Source of the DNA: Candidatus Cloacimonadota bacterium
Lineage (GTDB): Bacteria; Muiribacteriota; UBA6191
Assembly: GCA_023954715.1 (NCBI GenBank)
Contig: JAGSHD010000001.1
Location: forward strand, 1-64,000
Direction of reading: 5' to 3'
DNA length: 64,000 bases
Shown: one piece after another, positions 1 through 64,000 of the stretch
How positions within the stretch are numbered: position 1 is the stretch's first letter
How the letters are laid out: the number at the start of each line of letters is the position of its first letter
Notes under the pieces: generated by a model
Seen by the model: the letters and a program-made list of their open reading frames with translations, nothing else
Database searches by the model: none
What the model was told of the DNA's origin: nothing
Made by a program: the position numbers and the translations under genes

Positions 1-1
1 A

Positions 2-100
2 TCATTGCCAGCCTTTTCCAAATCGCTCACAACCACAGCTCTTTACTGCAGCAGCATTTGGTGGTTTGAAGCCTCCATCTGTATAGCGGCTCCGAGAGAC
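2..100 (-). pseudogene. Possible C-terminal fragment of an A-type Fe-S carrier (IscA/ErpA-like) protein
   Basis: Minus frame reads VSRSRYTDGGFKPPNAAAVKSCGCERFGKGWQ-stop; 'GFK..NA...SCGC' resembles the IscA/ErpA C-terminus; an in-frame TAG (+ strand CTA 101-103) lies upstream, so it is truncated. Confidence 0.25.
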
Positions 101-115
101 CTACTCTCATCTTAA

Positions 116-173
116 GTCCAGCTAGCTGGACACACGATTCCTTTCGATTTGTTTTGTTAGGGTCGCGGTGTCC
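116..173. repeat. Palindrome GTCCAGCTAGCTGGAC (116-131) plus overlapping hairpin GGACACACGA...TCGCGGTGTCC (128-173)
   Basis: Perfect 16-bp palindrome read directly; 128-133 GGACAC pairs with GTGTCC 168-173. Confidence 0.6.
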
Positions 174-262
174 TGAAGGTCGACAATTGTATACTCAGAT
201 TTATTTTTAACGAGTACAAAAGTTACAAAGAAAGAACAAAGTTTTCATGTTTATCTAAAAAG

Positions 263-808
263 GTGAAACATATGGTTGAAAAGAAACATAGAGAAAGCAT
301 AATCATTATTACAATACAACTGTTACTACTCCTTGTTTTGTATTCTAATACTTCATCTCTGACTTGCATGGAAGTTCTCATAATGTCCATAGTACCAATA
401 ACTATTTTGTCACACTACTTGGCTAAAATATTTTTGTACTTTGTATTTTGGCTAGCAAAACTCGAATACAATACAATTTCTAAGATAATGAAAGCTATAT
501 GTATCTCTATTTCCATTCTGTTTGTAATAGCACTTTTAAGTCCAACGCGTTGTAGACGTGGTGGCCCTAGAACACCAAGACGACAATGCCTCTTTAATCA
601 AATGCAACTATTCGGAGGACATGAATTTTTCTATATGGATAAGGGCTATTATCTTTCATTTCATTCATTACAAGATTTAGAAGTACTTACTAAAGAACAT
701 TATATGTCAGAAATTCCAAAATGCCCTGAAGTCAGTGGAGATAATATTTCATACTATTTAGGTCATGACAAAACAATTTGCTGTGTTATTCATGGCTGTA
801 GAAAATGA
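263..808 (+). CDS. Membrane protein with degenerate prepilin-like C-terminal module
   Basis: ORF; hydrophobic N-terminal half; C-terminus 'CLFNQMQLF...LEVLTKEHYMSEIPKCPEVSGDNISYY...CVIHG' resembles the 'C..NQ..I...L.GYL..IPKCP.GG.Y....C..HG' pattern of truncated pilin-like proteins. Confidence 0.55.
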   Translation: MKHMVEKKHRESIIIITIQLLLLLVLYSNTSSLTCMEVLIMSIVPITILSHYLAKIFLYFVFWLAKLEYNTISKIMKAICISISILFVIALLSPTRCRRGGPRTPRRQCLFNQMQLFGGHEFFYMDKGYYLSFHSLQDLEVLTKEHYMSEIPKCPEVSGDNISYYLGHDKTICCVIHGCRK

Positions 809-1626
809 TATACAAATTTTCAAGATTTACATAATTGCAGAGTCACAAGTGAATATCAATCCAAGTTAGTCTCATACAGGACATTAAACAAAGCGAATAG
901 CCTTCTCTCGTCTCTTCGAAACTGTGTTGGTGGCTGCTTATGCTCAGCAAGTTAAGTTGTCCCAGTAGTCCAAAACATTATCTATGTAAAACCAATACAA
1001 TGAAACGAAACACTAAGCGTAGTGAGAAGGCAACCAAGAACCCTCATGAACTATTTCACCATCTTAAGAAATATACAAGGCGTGGGTTGTAAAGTGAATC
1101 CTCTGTGTTCCCTGTTTTGACGAATTGCTCCAGATTAGGAGGAAATCCACTAGGACATTATCAAAAGAAACAGCCAACAACGAAAACCAAAGATCAATTC
1201 ATGAGAGGGCGCTTTAGTAACCTCATGAAACACACCAACTACTTTAGAAGTAGATAATGCGAATGTTGTGAGTGAATAATCGGAGCAAGCTTTTTGTCCA
1301 ATTATTTCAGATTGAGAGTGTATCCAATCAGTATCAAAGACCCTTGCGAAACACTAGCATCAATGGGGTTAAACAATGACTTACAAACCTAAATCGTAGT
1401 CTTGGGCCTAACTACTTATTGTACCAAACTTTTTTTGTAAATTTATAATTTTAATACCGATAAAGTGGGGTATAAACACAGATGTTTGTGATCATAAATA
1501 GCTTAATCAGTGGTATTTGATAAATATTGAATGTAAAAAAAAGACATTAAAAGGCCGTAAAATTACGACAAACTCAGATTTTGGTAATGTACTAGGTAAT
1601 TGTGCCGTTAAACTCCATGTTAAAAA

Positions 1627-1965
1627 TTAAGCCGGATTGTGAAGACTATTTTCCAAAGTATCGATTATCCACTGATTTAGACTCTTTTCTTCGGCCAACG
1701 CTTGTATTGAAATATTACTGTGTAATTTTGGATCGATCCTTAGATTGAGTTTTCCAGGATACTCTTTTGTTGGACTAATGCCTTTTTCAGCGCAGACTTC
1801 TAAGAATATATTTAAAGAGTTTCTAAAACCTTTTCTTAACTCGGATGGGTTCTGCCCGTAGAAGTCAGCTCCACCATTAATACCCAAAACTTCTCCCCGA
1901 AACATATCAAGGTCTGAATCATACTCAATTTTTGCTTTATACGAATCCAATTTCATAGTGTTCAT
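1627..1965 (-). CDS. hicB: HicB family antitoxin
   Basis: 'YKAKIEYDSDLDMFRGEVLGINGGADFYGQNPSELRKGFRNSLNIFLEVCAEKGISPTKEYPGKLNLRIDPKLHSNISIQALAEEKSLNQWI' is HicB fold plus ribbon-helix-helix tail. Confidence 0.9.
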   Translation of the reverse strand: MNTMKLDSYKAKIEYDSDLDMFRGEVLGINGGADFYGQNPSELRKGFRNSLNIFLEVCAEKGISPTKEYPGKLNLRIDPKLHSNISIQALAEEKSLNQWIIDTLENSLHNPA

Positions 1966-1974
1966 GTCAATACC

Positions 1975-2124
1975 TTATTTTCGTTCTAACCTGTTTCGAT
2001 TACTTGCAATGCCTCTTTTGTCACTACAAGATGATATGTGGTTGGGATGAAACAATCTTACTTCACCATACAGCGCCACCGCGACTCTAGATCCAACTCT
2101 ATATGTCTCTACACTTACGTTCAT
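1975..2124 (-). pseudogene. hicA: HicA toxin remnant (C-terminal part only), 9 bp upstream of hicB
   Basis: Minus frame MNVSVETYRVGSRVAVALYGEVRLFHPNHISSCSDKRGIASNRNRLERK*; 'GSRVAV..YGEVR.FH.PH....DKG...S.R..LE' matches the HicA C-terminus; N-terminal half absent. Confidence 0.65.
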
Positions 2125-2134
2125 AAATTAGGAT

Positions 2135-2359
2135 TCATTGTACTAATCTTAAATACAAGTCTGAAAATTCCTTATGACTACTATTATAATTTGTCATTAC
2201 ATGTCTTCTTGGAGTTTGAGTTTTCTTTTTATCTACTAGATCAACAAGTGCTTCCTCAATCAATGATTCAATTTGTCGTCCTTCGTCTTTGGCTATTTGC
2301 TTGATAGTTTTCACCATTTCAGGTCGTAGTTGAGTATCAAGCTTTACTTTTAAATCCAT
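2135..2359 (-). CDS. Ribbon-helix-helix (CopG-like) antitoxin, orphan
   Basis: 'LDTQLRPEMVKTIKQIAKDEGRQIESLIEEALVDLVDKKK...RRHVMTNYNSSHKEFSDLYLRL' resembles RHH antitoxins that usually precede a Fic/Doc-type toxin. Confidence 0.6.
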   Translation of the reverse strand: MDLKVKLDTQLRPEMVKTIKQIAKDEGRQIESLIEEALVDLVDKKKTQTPRRHVMTNYNSSHKEFSDLYLRLVQ

Positions 2360-2382
2360 TTTATCGCCTTTTTACAAATTTT

Positions 2383-2400
2383 ATCATGAAAATTCATGAT
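2383..2400. promoter_or_regulatory. Palindrome ATCATGAA-AA-TTCATGAT upstream of the RHH antitoxin; candidate operator
   Basis: 8-bp perfect arms, 24 nt upstream of the start at 2359. Confidence 0.4.
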
Positions 2401-2439
2401 GCATACCAAACTATATAATACACGAAGGATTTTAAAGTT

Positions 2440-2751
2440 ATATCTCATGTAGAAAAGGGATAGTGATAGTCTGCGCTTAACATTCAATATTTCTGAAACT
2501 CTTGTCCTAGTACCTCAGATAGGTTCACGGTCTTTTCTTGTTTATTCTTTCCATTCCATTATATTGTTCAGTGTTTCAATAGGATTAGGGGACGGAATTT
2601 CGTGATATTCTACTTCATAAGATTCTGCTAAAATTGATAGTACTTCAAGTTCATCAAATTCTAGAGTATTTTGTTCAGCATCAATCAATTCATCGATTCG
2701 ATCCATAACTCTTTTATAATCCTCTTCAGTATGAATTGGTCTTATATTCAA
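2440..2751 (-). pseudogene. higA: HigA antitoxin (COG5499 type) with in-frame stops before and inside the HTH
   Basis: LNIRPIHTEEDYKRVMDRIDELIDAEQNTLEFDELEVLSILAESYEVEYHEIPSPNPIETLNNIMEWKE*TRKDREPI*GTRTRVSEILNVKRRLSLS; family-like across two stop codons. Confidence 0.8.
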
Positions 2752-2754
2752 AAC

Positions 2755-3053
2755 TTTCTCCGAAATTGTCTCTGCGTTGATCTTGTCATATTCAGCATGG
2801 ATACCTATAAATCTAATATACTCTAGCGAATTTGTATTGGACCTTGACAACCAATCTATACTTATTGTCCTTAATGTTAAAACAAACTCCATCATTTGGT
2901 AAGAAGGCCGTAGTCCCAAATCATTACCTAATGTCATTTGGAGATGTCCAATTAGCTCGACTAGTTATAGAAAACCAAGCTAAAACAAGATTGCTCAGAG
3001 TCGCTATGCTTGGTCCAGGACTTTTTAAATGTTTTTCGTGATATTATATGCAT
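2755..3053 (-). pseudogene. higB: HigB-type mRNA interferase toxin, frameshifted
   Basis: Three frame pieces: MHIISRKTFKKSWTKHSDSEQ... / TSRANWTSPNDIR**FGTTAFLPNDGVCFNIKDNKYRLVVKVQYKFARVY* / IRFIGIHAEYDKINAETI; the order matches the HigB family. Confidence 0.8.
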
Positions 3054-3451
3054 ATTAAATTTATTATAACCTGTAAATCCCATAATAGGAAACAACTACA
3101 AACATATAAGGTGATATAATCTCTTAAAACCAAATATCGAGTCGCTTTTGATAAAACAATCAGTTTTTTGTTCTGCCAAAAATTATTAATATGAGGTACA
3201 TTTGTTTTATAACACTAAAACCAAAACATCTGTATCATACCCGTCATTGATGAGTAATAGCTTATAGACTACTTATACAATTTCTTAGACTTAAATCACC
3301 TTTTCCACACAATTTCGAGATAAAATCATTTCTTGACTTTGTCATATTTTTGAAACTTTCATATTTGGCTATTTTACTTATATATTGGATTATACTATAA
3401 TATCGTTATTAAATTACGTGAAAATAAGACAGACTTTGTTTTTGGAGAGAT

Positions 3452-4402
3452 ATGCTATTAGATGATGTCAAAAATCGTATTCGAAGACTAAACTATAGTA
3501 TGAGAACAGAAACAGCTTATCTTTATTGGATAAAGCGATTTATTTTGTTTCATGATAAAACTCATCCTTCTTTAATGTGCAATACTCATGTTGAAAAGTT
3601 TCTTACCGATTTAGCGATCTCACACAATGTTGCTGCTTCCACCCAAAATCAGGCACTGTCTGCTATTTTATTTTTATATAATGAAGTACTGAAGTTGGAG
3701 TTAGACTGGGTAAAAGGAGTTAAACGTGCTAAAAAGCCCACTAAATTACCCGTTGTGTTTTCTGTAAATGAAATAAAGTCAATCTTTTGCCAACTCAAGG
3801 GTGATAATCAACTTGCCGCTGAGTTACTTTATGGCTCTGGACTTCGATTAATGGAGTGTTTACGTTTACGTGTCGGAGACATTGACTTTGAATACAAAAG
3901 AGTCTGTGTCAGGCAAGGAAAGGGTGCAAAAGATCGTTACACTATTTTGCCCAACTCAATTATACCTACCTTACAAAAACATATTTCTCATGTGGAGCAA
4001 TTACATAAGCAAGATTTAGCTGATGGTTATGGCGAAGTTTATTTGCCAGTTGCTTTAGATAAAAAATATAGATCCGCCAACACTGAGCTAACATGGCAAT
4101 ATGTTTTTCCTTCACGAAAATTGTCTTTTGACAAACGTTCTGAAAAAACTCGACGTCATCATATATCAGAAAAGGGTTTACAAAGAGCTGTAAAAAGAGC
4201 AATTGATCTAGCTAAGATTCATAAGCATGGATCGTGTCATACTTTTAGACATAGTTTTGCCACTCATCTTTTACAATCTGGTGCAGATATACGGACCGTA
4301 CAAGATCTTTTAGGACATAAGGATGTTAGGACTACCATGATCTATACGCATGTTTTAGAAATGGGATTTGGCGGTGTAACTAGTCCAGTAGATTTGCTGT
4401 AA
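3452..4402 (+). CDS. intI: Integron integrase (IntI-type tyrosine recombinase), apparently intact
   Basis: Catalytic motifs [43 protein letters not shown]; IntI-specific insert '[37 protein letters not shown]'. Confidence 0.93.
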
Positions 4403-4598
4403 CTTAATTATATAGATCAGACATTATACCTTCGAATTTAAATTAATATTCTATTTGTAAATAGATATATTATAAAGTAAATCCTCAATATACCTAGTTT
4501 TTAAACTCCTACTAAACTATCCCCGAAAGTATTTTGGATCCGCTCATTTGTATATGTTACTATACATGCAATCAATCGTAACTTAGGCAATCAATTTT

Positions 4599-5222
4599 AT
4601 GCTTATTTTTGTTCAATCAGCTATATTTTTAGGAGTTTTACTCTTGTTTGTTGGCTGGGTTATGTCGTTTATTGTCAGCTATCGTATTCATACTATGTGT
4701 TTGTTGGCTAATGTCTTTGCTTTTCCATTCAATCAAATCTACCTCTTGGTAAAACACTTTCAAAAGGTACAAAAACTACTGATACTATATATACTTGGGT
4801 TTAGTCTTGTTATTGGTGGATTTTTGACACTTGTATCTATAACTACTAAGATAGTTTCAAATGATCAATCTATTCAGTTTGAGCTACCTAGTTTTAGCTT
4901 AAAATCAAAAGCTATATCAAAAACTCATCACCAATTTAAAACCCTTCGAGGATACAAGTTGGACCTGCTTATGCAATCTGAATCGGGCACTAATGAGATA
5001 AACCCAATGAAAGCAAGCTGTAGCACGAGACAAATCGATCAGATTAGTCTGAATACATGTTTACCTGACTTTAAGCAAGATCAAAGTACCATTATTTTTA
5101 ACCATTTTTCTCACAATAAGATCCTTTATACCTTGCGTTTAGAGTGTAAAATAGATGATAGCTATCGAGATTGTACCAACAACAATAAAGGTATAATTGA
5201 TTCCTTACAAGTAATCAATTGA
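4599..5222 (+). CDS. Hypothetical membrane protein
   Basis: ORF with two or more N-terminal hydrophobic segments; no family recognised. Confidence 0.6.
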   Translation: MLIFVQSAIFLGVLLLFVGWVMSFIVSYRIHTMCLLANVFAFPFNQIYLLVKHFQKVQKLLILYILGFSLVIGGFLTLVSITTKIVSNDQSIQFELPSFSLKSKAISKTHHQFKTLRGYKLDLLMQSESGTNEINPMKASCSTRQIDQISLNTCLPDFKQDQSTIIFNHFSHNKILYTLRLECKIDDSYRDCTNNNKGIIDSLQVIN

Positions 5223-5265
5223 AGGTATAAAACTTGGTTAAATAACATACTAAAATAGGGGTTTT

Positions 5266-5763
5266 ATGAAAATAAGAGCTGAGTCCGTAAGTGACAAAAA
5301 AGCTGTCTATGAAATCAACAAACAAGCTTTTCCAGGTGATGATGAGGCCAAGTTGGTCGATGCACTTCGAGAAAATGCAGATCCTATAGTTTCTTTGGTT
5401 GCTGAACTAAAAGGACAGGTGATCGGTCATATACTTTTTTCGCCTGTCACTTTATCTAGCAGGCCTGATTTGAAATTGATGGGCCTTGCTCCTATGGCTG
5501 TCTTACCTGAGTTTCAAAAACAGGGGATTGGCTCAAAACTTGTAAATGAAAGTGTCTCTAAATGTAAGGATTTGGAGTTTGCTGGAATTGTAGTACTAGG
5601 ACATCCTGATTATTATCCTAAGTTTGGTTTTGTACCTTCGGTTAACTTTGGGATAAAATGTACTTATGATGTGCCAGACGAAGCGTTTATGGTTTTAGAG
5701 CTGAAAGAAGGGGTTTTTAAAGCAGGGGTTGTCTCCTATCATCCTGAGTTTGATAATCTGTAA
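5266..5763 (+). CDS. GNAT family N-acetyltransferase (YhbS-like)
   Basis: 'GLAPMAVLPEFQKQGIGSKLV...VVLGHPDYYPKFGF'. Confidence 0.9.
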   Translation: MKIRAESVSDKKAVYEINKQAFPGDDEAKLVDALRENADPIVSLVAELKGQVIGHILFSPVTLSSRPDLKLMGLAPMAVLPEFQKQGIGSKLVNESVSKCKDLEFAGIVVLGHPDYYPKFGFVPSVNFGIKCTYDVPDEAFMVLELKEGVFKAGVVSYHPEFDNL

Positions 5764-5850
5764 ACTCTGACTTGATTACAATTTGTCATAAAAGACACAG
5801 CCACCCATACATACATAGACTCCTTTTGGTTGATTTTTATAGTAGATTCA

Positions 5851-6984
5851 TTAATGTGCCTTGAGAATCATATCTTTCAGAGACTTTAAAATTAACATAC
5901 CTAATATAAACAAAAGTACAAGTAGGCTATATTCAAGAATAGACCCTTCTGAATATGTTGACTCGATAGTTTCTTTCATTATATAAGGAGTAGGCTCTTG
6001 AAAATCTTTCCAAAACTCTCTCACATTGATATCTGGATGCTTTTCTAAGGTAATCTGTTTGTTTACATATTGAGTTAGTGCTGCTCGATAACTATCCCCA
6101 TGCTTTCTGATAGATTGATACTCTGTTTCCACAATACTGATACTATTTTCACTTATTCCGAGATTATCTTCTAGCAATTTAATCAAGTCCTTCTTATCTA
6201 TTTCATTTGGAAGAAGAAGAGCTTTATCTGATTTTATTAGTTCTATAGCTCGAAGTTTAGCCAAAGCTGATAGATGCTTTTTATAAATATTTTGTAGCAA
6301 AACAGACATCATTATGAATACATCTGGACTATCCCATGCTTCACCTAAAACTACCAAACCTTGAAGTGCTTCTAATAGTTTTCTACTATCCTGAGATTGA
6401 TTTAAAAAATCTACAGGTACAAGTTGGTTTATTGTAGAAGCATCTGTCAATAAAGGATTGTTACGCATCCATTTTATTAAATTTAACTGAACCTTTTCAC
6501 GACCAAAATGAGCATTTGGATTAATCACTATAGCCTTAGTAAGGTTATCGATGGATTGATCCAACAACGAATCATCTCTATCATTAAGACTTTGTCTAAA
6601 CCATAAATGAACTTGAAATGTTCCTAGATTAGCTAAAGTTTTATAGTGAATATCATCTCTTTCTCCTACCGAAAAGTTAGATTTATCCAAAGTCTCTTTT
6701 AGTAAAATAGTCTCAATTGCCTGTTTACTATTACCAACTCGATCATACGCCACAGCGAGATCATCATAATCAAAAAGGGAAAGAACTTTTTGTTTTTTTA
6801 AGCGGTCAATTCTAAATTGATAATAGCTATCTGGAAGTTTTTTAAATCGTCCTCCAATGGTGTCAACTACGCTAGGTAGTCCTTCACTTTCAAATTTGAG
6901 AGTATCACTATCCCAGATACAAGCTTGTAAAGTTGAAGACAATATAAAAAATAAAATAGATATGTAGAAAAGTGAATGTTTCAT
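5851..6984 (-). CDS. Exported TPR-like protein with C-terminal TM
   Basis: Signal/lipobox-like N-terminus (LSSTLQAC), 'LAVAYDRVGNSKQAIETIL' TPR unit, C-terminal hydrophobic helix. Confidence 0.6.
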   Translation of the reverse strand: MKHSLFYISILFFILSSTLQACIWDSDTLKFESEGLPSVVDTIGGRFKKLPDSYYQFRIDRLKKQKVLSLFDYDDLAVAYDRVGNSKQAIETILLKETLDKSNFSVGERDDIHYKTLANLGTFQVHLWFRQSLNDRDDSLLDQSIDNLTKAIVINPNAHFGREKVQLNLIKWMRNNPLLTDASTINQLVPVDFLNQSQDSRKLLEALQGLVVLGEAWDSPDVFIMMSVLLQNIYKKHLSALAKLRAIELIKSDKALLLPNEIDKKDLIKLLEDNLGISENSISIVETEYQSIRKHGDSYRAALTQYVNKQITLEKHPDINVREFWKDFQEPTPYIMKETIESTYSEGSILEYSLLVLLFILGMLILKSLKDMILKAH

Positions 6985-6989
6985 TGTAT

Positions 6990-8258
6990 TTAGATAGTAA
7001 ACTCATCGGATATAGTCTTTAGAATATACTGCATTCTTGTAGAGCCAGTCCCTTCGTAGATAAGCTCTGTTCCTAGCCAGCTCATTTTACAAAACGCTTC
7101 TTCAAAATGTATAATCCTATCAATTAGCTGTTTTCTTTCAACATCATCGTATGATTGAGAGGTTTCAAGAAAATAAGCCGCAAAATCTAATTTGCATAAT
7201 TCATCAAAACTTGGGTTAAGCGAACTTGATGTCTCAGCCTCATTCTTTGATAACAATGTGCCTGCTGGACAATACGAATCTCTTGGGCCTAAAACCAGTT
7301 TAGATAAAATGTACTTTACTTTTCTTTTATGTCCATCGATAGCACTTTGACTGTATTTTTCATGTTCAAAAAAATATCCCTCTAGATAGTAGTTAAGGGA
7401 ATCCTTTGTCAATGACCAAGGGATTTTTGTCACGTCTTCTTCTATACTATATAATCCTTCATTTCTAGCTTTAGAAGCTAGATACATAAACAAATTACTA
7501 CAGGCCTGTAGTTTCGCTAAATAACCCATCTTTAAAGCACTTTGATAAACTAGTGCAAAATAGTTACTATCACCAGAATAGGCATACGTGTTAGCCTGTA
7601 TCATAGGTTTTTCTATATAGGTCAGATCCCATTCTTGAGGGTGTGGCACTAAAACACAAACATTAACAAATTCAGAGTCCTCACTTTCACAACGATATCT
7701 AAATGCTATACGTTCACACTGTGTATCAATCTCTTTATCTGTAATCTGTTGTGGTTTTTCAAATCGTAACTTTCCACCTAGTCCCGCCAATCTAGCCATC
7801 TTGTTATAAAAAATCCCCATAAGATCACAGAAGAATGGATAGTATTCTTGTGAATATACTGACTCAATGTCGTTCGTGTTATTAGATCCAAGCATATCTA
7901 GAAACTCTACCAAGATCAAAGAGTCTATTGTCAAGTAGATATCTCCTATGGAGGACGCTACTTTTACCACGAGCTCTTTCTTTCTTACAATCTGAGCAAT
8001 CTTGTTTTCAGGTAGAATACTAACTTTTAAGACCTCACAATTTTTACTTAAATAGCTTGAGAATACATCAAGAGCTCCAGCGATAGCATCTTGTAAATTA
8101 TCCAGCTTTTCAGTATAACTTTGCCGTTTTAACTTTTGAAGTTGTTGAGTACTCTTGTCATTATCAATTTCAGAGTTTGAATCCTCTAGACCAAATGTAC
8201 CATCCATTAAAGATTCTATTTCATCGGGCGTAAGATCACCACTACTCATTACATTCAT
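6990..8258 (-). CDS. Hypothetical protein with FliM/FliN-like N-terminal peptide
   Basis: ORF; N-terminus 'SGDLTPDEIESLMDG' resembles 'LSQDEIDALL'; rest unrecognised; 5 bp from the next CDS. Confidence 0.5.
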   Translation of the reverse strand: MNVMSSGDLTPDEIESLMDGTFGLEDSNSEIDNDKSTQQLQKLKRQSYTEKLDNLQDAIAGALDVFSSYLSKNCEVLKVSILPENKIAQIVRKKELVVKVASSIGDIYLTIDSLILVEFLDMLGSNNTNDIESVYSQEYYPFFCDLMGIFYNKMARLAGLGGKLRFEKPQQITDKEIDTQCERIAFRYRCESEDSEFVNVCVLVPHPQEWDLTYIEKPMIQANTYAYSGDSNYFALVYQSALKMGYLAKLQACSNLFMYLASKARNEGLYSIEEDVTKIPWSLTKDSLNYYLEGYFFEHEKYSQSAIDGHKRKVKYILSKLVLGPRDSYCPAGTLLSKNEAETSSSLNPSFDELCKLDFAAYFLETSQSYDDVERKQLIDRIIHFEEAFCKMSWLGTELIYEGTGSTRMQYILKTISDEFTI

Positions 8259-8403
8259 CCTTTATGTGTAAAGTTAGCACTGTATCATTTTAGTGGAATA
8301 GTCGTAATCATGCAATATTGGCGAAAAAATTTGTATCTTGTACATTTATTTGATTATGTCAGATATATCTTATTATGTGTAATCATTTTAAGAACTAGAC
8401 GAA

Positions 8404-9303
8404 TCAACTCATGACTTGTGATTGGGGGATTAAATTTTCTATAGTATCGTTCATTTGCTCGCTAGACCTTGGAAGTTGTGTACGGTCATATCTACTAAAA
8501 TCTTGTCCATCTATATAGTTGACACTTGGATAGCTATGATTGTCACTTGGACTTTGGAAAGATCCGTATAAAACAGAATGACAATTGTTACAATAGAGAA
8601 ACCTAGCACTATGGATACGATCAAAAGACAAAATTTGTAAAGAGCTAGTATTGTGTTCACAATCTATTAATGAACCTTGATACACCTCCCACACTCCTTC
8701 TTCATTTTTAATGATCTTATTTCTATATTCATCACTGATGTAAACAGGCCTAGGGTTTAAATTTGGACCAGGAGGTGGGCTTGAATGTCTGACTGTAGGT
8801 ATTTTTTGCCCAACAAAAGGATTTTCTTCTTTTAATTTGTCTTTATATATCTCATCTACTTCATATAATATATTTGATGAAATCTGACCTGCTATACGTC
8901 CTAGGAGAGACTTTTCTTTACGGGATTGGGCATCCTCCATGAAGTCGTCTACATTTTCTTTGAGATCATCAACTAGGTGGTCCACGTTATCTTTTATGCC
9001 TTCGATTATAGAAGAGTCAATGGGAATAAATTTACTGAGTTTATTTGCTTGCTCAGAGTCATTGGCGTGAGTTTGAGCGTCTAAGATTTCTTGCTCTTCT
9101 TTGGCAATACGAGCAGCTTCTTCTTGTGCTTCGCGTTCCTCTTTGGTGCGTTTATCAACCCGCTCAATAAAGTCACCTATCTCATTGGAGAACTCTGTTT
9201 TCAATTGACCAGCCAATTTACCTAATGTAGACTTTTCTTTTCTTGTTTTTGATTGCTCTACAAACTCATCTAACTCTTTTTTAAAGTCATCAAACAGCTT
9301 CAT
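8404..9303 (-). CDS. Hypothetical protein with an internal ~40-aa duplication and a C-terminal Cys cluster
   Basis: FDDFKKELDEFVEQSKTRKEKSTLGKLAGQL versus VDDLKENVDDFMEDAQSRKEKSLLGRIAGQI; 'FLYCNNCHSVLYG'. Confidence 0.6.
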   Translation of the reverse strand: MKLFDDFKKELDEFVEQSKTRKEKSTLGKLAGQLKTEFSNEIGDFIERVDKRTKEEREAQEEAARIAKEEQEILDAQTHANDSEQANKLSKFIPIDSSIIEGIKDNVDHLVDDLKENVDDFMEDAQSRKEKSLLGRIAGQISSNILYEVDEIYKDKLKEENPFVGQKIPTVRHSSPPPGPNLNPRPVYISDEYRNKIIKNEEGVWEVYQGSLIDCEHNTSSLQILSFDRIHSARFLYCNNCHSVLYGSFQSPSDNHSYPSVNYIDGQDFSRYDRTQLPRSSEQMNDTIENLIPQSQVMS

Positions 9304-9567
9304 ATTTTTGTCCCAATATTAAATATACACACTCAATATCTTAATGAAAAACAGATGAAAGTTCAATGGTGACTCGGGTTTAATTGGTTCTGAAAGTGCT
9401 CTAGCGAGCCAAAAGTTTGTATAATTTAAGTAAAAGCAACCACCAAATATTGCTTTTAACTATCTCAATAGGACAATACTTGAAGTCAAAGTATACTATC
9501 ATAGAGCTTCTTTAATATTTGGGTTTGCCAAAGGTCAGAAAAATATACATAAAATTTTGCGAAAAGG

Positions 9568-10380
9568 CTATTTACTATCCTCTAGATAAGATTTCCAGAT
9601 AGCCTGTACCCAGTCTGGCATTAATTGAAGAATAAACTTATGGTCTTGGAATAGCTTGATCAAAATATCGTAAACAACACAAGCATCATCGGATGCATAT
9701 TGAATCTGAGATGGGGTTAGAGTAGCGATCTCCCAATTTGATTTGCCTGTCTTTTTTGATTTTTGAATCTTTTGATTTAACACTACAGCTGTTAGTTTTT
9801 TGGTGCCTATTTCTTGAAAATATCCTAGTACATCTTTAAAAACTTCATTCAAATCGATCACACGACTCATGTTGACTTTATAATGCTTACGTAAATCAGA
9901 CTTATCGTTTTTTAAACCAATCCCAACTTTGATTATTTTTGGACTTTCTAAGATTTGAAAAATGGGTTTTAAATTACTCAAGGCTTTTACTTGAATCACA
10001 TAAGACTTTTGTTTCGTTGCAATCTGCACGATAGCTATCTTGTTTTCTTTTTGATTTTTTATAAAGGTTGGTTTTTTTTCGGTGTCGAAACCTATAATTC
10101 TACTCTCTTTGATGGCTTTTATATGATTTTTTAGATCACTATCTGACTTTATAACAATTACTTTTCTGTTATTAGCTAAATAGGGGTCTAAGCTATCCAT
10201 ATCAATATTTTTACAATTATCGATTAAACTAAAAAATCTCAAAATCTCGAAAAGCTCTTTATCTACCTTGCTCAGGGTTTTAGACAAACTCTCTTCAAAG
10301 GATTGCATAGATTGCTCCGAGCAAACTTGGTGCATTAATTTTAGTCGCTTCACATTTGTAATAGATTTAACATCAATCAT
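9568..10380 (-). CDS. 3'-5' exonuclease domain protein (RNase D/DnaQ-like fold)
   Basis: 'IIGFDTEKKPTF', 'KVGIGLKNDKSDLRKHY', 'LTPSQIQYASDDACVVYDI'. Confidence 0.85.
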   Translation of the reverse strand: MIDVKSITNVKRLKLMHQVCSEQSMQSFEESLSKTLSKVDKELFEILRFFSLIDNCKNIDMDSLDPYLANNRKVIVIKSDSDLKNHIKAIKESRIIGFDTEKKPTFIKNQKENKIAIVQIATKQKSYVIQVKALSNLKPIFQILESPKIIKVGIGLKNDKSDLRKHYKVNMSRVIDLNEVFKDVLGYFQEIGTKKLTAVVLNQKIQKSKKTGKSNWEIATLTPSQIQYASDDACVVYDILIKLFQDHKFILQLMPDWVQAIWKSYLEDSK

Positions 10381-10439
10381 GTATCTCCATTATGGATAAG
10401 GTTTTAATATAGCTATCAAAGTAAAAAATAGACCATCTA

Positions 10440-10598
10440 ATACCAATCACAGTTAAAGACTTTATATTTACAAGTGTCTTTTCGATTTCTCCACTTCGGT
10501 CGAAATGACGCTATAGTAAAGATTATAGCATACAATTTCGTTATCTTGAGCAAAGTCGAAAGATCTTAAAAAATTAAGTCTTTAATTGATATTCGTAT
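10440..10598. repeat. MITE-like intergenic element, copy A (159 bp, imperfect terminal inverted repeats)
   Basis: Ends ATACCAATCACAGTTAAAGACTT ... AAGTCTTTAATTGATATTCGTAT; reverse complement matches 17341-17752 at both ends. Confidence 0.75.
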
Positions 10599-10764
10599 GA
10601 CTCTGATTTGTAAATTGTACCATAGTTTGACATAGAACTATATTCTAAGGGTATTCATTTGAAAGCATTCATAAAGATTTTTACTAAGACAAATACTATT
10701 GGGAGAGTTGGGGGCTTTTGTTTGGGCTGAAGTTGTAGCAATTAATTACAATGAAAAAGTAACA

Positions 10765-11470
10765 TTATGACTCTTTAAATATTACCAACTTTACTAAAAT
10801 GTCAGACTCTATGTCTTTGAATTTGTTGGTCATGATCTCTTTAGAGAAGCTAAGTCCTCTATTGCCTGACCCAGCTCCAATTAATGGAAAGGCTATGGAT
10901 TTATAATTATTTGACCTAGCTATGTTTAACGCCGAATCTATTGATTTTTCAATTGAGTATTTTGTAGCGAACCATAAAAAGTTGATACCTGCCACATGAA
11001 TGATTGCCTTATAGTCCAATCGACCAGCCTCAGTTTTATGAGCCGATCCCAATCTCATGGGTCCTTTACACATAATCTGATTAAAAGGTTGGTAGCCTGC
11101 CCGCTTTTTTTTAACTATGCGCTATAGTTTTTCAAGTTCTTCACAAAGATTGATTACATCAAGGTTTTTGATCATTGTTATATTTTGTATTTTAAGCTTT
11201 TGAAGTGTAGTGAACTACTCGAAAAGAGCTTCAAATGCAAAAGATGATGATGAGCTAAACCGCATCAAAAAAGCTGAAACTACGAAAAACTTGTTTTATC
11301 CTGGCCTTTTATCGAAGAAACCATCTGAATAAACCTATCCGCTTTTTAAGAGATCCTGACACCCCTTGAGGTAACAGTAAAAACCAAGGGATGAAGTTTC
11401 GGTTCCAAGGGTTTACTATTACTTCTACTTCTTGGTCTAATAAATCGCCATAAACTATCTCTATGTCCAT
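10765..11470 (-). pseudogene. Macro domain (ADP-ribose binding) protein, interrupted by an inserted repeat element
   Basis: N-part MDIEIVYGDLLDQEVEVIVNPWNRNFIPWFLLLPQGVSGSLKKRIG (11470 to 11334) and C-part KKRAGYQPFNQIMCKGPMRLGSAHKTEAG...SIAFPLIGAGSG (to 10765), separated by ~220 bp of unrelated sequence. Confidence 0.8.
11110..11333. mobile_element. Inserted hairpin-bearing repeat element within the macro gene
   Basis: Flanked by CCTGCCCGCTTTTT (11096-11109) and CCTATCCGCTTTTT (11334-11347); contains a long imperfect inverted repeat centred on GTAGT-GA-ACTAC, related to 39317-39415. Confidence 0.6.
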
Positions 11471-11478
11471 AATCAATA

Positions 11479-12306
11479 CTATCCTCTAATGCGAATATTT
11501 TTAACAACTAACTCATGATCGGTTTGGAGTAACTTGGTCTTAATGTTTAGATATTTACTGATATTAACAGCCAAACTAGGGCCTTTGTTAAACAAAATTA
11601 GCTCTTTTTTAGAGTGATCATTGATATAGCTAATCAAATGGTTTTGTAGTTCATCACGAATTCTTCTATGAAAAATTTTAGCGTCTCTAGTAGACACTTT
11701 AGGGTGTATGTTTATAGTAAAAGATAAAAGCTTTTTATCCTTGGTCTGTCCTACAACTGCCTTAAAAGTAAAAGATGGTTTTGCCTTGAGTTTATGTTTT
11801 GAGTATTGAAAGGAGCCAAACAACAGTGCAATAACTATCAAAATGCCTGCAATAATAGGGACAATCTTGATAGTACTTTGCTTTATCTGTTGAAAATCAA
11901 GTGTTTGTGGAGCTAGCTCATCTTGTATCTCATCAAAATTGGGAATAGGTAAATCCTCTTGCTCTGAAAATACTATCATGGACTGCACTCTACCATCTAC
12001 ATACTCAAGAGTGATGCCAGGTGCCTTAGGAGGGGATTGTAACTTTTTGACTTGAGATCTTGTAGTACCAACCATCACCCCTAAATACTGAGCAATATCT
12101 GCTTGTAGTACTTTAACTCCAACTAAATTACTAGTTTGCTTATCAATATACAAAGAGATGGCACCTTGATAATCAAAACGTAGATAATTTGTAGAGCTTG
12201 GCTCTTGCGTGAGATCCGGAAACTCTTGTCTTATTTTATGAAAATGTAAACCAATGATAAATGGGCCTACATGTGAGTTATTGACTATTTCAAATGGAGT
12301 AGACAT
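11479..12306 (-). CDS. Hypothetical single-pass membrane protein
   Basis: ORF, central TM 'IVPIIAGILIVIALLFGSF'. Confidence 0.6.
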   Translation of the reverse strand: MSTPFEIVNNSHVGPFIIGLHFHKIRQEFPDLTQEPSSTNYLRFDYQGAISLYIDKQTSNLVGVKVLQADIAQYLGVMVGTTRSQVKKLQSPPKAPGITLEYVDGRVQSMIVFSEQEDLPIPNFDEIQDELAPQTLDFQQIKQSTIKIVPIIAGILIVIALLFGSFQYSKHKLKAKPSFTFKAVVGQTKDKKLLSFTINIHPKVSTRDAKIFHRRIRDELQNHLISYINDHSKKELILFNKGPSLAVNISKYLNIKTKLLQTDHELVVKNIRIRG

Positions 12307-12311
12307 AATCT

Positions 12312-13061
12312 TTAATAAGAGTCACCCAAAGTTTTTACAGCTTTGATTTTATTGCTAATCTCAATTCGTTTTTTTAGTTTGAAATACTCACTGGCTGTAT
12401 AAAAGATAATCGAAAAAGTGATAGCTAAGATAGCTACAATTACATAATTAATCTGAAATTTGGGTTTCTTTTTAACTATCTTTTTAGCCTTATTAACTTG
12501 TACTTTTGGTGAACTCTCACGATTTTGGACTTCACTTTTATCTAGACTAATTTCGCTAGAGTCTAGTAATTGATTGACTACTTTTTCAATCTCCATCTTG
12601 CTAGCTAAGTGGTCCGCATGCTCTAGTTTGTTGATATAAGAGATATCATCCTTTAACATTTGAGCTGCTCTTTTAGACATATTTACAGTAATGTGAGGTA
12701 AGATATCCGAATCTTGGTGCAAAATAGCTTGAATCAAATCTTTGTGATCTATCTCAGGTAATATCCTTTGAATACTTCTATTGGACATAAATTTAAAGTC
12801 TTCAAAATGAAAAAGTTTAGAGATTGCTTCTTGGATATTGTAAGGAGATAAAATATCATCAATAGACAATCGAAAGTTTAAACTGTCACAATAAATAAAT
12901 TGTCCGGCATCATCCACATGAAAAATATCTTGCGTCGAAACTTCACCGCTAGACTTCAATTGAAGTTGAGCTTTAGGAAGAGACAACAACCTATAATCAG
13001 ATAACTGAATAAATAGGGAGTTTAAGTCTTGATTGACAGCAATTATTTTTGTTTTTTGCAT
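12312..13061 (-). CDS. Hypothetical membrane-anchored protein, upstream partner of 11479-12306
   Basis: ORF, C-terminal TM 'YVIVAILAITFSIIFYTASEYF'; 5-bp gap to the next gene. Confidence 0.6.
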   Translation of the reverse strand: MQKTKIIAVNQDLNSLFIQLSDYRLLSLPKAQLQLKSSGEVSTQDIFHVDDAGQFIYCDSLNFRLSIDDILSPYNIQEAISKLFHFEDFKFMSNRSIQRILPEIDHKDLIQAILHQDSDILPHITVNMSKRAAQMLKDDISYINKLEHADHLASKMEIEKVVNQLLDSSEISLDKSEVQNRESSPKVQVNKAKKIVKKKPKFQINYVIVAILAITFSIIFYTASEYFKLKKRIEISNKIKAVKTLGDSY

Positions 13062-13235
13062 ATAAGAAAATTCCTCATGAGAATTAATTATACTTGTATT
13101 ATGGGTTTTCGAACAACGTCTATTAGAGAAAAACTCGAAAAAGACGAACGGATTGTGACTAATTTACTTTAGTATAGATATATCTTATAAGTAAATATCG
13201 GTATTTTAATGGGTTTTCGTGCGTGATTTGGTAAA

Positions 13236-13757
13236 TTACTTTTGTATCGCTTTATATACAACATGCCTCATTACACAATCAGCAGAGCTAATGACCTTAT
13301 CGTACTCTTTAATTTTTAGCATATTAAGCTTTTCAGCTATTTTATAAGAAGGAATGTTTTTTATCCAAGTATGAATATATATTTCGGGTAAATGTAGTTT
13401 GTTGAATCCATAATCTAAACAAGCCTTTGCGGCCTCGCTTGCGTATCCTAATCTCCAAAAGTCTTTATGTATATGATAGCCGATTTCAGGGACTAACTCT
13501 CCATCAATATTTTGTAGAGAGATCCCGCATTGTCCTATAAACTTATCTTGTTCTTTTAAAAACACAGCCCATAAACCATAGTTTCTTTTTTGATATCCTG
13601 TGATAGATCTTTCAATCCAACCCTGGACTTCATCTTTGGTATATGGTCTTGGATAATATTGCATGGTCTGCGGATCAGAAAGTATCGGATATAAAAGATC
13701 CAGATTATCTAAAGTATGTAGCTTTAACACTAATCGTTTTGTTTCAAGAATTTGCAT
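13236..13757 (-). CDS. GNAT N-acetyltransferase (RimJ/RimL-like)
   Basis: 'LETKRLVLKLHTLDNLD...GYHIHKDFWRLGYASEAAKACLDYGF'. Confidence 0.88.
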   Translation of the reverse strand: MQILETKRLVLKLHTLDNLDLLYPILSDPQTMQYYPRPYTKDEVQGWIERSITGYQKRNYGLWAVFLKEQDKFIGQCGISLQNIDGELVPEIGYHIHKDFWRLGYASEAAKACLDYGFNKLHLPEIYIHTWIKNIPSYKIAEKLNMLKIKEYDKVISSADCVMRHVVYKAIQK

Positions 13758-13856
13758 GATTTTACCTTACAATATTGTTATTTTCTGAATAAATGATCTA
13801 TCAGATATTATGTCCAAAAACTAATAATTACAACAAAAATCAACATAGCTAGCATT

Positions 13857-13890
13857 GTTTTGTTACTTTATCACCAAGGGGACTAATTTT
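13857..13890. repeat. 34-bp direct repeat, copy 1
   Basis: GTTTTGTTACTTTATCACCAAGGGGACTAATTTT; 31/34 identical to 14144-14177. Confidence 0.8.
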
Positions 13891-14143
13891 TTATAGTGTG
13901 AAAATATATAGAAGAAATACAAAAAAGTAGTGTTAATTTTTATGAAAGTAAACGCTGTTAGTTATAAATTATGGGGTCAAATATTGGGCTTTTATGAGTC
14001 TTTTTGTCGTATAAAATTATAAAATGCTAGGAGATTTTATAGCTGAAAAACTTTCCTTGGATTTTATTTGGATAGCTTATAGACTTTTATGTATTGATGG
14101 AGAAAATGACAAGATTAATGCAAAAAAGTCGATTTATAGTTGA

Positions 14144-14177
14144 GTTTTGTTACTTTGTCACCAGGGGGAGTAATTTT
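14144..14177. repeat. 34-bp direct repeat, copy 2
   Basis: GTTTTGTTACTTTGTCACCAGGGGGAGTAATTTT. Confidence 0.8.
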
Positions 14178-14225
14178 AAAAAATGGATGATTTTGATAAA
14201 ACATACTATCCGTTTCGAAAAAAAA

Positions 14226-14251
14226 AATCCCAATTGAGAGCAATTGGGATT
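14226..14251 (-). terminator. Rho-independent terminator of the hemerythrin gene
   Basis: AATCCCAATTG-AGAG-CAATTGGGATT followed on the minus strand by a T-run. Confidence 0.85.
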
Positions 14252-14268
14252 TTTGATTTAGATTCAGT

Positions 14269-14817
14269 CTATGCTTCTTGAGCCATGGCTTGTTCTAGCT
14301 CTGTATATAGATCTTGATATTTTTTAGTAAGCTCTAGACCACCCATATCTGTCTCTACTTTTTGGTACTGGTCATTAACTTTTTGTTTGCTATCTTGATC
14401 CAAACTATTTTCAGCCATAGGATATAAAATATTATCCTCTTTGAAGATATGATCTCGTAGTAATAGACCATAAGACTGAAGACCTTCTTTTAAGATAGCT
14501 ACATCAGATGCTTCATATCCCTTAACCATTTTTGCTACTAACTCTCGACCCATATCATGCTCATGAAGCATTTGACCAATCGGATTACAATGTGTTAAAA
14601 CTCCTGGCTCGCCTAAACTAGTAAACAAGATATCCTCTTCTTTTGCATGATGATATCCATCAGCGTACTCTTTTATAAAGTTTACAAAAAGAGGGGCCTT
14701 TTCTAAAAGCAAAGCATCATTTGCATTGTCCACATAGCTCATAGATAAACCTATAAATTTTAAAATTAGTTGATGTTCTTCCATTAATTTAGCACTGACT
14801 TCTATCATTTTACTCAC
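14269..14817 (-). CDS. Hemerythrin domain-containing protein
   Basis: 'LMEEHQLILKFI...YHHAKEEDILF...MLHEHDMGRELV...DHIFKEDNILYP'. Confidence 0.9.
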   Translation of the reverse strand: MSKMIEVSAKLMEEHQLILKFIGLSMSYVDNANDALLLEKAPLFVNFIKEYADGYHHAKEEDILFTSLGEPGVLTHCNPIGQMLHEHDMGRELVAKMVKGYEASDVAILKEGLQSYGLLLRDHIFKEDNILYPMAENSLDQDSKQKVNDQYQKVETDMGGLELTKKYQDLYTELEQAMAQEA

Positions 14818-16519
14818 CTTTTAAAGACATAATTTCTGTATATTTAAACAAAGAGCCAACACATCGGGGAGCTTGCTGATTACAGTTTTGTCGGTAAGGA
14901 CCATGCTCCTCACACCAAATATTACCATGTCGATCTGACTTTAACATTTTATGAAAAGCCGTCTCTGGATGTTTTGGTATGTTGCCAAGTAGTTTTTTCT
15001 TAACTAATGTGTCCAGTGCAATTTTTGTGCCATTGAATTTCATTTTCATTGAAAATCGAGAGTTGTAGTCGCTCAATGCATTCATAGCTATAGCTTGAGC
15101 ATCATGACATTGAGTAGAGTCTAAGCGATAAAAGTACTTTTTAATGATAGGACTATTTGCCAAATGTGACAAAGTGGCCTTCTGTAACTCTAGTGATAAT
15201 TGACAATTTGGGTCAGAATCAATACTCGGGTCGCATTTCTTTTCAAAGGGTCCATGGGTAGTACACCACAAGTTATCCCTCTGGTCGCTTCTATATCGAT
15301 CCTTATTATTGTCATAAAATAGATTTTTTATGTATCTTTTATCTATGAGTTCAATTTGATCTACATAGCTCTTAACGATAATTTTCTTTCCGGACTCTAA
15401 AGAATACAGTGACAGACTACCTTTTAATAGTTTTTGTTTTTCAAAACACTCGATGAGTTGCTTTGCTGACTTTGGAGTCTCCGTATCACTCTTGTCCACA
15501 TACGATAGATTATTGGCTTCAATTTGAACTTTAATTTTTTCAAAGCTGCTTCTAGAATTTTGATAAGCAACTTTTAAAAATTTTGAACTCAAAAGCTCTT
15601 CTGCTCTTTGTAGTTGTTTACGACACTCCTTAATTAACCCTCTTTCACTCAAAGTGGATAGTCCAATTCGTTTTAATCTAACATCGTCTCTTAAAAAGTG
15701 AGATAAAATTTTATACCAATAAAAAGTAGCTTGTGGATTTTTCTTTATCTGATTGGAAAATTGAAAGGCCAAAAAATAGATGGACTCACCAAAACCATTT
15801 AAAGCTGATTTTTTTAGTAAAACATAAGCTGCTTTTTTATCTAACTTAGGACTCCAAGAAAAAAGGATTCTGCCTTTTACATATTGGTACAAGGGATCAT
15901 CATAAGTATTCATGACAGAAATAATCTGCCAAGCTTTATCTAGTTGACCCAAATCCACATGGGATCTAGCCACTGCTAACTGTGACCAACGTAGAACTTG
16001 CTCATCATAACTAGTAACAAAACGAATCTCATCTTGTTTAATTTTAGTCATTACTTGAAAGACCCATTGATAAATCTTTTGTGCTGAAAGCACATATTTT
16101 CGTTTATAAAACTGATCGCAAATATCCAAATAATAACTCCACAATCGAGAGTCAACAATTTGAGGATGTTGTAACAGATAATCCATATTTTTTTGTAACA
16201 ACTCCATAGCTGGGTCATCGTTATCACTCAGCAAGTATACTAAAGCTATTTTGTTTCGGAGTCTTATCACCAATTTATTGTAAGTAAAATTTACTTCATT
16301 CTTTTTTAAAGAACTTTCTAATATAGAGAGGGCCTCACTATATTTTTTAGTTTCAATCAAGGAGTTTGCTTGGGTTAAGATTCTTTCTACTTTATCTAAT
16401 GAGCAAAAAGAGCTTGAATAAAAGAAGCAGAATAAAATAAAAACTAGGATGACTTTCATAAATAACCTTAGACAATCAATAAGCGAGATAGGATCAAGTT
16501 TTAAAAAAATGTTAAACAA
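14810..16519 (-). CDS. TPR protein with C-terminal CxxHGP / pilin-like repeats
   Basis: 'CTTHGPFEKKC', 'CHDAQAIAMNALSDYN...LDTLVKKKLLGNIPKHPE...NIWCEEHGPYRQNC'; hydrophobic N-terminus. Confidence 0.6.
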   Translation of the reverse strand: MFNIFLKLDPISLIDCLRLFMKVILVFILFCFFYSSSFCSLDKVERILTQANSLIETKKYSEALSILESSLKKNEVNFTYNKLVIRLRNKIALVYLLSDNDDPAMELLQKNMDYLLQHPQIVDSRLWSYYLDICDQFYKRKYVLSAQKIYQWVFQVMTKIKQDEIRFVTSYDEQVLRWSQLAVARSHVDLGQLDKAWQIISVMNTYDDPLYQYVKGRILFSWSPKLDKKAAYVLLKKSALNGFGESIYFLAFQFSNQIKKNPQATFYWYKILSHFLRDDVRLKRIGLSTLSERGLIKECRKQLQRAEELLSSKFLKVAYQNSRSSFEKIKVQIEANNLSYVDKSDTETPKSAKQLIECFEKQKLLKGSLSLYSLESGKKIIVKSYVDQIELIDKRYIKNLFYDNNKDRYRSDQRDNLWCTTHGPFEKKCDPSIDSDPNCQLSLELQKATLSHLANSPIIKKYFYRLDSTQCHDAQAIAMNALSDYNSRFSMKMKFNGTKIALDTLVKKKLLGNIPKHPETAFHKMLKSDRHGNIWCEEHGPYRQNCNQQAPRCVGSLFKYTEIMSLKGE

Positions 16520-16651
16520 GAACGATGATGTATTTTACTACAATATCAATTATATTTGAATTTACAGATTTGCTATCTCACTTACCTATTTTAACATTAA
16601 TTATAGGTAGATGAATAACAAGTCAAAAACAAAAACTTCTTTCACTCTAGG

Positions 16652-17278
16652 ATGAAAATGCTTTTAATATTTGATTTAGACGGAACATTATTTAAAACCC
16701 ACAGTATAGTTGAACCAGCCATTTTAGGTGCATGTAAAAAACTCAAATTAAATCCTCCAAAAGTTGAGATGATTCATAACTTGATTGGTGTTAAAGCCAA
16801 TGAGTATTATCCCGCGTTGTTTCCAAATGCATCTCAAGAGGACTTGATTGAAATCGTTCAGTTTGTTAGAGATTTTATAAAAAATAATCTTGTTCATCAT
16901 GGTAAATTATACGATGGTATCAAGGACGCTCTAAAAGTTTTACATGAAAATCACACATTAGCTATCTGTACAAATGGACATGTAGATCATCAAGATAATA
17001 TCTTACATGCTATGAAAATTAATCAGTTTTTTAAGTATAAGTTTCCTCTTGATGGGTCGGACAAATCTGTTCGAATCGAAAAAATCAAAAAGCTTTGTCC
17101 TCTAAATGCTGTAATGATTGGTGACAAGTCCCATGATATACATGCAGCTATCACTTCTAGTATCCCATCAATAGGGGTTTTATGGGGATATGGTGATAAG
17201 ATTGAGTTAAGCAAAGCTAGCTATCTAGTTAGCGATGTTGAGCAACTATTAAAGAGTATCCAGTCTTTAAATTCGTAA
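16652..17278 (+). CDS. HAD family hydrolase (phosphoglycolate phosphatase-like)
   Basis: 'LIFDLDGTLFKT', 'AICTNG', 'MIGDKSHDIHAA'. Confidence 0.9.
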   Translation: MKMLLIFDLDGTLFKTHSIVEPAILGACKKLKLNPPKVEMIHNLIGVKANEYYPALFPNASQEDLIEIVQFVRDFIKNNLVHHGKLYDGIKDALKVLHENHTLAICTNGHVDHQDNILHAMKINQFFKYKFPLDGSDKSVRIEKIKKLCPLNAVMIGDKSHDIHAAITSSIPSIGVLWGYGDKIELSKASYLVSDVEQLLKSIQSLNS

Positions 17279-17340
17279 AGATCTCATTTGCAATATATAA
17301 AGTTATGATCGTTTGACTATAATCACTGCAAAGACTATTT

Positions 17341-17752
17341 ATACCAATATCAATTAAAACCTCAATTGTTTAAGATCTTTCGACTTCGAGAGTGTGAAAA
17401 CAATACAAATTAGCTCAAGAGATCTCTCGACTGTACTCGAGATCATGAAAAATAGAAAAGCCATTAACATGGCTTTTTATTTGTTCAGCCTATAAGAAGT
17501 ATTTATTTGTACATTTTATTTAATTGTCTTTTCGACTGAAACGGAGACATCTGAACATAATATTTAGTCTACTTATTATTACTTTCACAGCCTCCTTCGC
17601 TCAAGATCATGAAAAATACTAAGATCATCAACATGGGGTTTTATTTGTTCAATAAATTATCTGCTATAACCCTTACTATAGTATCGTTTCTACCAAAGTG
17701 GAGAAATCTAAAAGACACTTTTAAATATAAACTTTTTAACTGTGATTGGTAT
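17341..17752. repeat. MITE-like intergenic element, copy B (412 bp, internally duplicated)
   Basis: Ends ATACCAATATCAATTAAAA ... TTAACTGTGATTGGTAT; inner repeat 'CTCRAGATCATGAAAAATA..AA...CAT.AACATGG..TTTTATTTGTTCA' at ~17437 and ~17601. Confidence 0.7.
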
Positions 17753-17771
17753 TATTTAGTACTCATATAAA

Positions 17772-17810
17772 AAATAAGCACCATTAACATGATGTTAATG
17801 ATGCTTATTT
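17772..17810 (-). terminator. Rho-independent terminator of putP
   Basis: AAATAAGCA-C-CATTAACAT-G-ATGTTAATG-A-TGCTTATTT with a minus-strand T-tract. Confidence 0.85.
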
Positions 17811-17828
17811 ATCTACTTATATTAAGTA

Positions 17829-19280
17829 TTAGGCACTTTGTTCTTTTTTTGCTGTGAGTAAACTCACAACATAAATTACAACAAAGTTTAAAACAAAAAT
17901 TGAAAATCTTTCTGGTACGATGTGTTGCAATTGTAGTTTCCAAACAATGGTACCTATAGAACCAAAAAGCAGTCCTGCGATGACACCGTTTCTGTTGGTT
18001 TTTGCAGAGTATAAACTTAAAACTATGATCGGTCCAAATGTAGAACCAAGTCCACCCCAAGCATAAGAAACCATTGCCATAACTCCTTCTCTCCATTGAA
18101 AGGCAAGAGCTAAAGCAAGCACACAAACAACAATTGTAATTGCTCTAGATAACATCAGTAGTTGCTTTTCTCCAGGAGCTTTACCCATAAATCTATGATA
18201 CAAATCCTCAGTTACTGCTGATGTAATAACCAACAGTTGGGTATCAGCAGTACTCATCATTGCTGCGATTGCACCGGAGATTAAAACTCCAGCTAAAAGC
18301 ATAGGAACCATATTTTTAGCAAAAAATGGCATTAAACCATCTGAGTTTCCACCTTCTCCTAAAATTTTAGCAGCAACCAAGATCTCTTGAGAAAAAGTTA
18401 CTTTAGCAACTAGACCTAGTAAAATTGCTCCCAAAAAAGCTGGTCCAATCCAAGTAAAAGCGACGATCTTACCTTTTTTAATATCATCATCACTTGGCAT
18501 AGCCATGTAACGAGTCAATAAGTGTGGCTGACCTAAGTAACCAAATCCCCAACTTAAACCCGCTAAAGCAAAAGTCACGGCTGCTATGCCCATATTACCA
18601 TTATTTAAGGATAGATATGTTGGATCTTCTATCAAGGATAACTTGTCTAAAAATACTGCAATCCCACCCATTTTGTAGATTCCAACAGCTGGTAAAATAG
18701 TCAAAGCCGCAACCATTAATAATGCCTGAACCATATCTGTGATTACAACAGCAGTAAAACCACCGATCATAGTGTACAGACCTACAACACCAGCACCGAG
18801 TAACATTCCTGTATTTTTATCAATACCAAATGTTGCTTCAAACATGGTACCCGCTGCACCAAATCCACTTGCTATATAAGTAATATAAAAAAATATAGTC
18901 ACCAAAGAACTAAGCAGTAAAACTACTTTACAGTCACCAAATCTAGAGGATAAGTATTGAGGAATAGTCAAAGCACCAAACTTCAAAGTTTCATTTCTAA
19001 GGGGTTTTGCAACAAATACCCATGAAACAATAATACCAATCATGCTCCCTACGGCAGTATACAACTCTCCAATTCCAACCATTAAAGCTGCTGCTGGTAG
19101 CCCTAATACTAGCCATGCTGACTCTCCTGATGCTCTTTCAGAAAAAGCTAAGAGATAACCATTGATCTTTCGACCACCTAGTAACCAGTCTTCGTTATTG
19201 GAGTTGTCTTTGGATGACCAAGCTCCTATTCCTAACATTACTACTAAATAGACTATAAAACCAATCAGGACCTCGTCCAT
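17829..19280 (-). CDS. putP: Sodium/proline symporter
   Basis: SSS family: 'WLLGGRKINGYLLAFSERASGESAWL', 'MSTADTQLLVITSAVTEDLY'. Confidence 0.9.
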   Translation of the reverse strand: MDEVLIGFIVYLVVMLGIGAWSSKDNSNNEDWLLGGRKINGYLLAFSERASGESAWLVLGLPAAALMVGIGELYTAVGSMIGIIVSWVFVAKPLRNETLKFGALTIPQYLSSRFGDCKVVLLLSSLVTIFFYITYIASGFGAAGTMFEATFGIDKNTGMLLGAGVVGLYTMIGGFTAVVITDMVQALLMVAALTILPAVGIYKMGGIAVFLDKLSLIEDPTYLSLNNGNMGIAAVTFALAGLSWGFGYLGQPHLLTRYMAMPSDDDIKKGKIVAFTWIGPAFLGAILLGLVAKVTFSQEILVAAKILGEGGNSDGLMPFFAKNMVPMLLAGVLISGAIAAMMSTADTQLLVITSAVTEDLYHRFMGKAPGEKQLLMLSRAITIVVCVLALALAFQWREGVMAMVSYAWGGLGSTFGPIIVLSLYSAKTNRNGVIAGLLFGSIGTIVWKLQLQHIVPERFSIFVLNFVVIYVVSLLTAKKEQSA

Positions 19281-19289
19281 AACATTCTC

Positions 19290-20990
19290 CTATGACAAAT
19301 ATTTATATTCGTCGTTTGTCAAATCAACTGCTCTTAAAGATGGTTCATTTCGACCCCCAAAGTAAAAAGTACTACTCTTCACTCCATCTAGGTCTAACTC
19401 CTCATCGAACTCTTCGATGAAACCTTTCTTTTGCATTTTCAAAGACGATGCTACTTGTTGGTATTTTGGGCGGTTTATGGTTGAGGATCGCTTTTCAAAA
19501 GGGGTTTGACCTCCACTTTGAAAATGATAAAGATAATCAAGGGTTAATAAATTAAATACGCTTTTTGGCGCTTCTATCTGGACTAAAAAATCATACAAAA
19601 TAGTATATGCTGTCTTTAGATTAACACCGGTAAAGCCCATATGTTTGGATTGAAAAAATACTGTTAACTCTTGAACAAACTCAAGTGGGCTTGTAAACAG
19701 TGGGGCGATTTCAAAGATCACCATTCGAAAATGATCTCGATTATAATAGACTTCTAAAACAGATGCCATTCGTTGGGTCTTTTCTAATTCTGTAAAAGAA
19801 AAGTGTTTATTTTGTAAAAGGTTATAAGGTGGATCTAATTGATGAACCATCTCATCTCGATCACCAAATCTTTTGGACAATGAGCCTTTTAACACTTTAA
19901 GAGTTTCAATCTGAAAGTGATCTGCTTTTTTATGAAATGTCCAATTAAAAGACTCTTCAAAATGTTCTGGAGTTTGCTCTGACAGACCAACAACTAAATC
20001 CAAATGGATATGAACTTTAGTATTAGCCAATAAAAAATCTAAGTTACGCTCCAACTTTTGAAAGTCACAACTTCGACCATTAGCCTTTAATATAGAGTCA
20101 TGGATACTCTGGACTCCTATTTCAAACTGAAAAAGTCCAGCAGGGGCTTCACGTAACAACTCTAGAGTCGTTTTATGCAATAACTCACAGGCAATTTCGA
20201 AATGATAGTTTCGACCCTGACCATGTTCCATCAAATATCCTAAAATAAAATTAGTGCGCTTATAACCTAAGTTAAAAGTACGATCTACAAATTTTATTTG
20301 CTTAATCGTAGGAGAAGCCAATATAGACTCCATATCCTTCACAAATCTTTCGTGAGAAAAAAAGCGACTTCCTTTGTCTAATGCAGACAAACAAAAATGA
20401 CACTTATAAACACAACCTCTAGTGCTTTCATAATAAGTAAAAGACTTATCTAAAATCTCTGGATTACCTTGAAAGGGCGAAGGAATAGTATCTAATTGCT
20501 CGATTGCATCTTGAGCTTGGTTTTTAACACATTCGCCTTTATTGTTGATATAGGATAATCCAGCAATATGTGATGGGTCTGCATCATATGATATAGCTTT
20601 CATCAAATTTGAAAAAATGATCTCACCTTCACCGGATATCACATAATTGCAATAACCTTTTTCAAGATAAGTTAAACTATCAAAACTAACTTCATAGCCA
20701 CCTAAAATAATAATCAAATCCGGTCGAATCAACCTAAGGGCTTTAACTAGCTCGATGGTTCGATCGATATTCCAGATATAACACGAAATCGCTATCACAT
20801 CTTTTACCCTATGAAACACTTTTGCTAAAGCATCCTGAAAAGGCCAATTGATAGATAGCTCAAAAGTATCAAACTGACACTCTGGGTTATACTTTTTGCC
20901 AAAAGCATCCAGATAATGTATAGCAATATTAGATTGAGTAAATTTTGAATTAAAAGAAAATAAAAGGCAGTGTTTTTTAGTCATAGACAA
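19290..20990 (-). CDS. B12-binding domain radical SAM protein (DUF4080-like C-terminus)
   Basis: 'ILGGYEVSF', 'GEGEIIF', 'STRGCVYKCHFCLSALDKG' CxxxCxxC. Confidence 0.88.
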   Translation of the reverse strand: MSMTKKHCLLFSFNSKFTQSNIAIHYLDAFGKKYNPECQFDTFELSINWPFQDALAKVFHRVKDVIAISCYIWNIDRTIELVKALRLIRPDLIIILGGYEVSFDSLTYLEKGYCNYVISGEGEIIFSNLMKAISYDADPSHIAGLSYINNKGECVKNQAQDAIEQLDTIPSPFQGNPEILDKSFTYYESTRGCVYKCHFCLSALDKGSRFFSHERFVKDMESILASPTIKQIKFVDRTFNLGYKRTNFILGYLMEHGQGRNYHFEIACELLHKTTLELLREAPAGLFQFEIGVQSIHDSILKANGRSCDFQKLERNLDFLLANTKVHIHLDLVVGLSEQTPEHFEESFNWTFHKKADHFQIETLKVLKGSLSKRFGDRDEMVHQLDPPYNLLQNKHFSFTELEKTQRMASVLEVYYNRDHFRMVIFEIAPLFTSPLEFVQELTVFFQSKHMGFTGVNLKTAYTILYDFLVQIEAPKSVFNLLTLDYLYHFQSGGQTPFEKRSSTINRPKYQQVASSLKMQKKGFIEEFDEELDLDGVKSSTFYFGGRNEPSLRAVDLTNDEYKYLS

Positions 20991-21135
20991 AAACTACCAC
21001 AGCAGGCTCACTAGGGCAATCATTCCCTAAAATGAGGTGATAAAATACTGTATTATACCCGTATTTTTGATCTATCAATTATCTTATGCTAATATATCGC
21101 CTTCATGTTAAAATTCAAAAAACGAGTAAAAAATT

Positions 21136-22425
21136 ATGCAACACCCATCAAAAGGGACTATAGATTGTCCAGATTGCAATCGGCCTTTAATCACTAATGA
21201 AGGGTTCACATCTTGGTGTGAATGTGGCTGGAATATAAAAAAAATTAGGCCAAACTTTGAGTTATCTTTAGAGGATGAACTAATCTATCATAGTTTCAAA
21301 AATCAATCCGAAACATTAATGAATGAAATTTTATCGAGTCAGTCCATCCATAAAAAAATACAAAGTAAACACTTCTTACTCTACTCCTTTTCATTCTTAG
21401 TAATGGCACTCAACATATCTTTGATTACTTTCAGTTTCTATCTATTAGTTTTTCATTATACTAATGTCCTTGCTATACTTTTAAGCATTGTTCTTTTGTT
21501 TATATGCTGGCAGGGACGAATTCGCTTTCAACAAATAGACTCTCCATTTTTACCAAGAGATGAATTTTCTAATACTATCCAATTGATCAACGATATAGCT
21601 AAACAATTAAATGTAGCCAAGCCCGATTACTACCTATACGATTTAGATTTTAATGCTGCTGTAATGAGATGTGGTACATTCAATAGCAAAAGAGCAATCA
21701 TTGTCGGATTACCTTTATTCTATGTCTTAAATCCCCAAGAGAAAGTTGCTCTGATTAGTCATGAGCTCGCTCACTTTTCAAACAATGATCCTAAGAGATC
21801 AATAATAATCGGCTCTGTATATCATTCGTTAATCACTTGGCTAGATATACTCCAACCAGAGTGTCTATGGCCATCACATCAACCCGCCATAGAAGCATTT
21901 TTTGAGTTTTTAGGAAATATTTGTTTATATCTAATCTCAAGGATACCTTCCTCCTTGCTAGTGATATTTCATCTATTAAATCAACAGGATTCACAGCGAT
22001 CAGAGTATTATGCCGACTTACTAGGAGCAACTATAAGCGGAAAAGAGGCCTTCAATACTATGCTTCAAAACTTTGAATATGATCATATTGTTGAATTGTG
22101 CACACAAAGAATTACTGTGCAAAAAGATCTATCCATCAATTTCTTAAATCTTTTAACTACAATGATTAGTGAAGTTCCTGCCCGTGAAAAAAAACGACTT
22201 ATAACTGTTTCTGAGCGATTTGGTCTAGCCATCGATGAATCACACCCACCAACGTTTTTTCGACAAAAAGTAGTAGATAAGCTCGCTCCTTCACAAGGTC
22301 AATATACATTGTCTAGCGAAACCCATTCTAAAATTCAAAGGGAAATCGAAGCCATGAAAGATCGAATTCATTTTCTAAAAATTGACGAATACAAAGAGCA
22401 ACTTATGTTACAATCGTCTTGGTAG
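21136..22425 (+). CDS. M48 family metallopeptidase with N-terminal zinc ribbon
   Basis: 'IDCPDCNRPLITNEGFTSWCECGW'; 'VALISHELAHFSNNDPKR' HExxH; 'EYYADLLGA'. Confidence 0.88.
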   Translation: MQHPSKGTIDCPDCNRPLITNEGFTSWCECGWNIKKIRPNFELSLEDELIYHSFKNQSETLMNEILSSQSIHKKIQSKHFLLYSFSFLVMALNISLITFSFYLLVFHYTNVLAILLSIVLLFICWQGRIRFQQIDSPFLPRDEFSNTIQLINDIAKQLNVAKPDYYLYDLDFNAAVMRCGTFNSKRAIIVGLPLFYVLNPQEKVALISHELAHFSNNDPKRSIIIGSVYHSLITWLDILQPECLWPSHQPAIEAFFEFLGNICLYLISRIPSSLLVIFHLLNQQDSQRSEYYADLLGATISGKEAFNTMLQNFEYDHIVELCTQRITVQKDLSINFLNLLTTMISEVPAREKKRLITVSERFGLAIDESHPPTFFRQKVVDKLAPSQGQYTLSSETHSKIQREIEAMKDRIHFLKIDEYKEQLMLQSSW

Positions 22426-22614
22426 GATACTAGCTTTTGTAAAAATTTGGCGGGTGAAAAATAACTCTATCAATACAATTGAAAAAGCTAAACAGTTAAT
22501 AATAATTAATGTGAGAAGTAATTTCGATTCATGAGTTTTCTTATACAAAAGCTTTTTGATTGACGGATTGAAGGCTCAGTACTTATTTATGATTTATTAT
22601 CAGTAAACTATGAT

Positions 22615-23256
22615 TTACTCTTCACCATAAATTTCTAAGAATCTGGCTTTCTTTTTGTTAAGATCTTTTGATTTTTGGGCTTTGTAAGCTCCTAGACTGG
22701 AGCTTCTTAGAGCTGGTAAAAACAAAAAGGCTAAATTACTATTATAACTTGAGTCTTGATTATACTCTATTTGCCAGTTAGCAATATGAGATAGTGCATT
22801 GCTTTGATTTGCTTTAGCATGAAAACTTTGATTTTTTTGGGATTGAATATCTTTGAATGTATATGAATTAGAGTCATTGCTTAGAATCTGAAACAAACTA
22901 CTACTCTCTCTATTGATGTGACCTATCAATTGATTGTTACAATCAAATACTTCGATGCTTCTTTTTGTTGAAAATAATGACTTTGACCCCTTTATGGAGG
23001 CTATCATGTTTCCATCCAAATCAGAAAGCTCTAAAACATCTCCAGATTTAAAAATACGATTTGTCATGGTAGCCACTCTAGTATTATCTGCGTAGAGTAA
23101 GTCCATATTAAATGTAAAAGGATTTAAAGAAGCTGTTCGATTTAAATGCATGGTCTCTTCAAAATCAATAACACTACAAGTGTCTTGACTAAAAGAAGTT
23201 ATAACCAACAAAATAAACAACAAGAATTTCATGAAAACCTTAATAAATAGTGACAA
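22615..23256 (-). CDS. Exported protein, possible LURP-one/scramblase-like fold
   Basis: Signal peptide; 'FKSGDVLELSDLDGNMIASIKGSKSLFSTKRSIEVFDCNNQLIGHI'. Confidence 0.45.
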   Translation of the reverse strand: MSLFIKVFMKFLLFILLVITSFSQDTCSVIDFEETMHLNRTASLNPFTFNMDLLYADNTRVATMTNRIFKSGDVLELSDLDGNMIASIKGSKSLFSTKRSIEVFDCNNQLIGHINRESSSLFQILSNDSNSYTFKDIQSQKNQSFHAKANQSNALSHIANWQIEYNQDSSYNSNLAFLFLPALRSSSLGAYKAQKSKDLNKKKARFLEIYGEE

Positions 23257-23374
23257 AGCTATATCTTCTACGTGTTTTTGGAAAATTAGTTACATTAATT
23301 TAATGAAATATAATGGCGGTTTATAAAAAAGATTTAAAAGTACACTTTGTTTACAAAAAACAGTCTATTATAAA

Positions 23375-23593
23375 TTAAACTTTTGCTTGAGTGGAGTGAT
23401 TTAACTTTGCTTTATCTAAAAGTTGTTTAATCTTAACAAGATGGCCATCCAATGCAAAAGCATGTGCACAAGCTCTAGGTACATTTTTATCATTAAAATG
23501 GCCCTCTGTAATCTTACTATGTATCAGAGCGTCTTCTAGTTGTTTGCTTATTTCACTAAATATGATTTGTTGGTCTTCTAGAGTTATTGGCAT
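23375..23593 (-). CDS. Small conserved hypothetical protein
   Basis: 72-aa ORF, no frame conflict. Confidence 0.5.
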   Translation of the reverse strand: MPITLEDQQIIFSEISKQLEDALIHSKITEGHFNDKNVPRACAHAFALDGHLVKIKQLLDKAKLNHSTQAKV

Positions 23594-23623
23594 TGTTTAT
23601 CCTTTGTAAGTACTATATTGCTT

Positions 23624-23995
23624 TTAGCTTCGTCCATAAAACCACCAAAGTACAAGGGATACTTGTATGATTGTAATAAACCAAAAAGACATTTGAAAAC
23701 TCTTTTTAGTCGTCTTATGTCGAAAAAGCTGTTGCCCTATGATTGCGCCTAGAGTTCCACCTAAAAAACCTAGAATCAATAAAGTGTTTTCTGGTATACG
23801 AAAACCTTCTACTTTAGAGATCATTTTGTCTATTTTATAAAACAGGAGCGATAAAAAATTGATCGAAACAAGATAAACAAGTAAGTAGCCATAAATCGAG
23901 CCACACCAAACAATCATAAAGATTATAAAAAGTGCACAAAGACTTAAATAAAATAGATTTGGAGATTTTTTCATAGAGTTACCTGTATTAGTCAT
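23624..23995 (-). CDS. DUF1294 family membrane protein
   Basis: 'GFRIPENTLLILGFLGGTLGAIIGQQLFRHKTTKKSF'. Confidence 0.85.
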   Translation of the reverse strand: MTNTGNSMKKSPNLFYLSLCALFIIFMIVWCGSIYGYLLVYLVSINFLSLLFYKIDKMISKVEGFRIPENTLLILGFLGGTLGAIIGQQLFRHKTTKKSFQMSFWFITIIQVSLVLWWFYGRS

Positions 23996-24138
23996 CTATA
24001 TCGACAAGTATAGATATGCAAGATATAAAGTAATTGACTATATGAAGTTAACAATACATTTTCAGCTGCTTAGGTATTTAATAGTGCATGTTGTTTTTGC
24101 TATACTATTTTTAACAAAATCCACATTGATATATTGTT

Positions 24139-24792
24139 ATGAATCAAAACACAAATAAGCATTTTTACATAGATAGTCATACTCATAGTCTCAAGGTCAG
24201 CGATCCAACAGTTATGGAAACTATTTGTCATCCTTCAAGTGATGCGTCCTTTTCTTTTGGTATCCATCCTTGGTACATAGACAAATTCAACAAAACGGAG
24301 ATAGAAAATCTGAATCGAAAACTGATCAATTTTGATGTTATTGGAGAGTGCGGTTTAGATCGATGTATAAAAACTAATTTTGACTTACAACTCGTAATTT
24401 TTGAAAGTCATTTAAAACATGCAAGTAGTTATGATAAACCTTGTGTAATCCATTGTGTTAAAGCAGAGTCTGATTTACTACGATTAAGAAAAACATACAA
24501 AAATAGATGGTTTATTCACGGGTTTTTAGGGAATTCTATCTCTATGAGCCAGTTTTTAAAAATCAACCAGCATACTTGGTTTGGCTTTGGTCAGCATATT
24601 TTTGAATCAGAAAAAGTACAAAAAACTCTAATTGAATGCCCCCTTGAACATATTCTTCTTGAAACAGACTCGCAAAACAAGTATAAAATAGAAGATATAT
24701 ACCAAGAAGTATGTAAATTAAAAAATATCAGTCTAGAGCATTTAGCCCAAACAATACAAAACAACCATCATAAATGCTTTCAAATAATATAA
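24139..24792 (+). CDS. TatD family hydrolase
   Basis: 'YIDSHTHS', 'SFGIHPWYI', 'IGECGLDR', 'CVIHCVKA', 'ILLETDSQ'. Confidence 0.88.
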   Translation: MNQNTNKHFYIDSHTHSLKVSDPTVMETICHPSSDASFSFGIHPWYIDKFNKTEIENLNRKLINFDVIGECGLDRCIKTNFDLQLVIFESHLKHASSYDKPCVIHCVKAESDLLRLRKTYKNRWFIHGFLGNSISMSQFLKINQHTWFGFGQHIFESEKVQKTLIECPLEHILLETDSQNKYKIEDIYQEVCKLKNISLEHLAQTIQNNHHKCFQII

Positions 24793-24801
24793 GGGTCGAC
24801 A

Positions 24802-25521
24802 ATGTCCAATTGGTTAGAAAGAGCAGAGCTTTTACTCGGTAGCGAACAACTTGAAGTCTTAAATCAGTCTCATGTAATGGTAATCGGATTAGGTGGAGTT
24901 GGCGGATTTGCCGCTGAATCCATCTGCCGTGCTGGTGTTGGTAAAATGACCATTGTCGATGGTGATACAGTAGACCTCTCGAACAAAAATAGACAGCTAA
25001 TAGCGCTAGACTCTACTGAGGGACAAAATAAAGCACATGCCTTAGCCAATCGTTTGAAGGATATCAATCCAGATTTAAAAATTAATATTGTAGATGAATA
25101 TCTTGATATTACCAATATGAGAGACCTTTTAAATAGAGAGTATGATTTTCTAATCGAAGCCATAGACACCGTAGCCCCTAAGTTTCATGTAATCAAGCAG
25201 TCCTATGAAAATAGAAGACCCTTTGTTAGCGCAATGGGTGCAGGTGGTAAACTAGACCCAACTAAAATTGAAATTGCTGATATCTCAAAAACCTATGGTT
25301 GTAAACTAGCCAAAAACATTCGTAAAAAACTATCCAAGGCCCGAATCAAAAAAGGGGTTACAGTTGTTTATTCTCCAGAAATCATCGACATTGAAAAAGT
25401 ATATGTCAAAGAAGGAATGCGAAATAAAAAATCAGTTATAGGAACCATCTCCTACCTACCCCCACTTTTTGGAGGATACTGCGCATCAGTCGCCATCCGA
25501 ACCCTAATTGGGGAGATTTAG
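24802..25521 (+). CDS. tcdA: ThiF/TcdA family tRNA threonylcarbamoyladenosine dehydratase
   Basis: 'VMVIGLGGVGGFAAESICRAGVGKMTIVDGDTVDLSNKNRQ'. Confidence 0.88.
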   Translation: MSNWLERAELLLGSEQLEVLNQSHVMVIGLGGVGGFAAESICRAGVGKMTIVDGDTVDLSNKNRQLIALDSTEGQNKAHALANRLKDINPDLKINIVDEYLDITNMRDLLNREYDFLIEAIDTVAPKFHVIKQSYENRRPFVSAMGAGGKLDPTKIEIADISKTYGCKLAKNIRKKLSKARIKKGVTVVYSPEIIDIEKVYVKEGMRNKKSVIGTISYLPPLFGGYCASVAIRTLIGEI

Positions 25522-25535
25522 GCTACAAAAGATAC

Positions 25536-25979
25536 TTATTGCTCTGACAAATTAATACCTGCATCACAAAAGATCATTCTAAGATCTTTATCAATTTGCT
25601 GTAGGGGAGCATGTAAATCTACTTTTCCAAGTAAATTCAAAATCTTAGACTTAAAGTTCAATAATCCTATCTCACTAAACAAAAATACATGCCATTCGAT
25701 CTCTTCTGGTAGTGTCTCATCTGGGTCTGTATTTAAAGAACCACACCCAATAAACATAGAAGAATGCTCATCTTCTTTTATAAATATGCACCAACCCCAA
25801 TCCTCAGCAATCACTTCAAGGTTTGTGTAGCCACAATTAGTAAATCCTTCTACCAACCACTCAGCCAAACTCTTACCATAAATTCCCGGATTCGTCTGTT
25901 CATCTTCACCCTCAGTAACAGAAAACAAAGACGATTTAAAATAATATCCATCATTCAACTGAGCCATATTTACCCCCAC
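25536..25979 (-). CDS. Conserved hypothetical protein
   Basis: ORF 147 aa; probable start at MAQLNDGYYF. Confidence 0.55.
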   Translation of the reverse strand: MGVNMAQLNDGYYFKSSLFSVTEGEDEQTNPGIYGKSLAEWLVEGFTNCGYTNLEVIAEDWGWCIFIKEDEHSSMFIGCGSLNTDPDETLPEEIEWHVFLFSEIGLLNFKSKILNLLGKVDLHAPLQQIDKDLRMIFCDAGINLSEQ

Positions 25980-26094
25980 AAAAAATTAAAACCAAATAAA
26001 AAAACTTTGATGCTGTAGTAATGTAATATATTTGTGTACCAAGCGAACAAGACATATATCAACTTTACCTCAATGAGGAATGCGCCTCACATTT

Positions 26095-26676
26095 TCAATT
26101 TGTTTCAGTTTTATAAAATGAATAAATGGAGTAAATCACAATACTCAATAAAATGAGTAACATAAAGCTAAATGGCAATGTCTCTACAAAAATATAGGGT
26201 ATAGAATACAATAAAAAAATCAATGAACCCAGTATTGCTAACAAAAAGTTTGGATTGCCAAATTTTATCCATTTAACCACTAAGTCATTCTGTTTAACGA
26301 AATCATAAAAGTTTGCTTGTTTAAGAATTCTAGATATATCTCCACTCTTACTGCTAGCTATTAGATATAAGTACTTTCCTTCATGAAAACTATCACTCAC
26401 GTAAGATGTCTTTCGATACTGACATTGAAACACTGTATATTTACTATTTTGAAAGTACTTTACTACAGGACCTACATATTCTAAATAAGTAAAGTCATCT
26501 GGTGTAGTACTACCATTTTGAGATTGTATCACTGTCTCCATTGAGTTGACTTTTGTAATACTAAAGCCAAAATCAAGCTCACAAGTAAAATCATTCCAAC
26601 CAGCTGAATTGGTAGTTTGTAAGGTAAAAGCAAACACCAAAAATATCATTATTCTAGTAATACAAATATACATCAA
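26095..26676 (-). CDS. Hypothetical exported/membrane protein
   Basis: N-terminal signal and C-terminal TM segments. Confidence 0.5.
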   Translation of the reverse strand: MMYICITRIMIFLVFAFTLQTTNSAGWNDFTCELDFGFSITKVNSMETVIQSQNGSTTPDDFTYLEYVGPVVKYFQNSKYTVFQCQYRKTSYVSDSFHEGKYLYLIASSKSGDISRILKQANFYDFVKQNDLVVKWIKFGNPNFLLAILGSLIFLLYSIPYIFVETLPFSFMLLILLSIVIYSIYSFYKTETN

Positions 26677-26793
26677 ACAACTTACCTAAAACCTACTAAA
26701 GCGGACTATAAAACGCTAAATACAATAAAGTTCACCAAAATTCCAACCCAAAAACAATATAAAGAACACCCAAATTTAAAACTTACAAACCAA

Positions 26794-26893
26794 GGTCTCA
26801 TAAGATGAATGAATTTTTAATCGAACATTTTTGAATAGTACGAATAGTACTAGAGAAAATAAGGAGATGAAAAACTCGTCATCATATGAGACC
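26794..26893. repeat. 100-bp imperfect inverted repeat (long hairpin)
   Basis: GGTCTCATAAGATGAATGAATTTTT... with reverse complement of right arm GGTCTCATATGATGACGAGTTTTT...; inner TAGTAC-GAATA-GTACTA. Confidence 0.75.
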
Positions 26894-27060
26894 GCATAAA
26901 AAAATAGCATCAAACATCCTAAAGGGCCAATATCTATAAAACTTGTTCAAAGAAATATATATCCGCCCAAAAACAACAATCATTTTTGAATAGTACGGGT
27001 AGTACTAGAGAAAATAAGGAGATGAAAAATATATCATCAGATGAGGCCGCATTAAAAAAG
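26826..27060. repeat. Two direct copies (155-bp spacing) of CATTTTTGAATAGTACRRRTAGTACTAGAGAAAATAAGGAGATGAAAAA...
   Basis: Copies start at 26826 and 26981, near identical over ~48 bp then similar. Confidence 0.8.
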
Positions 27061-27129
27061 ATGCTACAAAAACTAAACAAAGCTACTCAAGTCCTATGAG
27101 TTTGAGAAAGCCATAACCTACAAAAATTA

Positions 27130-27960
27130 CTAACCTTGGTGGAATTCGATCAGGTACCACCCCAAAAGACTAATAGGAGACTTAAAATATTTAAACTCCA
27201 CCTGCTGCCGAGTAGCAAGCTCTCCGTCAAATATAAAGTCTAAAGTTTCTAATTGATAATGTCCATATTTTTGACTATCCATCAATTTTAAACGCTCTAT
27301 ATCAGTTAATTTACTTAGTGACTTCATCAACCAACGATTTTGATTACTAGCAAAGACGATTTCGTCCCGTGAAATTAGGGCCAATGGATGGGTTGAACTT
27401 TGAAGTATCTCGTCTAACTCAAGTAGTCCTGCTTTAACAACAGCGACTCCTATGATTTTATTTTCATCAAAAATAGGGGCACTAAAGTATAAGCCTCTTA
27501 ATTTACTACGTAATCCTACTGCTGCCCATGCACTCGACTCGCCTTTAATAGCACGTTTAAAGTATTTTCTGAATGCGTAGTTTTTGCCATCCAAAGATAC
27601 ACCATCCATGGTGCTAGACGCTCGTACAACTCCACTTTCATCAAGTATGTAAGAAGATTGTGTATTGTTATACTTTTGGACAGTACTAAGAATAGTTGAT
27701 GTGACTATCGTAGGGGGTTTGCTTGTCATTAACATTTTTTTTATAGAAGGCTCTATACTCAATCTACCTACTATATTTGGCATTTTTGAAAAGAGTTCAA
27801 ACTCAATTTGTTGAGCAATGGAATCTAACTTTTTTTGGGTCAGTTCTTTAGAATTATTAATGGCATCTAAATTAGATTGATGTAACCACCAAGTAGCTCC
27901 AAAAAAAACAACTAAAACTATGATCAATGTCCTAAAAAGAAAATATGACTCTTTTGACAT
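27130..27960 (-). CDS. Membrane-anchored Cache-domain sensor lacking an output domain
   Basis: N-terminal TM; 'SSYILDESGVVRASSTMDGVSLDGKNYAFRKYFKRAIKGESSAWAAVGLRSKLRGLYFSAPI' is DctB-like dCache. Confidence 0.75.
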   Translation of the reverse strand: MSKESYFLFRTLIIVLVVFFGATWWLHQSNLDAINNSKELTQKKLDSIAQQIEFELFSKMPNIVGRLSIEPSIKKMLMTSKPPTIVTSTILSTVQKYNNTQSSYILDESGVVRASSTMDGVSLDGKNYAFRKYFKRAIKGESSAWAAVGLRSKLRGLYFSAPIFDENKIIGVAVVKAGLLELDEILQSSTHPLALISRDEIVFASNQNRWLMKSLSKLTDIERLKLMDSQKYGHYQLETLDFIFDGELATRQQVEFKYFKSPISLLGWYLIEFHQG

Positions 27961-28339
27961 GCAACTCTCTGCTTTCTGAGATAACTATGATTTACTAACA
28001 TTGTGCCAAGAAGCAAGTTTAAAAATGACTACTTATACTTACAAGCATAATTTTACAGGATCAAGATTAGAATAACAAAAGTTTTAAAGGAGCAATTAAC
28101 TTTTCACAATTTTAATCCTTATAACTAGACAAAATGGTTTAAACATACGATGTAATCCGTTTAGTTTCTGGTAGACATTGTACTTAGGTATACATCACTG
28201 TAGTAATTTGTTAAAATTATATAGTACACTTTGCATGATGTACTGACTATAAACGATGTAAACATACCAGTTAATCGTGCAGCAAATCACCGTACATAGT
28301 ACTTTACAATAAAGATGATTTGAACTAACCCTAATATTT

Positions 28340-29845
28340 ATGGCTATACCAAAACTAAAACAAGAACATATAAAAGTTATATTAAGCTTTTTTGGATTAT
28401 TCTTTTTACTTTGCTCTTATTATGTCATCAAACCATTTAGAGCAGGGGTTTTTTATAAAGAATTTACTTACCAAACAGCTCCCTATTTACAACTTTCATG
28501 TATTGTAGGGTCTTTATTGCTTACTCGAGCGTTTACTAGTTTTTATAAAAAGCTATCTAGCATCCATTTGGTCATATCCTCTTATTTTATAATGGGCTTG
28601 ATTCATGTATTGTTTTACTTTTTACTTGGAATTGGCTTTGCTACAAAACCGATTGCATTCGTCTTTTGCTTATGGGCTTCCATCTATTTTTTATTGGCTT
28701 TGGCAATCTTATGGGGTAATACCAATCAGATTTTCTCTTCAAAACAAGCGAAAGTCTATTATGGTTTTGTACTCTTTGGTGCTTTATCCGGTAGTACCTG
28801 TGGGTCTATGTTGAGCTCGTATATTATTGATGCAGGATACCTAGACTATAGCCTTCTGTTTTCTGCTGCTTTAATGACAATTAGTATAGTTTTTATCTAT
28901 TTTGCTGATCATTTCAATGTGGATATTATTGAGCAAAGCGCACAAGATGCCAAAAATATAGCAGAGGACAAAAAGATTTCCAGTGGTTTTGTAACAGACC
29001 TGAAAGCCTTGTTTAAAAAACACTATTTGCTATGTATCGCTGTTATGGTGTTTTCACTTACCTTTTCTAAAACAGCATTTGAGTACCGAACCTTACCAAT
29101 TATAGACCAAGAAATCAGTAAAAAGGTTTTAAATAATCATTTCCAACTTTTAGATCAAGGTACTCAAAGTAACAGGTCATCTCTCAATGTATCTTTATTA
29201 AAGATGATTCAATCACTTAAAAAATTAGACGATCAACAACGTTTAAAGTCCATTGGTCAATTTGTAAAAGATCACCAATTAACTAGTGAGCCCAAACTAA
29301 TTTTAGATCAATATCATAATTATCAAAAAGATTATCAAAAACAAATTAGTTTTTGGCATAATCAAACTCAAAACTATCAAAATATATTAGCCATAATTAT
29401 TTTATTATTCGGAAGCAGTTTCATTCTTCGAAAACTTGGTGTAGGTGTAGCTATCTGTTTACTTCCATTAAGTTTTTTTATCTTACTTATCATAACTAAT
29501 TTTGATGTGGGTTTACTTACTGTCCAGATTTGTAAAGTAATCGTGGGAGCACTAGATTTTAGTATTAATAATGCATCTAAAGAGTTACTTTTTGTATGCG
29601 CTAGCTCTGAAGCAAACCTACGTTTTAAACCATTCATTGAAGGACCTATATTTAGATTAGGTAATGCCTGTTCTGCACTTATATTTATTTGTTTAGCAAG
29701 TTTAGTTGGAGTCAACTCTCAAATTGTATTTCTTATCTTTGCTCTAATCATCGTATCCATTTGGTTTATCAAAGCTAGAGACGTGGCCAAACAATATCAT
29801 CAGCTAGATGCCTTAAATAGAGCTACTCCAATATTGGGATCTTGA
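28340..29845 (+). CDS. NTP/NDP exchange (ATP/ADP carrier, TlcC/NTT-like) family transporter
   Basis: 'EHIKVILSFFGLFFLLCSYYVIKPFRAGVFYKEF', multiple TM helices, 'SINNASKELLF'. Confidence 0.7.
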   Translation: MAIPKLKQEHIKVILSFFGLFFLLCSYYVIKPFRAGVFYKEFTYQTAPYLQLSCIVGSLLLTRAFTSFYKKLSSIHLVISSYFIMGLIHVLFYFLLGIGFATKPIAFVFCLWASIYFLLALAILWGNTNQIFSSKQAKVYYGFVLFGALSGSTCGSMLSSYIIDAGYLDYSLLFSAALMTISIVFIYFADHFNVDIIEQSAQDAKNIAEDKKISSGFVTDLKALFKKHYLLCIAVMVFSLTFSKTAFEYRTLPIIDQEISKKVLNNHFQLLDQGTQSNRSSLNVSLLKMIQSLKKLDDQQRLKSIGQFVKDHQLTSEPKLILDQYHNYQKDYQKQISFWHNQTQNYQNILAIIILLFGSSFILRKLGVGVAICLLPLSFFILLIITNFDVGLLTVQICKVIVGALDFSINNASKELLFVCASSEANLRFKPFIEGPIFRLGNACSALIFICLASLVGVNSQIVFLIFALIIVSIWFIKARDVAKQYHQLDALNRATPILGS

Positions 29846-30536
29846 TAGTAAAGCTTGAGCCAAAACCTTTTTTACTAATGACTTTGATTTCTCCACCAAG
29901 GGATAGAAGTAGATTTCTTATGTAAAATAGTCCATAACCACTTCCGTGCTGCTTTGTAGAAAAACTCTCATCAAATACTTTAGGGATCTGCTCTTGGGAA
30001 ATACCGCACCCATAGTCTTTGAACTTTATACAGATAAACTTTTTATACGAAGATAATATTATATCAAAATGTTTACTTACATTACCTTTTTGAGCGTCAA
30101 AAGCATTATCGTATAAGGTTTTGAGAATGCTTTTAAATTGGGATTGATCTACGACTAGAGGTCGATTGTACTCTATGTAATTGAATACAGTGGTTTCCAT
30201 TAGATCTGATTTTGGTGCTGTAAATAGCTCAATTTGCTTAACAGGATCAATTAACACTCCTGCACTAAATATTTTTTTCAATGAGCCAAACTTTAGTTTT
30301 TTCTTTCTAAAATCTTTTTGTAGACCTCGAAAGACTTCAATTGTTTCGTCTAATCTAGATTTAACTGCTTTGGCTGTATGGATTTGAATTCTACTTGGGT
30401 CTTTAATCACTAAACTAATAAAACAGCCTAAGATATTTAAATCTCCTGCTAAATCATGAAACACCTTAGCCAAATCTTGATCTTGTGATAATTCTGCAGT
30501 CATGTAAATTCCCCCAAATTTAAAACTCCTATCCAT
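29823..30536 (-). CDS. Soluble sensor histidine kinase
   Basis: H-box-like 'VFHDLAGDLNILG'; 'LYDNAFDAQ' N-box; 'FKDYGCGI' ; 'FDESFSTKQHGSGYGLFYIRNLL'. Confidence 0.85.
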   Translation of the reverse strand: MDRSFKFGGIYMTAELSQDQDLAKVFHDLAGDLNILGCFISLVIKDPSRIQIHTAKAVKSRLDETIEVFRGLQKDFRKKKLKFGSLKKIFSAGVLIDPVKQIELFTAPKSDLMETTVFNYIEYNRPLVVDQSQFKSILKTLYDNAFDAQKGNVSKHFDIILSSYKKFICIKFKDYGCGISQEQIPKVFDESFSTKQHGSGYGLFYIRNLLLSLGGEIKVISKKGFGSSFTIKIPILE

Positions 30537-30761
30537 AAAAGGATAGAAAGTAAATGCATGTACTAGAGGGATTCATAGTGGAAACCAAGGTGAAAAACTA
30601 TCCCATAATTGACTTATCGGATCGATACACTTAATAGTTTATACTGATTTACACTTTTTTACATTTTAGGGGTGTTTTTGTATGATATACTATTCCTATG
30701 CCTGTATATAAGGTACTTTTTTGATAAAATATAAGGTTAAATTATATAGCCACATTATCCC

Positions 30762-32168
30762 GTGAGGTTCTTTTTGAAATTAGTCAGTCAAAGCAAAACT
30801 CAAAGTTCTGCAATATCCTATACGATTCCGGTCCTTGAGTATACCTGTAAATCTCTAAATGAGATCGTAGTAGACTATTACAACATGCAGTTTGACCAAG
30901 TCAGCGAAGCTCATATATACGATAATTACAAAACAAAACCAAGTAATAAAAGCATCATTACAAAGTTACGACAAAAGGTTTTTGCAAAACTAAAAGCCTT
31001 AGGTAAATTACAGGTCGAATATAATGACTTGATCAAAACATCTGACACTAACGACAATCTTGGCGAAACAATATCCGATCTTTTTTTTCAGGAGTTAAAA
31101 CTCCATTGTAAAAATAAAATAGATTATGATATTGCATGTTCTTTGTTAGAGTCCATAGACGAACAAGGATATTTAACTCATCCACTATCTACACTTGCAA
31201 ACAATTTTAATATTGATGTAGAAGAGCTTTTAGCAATAAAAAAAACGATCCAGAAAATCGAGCCAATTGGTGTGACATCACGGGATTTTGATGAGTATGC
31301 ATTGATCTATATCCAAAGTATAAAAGATAAAATCATTCAAAAAAAAGGGACACAACTTTATTCATTTTATATAGACTTTTTCAAAAATCATTCCAGAAAC
31401 TTTAGACTCAACTCTCAAAAAACTCTGAGTCTACTGCAAATTGATGCTGAAACTTGTCGAACCCAATTGCAAGAACTTCAAAAATTTGGGATCAAACTAA
31501 ATCCTATCACTCAACATCAACTCAAAAAGAAAGCTCCAGTAGCAGAGCTACAAGTCAGTTTACACAATAATAATTTAACTATCAGTAGCATTAATGACTT
31601 ACACAGTTACGCCAACTTAAAAAAGACTGATATAGAGTTTTACTCCAATGCTATAGAAGGCATAGATGACCCCGAACTTCTAAAAAAAATGGCTAGTCAA
31701 TTGGTTCATTCTAGGTCTCAGTTATATGCAGTATACATCCGAATGGATAACCTAACTCGTATTTCTAAGGCTATTTTAAGTGCACAATTACAATGGTTTT
31801 TACACGGTGATGGAGCTATGAACGTATTGCGCTATCAAGACATTTCAGACGCTACGGGGATAAGTAAAAGTGTGGTCTGTCGTTGTGTAAATGAAAAATA
31901 TATTTTGTTTAATGACCAGTTAATCGAGTTAAAATCTTTTTTCTCAACGGGAGTAAAAGACAAAAACGGTCAACTCCATAGTCGTATAAAAATAAAACAC
32001 TCAATTAAAATGTTGATTCACAATGAAAATAAAAAAACGCCTTTAAGTGATGTAAAGCTTCAAAAAGCCATTGAAAGCAATTACAATATCAAACTAACCG
32101 TAAGAGTAGTCGCCAAATATAGAAACGAACTCAAAATACCTGACTATTCTAGTAGAAGAAGTGGCTAA
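30762..32168 (+). CDS. rpoN: Divergent RNA polymerase sigma-54 factor
   Basis: 'LLESIDEQGYLTHPL', 'IEPIGVTSRDFDEYALIY', 'ISDATGISKSVVCRCVNEKYI...ELKSFFSTGV', RpoN-box-like 'VRVVAKYRNELKIP'; GTG start. Confidence 0.85.
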   Translation: MRFFLKLVSQSKTQSSAISYTIPVLEYTCKSLNEIVVDYYNMQFDQVSEAHIYDNYKTKPSNKSIITKLRQKVFAKLKALGKLQVEYNDLIKTSDTNDNLGETISDLFFQELKLHCKNKIDYDIACSLLESIDEQGYLTHPLSTLANNFNIDVEELLAIKKTIQKIEPIGVTSRDFDEYALIYIQSIKDKIIQKKGTQLYSFYIDFFKNHSRNFRLNSQKTLSLLQIDAETCRTQLQELQKFGIKLNPITQHQLKKKAPVAELQVSLHNNNLTISSINDLHSYANLKKTDIEFYSNAIEGIDDPELLKKMASQLVHSRSQLYAVYIRMDNLTRISKAILSAQLQWFLHGDGAMNVLRYQDISDATGISKSVVCRCVNEKYILFNDQLIELKSFFSTGVKDKNGQLHSRIKIKHSIKMLIHNENKKTPLSDVKLQKAIESNYNIKLTVRVVAKYRNELKIPDYSSRRSG

Positions 32169-35100
32169 AGTTACCAAAGAGATAAAAGAAATCATTATCA
32201 AATCCACCTTACATGAAATTTGTAAGGATGGAAAAATTGACGATCTAGAAAAAGAAGTACTTATCAACCTAGTTAAGTTCTTGAAGTTTCCTAAATCAGA
32301 GGTAAATAGTTTAAAAAAGCAAATTACTAAAGAAATTTCAGTGGATACTAGCCTTGGAACATTAGACCCTGATTACCTAATATGGTCCATAGAAAGAAAA
32401 CTTAAAAATCTTCTTGAAGAGACTTCAATCCAAGCTCTACTTAACAAAATTAAACCCATTATTTTTGAAGAACCTCAAGTTATCGAAGCCTTTGAAATTC
32501 ATGAGCTTCAAGAAAAGTCCCTACAAGATAAAGTTTTACAAGAGTCCCAAACTCCACAAATGCCTTGGGAGCAAGATAAAGAAGAGAGACTTCGTAAAGA
32601 GTACGAAGACCGAAAAAAACAAAAAGAAGAGCAACAACGAATTCGGCATGAAAAATATCATTCTGGACCAAAGGATCTTAATATTGATGCAAGTAATTGG
32701 GAGGATTATTGCACCAGTCGAATCAATCCTGAGTCCATCAATAATTTGCAAGAGGTTGTCTTTTATATTGACCAAGGTCAACATAAACAAGCCTTAAACT
32801 ATTTATTAGATTATTCTCATTCCTTTAATTATGACCTCAGATATTTACTGATTGCTCGATTATATTTTGAACTCAATGAGATTAAAAAAGCAAAGCAATA
32901 CTTAAAAAAATCACAAGATAGTGGACTACAACAAAGTATTATTGATAGAGAGAATTTCATTTATCAAACATATAATCAATATGATGAAGATCAATGGATT
33001 ACAATCTTAAAAGGGCAGCTAAACAAAACAGATTTAAAAAACGATGATTGCTATAATGCTTTACTTAATGACTTGATTTCACGAGGTAGAGCAGATATTG
33101 CCAATCGGCTTTTAGAAAGTTTTCAATCAAATCTAAAAGATTATCCAATCTCCACTCAAAAGAAAACACAAATTAAAAAGTATTTTTACAAAGACATATA
33201 CTATGGCTATTACGGCCCGATCATCTTGATTCTTCAGATACTCTTTGCCTTTTTAATCTTGTTTGTTTGTACTTTTAATAGAGAGTATTTTTTTATTGCT
33301 ATAAATGATTTATTACGGTCTATTGTATCGGGAGTTCCGGATCAAGATATATTTTTATCTAGCTTTCATCGTGTAGCCCCGTACCTTTTTTTGTTAATTG
33401 CCCTGGCTCCACTTTTATACGTCAATTGTAAAGTAATGATAGCCGGAATTCGAAATAGGGTAAACTCAGCCGTACAAGTTATGACCAATTACATAAAGGT
33501 TACCAGTTTTGGTAAGGTCTATCATCTCGGTATTCAAAATAAGTCCAGTACCTTCTATATATATGAAGATGATACTGATTATTCTTATATATCATTAGTT
33601 AGACATTTACCATTCATTCCTAATTTTACCTACGCCTATGCTTACGATGAACTCAGAAAGATTTATGTGTTACTTCCATTATATGGTATTGCTGATAGTT
33701 ACTTTTTTGAAAGAAATCATATTTCTAAAGGTAAGGGTAGTACAGCACCTATAAATATGTTTGGTGTTCGCTTTGCTCAAGTAGCCTCTGTAATAGCCCA
33801 AATCAATCAGTCCTATTTAGCCTTAGGTCCAATACTTTTAGGATCAGCCGCCTTTTTCTATGCTAGTTTAAACTTTGCATCTGATGTACAGTTAAAATCA
33901 TTTATAGTTATGTTAGCTATCTATATAGTCTCTATTGGCTTTTATTTCATTTTTCCACGGCTATTTTTATGGTGGATGAAAATACCTTATTTATCAAAAC
34001 CATTTAGTATTAATATAATCAAGCCAGGAATCGTATTATTAAGTGTATGGTACTTTGCTATGCGCTATGTTCCTTATGGAATTTCGAGTGTGGTTCCTAT
34101 TATTGCTTGTAGTACATGCTTTTATTTAATCTTTGTACGGTCCAAGTATTTTGGTGATACCAAACAAATTGTAGCAGAGCTAACCTCACTTGGTGATTCA
34201 AACAACACGGATGGCGATATTTCTGAATATGCACTAGGTTTAAAATATTTAAATTTAGGTAAGTCAAATAGCTTAATTCCTAAAAATGTAGGGCTATTTT
34301 ACAACGAGGAGTATGTTGCCTTAAAAAGAAGCATATTAGGTCTGACACTCTACTATGATGTGGTCAAAAGAACCTCTAAATTTAACATCTCTATTCAAGA
34401 CAATAATGATAACAGCATCGTTCGCATTGGAAACTTCAACTATCAAGTAAAATCTCGGGCAAAAGATATCCAAGAGAAATGTAAACTTGCAAACTTAGAT
34501 AGTGGTCTAAACTCCACATTAAAACCATCCAAATCTAAAATTCATTTGCCCGGTGTTTTCGTCTGCTTTTTGGTATTTAGCTCGTGGCAATACTATCAAT
34601 TTCTACAATTACATACCGCAAATGGTGAAAGTCTATCCGTAGATAATAAAACTTATAAAATTGCTTTGGAATATCTTCGATCAAATGATAACAAAATCTC
34701 TCATTCTTTACATGATCAAGACTATATCTATAAAAATATAGAAGACCAACGTATCGTCCAGTATTTTCAATCACGAGCAATGACATGGCAAGAGTTAGAA
34801 AACTCGATCCGACATGGTTTAGATAAAAAAGTACAAAAAGAGTTGACAGTTCCTGCATACATAAAAAAGGATGGATACCGAGAGGATGTTTGGGTATTTA
34901 TGTATTGGCACTCATATTTAGCCAATAAGGCTATAGATAATCTAAGATATGGACAAGTTATCAAAGACTATTGTCACTCTGCTCAAATGTCAGCCGTAGC
35001 CGAAGGATACAATATACGCTGTGCCATATCCTTTGATTATGACACTATTATAAAAAATGTCTTAAATGCAAAAGAGGTTCCGAGTTTCATACCAACTACT

Positions 35101-37482
35101 TTAATGGCTTCTTTAACACGTGAAAATGGTTTACTACTAGAGTTTGCTGATCAAAAGGCTCAATCTAATTTTGATGTTGTTTTAAAAGCCGTTAAAAATA
35201 ATGGATTGGCTTTAAAGTATGCTAGTAGCCACCTACAAGATGACAAAGATATCGTTTTAGCTGCTGTCCAAGAAAACTATCTTGCCAGTCAATACATGGC
35301 AAAGCGATTCTGGAGTTCCGTTCCTATTGTAGAAAAACTAGTAAGTAAGGACGGCTTATTATTAACAAATGCCAAAGCATCTATAAAGTCTAATAAAAAA
35401 ATTGTTTTAAAGGCTTTAAGATCAAATTACTTAGCCTATAAAAGCATGGATTCATCTTTGCTTAATGACAATGAGATTGCTCATCATATCTTAGCTAAAG
35501 ACGGATTACTTCTGAATATTCTCAATAAAACTCAAAAACGATCTAAAGAGTTGGTTAAAGTGGCCGTATCACAAAATGGTTTAGCATTAAAGTATTGCGA
35601 TGATCGCTTTCATTCGGACTCTGAAGTAGTAGCCTTAGCTATATCATCTGATCTAAAAGCTAGTAAAATCATGGACCAAAGCCTCTGGGAAAACAAAGAG
35701 GTAGTCATTCGAATAGTAGGAAAAAATGGACTCTTATTAAATAAAGTGCCTAAAAGGTTTAAAGCGGATCGAGACGTTGTAATTAGTGCCTTAGGTAATA
35801 ATTATCGAGCAGCTAGCTATATGACCCCTGTATTATACGAAGATGCTGAAATAGCAAAAATTGTTTTACAATCTGATGGAATGTTTTTAGGTAAAGTTCA
35901 CTCGAAATTAACTAAAGATAGAGAATTAGTTAAAATAGCCTGTGCCTCAAACGGTAGGGCTTTTCAGTTTGCTGACCCAATATTTTATAAGGACAAGGAG
36001 CTCATATCTTTAGCTTTTAAAACATATAAAAAATCTATTGTTCGCTTGGATCCTTCACTGAAAGACGACTATGATTTCTTTTTACAATTGATGAAAATTG
36101 ACTTGAGTGCCTTGCAAGCAAGTGAGCTGGATCATGAGGTGGTAGCTCTAAAAGCAAATGCGGGTAATGTGCAATATCAAACTATGTTAGCCTATCTTTA
36201 TGAATATGGAATTGGCACAAAACCAGACTACAAACTGGCCAAAAAATGGTATTTAAAAGCCTCTGATTTTGGTCATTTACAAGCAACTACACAACTAGCT
36301 ATTTTACACTCTAAGATTAAAGGGGAGTCTCAAACATCCTGGAAATACCTCTCACAAGCAGCAAAAGAATCTTATGTGCCCGCTATGGTTGAGTTTGCTA
36401 AAATTCATGATGCTAGAACAGGCACTTTCAAAGATGATGCCTTAGCTAGAAACTACTATTTTAGAGCTAATGACGCCAAAAGTATAGACGCTAGCTTTCA
36501 ACTAGCTCGTTATCAAGAGTATGGTTTTGGTGGTGCCAAAAACATAAAAGAGGCAATCAAAAATTATAAAAATGCCTACTATAATGGTCATAAATACGCT
36601 CCGACTTATTTAGGTTTAGCTCGTTTATTTGGACAAGGAGTCGACAAAGATCATAATAAATCTTTTTTCTACTTTTTGGATGGCAGCAAACGAGAAGACT
36701 CTTGGGCTATGTTCTTTTTGGCCCTATCTTATCAACACGGAATCGGAACCAAAGTAGATCAACAGGCTGCCAAACTATGGTATAAACAATCTCAACAACT
36801 AAATAATCCCTTAGCTGGAGTTTTTGCAAATAGCAATTTAGACCGGTCCATTTTATCCAATGCAAGCTCATTAAAGCATTGGCTAGACAAAGCATCCGAT
36901 AAAAATCTAGAGCACCCACTCTTAATGAAAGCCTACTTTTATCAAGAAGGCCTATTTGGATACAATATAAATATAGCACTAGCAAAATCACTCTATGAAC
37001 AAGGTTCATTGCCTTACTCAAAATTTTATTTGGCCAAAATGAAATACAAGCAAAAGCATTTATCTAGTGATGAATATAGACAAATTCTTTTTGACTTAAG
37101 CAATAGCATAGATGCTGCCAAAACCCAGTACTCTCAATTAATATTCAGTGAAAAAGAGTTTAAATCAGACTATGAATTAGCTTTTTCACTTTTAAAAAAA
37201 GCTGCTAAAAATAATTATCTGCCCGCCATGACAGCCTTAGCTATTTCTTATGAAAGGGGACTGGGGACTAAAGCAAACTCTACCCTAGCTTTAAAATGGT
37301 TTAAAAAAGCGGCATATTACAATGATGTGGAGGCTAAATTTAATCTAGGAATCGTATATGAGTTTGGACGTGGGGTTAAAAAAGATCTTAAAAAAGCCAA
37401 ACACTGGTACCAGATTGCTTCATTTGCTAATCACCCAAAGGCTATTTTAAGTCTTATTTTTCTATACGAAAACTACAATTAA
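32161..37482 (+). CDS. 1773-aa multidomain membrane protein: TerB-like N-terminus, TM segments, DUF4116-like repeats, Sel1-like repeats
   Basis: GTG start overlaps the sigma-54 stop; 'DGKIDDLEKEVLINLVKFLKFPKSEV'; TM segments ~33.2-34.6 kb; 'NGLALKYASSHLQDDKDIVLAAV' repeats; 'AMTALAISYERGLGTKANSTLALKWFKKAA' Sel1. Confidence 0.85.
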   Translation: MAKVTKEIKEIIIKSTLHEICKDGKIDDLEKEVLINLVKFLKFPKSEVNSLKKQITKEISVDTSLGTLDPDYLIWSIERKLKNLLEETSIQALLNKIKPIIFEEPQVIEAFEIHELQEKSLQDKVLQESQTPQMPWEQDKEERLRKEYEDRKKQKEEQQRIRHEKYHSGPKDLNIDASNWEDYCTSRINPESINNLQEVVFYIDQGQHKQALNYLLDYSHSFNYDLRYLLIARLYFELNEIKKAKQYLKKSQDSGLQQSIIDRENFIYQTYNQYDEDQWITILKGQLNKTDLKNDDCYNALLNDLISRGRADIANRLLESFQSNLKDYPISTQKKTQIKKYFYKDIYYGYYGPIILILQILFAFLILFVCTFNREYFFIAINDLLRSIVSGVPDQDIFLSSFHRVAPYLFLLIALAPLLYVNCKVMIAGIRNRVNSAVQVMTNYIKVTSFGKVYHLGIQNKSSTFYIYEDDTDYSYISLVRHLPFIPNFTYAYAYDELRKIYVLLPLYGIADSYFFERNHISKGKGSTAPINMFGVRFAQVASVIAQINQSYLALGPILLGSAAFFYASLNFASDVQLKSFIVMLAIYIVSIGFYFIFPRLFLWWMKIPYLSKPFSINIIKPGIVLLSVWYFAMRYVPYGISSVVPIIACSTCFYLIFVRSKYFGDTKQIVAELTSLGDSNNTDGDISEYALGLKYLNLGKSNSLIPKNVGLFYNEEYVALKRSILGLTLYYDVVKRTSKFNISIQDNNDNSIVRIGNFNYQVKSRAKDIQEKCKLANLDSGLNSTLKPSKSKIHLPGVFVCFLVFSSWQYYQFLQLHTANGESLSVDNKTYKIALEYLRSNDNKISHSLHDQDYIYKNIEDQRIVQYFQSRAMTWQELENSIRHGLDKKVQKELTVPAYIKKDGYREDVWVFMYWHSYLANKAIDNLRYGQVIKDYCHSAQMSAVAEGYNIRCAISFDYDTIIKNVLNAKEVPSFIPTTLMASLTRENGLLLEFADQKAQSNFDVVLKAVKNNGLALKYASSHLQDDKDIVLAAVQENYLASQYMAKRFWSSVPIVEKLVSKDGLLLTNAKASIKSNKKIVLKALRSNYLAYKSMDSSLLNDNEIAHHILAKDGLLLNILNKTQKRSKELVKVAVSQNGLALKYCDDRFHSDSEVVALAISSDLKASKIMDQSLWENKEVVIRIVGKNGLLLNKVPKRFKADRDVVISALGNNYRAASYMTPVLYEDAEIAKIVLQSDGMFLGKVHSKLTKDRELVKIACASNGRAFQFADPIFYKDKELISLAFKTYKKSIVRLDPSLKDDYDFFLQLMKIDLSALQASELDHEVVALKANAGNVQYQTMLAYLYEYGIGTKPDYKLAKKWYLKASDFGHLQATTQLAILHSKIKGESQTSWKYLSQAAKESYVPAMVEFAKIHDARTGTFKDDALARNYYFRANDAKSIDASFQLARYQEYGFGGAKNIKEAIKNYKNAYYNGHKYAPTYLGLARLFGQGVDKDHNKSFFYFLDGSKREDSWAMFFLALSYQHGIGTKVDQQAAKLWYKQSQQLNNPLAGVFANSNLDRSILSNASSLKHWLDKASDKNLEHPLLMKAYFYQEGLFGYNINIALAKSLYEQGSLPYSKFYLAKMKYKQKHLSSDEYRQILFDLSNSIDAAKTQYSQLIFSEKEFKSDYELAFSLLKKAAKNNYLPAMTALAISYERGLGTKANSTLALKWFKKAAYYNDVEAKFNLGIVYEFGRGVKKDLKKAKHWYQIASFANHPKAILSLIFLYENYN

Positions 37483-37659
37483 ACATATTAATTTTTAGTG
37501 CTGTCACTTGTAAAAATTGCAGAGTTTGTTTAAAATTCTTTCACTTAATGATCTCAAACTCCTACTCTAAATTTTTTACTTAGCTAATCCAAAAGCGAGT
37601 TTAGTTCAATTCAAAATCATTTGAGTATTTATTTTAAACAATTGGTATAAGGTGGCAAA

Positions 37660-38619
37660 ATGAAAAAGTTATTATTTGTTGGTGTTTTTGGACTTAGTGT
37701 TATTCACTCCTTTTCTAATACTGCCTTAAACTCATGGACTCAACTTTCTACGATTGCACCGATTATTAGCACTAGGGCAAATCTAGTCAATCTGGCTAAA
37801 AACAATGTCAATAATTGGATTAACGCTATTAATATAAATTTTGTTAAACAAAATATGGATGTGAGCATTGTTGCTAACTTTATTAATAATGACTCTATAT
37901 TTCATATTGACTTGCAAGTTATAGGTGACAAAAATTACAACTTAACTGATTCTTATCTAGCTCAATTGTTTATGGGATTAAACAAGCAGATTAATATAAC
38001 TTTAGAGCCATATCAGCTTCAACTCAATGCACAAGAGCTAAAAGGTAAGGTTTCTGTTACTGATAAAAAGAATAAAGTTTTTAAAGCTCTAGAGTTTACT
38101 GAGATATTAAAAGCATTATCTGGCAACAAAGTTCTGAAAGAGGCTCAAGATCTATTAATCAAAATGGGCGCTGTTGACCAAGATATGAGACTTGGCAAAA
38201 CAAAATATGACGTAAAAGTAGATCAACAACACATAACCACTCTTAAAGCGATCATAAAAAAGATAGGGTGGCCAACCATCGATAAGGTAGGAGCTCAAGC
38301 ATCTCATTTTGCTTGGTTATTAGTACAGCACGCCGACTTTGATTTAGACTTACAAAAAACCGTTTTACAATATTTAAAAACCTTAAAACCAGATCAGTTC
38401 AATCCAAATGAGATCGCATATCTAACAGATAAAATCCTAATTCAAGAAGGCAAAAAACAAATTTACGGAACACAGTTCAAAGTAGATAAAGACAAAAACA
38501 TAGTCCCAGAACCAATCAGCGACTACAAAGAACTAGACAAACGACGAGCCACACTAGGACTAGAAAACTTCAAAAGCTACCTAAGCAAGCTCTACTCAAT
38601 CTACGGCAAAAAGAAGTAG
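37660..38619 (+). CDS. Secreted protein with DUF6624-like C-terminus
   Basis: Signal peptide; 'IIKKIGWPTIDKVGAQASHFAWLLVQHADFDLDLQKTVLQYL...IAYLTDKILIQEGKKQIYGTQF'. Confidence 0.75.
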   Translation: MKKLLFVGVFGLSVIHSFSNTALNSWTQLSTIAPIISTRANLVNLAKNNVNNWINAININFVKQNMDVSIVANFINNDSIFHIDLQVIGDKNYNLTDSYLAQLFMGLNKQINITLEPYQLQLNAQELKGKVSVTDKKNKVFKALEFTEILKALSGNKVLKEAQDLLIKMGAVDQDMRLGKTKYDVKVDQQHITTLKAIIKKIGWPTIDKVGAQASHFAWLLVQHADFDLDLQKTVLQYLKTLKPDQFNPNEIAYLTDKILIQEGKKQIYGTQFKVDKDKNIVPEPISDYKELDKRRATLGLENFKSYLSKLYSIYGKKK

Positions 38620-38643
38620 GGGATAAAACCCGTAAAAACAATC

Positions 38644-38666
38644 AAAGCCTACATCTTGTAGGCTTT
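38644..38666 (+). terminator. Rho-independent terminator
   Basis: AAAGCCTACA-TCT-TGTAGGCTTTTTTT. Confidence 0.85.
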
Positions 38667-38828
38667 TTTTGCAAAACAATTAAATAGAAAATTGTTTAAA
38701 TATTCACAAACAATAAAGGCCAAGTATAAGCTTAAAAAGGGCTACTCGTATAAATGGTGATCCCACTATCTAGAGCAAACAAAAAAATTGAATCAATTAT
38801 ATAACAAACTTTACACCTAAACCCCAGA

Positions 38829-38880
38829 TTTAAGATCATCGTTGTATTTTGAATTTATAGCGTTTGAAGTGTAGTTTACT
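38829..38880. repeat. 52-bp direct repeat, copy 1 (half element)
   Basis: TTTAAGATCATCGTTGTATTTTGAATTTATAGCGTTTGAAGTGTAGTTTACT; 51/52 identical to 39318-39369. Confidence 0.9.
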
Positions 38881-38887
38881 CAACTCT

Positions 38888-39229
38888 TTAAATTAAATTT
38901 AAAATATCTTGGATTGTATTTGCTTTATTCACTAATTCACTAAGTTCATCAAAGTCCCAAGCTGATTCCCAAAAGTCTAAGTCACGATAAATCATCTTTA
39001 AAAAGAAGACTTTGAAGTCATCTAAACTGTGACTGCAACTATAAACAAAATCTAAATCAACCTCAACTTTAGAATCTAAAAAAAACATCCATTGTGGAAT
39101 CCAACCCACTGCCTTAACAGAACCAATTTCCATCAAGTCAAATTGTTGCCCTGAAACATCTATTATCAATCCATCATGGAAGCAGCCATTATCTACAGCA
39201 TAAGCTGTAGTATGATTCAACTCACTCAT
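38888..39229 (-). CDS. Hypothetical protein framed by direct repeats
   Basis: ORF 113 aa, no family recognised. Confidence 0.5.
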   Translation of the reverse strand: MSELNHTTAYAVDNGCFHDGLIIDVSGQQFDLMEIGSVKAVGWIPQWMFFLDSKVEVDLDFVYSCSHSLDDFKVFFLKMIYRDLDFWESAWDFDELSELVNKANTIQDILNLI

Positions 39230-39316
39230 CTGAGAGACTACTATAGAGTATTTTGAACAAACATAAAAACAAGGAAACTGTATAGAGCTTTTAATAAACT
39301 ACCCTCCGAGATCCAG

Positions 39317-39415
39317 GTTTAAGATCATCGGTGTATTTTGAATTTATAGCGTTTGAAGTGTAGTTTACTACTCGAAAAAAGCTAAAAATACAAAAGACAA
39401 TGATGAGACAAACCG
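39317..39415. repeat. 52-bp direct repeat copy 2 within a ~100-bp hairpin element
   Basis: Arms GTATTTT...TAGC...GTAGT and ACTAC...GCTAAAAATAC around a TT loop; related to 11159-11260. Confidence 0.8.
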
Positions 39416-39495
39416 CATAAAAAAGAATGCCGAAACCAAAACGACTCTTGATCTGCCCAACTCGTTAAAATACACGAAGGGCATCAAGACACTCA

Positions 39496-40968
39496 CTAGA
39501 TGTCAGTCTCACACATATACCCCTTCTCACAACTAAACATAGAAGAAATACTAGCATTACCTGTCAAAGAGTTAATGCCATTGAAAGCAGCAACTTTATA
39601 TGCTTCTGCGTAAGTAGGGTAGTTAAACACAGTGTTTACAAAGTAATCGATTGTACCGTTAAGAGTCATCACGGCTTGACCAATATGAATGATCTCAGCT
39701 GCCTGATCTCCGATCACATGGACACCTAAGATTTTTTTGGTTTCTTTGTGGAATAATATTTTTAAAGCACCTGTTTCATCTCCACGCATGGCAGCTTTAG
39801 CTATCTCGCAATAAAGTGAAATACCTTTTGCATAAGGAACACTCTCCGCAATTAGCTCTTCTTCTGTTTTTCCACACATGCTCATAGCTGGTATGGTGTA
39901 TATCCCATAAGGGAAAGAAGTACGATAATCAGTCCAACTTAATCCTAGGGCATGACAAGCCGCGATTCGACCTTGTTCTGCACTTGTTGAAGCTAAAGCT
40001 GGAAAGCCAATAATATCCCCCGCTGCATAAATATTATCGATGTTGGTTTGATAATCATCTGTTACAACAATATTACCACGATCTGTTACTTCGATACCTA
40101 AATTTTCTAGCTTTAGGGCTCTAGTACATGGGGTTCTGCCCATTGTATATAAAACAACCTCATTGATTACGGGATCGTGGTCTTCTAGGTTAACTTGTCC
40201 AAAGCCATCCTCATTAACGAAAACCTCTTCTATATTGTGTCCTAAGACAAATTCAGCGCCGATCTTTTCCATGTAATGCTTGAACAACATTAAAAGCTCT
40301 TTATCCACAAAGCCTAAAAACTCTTCTCGTTGATTGATGATGGTAACTTCGCATCCAAGGGCTAAAAACATACAGGCATACTCTAGCCCAATTACACCAG
40401 CACCCATAATTGTTACACTTTTTGGGATATGATCCAATTTATTTTTTGATGAGAAAAATAGGTTACCATCCAGGATTGTTTGATAATCAAAAGGAATCGT
40501 CTCAGGTCGTCTTGGTAATGATCCAGTAGCTATAACAATTTTATCAGCGGTTACGGTACCGATTACACCATCTTTTTTGGTTGATATCTCCAAGGTGTTT
40601 TTATTAAGAAAGGATGCCTGACCATGAATCACCTCGATATCATTACGACTTAATTGAGAGTTTAAAACCTCTACTTCTTCATCCAAAACATGTTTAATAC
40701 GATAAGTAATATCTTTTAATGATACAGAGTCTCTAGCTTTAAAAGAGTCTCCATAAAATACTTTTTGTAAAGTACCAGTCAAATAGATAATAGCAGATCT
40801 CATAGTTTTAGATGGAATAGTACCTGAGTGTAAACTAACACCACCAACACTTGGGCGTCTCTCAATAATAGCAGATTTAAACCCTGCTTTTGCGGCTTGT
40901 AATGCAGCTTTTTGACCGGCAGGACCGCTTCCAATTGTAATTAAATCAAAATGACCAAAGTTTTTCAT
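39496..40968 (-). CDS. sthA: Soluble (Si-specific) NAD(P)+ transhydrogenase
   Basis: 'TIGSGPAGQKAALQAAKAGFKSAIIERRPSVGGVSLHSGTIPSKT', 'YAAGDIIGFPALASTSAEQGRIAACHALG'. Confidence 0.9.
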   Translation of the reverse strand: MKNFGHFDLITIGSGPAGQKAALQAAKAGFKSAIIERRPSVGGVSLHSGTIPSKTMRSAIIYLTGTLQKVFYGDSFKARDSVSLKDITYRIKHVLDEEVEVLNSQLSRNDIEVIHGQASFLNKNTLEISTKKDGVIGTVTADKIVIATGSLPRRPETIPFDYQTILDGNLFFSSKNKLDHIPKSVTIMGAGVIGLEYACMFLALGCEVTIINQREEFLGFVDKELLMLFKHYMEKIGAEFVLGHNIEEVFVNEDGFGQVNLEDHDPVINEVVLYTMGRTPCTRALKLENLGIEVTDRGNIVVTDDYQTNIDNIYAAGDIIGFPALASTSAEQGRIAACHALGLSWTDYRTSFPYGIYTIPAMSMCGKTEEELIAESVPYAKGISLYCEIAKAAMRGDETGALKILFHKETKKILGVHVIGDQAAEIIHIGQAVMTLNGTIDYFVNTVFNYPTYAEAYKVAAFNGINSLTGNASISSMFSCEKGYMCETDI

Positions 40969-41288
40969 GATTCATCCTAGTGTAGTAAAGATTATCAATT
41001 AATTGCATCTCATTGTAAAAGCTCCAATAATTGTCAATACTGCTTGAAAATTATTGGCTATCTTACAAAATTAAACTTCAATATCACTTGCAATTGAAAA
41101 TTATAGATAGTTTACTATGTGCAAATACTTGATAATTTAACTTATTTTTTATAAGCAAATTATAATCATAGGATACAAAAAAAACGTCTTAAAATAAAGG
41201 CATTTTTTCTATGTGTATTGGTTTACAGTATTGTCAAAATAACAACAAATTCTAAACTTTTATAAATTTAATTAATGGAGTAAACACC

Positions 41289-41933
41289 ATGGCTGAAATG
41301 AATACCCTAAATATACAACATCTAGAAAACTATTCAAAAAATCATACCAAAGAAATATTACCTATCCTTGAGGAGTTAAGTGAATACACTAACGAAAATA
41401 CCTACTTACCTCAAATGATGGTTGGTAAACTAGAAGGTAAGTTTTTACAGTTAATATGTTGTCTAACAGGAGCAAAAACTATAGTAGAAATTGGTACTTT
41501 TACAGGGTACTCTAGTTTATGTATAGCCTCTAGTCTCTCAGCAAAAAGTCATTTATACACAATGGACTGCAACAAAAAGACTTCTCAGATTGCTTATGAT
41601 TTTGCTCAAAAAGCTAAACTAGACTCTAAGATTACTTTCATGGTTGGTAAGGCTTCTGAAATGTTTGAGGACTTTAATAAAACTGTTGATTTAGTATTTA
41701 TAGATGCAGATAAAACAAGCTATGATACATACTATGAAATTGCCTTGAAAAAACTAAAACCAGGTGGATTTATCTTACTTGACAATATGCTATGGAGTGG
41801 GGAAGTAATTGATCCTAAATCCGAGGATGCAATTGCTCTGGATAACTTAAATAAAAAGATTTTAAAAGATGAAAGAGTTGAAAACTTTTTACTACCGTTG
41901 AGAGACGGAATTCAAATCGTACAAAAGCTATAG
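41289..41933 (+). CDS. SAM-dependent O-methyltransferase
   Basis: 'IVEIGTFTGYSSLCIASSL', 'DLVFIDADKTSYDTYYE', 'GGFILLDNMLWSGEV'. Confidence 0.92.
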   Translation: MAEMNTLNIQHLENYSKNHTKEILPILEELSEYTNENTYLPQMMVGKLEGKFLQLICCLTGAKTIVEIGTFTGYSSLCIASSLSAKSHLYTMDCNKKTSQIAYDFAQKAKLDSKITFMVGKASEMFEDFNKTVDLVFIDADKTSYDTYYEIALKKLKPGGFILLDNMLWSGEVIDPKSEDAIALDNLNKKILKDERVENFLLPLRDGIQIVQKL

Positions 41934-42377
41934 CTTCATTTGCATAAGAAAAGCTACTCCATCGGGAGTAGCTATTTCGTTAACTGGGTGAAAACCCACT
42001 TTTTCGAAACATGTGATAGCACGCTGATTACTAGGCTTAGGATCACAAATCACTGATCTTACATTTAAAGGTTTTAGTTTAGAACTTATGAACTCCTTTA
42101 ATAGCAAACTACCATGCCCTTGAGCTAATAACTCTATATTGGCAATATAAAGATCTAAACCAATTACATCATCGCCATATCCGGTCCACCAACCATTATC
42201 TACTTTACTAGCCCAATAGTATTGAATAAATGCAAAAGGCTTGTTTTGATAATTTACCAAAAATTGCTCCGACTCATTTAACTCTAAAGACCTTTTAAAG
42301 TTTTGAAAGAAATCATCCCACTTATCGACTTCACCCCAATATTCTTGTACGTGAGGCAACTGACGCCAACCATACAC
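41928..42377 (-). CDS. GNAT N-acetyltransferase (AAC(6')-like)
   Basis: 'WGEVDKWDDFFQNFKRSL...IGLDLYIANIELLAQGHGSLLLKEFI...PSNQRAITCFEKVGF'. Confidence 0.82.
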   Translation of the reverse strand: MYGWRQLPHVQEYWGEVDKWDDFFQNFKRSLELNESEQFLVNYQNKPFAFIQYYWASKVDNGWWTGYGDDVIGLDLYIANIELLAQGHGSLLLKEFISSKLKPLNVRSVICDPKPSNQRAITCFEKVGFHPVNEIATPDGVAFLMQMKL

Positions 42378-42421
42378 TATAGTGGCATGATTTAAGAAAA
42401 GAGGAGTAAAGCTATAGGTTT

Positions 42422-43003
42422 TTATAGACAGCCAACTAGTTTTAAAAACTCGGCTCGAGTAGCTGTATTGGTACGAAATTCACCTAATAACTTTGATGTA
42501 ATCATCTCAGAATCTTGCTTATTTACACCCCGAGAACACATACAAAAATGTCTAGCTTTAATAACCACTCCTACACCGGCTGGCTCTAATGCTTCAAATA
42601 AAGTATCTGCAATTTGACTGGTTAGTTTTTCTTGAATTTGAAGACGTTTTGCAAACACATCAACTAATCTAGCCAGTTTTGATAGTCCAACTACTTTAGA
42701 GTTTGGATTGGGTAAGTAAGCCACATGAGCATAACCAGTAAAAGGGGCCATATGATGTTCACAGGTTGAATAGAATTCGATATTTCTACAAACAATCATA
42801 GAGTCTACCTGATAATCCTCTTGAACAAACTGTGTATTTAGGACTGCTAACGGGTCTTGCTTATATCCAGCAAAATATTCGCCGTAAGCTTTTAGTACCC
42901 GTTTTGGTGTATCGAGTAACCCTGGTCGCTCAGGATCATCACCTACTATGGATAACAACTTCTTTATCAATGCTTCGTTTTCATCATTTACTAAATGAGA
43001 CAT
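42422..43003 (-). CDS. folE: GTP cyclohydrolase I
   Basis: 'DPERPGLLDTPKRVLKAYGEYFAGY', 'FYSTCEHHMAPFTGYAHVAYLPN', 'RHFCMCSRGVNKQDSEM'. Confidence 0.95.
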   Translation of the reverse strand: MSHLVNDENEALIKKLLSIVGDDPERPGLLDTPKRVLKAYGEYFAGYKQDPLAVLNTQFVQEDYQVDSMIVCRNIEFYSTCEHHMAPFTGYAHVAYLPNPNSKVVGLSKLARLVDVFAKRLQIQEKLTSQIADTLFEALEPAGVGVVIKARHFCMCSRGVNKQDSEMITSKLLGEFRTNTATRAEFLKLVGCL

Positions 43004-43007
43004 TTAT

Positions 43008-43310
43008 TTACTTCTTTTGTTTTGCGCAATCTTTAGGTACTGCTTGATGATCGGATAGATGTAATGATTTATTTTTTTTATAGTGGGGCATATCATTTAT
43101 TTCCCACAAGGCCTTTTTGTCTTTTCTAGATAGTTTAGGTATCTCTGTTGCTAGAGTAGAACCACAACTACAGTTTCGTAGCTCTAGATCGTTATCCTTA
43201 TATTTACCCGTGCGCAAAATACCTACAAAGCTTGTTTGACTTTGATAGATTTCGGAATTTGGGTAACTATTATTGCACATTGTGCACTCTTTATAAGTAG
43301 ACATAGGCAA
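43008..43310 (-). CDS. Small zinc-ribbon-like protein
   Basis: 'CTMCNNSYPNSEIYQ...LRNCSCGSTLA' cysteine pairs. Confidence 0.55.
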   Translation of the reverse strand: MPMSTYKECTMCNNSYPNSEIYQSQTSFVGILRTGKYKDNDLELRNCSCGSTLATEIPKLSRKDKKALWEINDMPHYKKNKSLHLSDHQAVPKDCAKQKK

Positions 43311-43643
43311 AGATTACAATATAAACAAATCTAAATCAATTGATGATGCCAAAAAAGTTTATCCAATGATAATGAAGTTATTTACTACAAAAAGGTAGAC
43401 AATAGTTATTAATAGCAACAAAATACTGTTGTCTAATAACTCACAGGTCTTGATTCATAGCCTATTTCAAGGTAAATTGTGTGCTTTTAAAGTATCGAAA
43501 AGTAGTTTTAATGATTTTACGCTAATTGCCCAATGCTATAAAAGGCAACATAGGGTGATATCTTCGACAACAGCACATAAAGCTTTTAAATTGCTTTAAC
43601 AGAGCAACAACAAAAGTCTCTAGACAATGTAAAGGGCCTACAT

Positions 43644-45770
43644 ATGACTCAACATAATATATCTGACTGGGAACAACTTTGTAAAAAAGAATTAAAAGGT
43701 AAAACTTCTCAAGATATAGCTTGGTCCACACCAGAAGGCTTTCAAATGAAAGTTTTTTATACCAAAGATGATTTAGATCAACTTGAAAATACGGATACTA
43801 TTGCTGGGATTTTTCCTTTTGTACGGGGGCCACGCGCTACTATGTACGCAAATCGTCCTTGGACTATCAGACAATATGCTGGATTTTCTACAGCCGAAGA
43901 ATCCAACGCTTTTTATAAAAAAAACCTTAAGATGGGACAAAAGGGCTTAAGTGTTGCCTTTGATTTAGCTACTCACCGAGGTTATGACTCGGATCATGAA
44001 AGAGTAGTAGGAGATGTAGGTAAAGCAGGAGTAGCTATAGATAGCGTTGAGGATATGAAAATTTTATTTAATGAGATTCCATTAGATAAAATGAGTGTAT
44101 CAATGACCATGAATGGTGCCGTTTTACCTATATTAGCTGCATATATTGTTGCTGCAAAAGAGCAGGGTGTATCCCAAGACAAACTCATGGGAACAATTCA
44201 AAATGATATTTTAAAGGAGTTTATGGTTAGAAATACCTATATATACCCTCCAAAAATGTCCATGAGAATTATCGCAGATATTATCGAGTATACATCTCAA
44301 AATATGCCTAAGTATAACTCTATTTCTATATCTGGTTATCACATGCAAGAAGCAGGAGCTGATGCTGTCCACGAGCTTGCCTTTACTATTGCTGATGGAT
44401 TAGAGTATTGCGAATGCGCTATTGATAAGGGGCTAAACATTGACTCTTTTGCACCTCGTTTGTCATTCTTTTTTGCCATCGGTATGAATTTTTACATGGA
44501 GATAGCTAAATTAAGAGCTGCACGATTATTATGGGCTGAGTCTTTAGAGCAATTTGAACCAAAAGATCCCAAGTCCTCTATGCTACGCACCCACTGTCAA
44601 ACTAGTGGTTGGTCACTTACAGAGCAAGACCCTTATAACAATTTGATTCGAACAACCATAGAAGCCATGGCTGCTGTGATGGGTGGAACCCAATCTCTAC
44701 ACACAAACGCTATGGATGAGGCTATTGCCTTACCTTCTGAAAACTCAGCAAGATGGGCTCGTAACACACAATTGATAATTCAAGAAGAAACAAATATCTG
44801 TAAAATCGTTGATCCATTTGGTGGCTCTTACTTTATGGAGTCACTAACCCACTCCTTAGCAGATGAAGCTCGAAAGATTTTAAAAGAAGTTAAGGACATG
44901 GGTGGAATGTCAAAAGCGATTGAGCAAGGATACCCTAAATTAAAAATCGAAGAATGCGCAGCTAAAAAACAAGCCCGTATTGATAAGGGTGATGATGTGA
45001 TCGTCGGAGTCAACAAGTATCAGCTTGATCAAGAGGACGAGCTAGAAGTACTTAATGTTGATAATAAAGTTGTTTTAGAAAATCAAGTAAAACGACTAAC
45101 AAAGCTAAAAAAAGATCGTGACGATACCAAGGTTAAAGCTTGTTTAGATAAAATTGTTGAAGCTGCTAAAAGTGGTGAACAAAATCTTCTCGCCCTAAGT
45201 ATTGATGCCATGGAGGCTCGCTGTACTTTAGGAGAGGTTAGTGATGCCATCGCTAGTGTTTCTAGTAGATATGAAGCTAGTAGCTCTTTGGTATCCGGTG
45301 TTTATGGTTCTCATTTTCAAGATGACCAAGAGTACATAGAGTTTTCTCAAAAAATTAAGGCTTTCCATACAAAACATGGACGAAACCCTCGGCTCTATGT
45401 GGCAAAAATGGGACAAGATGGGCATGATAGAGGAGCTCGAATCATCGCTTCTGCCTTTGCTGATATTGGATTTGATGTGGATGTAGGACCATTGTTTCAA
45501 ACTCCCCAAGAAGTTGCTAGAGCGGCCATGGAAAGTGATGTTCATGCCATTGGAGTTTCATCTTTGGCAGGAGGTCACAATACATTGGTACCAAGCTTGA
45601 TAGCAGAGTTAAAAAAATTGGACTGTGAAGATATTCAAGTATTTTGTGGCGGTGTCATCCCAAAACAAGATTATCAACAACTCTATGATGATGGAGTCTT
45701 TGGTATTTTTGGTCCTGGTACACCAATTTTGCAGTCTGCCGCATCTATTTTAAAGCAGTTGGATAAATAA
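43644..45770 (+). CDS. Methylmalonyl-CoA mutase, large subunit
   Basis: '[28 protein letters not shown]', '[36 protein letters not shown]' B12 site. Confidence 0.95.
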
Positions 45771-46804
45771 TGGCTCTGCATAACTTTTCTCTTAAGCTAA
45801 GTAAAGAGTTGTTTCGCCTCATGGGTGGACTAGATCTAATCAGCAGCCAAAAAGTGAGTGTAAAAAAAGAGGTCTCACAAGCCAAAAACTTTTTAAGTAC
45901 TGTTGAAGAAAACTTTGAAAAACAAGTAGAGCAAGCTTTTACACATAGTAAAGCTAGTATCGACGACTTTAAGCACGCAGCAAAATCACTAAATTTTTCA
46001 TCCTTTGACGACAATGTGAATAAACTTCAAGAAGCAATTGATGATGGACAAGATCGCCTACAATCCTTAAATAAAAATGAGGATTTTTTTAGTGATGTCA
46101 CCTATCCAGCCATTGACTCTGTATTATTTAAGTCTTTTTGGAAAGATAACAACTTTGAGCTATATCCTGAGTATCAACTCGAACTACAACGCCTCGAAAG
46201 CTCAAAGGTAGACTTTTACGCCATTAGCTCTAACAAAAAATCAGCGTACTTTGTCTTAATGGAGCTAAACCGTGATGCACCAGAGTCTAACGTGTTAAAA
46301 CTCTGTTATTACCTTAAAAACTCAAAACAGTTTTGGTCCTATGAAAATATTCATATAATACAAGTCTTTTCACCAAAATATCTTGTAGAAAGAAAGGGTA
46401 AGTCTCTTGCCTTAGCCCGTCAAATGTCAGCATTTTTAGGGGATGAGTTTTCTGGCAATTATGCCTTTGGCGAACAAAAACTTAAGCTACGTTATTTTAG
46501 TACAGTTTTTGCCAAAGAGATGTATGAAATCTACTCTATCTTCTGGAAACTAATGGCTGATGCTGAACAAAACGAAGAAGCTCGCTTTGAAAAACTTTGT
46601 AATAATCTTCCACGAAATCCCAAATTTCTACAAGTTTGTAAAAAATATGTGGATCGATGCAAAGCCAAAAACCTTAAAATAAATCCAAGTATTAGCAATC
46701 TTGTAAATGAGAGTGGTACAGCTGATGATGTAAAAGATATTTTAGCATCATGGTGTTTAGATATCGGGACTTTTATTGAAAAGATAGTACAGAAGTCTGT
46801 ATAA
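45770..46804 (+). CDS. Hypothetical protein abutting/overlapping the mutase stop
   Basis: TAATGG junction; 344-aa ORF, no family recognised. Confidence 0.65.
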   Translation: MALHNFSLKLSKELFRLMGGLDLISSQKVSVKKEVSQAKNFLSTVEENFEKQVEQAFTHSKASIDDFKHAAKSLNFSSFDDNVNKLQEAIDDGQDRLQSLNKNEDFFSDVTYPAIDSVLFKSFWKDNNFELYPEYQLELQRLESSKVDFYAISSNKKSAYFVLMELNRDAPESNVLKLCYYLKNSKQFWSYENIHIIQVFSPKYLVERKGKSLALARQMSAFLGDEFSGNYAFGEQKLKLRYFSTVFAKEMYEIYSIFWKLMADAEQNEEARFEKLCNNLPRNPKFLQVCKKYVDRCKAKNLKINPSISNLVNESGTADDVKDILASWCLDIGTFIEKIVQKSV

Positions 46805-46811
46805 AGAAAAG

Positions 46812-46885
46812 CGGACCTGACGAGACTCGAACTCGCGACACCCTGCGTGACAGGCAGGTACTCTAACCAACTGAGCTACAGGTCC
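46812..46885 (-). tRNA. tRNA-Asp (GTC)
   Basis: GGACCTGTAGCTCAGTTGGTTAGAGTACCTGCCTGTCACGCAGGGTGTCGCGAGTTCGAGTCTCGTCAGGTCCG; CCA not encoded. Confidence 0.95.
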
Positions 46886-46917
46886 ATGTCATTATATTAA
46901 CACAGATTTTTCAAAAG

Positions 46918-47409
46918 TCAAAATTTTCTTTTTGGAGTAACTAAGATAAATAATTTATCTTTCATTAGCATCATACGTAAATCGGTATTTCGATCTTGCT
47001 TACACTCAAACTTCTCAAATTTAGGGTGGGACTTTTGCTCTCCTGGCCCATATTGGCTTTGAAAAAACTTTATCATTTGTTTATAGGCTTGCTTTGATGA
47101 CTTACCAATATATTTCATGGAGTAAGCTACAACATATCCACCATTCAAACTAAAGCTGAGTGTGAAATCATGCTGGTTTAACTTATATGGTGTTCGTAAC
47201 TGTGTACTACTCTTGTTATCTTTCAGTTTAAATTTTTTAAGCACTTGGCTCTTTGTCATCTTCCAGCTAACAACGGGTAGGGTATCAACTGCCTTTAAAT
47301 AATTAAAGGTGAACAAAAATAACAAACAAAAACTAACTTTTTTTAGACACATAAGATTCCGAGGGGTAACTGACCCTCTAGACTTAATATACCATAGCAA
47401 ATATCCCAA
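46918..47409 (-). CDS. Hypothetical exported protein
   Basis: Probable internal start MCLKKVSFCLLFLFTFNYLKA (signal peptide). Confidence 0.5.
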   Translation of the reverse strand: MGYLLWYIKSRGSVTPRNLMCLKKVSFCLLFLFTFNYLKAVDTLPVVSWKMTKSQVLKKFKLKDNKSSTQLRTPYKLNQHDFTLSFSLNGGYVVAYSMKYIGKSSKQAYKQMIKFFQSQYGPGEQKSHPKFEKFECKQDRNTDLRMMLMKDKLFILVTPKRKF

Positions 47410-47633
47410 TACAATGGAGTTTCTGTCTATCTAGCTCATCCAACTACCAATAAATTAATTAAGTGTTTTAGTATATATGCAGTTCTGTAACTTTTAGTAA
47501 AGTTTATCAAACAAGATTACATTAGAGTCTAAAGTTCTAAATATTGTAATCCTTAATTTCGATAGGTTTTATATAAGTTCAAAATCATGTTTTATCATAA
47601 CATGCAAAATATGATTACTACCAAGGGGTCAAC

Positions 47634-47843
47634 ATGGATGAATACACAGCATATTTATATATTAAAGCAAATCACGATTGGATTGTGACTAAAATACCGC
47701 AGGGATACTTAATCGAATTCAATGAAAAGGATTATTTTGCTCATACATTAGAACAAGCTGTCAAGCAGTTAATTGAAGATTGTGATCAAAAAGGACAAGC
47801 GTATCACTCTATTACTTCTTTGATTGATAATAACGTATACTAA
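47634..47843 (+). CDS. Small hypothetical protein upstream of fructosamine kinase
   Basis: 69-aa ORF abutting the next start. Confidence 0.5.
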   Translation: MDEYTAYLYIKANHDWIVTKIPQGYLIEFNEKDYFAHTLEQAVKQLIEDCDQKGQAYHSITSLIDNNVY

Positions 47844-48739
47844 TGAAGTTTAATCTTAACAATATGGGTTGGTTAGCTACTGATTTAGGGCAAAACCTCA
47901 ATGGCTACCAGTTAATGTCGGATTCTCATACAGGTGCTGTCTATCTTATAGACTATGGTCATGGGCAAAAAGTTGTTTGTAAACATGACTACAAATTTCA
48001 ACCAACCAAGAATAAAGAAGGTAATGTAAATACTTCCTCACTTGTTAGTTCAGAAGCACACTCCTTGTTATATTTAAAAAAAAATACAATTTTAGCCGTG
48101 CCCCATGTTATTTCAACTCATTCATCATATTTAATCTTAAACCATATTGAACAAAAGAAATTAAACAAGCGTTCAGAGTTAGCTGCCTACGATATCTCCA
48201 ATTTACACTCTCAGAGCCACAGTAATTTTGGATTTGAACAAAATAATTATATAGCAGGCATATCACAAAACAATGAATGGAATAGCTCATGGGTAGACTT
48301 CTACGCTACTCAACGACTAGCTCCCATTGCAAAACATCTGCAAAACAAGCAAATCATTGGTAAACGCTTTTTAGATCGGATTCATCTATTATGTGAAAAA
48401 TTGGATGATTATATTCCAAACAAACCAAAACCATCCTTGTTACATGGAGATTTATGGGCTGGAAACATATTATCTTCATCAGAAGAAAAACTTGTTTACA
48501 TTGATCCTGCTCCATATTATGGACATTTTGAAATGGAGATAGCATTTTTACTAATGTTTCAAACTTTTAATCAAGACTTTTATTCTATCTATAACAGTTT
48601 CTTTAGATTAGACAATGATTTCTATAATACTAGAGTGTCCCTCTATCAAATGTACCCACAGATGGTTCATGCATATTTATATGATGACGCATCGTACCTA
48701 CATCCAATTCACAAAACTTTAGAGAAACTAGGCTTTTAA
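47843..48739 (+). CDS. Fructosamine kinase family protein
   Basis: 'FGFEQNNYIAGISQNNEWNSSWVDFYATQRLAP', 'PSLLHGDLWAGNIL', 'VYIDPAPYYGHFEMEIAF'. Confidence 0.9.
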   Translation: MKFNLNNMGWLATDLGQNLNGYQLMSDSHTGAVYLIDYGHGQKVVCKHDYKFQPTKNKEGNVNTSSLVSSEAHSLLYLKKNTILAVPHVISTHSSYLILNHIEQKKLNKRSELAAYDISNLHSQSHSNFGFEQNNYIAGISQNNEWNSSWVDFYATQRLAPIAKHLQNKQIIGKRFLDRIHLLCEKLDDYIPNKPKPSLLHGDLWAGNILSSSEEKLVYIDPAPYYGHFEMEIAFLLMFQTFNQDFYSIYNSFFRLDNDFYNTRVSLYQMYPQMVHAYLYDDASYLHPIHKTLEKLGF

Positions 48740-50103
48740 TCGTTGTTGTTTAAGTCTGAATCATAAGCTGTTGTAGGATGATCATTTTGAGGGTCAGCTG
48801 CTACCCCTGAGTCCGATGCTGCACTTTGCCTCTCCTGTTGGATTTGACTCTCTAAAGAGCTAATCTGACTGGAGTAAGACCTTAGTTTTTTACCTCTTAA
48901 AAAGGGGATCCACAACCATTTTTTGGCTTTACGTTGTTTTTTCTTAACAGCAGCCAATTGCTGCTCTAATTGACTTACTTTTGGATTATTTTCTAAGTTA
49001 CCAGAGCTTGATGTAGATGAACTATTATCACTAGCAACATCACCAAGAGTAACTCCAGTACTGTCGCCTGCGCTACTAGGATTAGGAGTAGTAGAATCTG
49101 TATCTCTCCACTGATAATCACTGTGAAATTCTGTTCCTACAAATAGATTTTTCGCTCCGTAAATTACCCCATTACCATCTAAATCTAAACCTTTGACACC
49201 GTTTTCTTTAAACTCTTTGATCTGCTCTGCTGTTGGCCAAGCATTCCCAGAGCTATTTTGCATAGCAGCTAATAGAGTTTCCGCTTGATCTGGATAACGT
49301 TGCATATAGCTTTCTGCAAACTCTGCAAATGACCTAGGCTTAGTCTCTGCCATTACTTGAAAAATTCCTTTTATTCCAAACTTATTAAAAAGTTGTAGCA
49401 TTACAGATGCAGTAAAACCTTCTATTTGATTTAACTGAGAAGGGGATTTACCACTATACTTTAACTTTTTTATGTGGGAGTTGGTTTTGTGAGCAGCTGT
49501 GAAAAACTCGGCAAAACCTTCTAAGTAGGCTAAACCTTTAGAAGTTAGTTTATTATAACCATGAGAACCACCACCAGAGGGTAGATTTTTACCCTGATAA
49601 AGAGCATTCATGATAGCATGACCAGTTTCATGGACTAAGCCACTATGATGAGTATGGGAGTGTTTTAACATAATAAGTGGTTGTCCTTTAATAGACTCAC
49701 GGGTTCCGTTTTCTAGGACTTTAGTCCCACCGGAGACTCCACCCATAAAAGTTGTAGGTCTTTTGTTTTTGAACCACTGACTGTGAACTTGAACAATTAC
49801 AGGACGATAGGTCTTACCAGAAACTAAAGTCTTTCGTTTTTCACTAGTATATCCAGCTTTAGCAAGTTGAACATCATAAGCTACTCTTTGGGCAATTTGA
49901 TATTGATCAATGGCATTTGCTGCGACCTTTACAGGGAATTTACTAGCCAGAGAACTATTTTCTTTATAAACGCCATTAGATTTTTCAAAAAATTGAATCT
50001 TATCTTGTTGAGCAAAGATAGATGCAATCATCAAGAAATATATGATAGTTAATTTGTACATTTTAAGTCCTATCCTAAAGTGATTTGAGTAAGCTTTTAG
50101 CAA
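48736..50103 (-). CDS. Secreted HExxH metallopeptidase-like protein
   Basis: 'SGLVHETGHAIMNALYQG', 'YLEGFAEFF'; likely start at 50061 (MYKLTIIYFLMIASIFAQ). Confidence 0.6.
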   Translation of the reverse strand: MLKAYSNHFRIGLKMYKLTIIYFLMIASIFAQQDKIQFFEKSNGVYKENSSLASKFPVKVAANAIDQYQIAQRVAYDVQLAKAGYTSEKRKTLVSGKTYRPVIVQVHSQWFKNKRPTTFMGGVSGGTKVLENGTRESIKGQPLIMLKHSHTHHSGLVHETGHAIMNALYQGKNLPSGGGSHGYNKLTSKGLAYLEGFAEFFTAAHKTNSHIKKLKYSGKSPSQLNQIEGFTASVMLQLFNKFGIKGIFQVMAETKPRSFAEFAESYMQRYPDQAETLLAAMQNSSGNAWPTAEQIKEFKENGVKGLDLDGNGVIYGAKNLFVGTEFHSDYQWRDTDSTTPNPSSAGDSTGVTLGDVASDNSSSTSSSGNLENNPKVSQLEQQLAAVKKKQRKAKKWLWIPFLRGKKLRSYSSQISSLESQIQQERQSAASDSGVAADPQNDHPTTAYDSDLNNND

Positions 50104-51145
50104 GTGTAAAACCAGAGTTATAGCTTAAACTCTTTTTGAGTAATTGTTTTGCCTTTGTTGGTTTATCCTTTAACAAAACTGCTAATTGGTAGTAGGCATA
50201 TCGAGAGTCATATAAGTTATTTGCTTTTGTAATGATCGTCTTAAATAAGGAGTAAGCCTTCTTGCTTTTATTGAGTTTTAAATACATGTTCGCCTGTAAT
50301 GACAAAATTGCAACCATGGACTTACTAAGTGACTTTTGCTTATGGAGCTTTTTAATATCTACAATCATCGATAATCTCTTCAACAATTGCTTTGGCTTAT
50401 CAAGGCCAATCTCCCTAAGGGCTAAGCAATAATAATTGAAAAAGTGGTCCTCTAACTGCGATGCTGCAACATGTTCACTACCCTCTAACAGGTTTTCTGA
50501 ATCCAATAGGGCTAACCACTTTTCAAACTCATCAATCTTGAACTTCAAATCTTTGATTGAAATTGCTTTCATCCAAGGTTCATAATAATATAAGCCATCA
50601 ACGATCGAAGAGTCTTTTAAAATAACACCTCTATATATAGATATATCCTCTTTTATAGACTCTATTTTAGATGAGTAGTAATTTACATAACCATTGATGG
50701 TCTCGACACCATCCATTGAATTTATCTCGTCTAAAACAGCACTATCTTGAGCTTGTGGATTTTGAGCTAAAAAATATTTAGCCAATGACTCTTTTGGCCA
50801 TTCAAAAGATACTTTTGATTGTAATGTTGTATAGTCTTTACCAACTTCTTTTTGTTTTACATAGAATTCAACCGTTTTGGACTGGCCAGCTTTAATTAAA
50901 AAACCATCATATCTATTGAATGTATGACTAAAGTCCAAGCCATGAAGTGAGTCAAAAGAAATATTAGTGATCTTTAAATCAACAAGTAAAGCCTTGATAT
51001 TTAATCTTAGCTTGACCAAACGATTTAACTCAGGAGCTTGAGAAAACCTCAGCTTTAAAGATATAGGCTCAGGAAAAGCATAGCCGGCTGGGCCTGCAAA
51101 GGATATAGATCCAAGAATCGAAAAGATAATTATTAGTATTTTCAT
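50075..51145 (-). CDS. Exported TPR-like hypothetical protein
   Basis: Signal peptide MKILIIIFSILGSISFAG; C-terminal helical repeat. Confidence 0.55.
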   Translation of the reverse strand: MKILIIIFSILGSISFAGPAGYAFPEPISLKLRFSQAPELNRLVKLRLNIKALLVDLKITNISFDSLHGLDFSHTFNRYDGFLIKAGQSKTVEFYVKQKEVGKDYTTLQSKVSFEWPKESLAKYFLAQNPQAQDSAVLDEINSMDGVETINGYVNYYSSKIESIKEDISIYRGVILKDSSIVDGLYYYEPWMKAISIKDLKFKIDEFEKWLALLDSENLLEGSEHVAASQLEDHFFNYYCLALREIGLDKPKQLLKRLSMIVDIKKLHKQKSLSKSMVAILSLQANMYLKLNKSKKAYSLFKTIITKANNLYDSRYAYYQLAVLLKDKPTKAKQLLKKSLSYNSGFTLAKSLLKSL

Positions 51146-51315
51146 TTATATATTATTAAGTTATCATCTGATATCGAATATATATCCATAACAGAAAAGC
51201 ATTTAAATTTAGGTATACAATCCATTGATCTGATTGTTTGTATCTGTTTAGTTATATAGTATAAGCCTATTTTATATAGAGTCAACTTCAAAGTAACATT
51301 CAATAAGTACAAGTT

Positions 51316-51420
51316 ATGAATCAAGAAAACCTCATGCTACAAAAAGCCCTCAACCAACATCAACAAGGCGATTTAGAAAACTAACTGTACGAAACCAACG
51401 CATTCATATGCCAGTAGATA
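51316..51420 (+). pseudogene. Relic of a TPR-type gene start
   Basis: MNQENLMLQKALNQHQQGDLEN*LYETNAFICQ*; resembles the 'AL..HQ.G.L..AE.LY' TPR opening, cut by stops. Confidence 0.3.
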
Positions 51421-51449
51421 GCCCATTTCTAACTTAATCCAACAAAAAA

Positions 51450-52094
51450 CTACTTAGTATTAAAATAGCTTTTAAGAGAGTTGGCAATTTTTGGTTGTGA
51501 GCTATCATCTACAATCTTGATTAGGGCTAACAGATCATCTTGTGATACGTACTGTGGCAATGCCTCTAAACAAGCATTTAAATAGGGTCGCATAACCTCT
51601 TGTGATAAGTGGACGGCAGCTTGTCCTTTTTTTGATCCCAATTTTGGTCTTTTAGGATGGTTTTTGAAATAGGCTGAAAGATTAGAGCTCACAAAATTTT
51701 GTGGCTGCTGAGATAGCTCTTTTATAGCGATTAAATCATTTTCGGATACAAAATTAGGCAATGCTCTAATGGCCTCATCAATATAAGCAAAACTTAACTC
51801 ATCACGCAAAATGATAGTAGCTCTACCTCGAAAGTTTTCAAAGTCTTGATCATCTTGAGAGTCACTCAAGTAATCAATTGTGTCTCTTAAATCTCGTAAT
51901 GATTTATTATATAAAAATTTAGCATTTTCAGATTTGAATTGTATTTTTCTGCTATATTTCAAGTTACTTAAGTTTTGCTCTAGTAATCTTAAAGATTGTA
52001 TAACACTAGCATTTTTACTATGGACTTGGGGGTTTGCAAAACTAACACTAAAACCAAGAGTCATAATTAATATTTTACTGATTGAATTTTTCAT
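51450..52094 (-). CDS. Exported protein with internal duplication
   Basis: 'AYIDEAIRALPNFVSENDLIAIKELS...NLSAYFKNH' versus 'PYLNACLEALPQYVSQDDLLALIKIV...SLKSYFNTK'. Confidence 0.6.
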   Translation of the reverse strand: MKNSISKILIMTLGFSVSFANPQVHSKNASVIQSLRLLEQNLSNLKYSRKIQFKSENAKFLYNKSLRDLRDTIDYLSDSQDDQDFENFRGRATIILRDELSFAYIDEAIRALPNFVSENDLIAIKELSQQPQNFVSSNLSAYFKNHPKRPKLGSKKGQAAVHLSQEVMRPYLNACLEALPQYVSQDDLLALIKIVDDSSQPKIANSLKSYFNTK

Positions 52095-52182
52095 AATTTT
52101 CCTAGAACAAATGATAACTCTTAAAATTATAGTGATTTATAACTGTTTGACCAGTTTAATCTCAAAATAATCTAAAAACCGA

Positions 52183-53250
52183 CTATTTAAAAACCTTAAG
52201 CACGATTATATCCGACTTGTTTTCAAACTCTTGAAAGTTGGTAGGCATTTCACAATACCTTTTAGCATTAACTATATTCACTTTTATATTTGGTGATAAC
52301 TTACTATTAGAGTCTAGCTCACAACGTAAAAGTTGATCATACAATTGAAGTCTTTTAACATTTTGCCGTGCTAGATAAAAGTCACTAACTAATAACCTTG
52401 CAGATTTAGGTAGAGAGTTCTTTTGTTGATGAAACTCTTCCTTAGACCATTCTAACAACTTAGGATTATTCATGAAGTTTTTATAATGAGCAACCGTATC
52501 TCCAGCAAACAATTGTAGAAAAAATGAAAAAATATACTGTTTGGCATGTTTAGCTCTCACATAAATTAAATTATACTCCAACTCGTGCAGTACCGTCTCT
52601 TGTAACGTAGAACTATATTTAAGGTAGTAATCCAAACTACTAAATATAGTCTTCACTTCATTTGCATGAAGATTATCTTGAATATATAAAGTATGGCAAA
52701 ATTCAAGTAGCACTCTTTGCATACTACCAGCCATCATCTTTCCAAGTAAATTAGGAGAAAGTCTTTCTGTAATAATTGGTATCTTGAACAAAACATCCAA
52801 ATATACACTTGCATCATAGGATCTATCTTTAGACTTTAGATACAAAATTTGTTTTAAGTTATAGATAACACAAAAACGTAAGTCCCGAAAATTTAAACTC
52901 CAAAGGTTACCTTCATGAATTGTATAATCATAAGTCTGAAGTTCTGCTAGATTGAAAGCAGTCAGCGTTGTATTGAGCTTTTCAAGAGTTATTAACTCAT
53001 TGGGTGTTAATGCATCAAAACTATCTGGGTCCTGAGACAAAGTGCCGCTGTTTACACGAAACACCTCAAACCAGTCATCCCAAGTAGTGTTAATCTTTGA
53101 ACTAGACGATTCATTTAAAATTTGTAAAAAATTAACTTCAGGTCCAAAATCTCTATGAAGGTAATTTTTAATGCCTAAAAAGTAGGTACAATATACAATT
53201 ATTGACAAAAATAATAAGGCAAAACCAGAACGTATGATAAATGAAATCAT
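52183..53250 (-). CDS. Hypothetical membrane-anchored protein
   Basis: N-terminal TM, no family recognised. Confidence 0.5.
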   Translation of the reverse strand: MISFIIRSGFALLFLSIIVYCTYFLGIKNYLHRDFGPEVNFLQILNESSSSKINTTWDDWFEVFRVNSGTLSQDPDSFDALTPNELITLEKLNTTLTAFNLAELQTYDYTIHEGNLWSLNFRDLRFCVIYNLKQILYLKSKDRSYDASVYLDVLFKIPIITERLSPNLLGKMMAGSMQRVLLEFCHTLYIQDNLHANEVKTIFSSLDYYLKYSSTLQETVLHELEYNLIYVRAKHAKQYIFSFFLQLFAGDTVAHYKNFMNNPKLLEWSKEEFHQQKNSLPKSARLLVSDFYLARQNVKRLQLYDQLLRCELDSNSKLSPNIKVNIVNAKRYCEMPTNFQEFENKSDIIVLKVFK

Positions 53251-53432
53251 CTAATCTCCATAACAACAACGATTTACTACCCGTAGGATACAATCACTAA
53301 ATACTTAAACCACAATAGATTAAGGTAATTATAAGTATTATATGAGTTCTCTACTGATTTGTCTGTATCAACAAGCAAATAGTCTAAATCGTTCTATAAA
53401 TTACAAAGAAAACATATATGTATAGTTTTAGC

Positions 53433-54899
53433 TTATAAACTCACAGCCACTTGATTACAAAAAGTAACTAATTGTTGAGGGAAGATCCCAAAATACATCA
53501 TACCGATCAAACATAGCCACATACCAACTTTTGAAGAGTTAGCCACCTCAAGAGGGGTGTTATGAGATTCATCTCCATCAATGTACATAGCTCGTAATAC
53601 ATTTAAATAATAAAACAAAGAGACTGTCGTAGCAATCAATGCGAAAAATACTAAAGTAAAGTACTTGGATTTAATGGCTGCGGCAAACACATAAAACTTT
53701 GCAAAGAAACCTGACATGGGAGGAATTCCGCATAAGCTTAAAATACCGATAGTCGCTACCATAGCCACAAAAGGAGACCTTTTAGAAAGACCATAAAAGT
53801 CTGCCATATCGTCTCCATCATGTTTTGAAACACAAGCAATTACTATGAAAATACTCAAAGTAGTAAATACATACGATACTAAAAAATATAACAAGGCAGA
53901 TGTCCCTACATCATTCGTAGCTATGATTCCCATGACCAAATAACTAACTTGTCCAATAGAAGAGTAAGCCATTAGACGTTTCATATTTGTTTGCCATACT
54001 GCGATTAAATTACCAAAAATCATAGAAACAATAGCACAGATTAAGAAAAACTTGACCCATACAGGGTTCATCTGTGTAAATGCAACACTAGTCAAACGGA
54101 TCAATACCATAAAACCAGCTGCTTTTGAAGACACAGATAAAAAAGCAGATATAGGAGTTGGTGCTCCTTGAAGTACATCAGGAGCCCACATGTGAAATGG
54201 TGCTAAACTTAATTTAAAAGCAAAACCAATACAAATCAACACAACGCCTGCGTAAAGAAAGTTAGTATTTCCGCTTTCACCGATTGTAGATATCACTGTA
54301 GCGATCTGAGCGTAGTTAGTTGTACCACAAGCACCATAAACTAATACGATTCCGTATAACATAAGTGCTGAGAAAGATGCCCCTAACAAAAAGTACTTTA
54401 ACCCTGCTTCTAAGGAGTATTTATTATCTGTAAAATAAGCACTAAGAGCATATAAACACATAGATGCAGTCTCTAAAGATACAAAAAATGTTAGAAGTTC
54501 TTGAGCTGATACCATAAACATCAATCCGCATGTGGCAAAAATTAAGAGCGCATAAAACTCCGTGATTTTTTTAGTTCTCTTTTGAATATAATCCCAAGAC
54601 AAAAGGGTAGTTAAGACTAAACTAACCAATAATAATCTTGAACCAAATAAAGACAAATAATCATTTGAGTAGGTCGCAAATTTACCAAGAGATGTCTCAA
54701 AACCATTAAACAAACTATTCAATAAACTTGATTCACCGATGAACGGAAAAGCAAAAGAAACTGTCAGAATCAACATGGCTCCAGAGACGGTTATCGCAGG
54801 AACAATATGCTCCTTTTTTTCTTTTAGAAAAAAGTCAGAACAAAGTACAAATAAGGCTAGAAGGGCCGTCAAAAATTCGGGTGCTATAAAAAAATCCAT
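53433..54899 (-). CDS. nuoN: NADH-quinone oxidoreductase subunit N
   Basis: Antiporter-like; 'KYFLLGASFSALMLYG', 'FKLSLAPFHMWAPDVLQGAPTPISAFLSVSSKAAGF'. Confidence 0.93.
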   Translation of the reverse strand: MDFFIAPEFLTALLALFVLCSDFFLKEKKEHIVPAITVSGAMLILTVSFAFPFIGESSLLNSLFNGFETSLGKFATYSNDYLSLFGSRLLLVSLVLTTLLSWDYIQKRTKKITEFYALLIFATCGLMFMVSAQELLTFFVSLETASMCLYALSAYFTDNKYSLEAGLKYFLLGASFSALMLYGIVLVYGACGTTNYAQIATVISTIGESGNTNFLYAGVVLICIGFAFKLSLAPFHMWAPDVLQGAPTPISAFLSVSSKAAGFMVLIRLTSVAFTQMNPVWVKFFLICAIVSMIFGNLIAVWQTNMKRLMAYSSIGQVSYLVMGIIATNDVGTSALLYFLVSYVFTTLSIFIVIACVSKHDGDDMADFYGLSKRSPFVAMVATIGILSLCGIPPMSGFFAKFYVFAAAIKSKYFTLVFFALIATTVSLFYYLNVLRAMYIDGDESHNTPLEVANSSKVGMWLCLIGMMYFGIFPQQLVTFCNQVAVSL

Positions 54900-54907
54900 T
54901 GTTCTAC

Positions 54908-56443
54908 CTACAATCCAAGGTTTCTAAAAACTGGTAAAAGTCCGTCGTAAATAAATCTTACTGTATACGCTGGGTAAACTCCGATTAACAATATAAATGC
55001 CATCAAAATAGACATGGCTGTTTTTTCGGTTGTATTGGCATCCGTTAAAGTAGCAAAGTACTTATTTTTTTCGATCTCAAACGGTCCATAAAAGATTTTT
55101 TGAACACCTCGTAAAATATAGATTGCTGTAAAAACAACTGAGACACATGCAACTACTGCGATCCATTGAAATGCAGGTAACTTAGCTTGCACTGTACCCA
55201 TAAAGACCATAACTTCAGCAGCAAAACCACTTAAACCAGGTAATCCTAAAGATGCAAAGCCAGCAAAGGTAAACGCTACGGTTGCGAAAGGCATTCGTTT
55301 TACAATGCCACCCATTTTTGTAATATCTCGTGTATGTAAGCGACCATAGATAATTCCGATCAAGCCGAAAAACAATCCAGTCATCATACCGTGTGAAATC
55401 ATTTGTAATACAGATCCCTGAATAGACTCAACAGTCATTGCACATATACCTAAGTTGACAATACCCATGTGAGACACAGACGAATAAGCGACGATATATT
55501 TTAAATCTGTTTGACTCATGGCAGCCAAAGCTCCATACACAATGTTAATCAAGGTCAACAATGCAAATGTTAAAGCCCAATATTGTGCTCCATCTGGTAA
55601 TAAAGCTAAACCCACTCGGATAATCCCGAATGCTCCAAGTTTCATCAATACACCAGCGTGTAACATAGATACAGCTGTTGGTGCAGAAGCATGACCATCA
55701 GGAGACCAAGTATGAAAAGGAAACAATCCAGATAGAACCCCAAATCCCATAAAAATGGCTGGGTACATTAAGATTTGAAAGTTAATCTTGTATCCGAAAA
55801 TCATGACATCTTCTTGAAACAAGTTTGGATATATTTTCATAGCATCCATCATGGTAACTAAATTGAAACTTAACTCACCTGTTGTATTAAAAAATGACCA
55901 ATATATTGCTAGCAAGGCTACCAGTATTAAAGCTGATCCAAACAAAAGCATCAAAGTTAGCTTCATGGCTGCGTATTCTTTTTGCCCTGTTCCCCATACC
56001 CCGATTAAAAGATACATTGGTAAAACAGCAATTTCATAAAATAAGAAAAACATGAAAAGGTCATAGGACAAAAATACCCCAAAAACTCCTCCAGCCAATA
56101 TTAGCAATAAGGCGAAGTACTCTTTGGCACGATCTTCAATACCGTAAGAGGATAAAACACCGCAAAATAGAATGACAGCATTTAAAACACATAAAACCGC
56201 TCCCATACCATCCATAGCAAGATAATACTCAATGCCTAACTCTTTAACCCAAGTGAACTGCTCAACAAATTGTAAGCCTCCCCCTTTCTGAAACTTTATC
56301 AATAACAAAAATGATAAAACAACAGTAACGAAAGATGCTCCGGTTGAAATTGCACGAATAGCAAACTTATTTTCTTTTGGTGTACAGATAACAAATATAG
56401 CTGCTATTACCGGTACTAAAACGATTAAACTTAAAGGTCCCAT
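54908..56443 (-). CDS. nuoM: NADH-quinone oxidoreductase subunit M
   Basis: 'FPFHTWSPDGHASAPTAVSMLHAGVLMKLGAFGIIRV'. Confidence 0.94.
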   Translation of the reverse strand: MGPLSLIVLVPVIAAIFVICTPKENKFAIRAISTGASFVTVVLSFLLLIKFQKGGGLQFVEQFTWVKELGIEYYLAMDGMGAVLCVLNAVILFCGVLSSYGIEDRAKEYFALLLILAGGVFGVFLSYDLFMFFLFYEIAVLPMYLLIGVWGTGQKEYAAMKLTLMLLFGSALILVALLAIYWSFFNTTGELSFNLVTMMDAMKIYPNLFQEDVMIFGYKINFQILMYPAIFMGFGVLSGLFPFHTWSPDGHASAPTAVSMLHAGVLMKLGAFGIIRVGLALLPDGAQYWALTFALLTLINIVYGALAAMSQTDLKYIVAYSSVSHMGIVNLGICAMTVESIQGSVLQMISHGMMTGLFFGLIGIIYGRLHTRDITKMGGIVKRMPFATVAFTFAGFASLGLPGLSGFAAEVMVFMGTVQAKLPAFQWIAVVACVSVVFTAIYILRGVQKIFYGPFEIEKNKYFATLTDANTTEKTAMSILMAFILLIGVYPAYTVRFIYDGLLPVFRNLGL

Positions 56444-56453
56444 AATCTAAGCC

Positions 56454-58394
56454 TTAATTTATAAACAGAGTACAAATAAAAATAACTGTACTTGTTAGTC
56501 CTACAAAAATGTATGTGTGTAATACGCCCGTTTGTGTCTGTTTTAAAACTCTAGCTGAAGCATGGGTTAAATAATCCCAGCCATCTACTAAAACTCCATC
56601 TACAATTTTTTTATCAAAAGTAGCACAAATCCAACTCACAACTAAAAGAATGTTTCTTATGCAATAATCCCATATCTCATCCATGAAATATTTTTTCTCC
56701 AAAACAAAATGTGGAAAAACAAATGCTTTAGAAATAGCTTCGGGAGAAATAACTTTTTTATGGAATATGGCATAAGCAGATCCAAATCCAAGAATGACGA
56801 TTACAATTGAAGTAATATATGCTGACATTCCTAGTGGCTCCATGGTCATCTGACCACCAGACAAGAAGATTGTAAAGTCTTGCTGAACCCATCCAACAAA
56901 GATAGAACAAATTGCTAATACTACCAATGGAAAAGTCATTGTAAAAGAAGACTCATGAGGAGTACCTTCACCACGATATTCACCGCAAAATACGTAAATC
57001 AAACATCTTGCCATATAAAATGATGTTAAGAATGCTGTGATTGTCCCTAGTATATATAAGCCGTGAAATCCATTTACATGAGCTGCATGTATAATCGCAT
57101 CTTTTGAATAGAACCCTGCAAATGGAGGAAAACCACATAATGCTAAAGTACCAATTAAAAATGTTATAGAGGTAATTTTGGCATATTTACCCATGTTACC
57201 CATTTGACGAATATCATTGGTATGAGCTGCATGGATTAAAGATCCAGCTCCTAAAAATAACAATGCCTTAAAAAATGCATGGGTAAATAGATGAAATACT
57301 CCTGTAGCCGGATTACCAGCGACAATTGCACCTTCAATACCCATACCCATTACCATATATCCTAATTGAGATAATGTAGAGTAAGCTAAAATCTTTTTCA
57401 CATCAAATTGTACGATAGCAATCGTTGCTGCAAATAAAGCAGTAAATCCACCGATGTAGGCAATGATTTCCATTTCGTTGCCACTGTGAAAAAGTGGAAA
57501 ACATCTTGCCAGCATAAAAACACCAGCAGTTACCATAGTAGCTGCATGAATCAAAGCAGAAACTGGAGTAGGGCCTTCCATGGCATCTGGTAACCAGATA
57601 TGAAATGGAAACTGTCCTGATTTACCCATAGCTCCCATAAAAATCATTAAAGAGAACATTGGTAAAAATGGAAAGGTAAATAATCCAACTTTGACGATAC
57701 CGCTTAACTCATCAACTCTTGTTGACAATGTAAAAAAGTTAAAGTCATGGGCAACCCAAGCAAGTAAAACTAATCCAACCATAAAACCAAAGTCAGCAAA
57801 ACGAGTTACAATAAATGCCTTTTTTGCAGCATCTCCTGCAGACTTTTTATTAATATAAAAGCCAATCAAAAGATAAGAACATAATCCCACTAACTCCCAA
57901 AAGATAAACATTTGCATGAAGTTGTTAGAAGAGACCATTCCTAGCATAGAAAAAGTAAATAAAGACAAATACAAGAAGAATCTAGCCTTACCAGGATCTC
58001 CATGCATATAACCAATTGAGTAAATATGAATCAGTGTGGCAATGGATGCAACCATAGCTAACATCATTACAGAAAGGGGATCCAAAAATACACCGATATT
58101 AATGGAGAAACCTTTTTGAATTGCTGACTGATAACTAGGATCTAAAGGTAGCCACTCAAAGTATGAAGAGTAATCTTGCCAATTTTGGGCTGTAACCAAA
58201 AAGTCTTTTGGGTGAGTCCAAACCGTATAAAAAATCTTCCAGGATATTAAAGCAGAGCCAGCCATAAATAGGGTCGCTAGTCGACTTGTGATCCAAGCTG
58301 ATTTTCTAAAAAAGAAGAAATTAATGATAAAGGCTAAAAAGGGTAGTCCAGGAACTAACCAAGCGAGATTTAATAATGTTGATAATTCGATCAT
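56454..58394 (-). CDS. nuoL: NADH-quinone oxidoreductase subunit L
   Basis: 'FPFHIWLPDAMEGPTPVSALIHAATMVTAGVFMLARCFPLF', 'YSTLSQLGYM'. Confidence 0.95.
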   Translation of the reverse strand: MIELSTLLNLAWLVPGLPFLAFIINFFFFRKSAWITSRLATLFMAGSALISWKIFYTVWTHPKDFLVTAQNWQDYSSYFEWLPLDPSYQSAIQKGFSINIGVFLDPLSVMMLAMVASIATLIHIYSIGYMHGDPGKARFFLYLSLFTFSMLGMVSSNNFMQMFIFWELVGLCSYLLIGFYINKKSAGDAAKKAFIVTRFADFGFMVGLVLLAWVAHDFNFFTLSTRVDELSGIVKVGLFTFPFLPMFSLMIFMGAMGKSGQFPFHIWLPDAMEGPTPVSALIHAATMVTAGVFMLARCFPLFHSGNEMEIIAYIGGFTALFAATIAIVQFDVKKILAYSTLSQLGYMVMGMGIEGAIVAGNPATGVFHLFTHAFFKALLFLGAGSLIHAAHTNDIRQMGNMGKYAKITSITFLIGTLALCGFPPFAGFYSKDAIIHAAHVNGFHGLYILGTITAFLTSFYMARCLIYVFCGEYRGEGTPHESSFTMTFPLVVLAICSIFVGWVQQDFTIFLSGGQMTMEPLGMSAYITSIVIVILGFGSAYAIFHKKVISPEAISKAFVFPHFVLEKKYFMDEIWDYCIRNILLVVSWICATFDKKIVDGVLVDGWDYLTHASARVLKQTQTGVLHTYIFVGLTSTVIFICTLFIN

Positions 58395-58401
58395 AACAAT
58401 A

Positions 58402-58710
58402 TCACCACTTCATTAAATTGACTTCATCAACGTCAATTGTTTTAAATTTTTTGAAGAGATTAATCATAATAGCTAAAGCAATGGCAGTTTCTGCTGCTGC
58501 TACAGTTATTATAAATATAACCATGATTTGCCCAATAACCCCGTCTGGATGTAAAAAGCGATTAAAAGCAACTGCTGTAAGGTTGATGCCATTAAATATG
58601 ATCTCTAAAGATATCAACATACCTATAGCAGATTTTCTTACCATCATACCGAGATAACCTATACAGATTAATATTGCCCCTAATACTAAATAGTGAGTCA
58701 GAGTAATCAT
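58402..58710 (-). CDS. nuoK: NADH-quinone oxidoreductase subunit K
   Basis: 'LISLEIIFNGINLTAVAF...IIFVAAAETAIALAIMI'-like pattern in 102 aa. Confidence 0.93.
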   Translation of the reverse strand: MITLTHYLVLGAILICIGYLGMMVRKSAIGMLISLEIIFNGINLTAVAFNRFLHPDGVIGQIMVIFIITVAAAETAIALAIMINLFKKFKTIDVDEVNLMKW

Positions 58711-59225
58711 TATTTCACGCCCTTTCTAACTAAAGCAGAAGTTGCTATGAGTACAGCTAGCAAAAGTACAGACAAGATATCAAAGGAGAGTAAAAACTGA
58801 TTTAACAAGCTCTCTCCTAAAATCTTTGGTGAAGATAAAAATCCCACACTATTTATCTGTAGATTTGGGTAGGCACTAGAGAAAATTTTGATAAATACAA
58901 AGCCTAATGAAAATATTGAAACTCCGGCAGCTACGATCATTTCAGTAGATCTAAGCCTTTCACTATTTTCAGCTCCCATTTGATAGATCATCATAATTCC
59001 AAACAAGATTAAAACTGTAATCCCACCGGCGTATACTAAGACCTGTAAAGCAGCCAAGAATGGCATATTCATTTGTAGAAATAACCCTGCAACAGACAAT
59101 AGTAATAAAATAAAGCTCAAAGCACATTTAAAAAAGTCTTTCATAAATGTGGCACTCAGCGCTGAAAAAATACTACTAGCTGCTAGAACATAAAAAAGTA
59201 ATTGAGAAAAAGTGGATTCATTCAT
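58710..59225 (-). CDS. nuoJ: NADH-quinone oxidoreductase subunit J
   Basis: 'FLAALQVLVYAGGITVLILFGIMM'. Confidence 0.93.
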   Translation of the reverse strand: MNESTFSQLLFYVLAASSIFSALSATFMKDFFKCALSFILLLLSVAGLFLQMNMPFLAALQVLVYAGGITVLILFGIMMIYQMGAENSERLRSTEMIVAAGVSIFSLGFVFIKIFSSAYPNLQINSVGFLSSPKILGESLLNQFLLSFDILSVLLLAVLIATSALVRKGVK

Positions 59226-59740
59226 TAAAATAACCTCTTCATTTTGGCTTCCATGTCTTTAATTTCTTGATCACTTAACTCTTTTAAGTCATTGCCTTTT
59301 TTCATGTCTGTAACCATTTCAACGTTCATTTTTGAACGATCAAAAAATGGAAACTCATGGATTGGTGCCATAAAAATTGCATCATCATTACATGCTTCTA
59401 CACATAAATTACAAAATTCACATTTGGCATAATCTAGGGTATATGTAATCGCTATTTTTTGTTTTGGATTTTCAGGATGTTTACCTCTAGTCAAAGTTAT
59501 ACATCCCGGTGGGCAAGCACGAATACAACCCATACATGTTGTACAATTGCTATAACCATCATCATCAAACTGAGCTTGCACATAACCAAAAGTATGATCA
59601 AGGTCTAATGTTTCTTCTGGGTATTGAACTGTAGTTGCTTCGTCTTTTGCAAGAACCCCAAACATTGTTTTTAGAGTAATTGACATACCTTGCAATAATG
59701 CAATTGCCCCATTAAATATGTCTTTAAAGTATTTTTCCAT
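59225..59740 (-). CDS. nuoI: NADH-quinone oxidoreductase subunit I (2x[4Fe-4S])
   Basis: 'CTTCMGCIRACPPGCI', 'CEFCNLCVEACNDDAI'. Confidence 0.93.
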   Translation of the reverse strand: MEKYFKDIFNGAIALLQGMSITLKTMFGVLAKDEATTVQYPEETLDLDHTFGYVQAQFDDDGYSNCTTCMGCIRACPPGCITLTRGKHPENPKQKIAITYTLDYAKCEFCNLCVEACNDDAIFMAPIHEFPFFDRSKMNVEMVTDMKKGNDLKELSDQEIKDMEAKMKRLF

Positions 59741-59744
59741 GGAT

Positions 59745-60785
59745 TTACCCTTTGATCAACGCGCTGATTACAGCCATAATTAATAAGTTTACCATGCTAA
59801 TAGGAATCAGCACTTTCCAACAAAACACCATTAACTGATCGATACGTAGTCTTGGAAATGTCCATCGAAACCACATCATTGTAAACAATAAAAGTGCTAC
59901 TTTAGCTGCAAACCAACCAAGGCCCCAAACGGTGTATAGTATAGATCCTACTTCAAAAGGTAAAAAACCAAAAGGAGCTAACCATCCACCCATAAATATG
60001 ACAACAGTTAAACTACATGCCAACATCATAGCGATGTACTCTCCAAAGAAAAACATGGCAAACTTTATACCGGCATACTCTGTATGAAATCCAGCTACTA
60101 GTTCTGACTCGGCTTCAACAAGATCAAAAGGAGCACGGTTACACTCAGCAGTAGCTGCGATAAAAAAGATAATAAAACTTACCGGAGCATATAAGATGTT
60201 CCAGCCGTGAGTTTGCTGATACAAAACAGTCTCTCTTAATGAAAGCGTCTCTGTAAAACACAGTACTCCAAGTAGGGCGATAATCATTGGTATTTCGTAA
60301 CTAATCATCTGTGCCGTTGCTCTTAATGCACCGAGCAAGGAGTAGCGATTTACAGAGGCATAACCAGCTATTAAGATTCCGACTACTGAAAACCCAGTTA
60401 GAGCAAATACATAGATAATACCTAACTGAAAATCCACAACTTGAACTCCATCGGCAAAAGGTACAGTTGCAAATGCTGCAAAAGGAGCTGCCACTGCAAT
60501 ACAAGGCGCTAGATTAAATAAAAACTTCATGATTTGATCATGAACGATATCTTCTTTTCTAATCAGTTTGATACCATCTGCAATCATTTGAAGCAATCCA
60601 CGAGGGCCTACTCTATTTGGCCCCAATCTAGATTGCATCCAAGCAGATACTTTTCTTTCTAAAAAAATTAAACTCATTACACATAAAGCAGATACACCCA
60701 AGATCAAGGTGGAGCAAATTGCTCCATAAATCAAACTTTGGATATATGGCTGTGTGGAGAGCGATTCTGCAAACTTTTGAATCAT
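59745..60785 (-). CDS. nuoH: NADH-quinone oxidoreductase subunit H
   Basis: 'LGPNRVGPRGLLQMIADGIKLIRKED', 'NRAPFDLVEAESELVAGFHTEYAGIKFA'. Confidence 0.95.
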   Translation of the reverse strand: MIQKFAESLSTQPYIQSLIYGAICSTLILGVSALCVMSLIFLERKVSAWMQSRLGPNRVGPRGLLQMIADGIKLIRKEDIVHDQIMKFLFNLAPCIAVAAPFAAFATVPFADGVQVVDFQLGIIYVFALTGFSVVGILIAGYASVNRYSLLGALRATAQMISYEIPMIIALLGVLCFTETLSLRETVLYQQTHGWNILYAPVSFIIFFIAATAECNRAPFDLVEAESELVAGFHTEYAGIKFAMFFFGEYIAMMLACSLTVVIFMGGWLAPFGFLPFEVGSILYTVWGLGWFAAKVALLLFTMMWFRWTFPRLRIDQLMVFCWKVLIPISMVNLLIMAVISALIKG

Positions 60786-61906
60786 CGGTCTACATCTCCT
60801 AACACAATGTCAATAGAGCCCAAAATGACAATCAAGTCAGCTACGAGCCCTCCCTTGGCGATTGTATTTATTACTGAAAGATTAGAAAAACTAGGTGCTC
60901 TAAATTTGACTCTATGAGGTTTATTTTTACCATCGGACTCCATATATACGCCAAACTGACCTCTTGGAGCCTCAATCTTTACATAAGCCTCACCTTTTTT
61001 AGGCTTAAAAATTGGTTTCATTTTTGGCATGATTTCGCCATCTTGTAGTTTTTCAAGAGCTTGTTCAACTATTTTTAAAGACTCACCCATCTCTTTCATA
61101 CGAACTAAATAGCGTCCATAACAGTCTGGATGATTGTTGCTAGCTACCTCAAAATCAAGTTGATCATAAGGTAAATAAGAGCAGTTTTTACGTAAATCTT
61201 GAGCCAAACCTGTAGATCGAAGCATAGGTCCTGTAACTCCAAAAGATAGAGCTGTCTCTCTTGACATAGTACCTACATTTTTAGTTCGCTCGTGAAAAAT
61301 AGGGTTTCCACCTAATAAAGTTTCGTACTCTTTTAATTTAGCCGGAAACAACTTAATAAACTCATTTGTTTTTTTAATAAATGTCTTGTCTACATCTCTA
61401 GCAACGCCACCGATTCGGATATAACCATAGGTTAGTCTTGAGCCTGAAGCTTGCTCTAAAATATCTAAAACCAGCTCTCGCTCTCTTAAACCAAACATAA
61501 ACATGGTAAGAGCACCTGTATCAGCACCAAAAGCAGCCAACCATAAAAGATGAGAAGCGATACGATTTAACTCACATACGATGATACGAATCCACTGAGA
61601 CCGAACAGGAACCTCAATTTCACCAAGTTTTTCAGCAGCTAATGCATAACCTAAGTTATTTAACATAGCTCCTAGATAATCCATACGATCTGTCATAGGG
61701 ATACCCATTGGATAAGTACGGTTTTCGCAAATTTTTTCAAAACATCTATGTAGATAACCAATATCTGGCTCTACATTTTTAATAATTTCACCCTCAAGAG
61801 TTACTAAAAGTCTTAGTACACCATGTGTAGAAGGGTGCTGCGGTCCAATATTGATTAAATATTCTTCTGGTTTTAGCTGACTAGCCAGTTTCTCTTCGAA
61901 ATTCAT
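60782..61906 (-). CDS. nuoD: NADH-quinone oxidoreductase subunit D
   Basis: 'INIGPQHPSTHGVLRLLVTLEGE', 'ENRTYPMGIPMTDRMDYLGAM'. Confidence 0.95.
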   Translation of the reverse strand: MNFEEKLASQLKPEEYLINIGPQHPSTHGVLRLLVTLEGEIIKNVEPDIGYLHRCFEKICENRTYPMGIPMTDRMDYLGAMLNNLGYALAAEKLGEIEVPVRSQWIRIIVCELNRIASHLLWLAAFGADTGALTMFMFGLRERELVLDILEQASGSRLTYGYIRIGGVARDVDKTFIKKTNEFIKLFPAKLKEYETLLGGNPIFHERTKNVGTMSRETALSFGVTGPMLRSTGLAQDLRKNCSYLPYDQLDFEVASNNHPDCYGRYLVRMKEMGESLKIVEQALEKLQDGEIMPKMKPIFKPKKGEAYVKIEAPRGQFGVYMESDGKNKPHRVKFRAPSFSNLSVINTIAKGGLVADLIVILGSIDIVLGDVDR

Positions 61907-62385
61907 ACTTTCATTCCTGAAATTTTGACAGGTTTTTTTACAAAAAATCCATCTCGTGAGTAATCTTTTAATAAGCCATGACCAACAAAGTCTTCTGGAG
62001 TTAAAATCCGTCTTAAATCAGGATGCTTTGAAAAATGAACACCAAATAAGTCGTAAATCTCTCTCTCTAACCAATTAGCTCCTTCAAAAAGTGAAACTAA
62101 TGATGCTACTTCTGGTTTTTTACGATTTAAACTTACTTTAAACCACACCATGTAATCTTGCTCAGTAGAAGAGGATAATGTGTAATTTACAACAATTGAC
62201 TCCTCGTCTGGATAGTCACTAGCACTTAATAAATCTAAGTAGTCACAAGGAATTTTTGGAGTTTCTTTGAGTAATTGAACTGCTGCAAAAATAGATGATG
62301 CTGGCACTTCATACTTAAAGTCTTCAATTTTGGTAATACCAAGATCAGATTTTTCTAAAAACTTATCTAAATCATTAACTTTCAT
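61903..62385 (-). CDS. nuoC: NADH-quinone oxidoreductase subunit C
   Basis: 'ANWLEREIYDLFGVHFSKHPDLRRILTPEDFVGHGLLKDY'. Confidence 0.93.
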   Translation of the reverse strand: MKVNDLDKFLEKSDLGITKIEDFKYEVPASSIFAAVQLLKETPKIPCDYLDLLSASDYPDEESIVVNYTLSSSTEQDYMVWFKVSLNRKKPEVASLVSLFEGANWLEREIYDLFGVHFSKHPDLRRILTPEDFVGHGLLKDYSRDGFFVKKPVKISGMKV

Positions 62386-62407
62386 TTTGGCCCTATTTTA
62401 TGGAATT

Positions 62408-62989
62408 TTATATTTCTGTTTCTTGTTTTATTTCAGAGGTATTAATTTGACCGGGAGTAGATCGATCTAACAAAGACTCTGTCATTATTTTATTTTGTAA
62501 TTGCATGATTCCTTGTACTAAAGCCTCTGGTCTTGGAGGACACCCAGGTATATGAACATCCACAGGTACTATTCGATCTACACCTTTTACTACAGTATAG
62601 GAGTCATAATAAAAAGGTCCGCCTCCAATAGCACAACTCCCCATAGAGATTACATATTTTGGTGAAGACATTTGATCATAAAGCAATTTTAACTTAGGCC
62701 CCATTTTTTCGGTCACTGTACCCGCAACAATCATAAGATCTGCTTGTCTGGGTGTTGAACGCATCACCTCAGCTCCAAATCGTGCCAAATCAAATCTAGA
62801 TGCCAGAGCTGCCATCATTTCAATGGCGCAGCAAGCTAAACCAAAGCCAAATGGCCATAAGGAGTTTTTTCGACCAGTGTTAAATATATAATCTAATTTT
62901 GTTACTAATATACCGCCACCAGGAATTGGTTGAACAATTGGCGCGTGATTCTCTGTACTTTCTACTATAGGGTTTTCGCTATTTTCCAT
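62408..62989 (-). CDS. nuoB: NADH-quinone oxidoreductase subunit B
   Basis: '[12 protein letters not shown]', '[42 protein letters not shown]'. Confidence 0.95.
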
Positions 62990-62995
62990 AGTTTT

Positions 62996-63355
62996 TTACT
63001 CCCACCTTAGTTGATTTTTGTTCCATACGTAAGCAAGACCTATTCCGAGTAGAATTGTGAATAGGAAGATTTCTATCAATGCTAACCATGGGGCTTGTCC
63101 TTTTGCCATTAATAAAGGTAAAAACAATACTGTTTCCACATCAAAAATTACAAACAACAATGCAAAAATATAATAATGATTGTCAAATTGAATAAACTTA
63201 CTTGGGTTTGCCGGTGCTTGTCCACACTCGTATGGCATTTCTCCGCTTCGTTTTTGGAACTTTGGACTGAGTATATAATTAAGTACAAAGTTCATGATTA
63301 CAAAACCGAACCCCGTTAACAGAAAAACTATTGCTATTACACTATCAGACATCAT
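62996..63355 (-). CDS. nuoA: NADH-quinone oxidoreductase subunit A
   Basis: 'GEMPYECGQAP', 'YYIFALLFVIFDVETVLFLPL'. Confidence 0.94.
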   Translation of the reverse strand: MMSDSVIAIVFLLTGFGFVIMNFVLNYILSPKFQKRSGEMPYECGQAPANPSKFIQFDNHYYIFALLFVIFDVETVLFLPLLMAKGQAPWLALIEIFLFTILLGIGLAYVWNKNQLRWE

Positions 63356-63617
63356 AACCCTTTCAAGATATATAAATACTCTACTAACTTAATTAAATCA
63401 AAATTTTAATATTTAGACCCTATAAGTTAATGTTTATATAATATATGGAAGTCGTAAATAGGGCAACCAAAATATTGATCCGCGAGGTTTTCTCAAAGAT
63501 TGACAAGTTACCACCTATAAATAATCACTTGGAATAGTTTTTGCATCACTGCTTACTTAATATAATAAAGCTATCGTAATAGCATGTTCTCTAAATTAAT
63601 ACGAAGGAGTAATACCA

Positions 63618-64000
63618 GTGGCTAAAAAATCTGATTTGGTAATTCGAGTATCTGGTGAATCTGGAGAAGGGGTGATCTCTACAGGAGACTTAATCACACT
63701 ATCCTCATCACGAGCAGGGTTGGAAGTTTATACGTTTTCAACGTTCCCAGCAGAAATCAAAGGTGGGAACGCAATGTTTGAAGTTAGGCTTTCAAGAGAT
63801 AAGCTTTTCGCTCAAGGAGATAAAGTTGATGTCTTTTTAGCCTTTAATCAAGAGGCCTATGACATGTACATTAAAGATCTCAACCCAGAAAATGGAGTTT
63901 TGATTTACGATAGTGATGCATATACTCCACCTACAGTTGAAGGTCGCATCGATTATGCGATCCCTCTAACAAGCTTAGCCAAAGAAGAAGTAGGAGCATT
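63618..64000 (+). CDS. korA: 2-oxoacid:ferredoxin oxidoreductase alpha subunit (KorA-like), truncated by window end
   Basis: GTG start after AAGGAG; VAKKSDLVIRVSGESGEGVISTGDLITLSSSRAGLEVYTFSTFPAEIKGGNAMFEVRLS... gamma-domain motif. Confidence 0.85.
   Translation, partial: MAKKSDLVIRVSGESGEGVISTGDLITLSSSRAGLEVYTFSTFPAEIKGGNAMFEVRLSRDKLFAQGDKVDVFLAFNQEAYDMYIKDLNPENGVLIYDSDAYTPPTVEGRIDYAIPLTSLAKEEVGA

Follow-up and report, generated by a model that had tools for sequence, protein, structure and literature searches.

A divergent sigma-54 paralog without recognizable region I, encoded in overlap with a giant membrane protein

Dependence on ATP-driven activators is what defines sigma-54, and it resides in region I, the activator-interacting domain (AID); to our knowledge, all known activators control sigma-54 through this region. 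How, then, might a sigma-54 be controlled that bears no recognizable region I? The question is raised by a locus within a 64-kb stretch of DNA—the whole stretch that was analyzed, hereafter the window—in which the gene of a divergent sigma-54 paralog of 464 amino acids, here called sigma-54* (30774..32168, + strand), overlaps that of a giant polytopic protein of 1773 amino acids (32161..37482, +). A gene for a secreted protein of 319 amino acids follows (37660..38619, +; signal peptide assigned by inspection), and behind it lies a terminator-like hairpin with a T run (38644..38666, +). An earlier, sequence-only reading had placed three open reading frames at 30762-32168, 32161-37482 (1773 aa), and 37660-38619 and a terminator at 38644, all of which were recovered here.

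The sigma-54 homology claimed by that reading is borne out by matches to PF04552 (E=3e-34) and PF04963 (E=2e-14). The DNA-binding domain (DBD) with HTH and RpoN box scores 118.5 bits against a PF04552 cut-off of 22.8, and the core-binding domain (CBD) reaches 54.4 bits against a PF04963 cut-off of 22.9, as a partial match. Both domains are also retained as judged by local profiles (CBD 43.7 bits, covering positions 9-109 of ~190 in the profile; DBD 101.5 bits), and the protein as a whole stays below the TIGR02395 RpoN equivalog cut-off (186.4 versus 277 bits). Region I, the AID (PF00309), gives no Pfam match at E<=10. A local AID profile, which scores 53–89 bits on 28 canonical proteins, yields only noise on sigma-54*, with 134 of 200 shuffles scoring as well, and the LTPQLQ-type motif is lost both here and in the congener. 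This absence is the most unusual feature of the locus and had escaped the earlier reading.

The missing region is not hidden by a mis-called start or a frameshift: the frame is open for only 4 codons upstream of GTG 30762 (472 versus 468 amino acids), and a six-frame search of the whole genome returned a single AID and no second one. Within this frame, TTG 30774 is the likelier start, since it has a GAGG Shine–Dalgarno sequence and aligns with a TTG start behind AAAGG in the congener. In the place of region I stands a replacement N-terminus (residues 1–56; 30774..30941, +), which by sequence comparison is under purifying selection (59% identity between the species, pN/pS 0.29). It is hence well supported that region I has been lost from sigma-54*, by every sequence test made, and that an unrelated, conserved N-terminus is found instead.

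The suggestion of a dedicated, possibly specialized sigma factor is supported: sigma-54* is an extra, AID-less, genus-restricted copy with ~26% identity to the canonical RpoN of its own genome. This canonical rpoN—a second copy that the earlier reading had proposed to look for—lies on another contig (C6) beside yebC/ruvC with AID, CBD, and DBD all present, and the genome holds three sigma-54 DBDs versus one AID. The window copy is therefore not the sole, canonical rpoN, an outcome that speaks in favor of the earlier reading. Relative to the canonical paralog, DNA-contact positions have changed (E378 to K and, within an RpoN box that reads T/S-V/I-R-V-V/L-AKYRN, R455 to V/I), and the equivalents of R336, R383, R456, K460, Y461, and R462 are kept. 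Between the two species, sigma-54* shows 56% identity versus 88% for canonical RpoN and thus evolves faster; its stem branch is very long, at about 3.8 changes per column. The pN/pS, calculated from two species and with saturated pS, is 0.36 for the whole gene and 0.27-0.29 for the HTH region and the N-terminus. An AlphaFold model of sigma-54* (mean pLDDT 43, two sequences in the alignment) was too poor to use.

The giant protein is real. Its cytosolic N-terminal domain is followed by TPR, about 7 TM segments, and a DUF4116/Sel1 solenoid, with an N-in/C-out topology predicted from hydropathy. The N-terminal domain of ~105 amino acids (32161..32475, +) had been read as TerB, an identity that could not be confirmed: for residues 1-105, neither Pfam (at E<=10) nor the sequences of the PDB gave a match, and the sole resemblance is the motif KDGKIDxxEK. 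Its model is all-helical at low confidence, and an AlphaFold model of residues 1-830 (mean pLDDT 37, two-sequence alignment) was again unusable. The TPR and TM module (residues ~191-795; 32731..34545, +) belongs to a family of three paralogs per genome without a Pfam match; the N-terminal domain is present in the sigma-linked member, absent from the two others, and found once more in a 511-aa protein without a sigma-54 neighbor. The DUF4116 (residues ~981-1320; 35101..36120, +) and Sel1 repeat regions (residues ~1321-1773; 36121..37479, +) are confirmed by Pfam with six stretches each. The DUF4116/Sel1 solenoid of ~950 residues is probably periplasmic according to the topology model, its alpha-solenoid reading being based on the fold prediction for the DUF4116 family (PMC8078820).

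The start codon of the giant protein, GTG 32161, lies inside the 3' end of the sigma-54* frame as had been described, and the resulting 8-bp overlap is identical in the congener. A candidate sigma-70-type promoter of sigma-54* (TTTACA-17-TATGAT; 30658..30686, +) is weakly conserved. Divergently from sigma-54*, a gene for a soluble histidine kinase (HATPase_c domain match, FHDL motif; 29823..30536, −) is found at an equivalent position in both species. Downstream, the DUF6624 identity of the secreted protein is firm (PF20329, E=1.4e-18). Its gene has a conserved sigma-70-type promoter of its own (37508..37536, +; TTGTAA-17-TAAAAT here, TTGTAA-17-TAGAAT in the congener) and, hence, need not share the sigma-54* transcript. 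No -24/-12 sites were found in the promoter and intergenic regions of the locus.

Sigma-54* is a genus-specific variant, so far from two uncultured marine genomes only. The arrangement with the giant gene and the identical overlap occurs in the one congener compared (MAG NORP72) and in 0 of 41 other genomes of the phylum. A scan of genome contigs likewise returned only the congener, and the best plasmid tblastn matches were ordinary RpoN at <28% identity. A phage or defense origin was discarded, with no PHROGs match for sigma-54* and no convincing PADLOC match. The two genes are adjacent in both genomes that have either of them (2/2), where background synteny is equally high: synteny with the congener (G001:C43) extends over almost all of the block around them, so that the linkage adds little evidence. 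As an argument for a functional pair, conserved linkage was thus largely rejected, and the proposal that the sigma factor controls, or is controlled by, a large membrane scaffold gains little from it—adjacency and overlap are kept, yet the linkage is no stronger than the background.

Several known systems resemble this one in part. Sigma-54* shares with canonical RpoN a (weak) CBD, the extra-long-helix/HTH region, and the RpoN box in the same order, and differs in the absence of region I. In operons of ECF sigma factors and membrane anti-sigma factors, the sigma gene is coupled in translation to the gene that follows it, whose product is a membrane protein with its N-terminus in the cytosol and its C-terminus in the periplasm. 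Likewise, the sigma-54* gene is translationally coupled to that of a downstream protein of predicted N-in/C-out topology; however, the sigma factor is of the sigma-54 and not the sigma-70 family, and its partner, with 1773 residues and ~7 TM segments, lacks any known anti-sigma domain. RpoN proteins of a "CBD-DBD" architecture, with CBD and DBD and without AID as in sigma-54*, are tabulated in a 2025 sigma-54 survey (PMC12316311), whose tabulation gives architectures only and does not describe partner, neighborhood, or function. Region I is also absent from the activator-bypass forms of sigma-54 made in the laboratory by its deletion (PMC2680985, PMC7057263), whereas sigma-54* is natural and carries a conserved replacement N-terminus instead of a truncation. 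Specialized multiple copies are exemplified by RpoN1-4 of Rhodobacter sphaeroides (cited in PMC12316311) and RpoN1/2 of Ralstonia solanacearum (PMC4371752, PMC4676750). Sigma-54* would likewise be a paralog with a specialized role; those copies are ordinary RpoN as described, and the passages treating them do not report a loss of region I.

As its recognizable activator-contact part is lost, sigma-54* is probably controlled in some way other than by activators. We tentatively propose, as our best guess, a factor that is independent of the AAA+ enhancer-binding proteins (bEBPs) and that its membrane partner, coupled to it in translation, holds or releases, in analogy to ECF sigma/anti-sigma pairs. 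Sigma-54* would bind core RNA polymerase and steer it to a few promoters with -12/-24 elements unlike those of canonical sites. With the usual gating by bEBPs presumably lost, this task might fall to the giant partner, whose cytosolic N-terminal domain and periplasmic DUF4116/Sel1 solenoid could hold sigma-54* at the membrane until a periplasmic cue—perhaps sensed jointly with the secreted DUF6624 protein—prompts its release. The part played by the coupled partner in this scheme is an inference. The wider claim of an AAA+-activator-free sigma-54 pathway, with a polytopic membrane receptor as anti-sigma factor sensing the periplasm, is quite unlikely.

Alternatively, sigma-54* might still depend on bEBPs, residues 1–56 being a region I diverged past recognition that is served by a specialized or divergent bEBP elsewhere; we regard this as well conceivable, if short of probable. 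Profile and shuffle tests leave no residual AID similarity and the LTPQLQ-type motif is gone in both species, yet the N-terminus has the right length, starts with MKL as canonical region I does, can be written co-linearly without gaps, and is conserved, and the R336 and R383 equivalents are retained. A few genes downstream of the second AID-less sigma-54 of the genome, a bEBP is encoded whose GSFTGA loop is normal. No bEBP, linked to sigma-54* or otherwise, was found within the 64-kb window. The genome also encodes bEBPs with altered GAFTGA loops, such as GTATGV in both congeners. The latter is a possible dedicated activator, but is unlinked in this genome, where it adjoins an ABC/HlyD export cluster.

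Region I both contacts bEBPs and inhibits spontaneous open-complex formation (PMC2680985, PMC7057263), and activator-bypass forms initiate transcription only from pre-opened DNA (PMC7057263); hence, escape from bEBPs alone does not give an active sigma factor. This need for pre-melted DNA, the partial core-binding match, and the ability of sigma-54 to repress where its own site overlaps another promoter, as noted in PMC4591121, would suit a non-productive DNA- or core-binding regulator that competes or represses at sigma-54 promoters or at overlapping ones, its neighbors being simply co-expressed. Such a role appears unlikely, as the changed DNA-contact positions (E378 to K, R455 to V/I) speak against competition for the same sites and the promoter regions of the locus contain no -24/-12 site. 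A neutral relic, that is, a decaying extra rpoN beside unrelated genes, might explain the long branch and fast evolution, but is disfavored on sequence grounds and highly improbable because pN/pS is low and the frame intact in both species, with start codon, Shine–Dalgarno sequence, and overlap also kept.

AID-less sigma-54 proteins occur in three forms within this class: sigma-54*, the second one of its own genome, and a third found in five genomes that belong to two other families. Since each genome concerned also retains a normal copy, the loss of the AID looks like a route to regulatory innovation that has been taken repeatedly. As a natural protein under selection that has no recognizable region I, sigma-54* is a ready experiment on whether sigma-54 can be rewired to other control.

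The three ORFs of the sequence-only reading were all found as it described them. The first (30762–32168, plus strand) encodes a sigma-54 homologue (Pfam PF04552, E=3e-34; PF04963, E=2e-14), here sigma-54*. The ORF of the 1773-aa giant protein (32161–37482, plus strand) starts inside its 3′ end with an overlap of 8 bp, and the overlap is likewise 8 bp in the congener 'Candidatus Cloacimonadota bacterium NORP72' (giant start at 8657, sigma gene end at 8664 of its locus L063). The third ORF (37660–38619, plus strand) encodes a secreted protein carrying the DUF6624 that had been proposed (Pfam). For sigma-54* itself, TTG 30774 is a more likely start than the previously assigned GTG 30762, as a GAGG stands at a suitable distance before it and it lines up with the TTG start of the congener, which follows AAAGG.

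Sigma-54* has no recognisable region I, the activator-interacting domain (AID). The Pfam model of this domain matches the canonical protein of the same genome, and gives no match on the isolated sigma-54* N-terminus even at E≤10. An AID profile derived from 28 of the phylum's canonical proteins gives 53–89 bits for those proteins and noise level for sigma-54*, equalled by 134 of 200 shuffles; profiles of the core-binding (CBD) and DNA-binding (DBD) domains, built likewise, score 43.7 and 101.5 bits. The 56-residue replacement N-terminus shows 59% identity between the two species and a pN/pS of 0.29, and is at least as constrained as the remainder of the protein; it is not debris. Between the canonical RpoN of one genome and that of the other, the AID shows 96% identity. 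A 2025 sigma-54 survey (PMC12316311) lists a CBD–DBD architecture that has no AID, hence AID absence as such is not unheard of; for the conserved replacement N-terminus and the coupled membrane partner, no description was found in the open-access literature.

Sigma-54* is one of three proteins with a sigma-54 DBD in this genome. A second, canonical rpoN, whose existence the sequence-only reading had left as a question, adjoins yebC/ruvC on contig C6 and bears all three Pfam domains; sigma-54* is ~26% identical to it. The third copy (672 aa; contig C9, 156369–158387, or 6370–8388 of locus L068) lies 125 kb beyond the window copy within a run of secreted/lipoprotein-like genes; it has CBD and DBD but lacks an AID, and is extended by ~240 aa at its C-terminus. 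Outside the class, AID and DBD counts are equal, bar one genome with a split contig (40 relatives). Within it, they are 1 and 3 in this genome, 1 and 1 in the sister genus (canonical RpoN only), and 1 and 2 in each of five genomes of two other families, whose sigma-54-like protein (L073–L077) has the DBD alone recognisable. The congener shows 2 and 3, with the canonical gene assembled twice: its rpoN region is present with the same neighbours on contigs C36 and C40, probably as assembly redundancy (9% contamination listed). In a tree, sigma-54* stands apart from the other AID-less forms on very long branches flagged unsafe by the program, and the three AID-less forms of the class do not make up a single clear family.

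The giant protein contains the DUF4116 and Sel1 repeats expected of it, in six stretches each (Pfam); the identity of its first ~105 residues as TerB could not be confirmed, and a 511-aa membrane protein encoded by the congener has these residues as well. Hydropathy and charge suggest that the N-terminus lies inside and the DUF4116/Sel1 portion outside, and that there are some seven TM segments; the two near residues 620 and 800 fall below threshold and were set by eye. Published modelling gives DUF4116 an alpha-solenoid fold (PMC8078820). The TPR and TM part (residues 191–795) belongs to a family without Pfam match, with exactly three members each in this genome and the congener and none among 41 other genomes of the phylum. 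The two paralogues, of 799 aa (L064, 6093–8492) and 1203 aa (L065, 4690–8301), share a motif R-L-PF-PN; both lack the giant's N-terminal ~190 residues and have no sigma gene next to them.

Counterparts of sigma-54* and of the giant's TM module are found only in the congener (56 and 58% identity), where the DUF6624 gene holds the same place (61%). This conserved neighbourhood is little evidence for a functional link, since most genes between 14 and 64 kb have counterparts in order on the same congener contig. What remains for the pairing is the conserved overlap, the shared fast evolution of the neighbours and the genus restriction of both sigma-54* and the TM family. Where the window has a terminator after the DUF6624 gene, the congener has a hybrid histidine kinase with four receiver-domain stretches (L063, 15004–18453), overlapped by that gene. 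Upstream of sigma-54* lies a small soluble histidine kinase (29823–30536, minus strand; HATPase_c, FHDL motif, HisKA not recognised) with no adjacent response regulator. A tyrosine recombinase of the phage integrase family (3452–4402) is 72% identical to a gene elsewhere on the congener's syntenic contig (C43, 3858–4805).

DNA-contact residues were read from an alignment to the solved E. coli protein, which also supplies the numbering. Equivalents of R336 and R383 are retained and E378 is changed to K; in the RpoN box, R456, K460, Y461 and R462 are retained and R455 is V or I. From these changes, we infer an altered promoter preference. The intergenic regions of the locus contain no −24/−12 site. 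For sigma-54*, TTTACA-17-TATGAT is a candidate promoter of sigma-70 type; that of the DUF6624 gene (TTGTAA-17-TAAAAT/TAGAAT) is conserved in the congener. As promoter-like matches in this AT-rich region are as frequent as in shuffles, the weight of the latter comes solely from its cross-species conservation. A perfect −24/−12 sequence (TGGCAC-N5-TTGCA), which has two further exact matches in the genome, lies at 15017–15032 (minus strand); a hemerythrin gene (14269–14817) follows ~200 bp downstream, and the site is within the preceding ORF.

In ordinary sigma-54, region I touches the GAFTGA loop of AAA+ enhancer-binding proteins (bEBPs) and blocks DNA loading; when it is deleted, the resulting activator-bypass forms transcribe DNA that is already melted (PMC2680985, PMC7057263). 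Hence, bEBPs should not act in their normal manner on a sigma-54 that naturally has no region I. Variant loops occur in both genomes: apparently orthologous bEBPs (L134 on contig C21 here, L146 on C43 of the congener) read GTATGV, the former adjoining peptidase-C39 ABC exporter and HlyD genes, and the L137 and L150 bEBPs are wholly without the loop. Alternatively, sigma-54* might retain a cryptic region I on which a special bEBP acts, a reading of about equal weight to partner control: the other AID-less sigma-54 of this genome has a bEBP with a GSFTGA loop a few genes downstream (L068, 14306–15736), and the gene for the AID-less form of the sister families has as neighbours those of a TPR-histidine kinase, a response-regulator bEBP and PspA (L074). 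The simplest guess, given that the window holds no bEBP gene and that the membrane protein is translationally coupled to sigma-54*, is that this partner would control the sigma factor in the style of an ECF sigma/anti-sigma operon.
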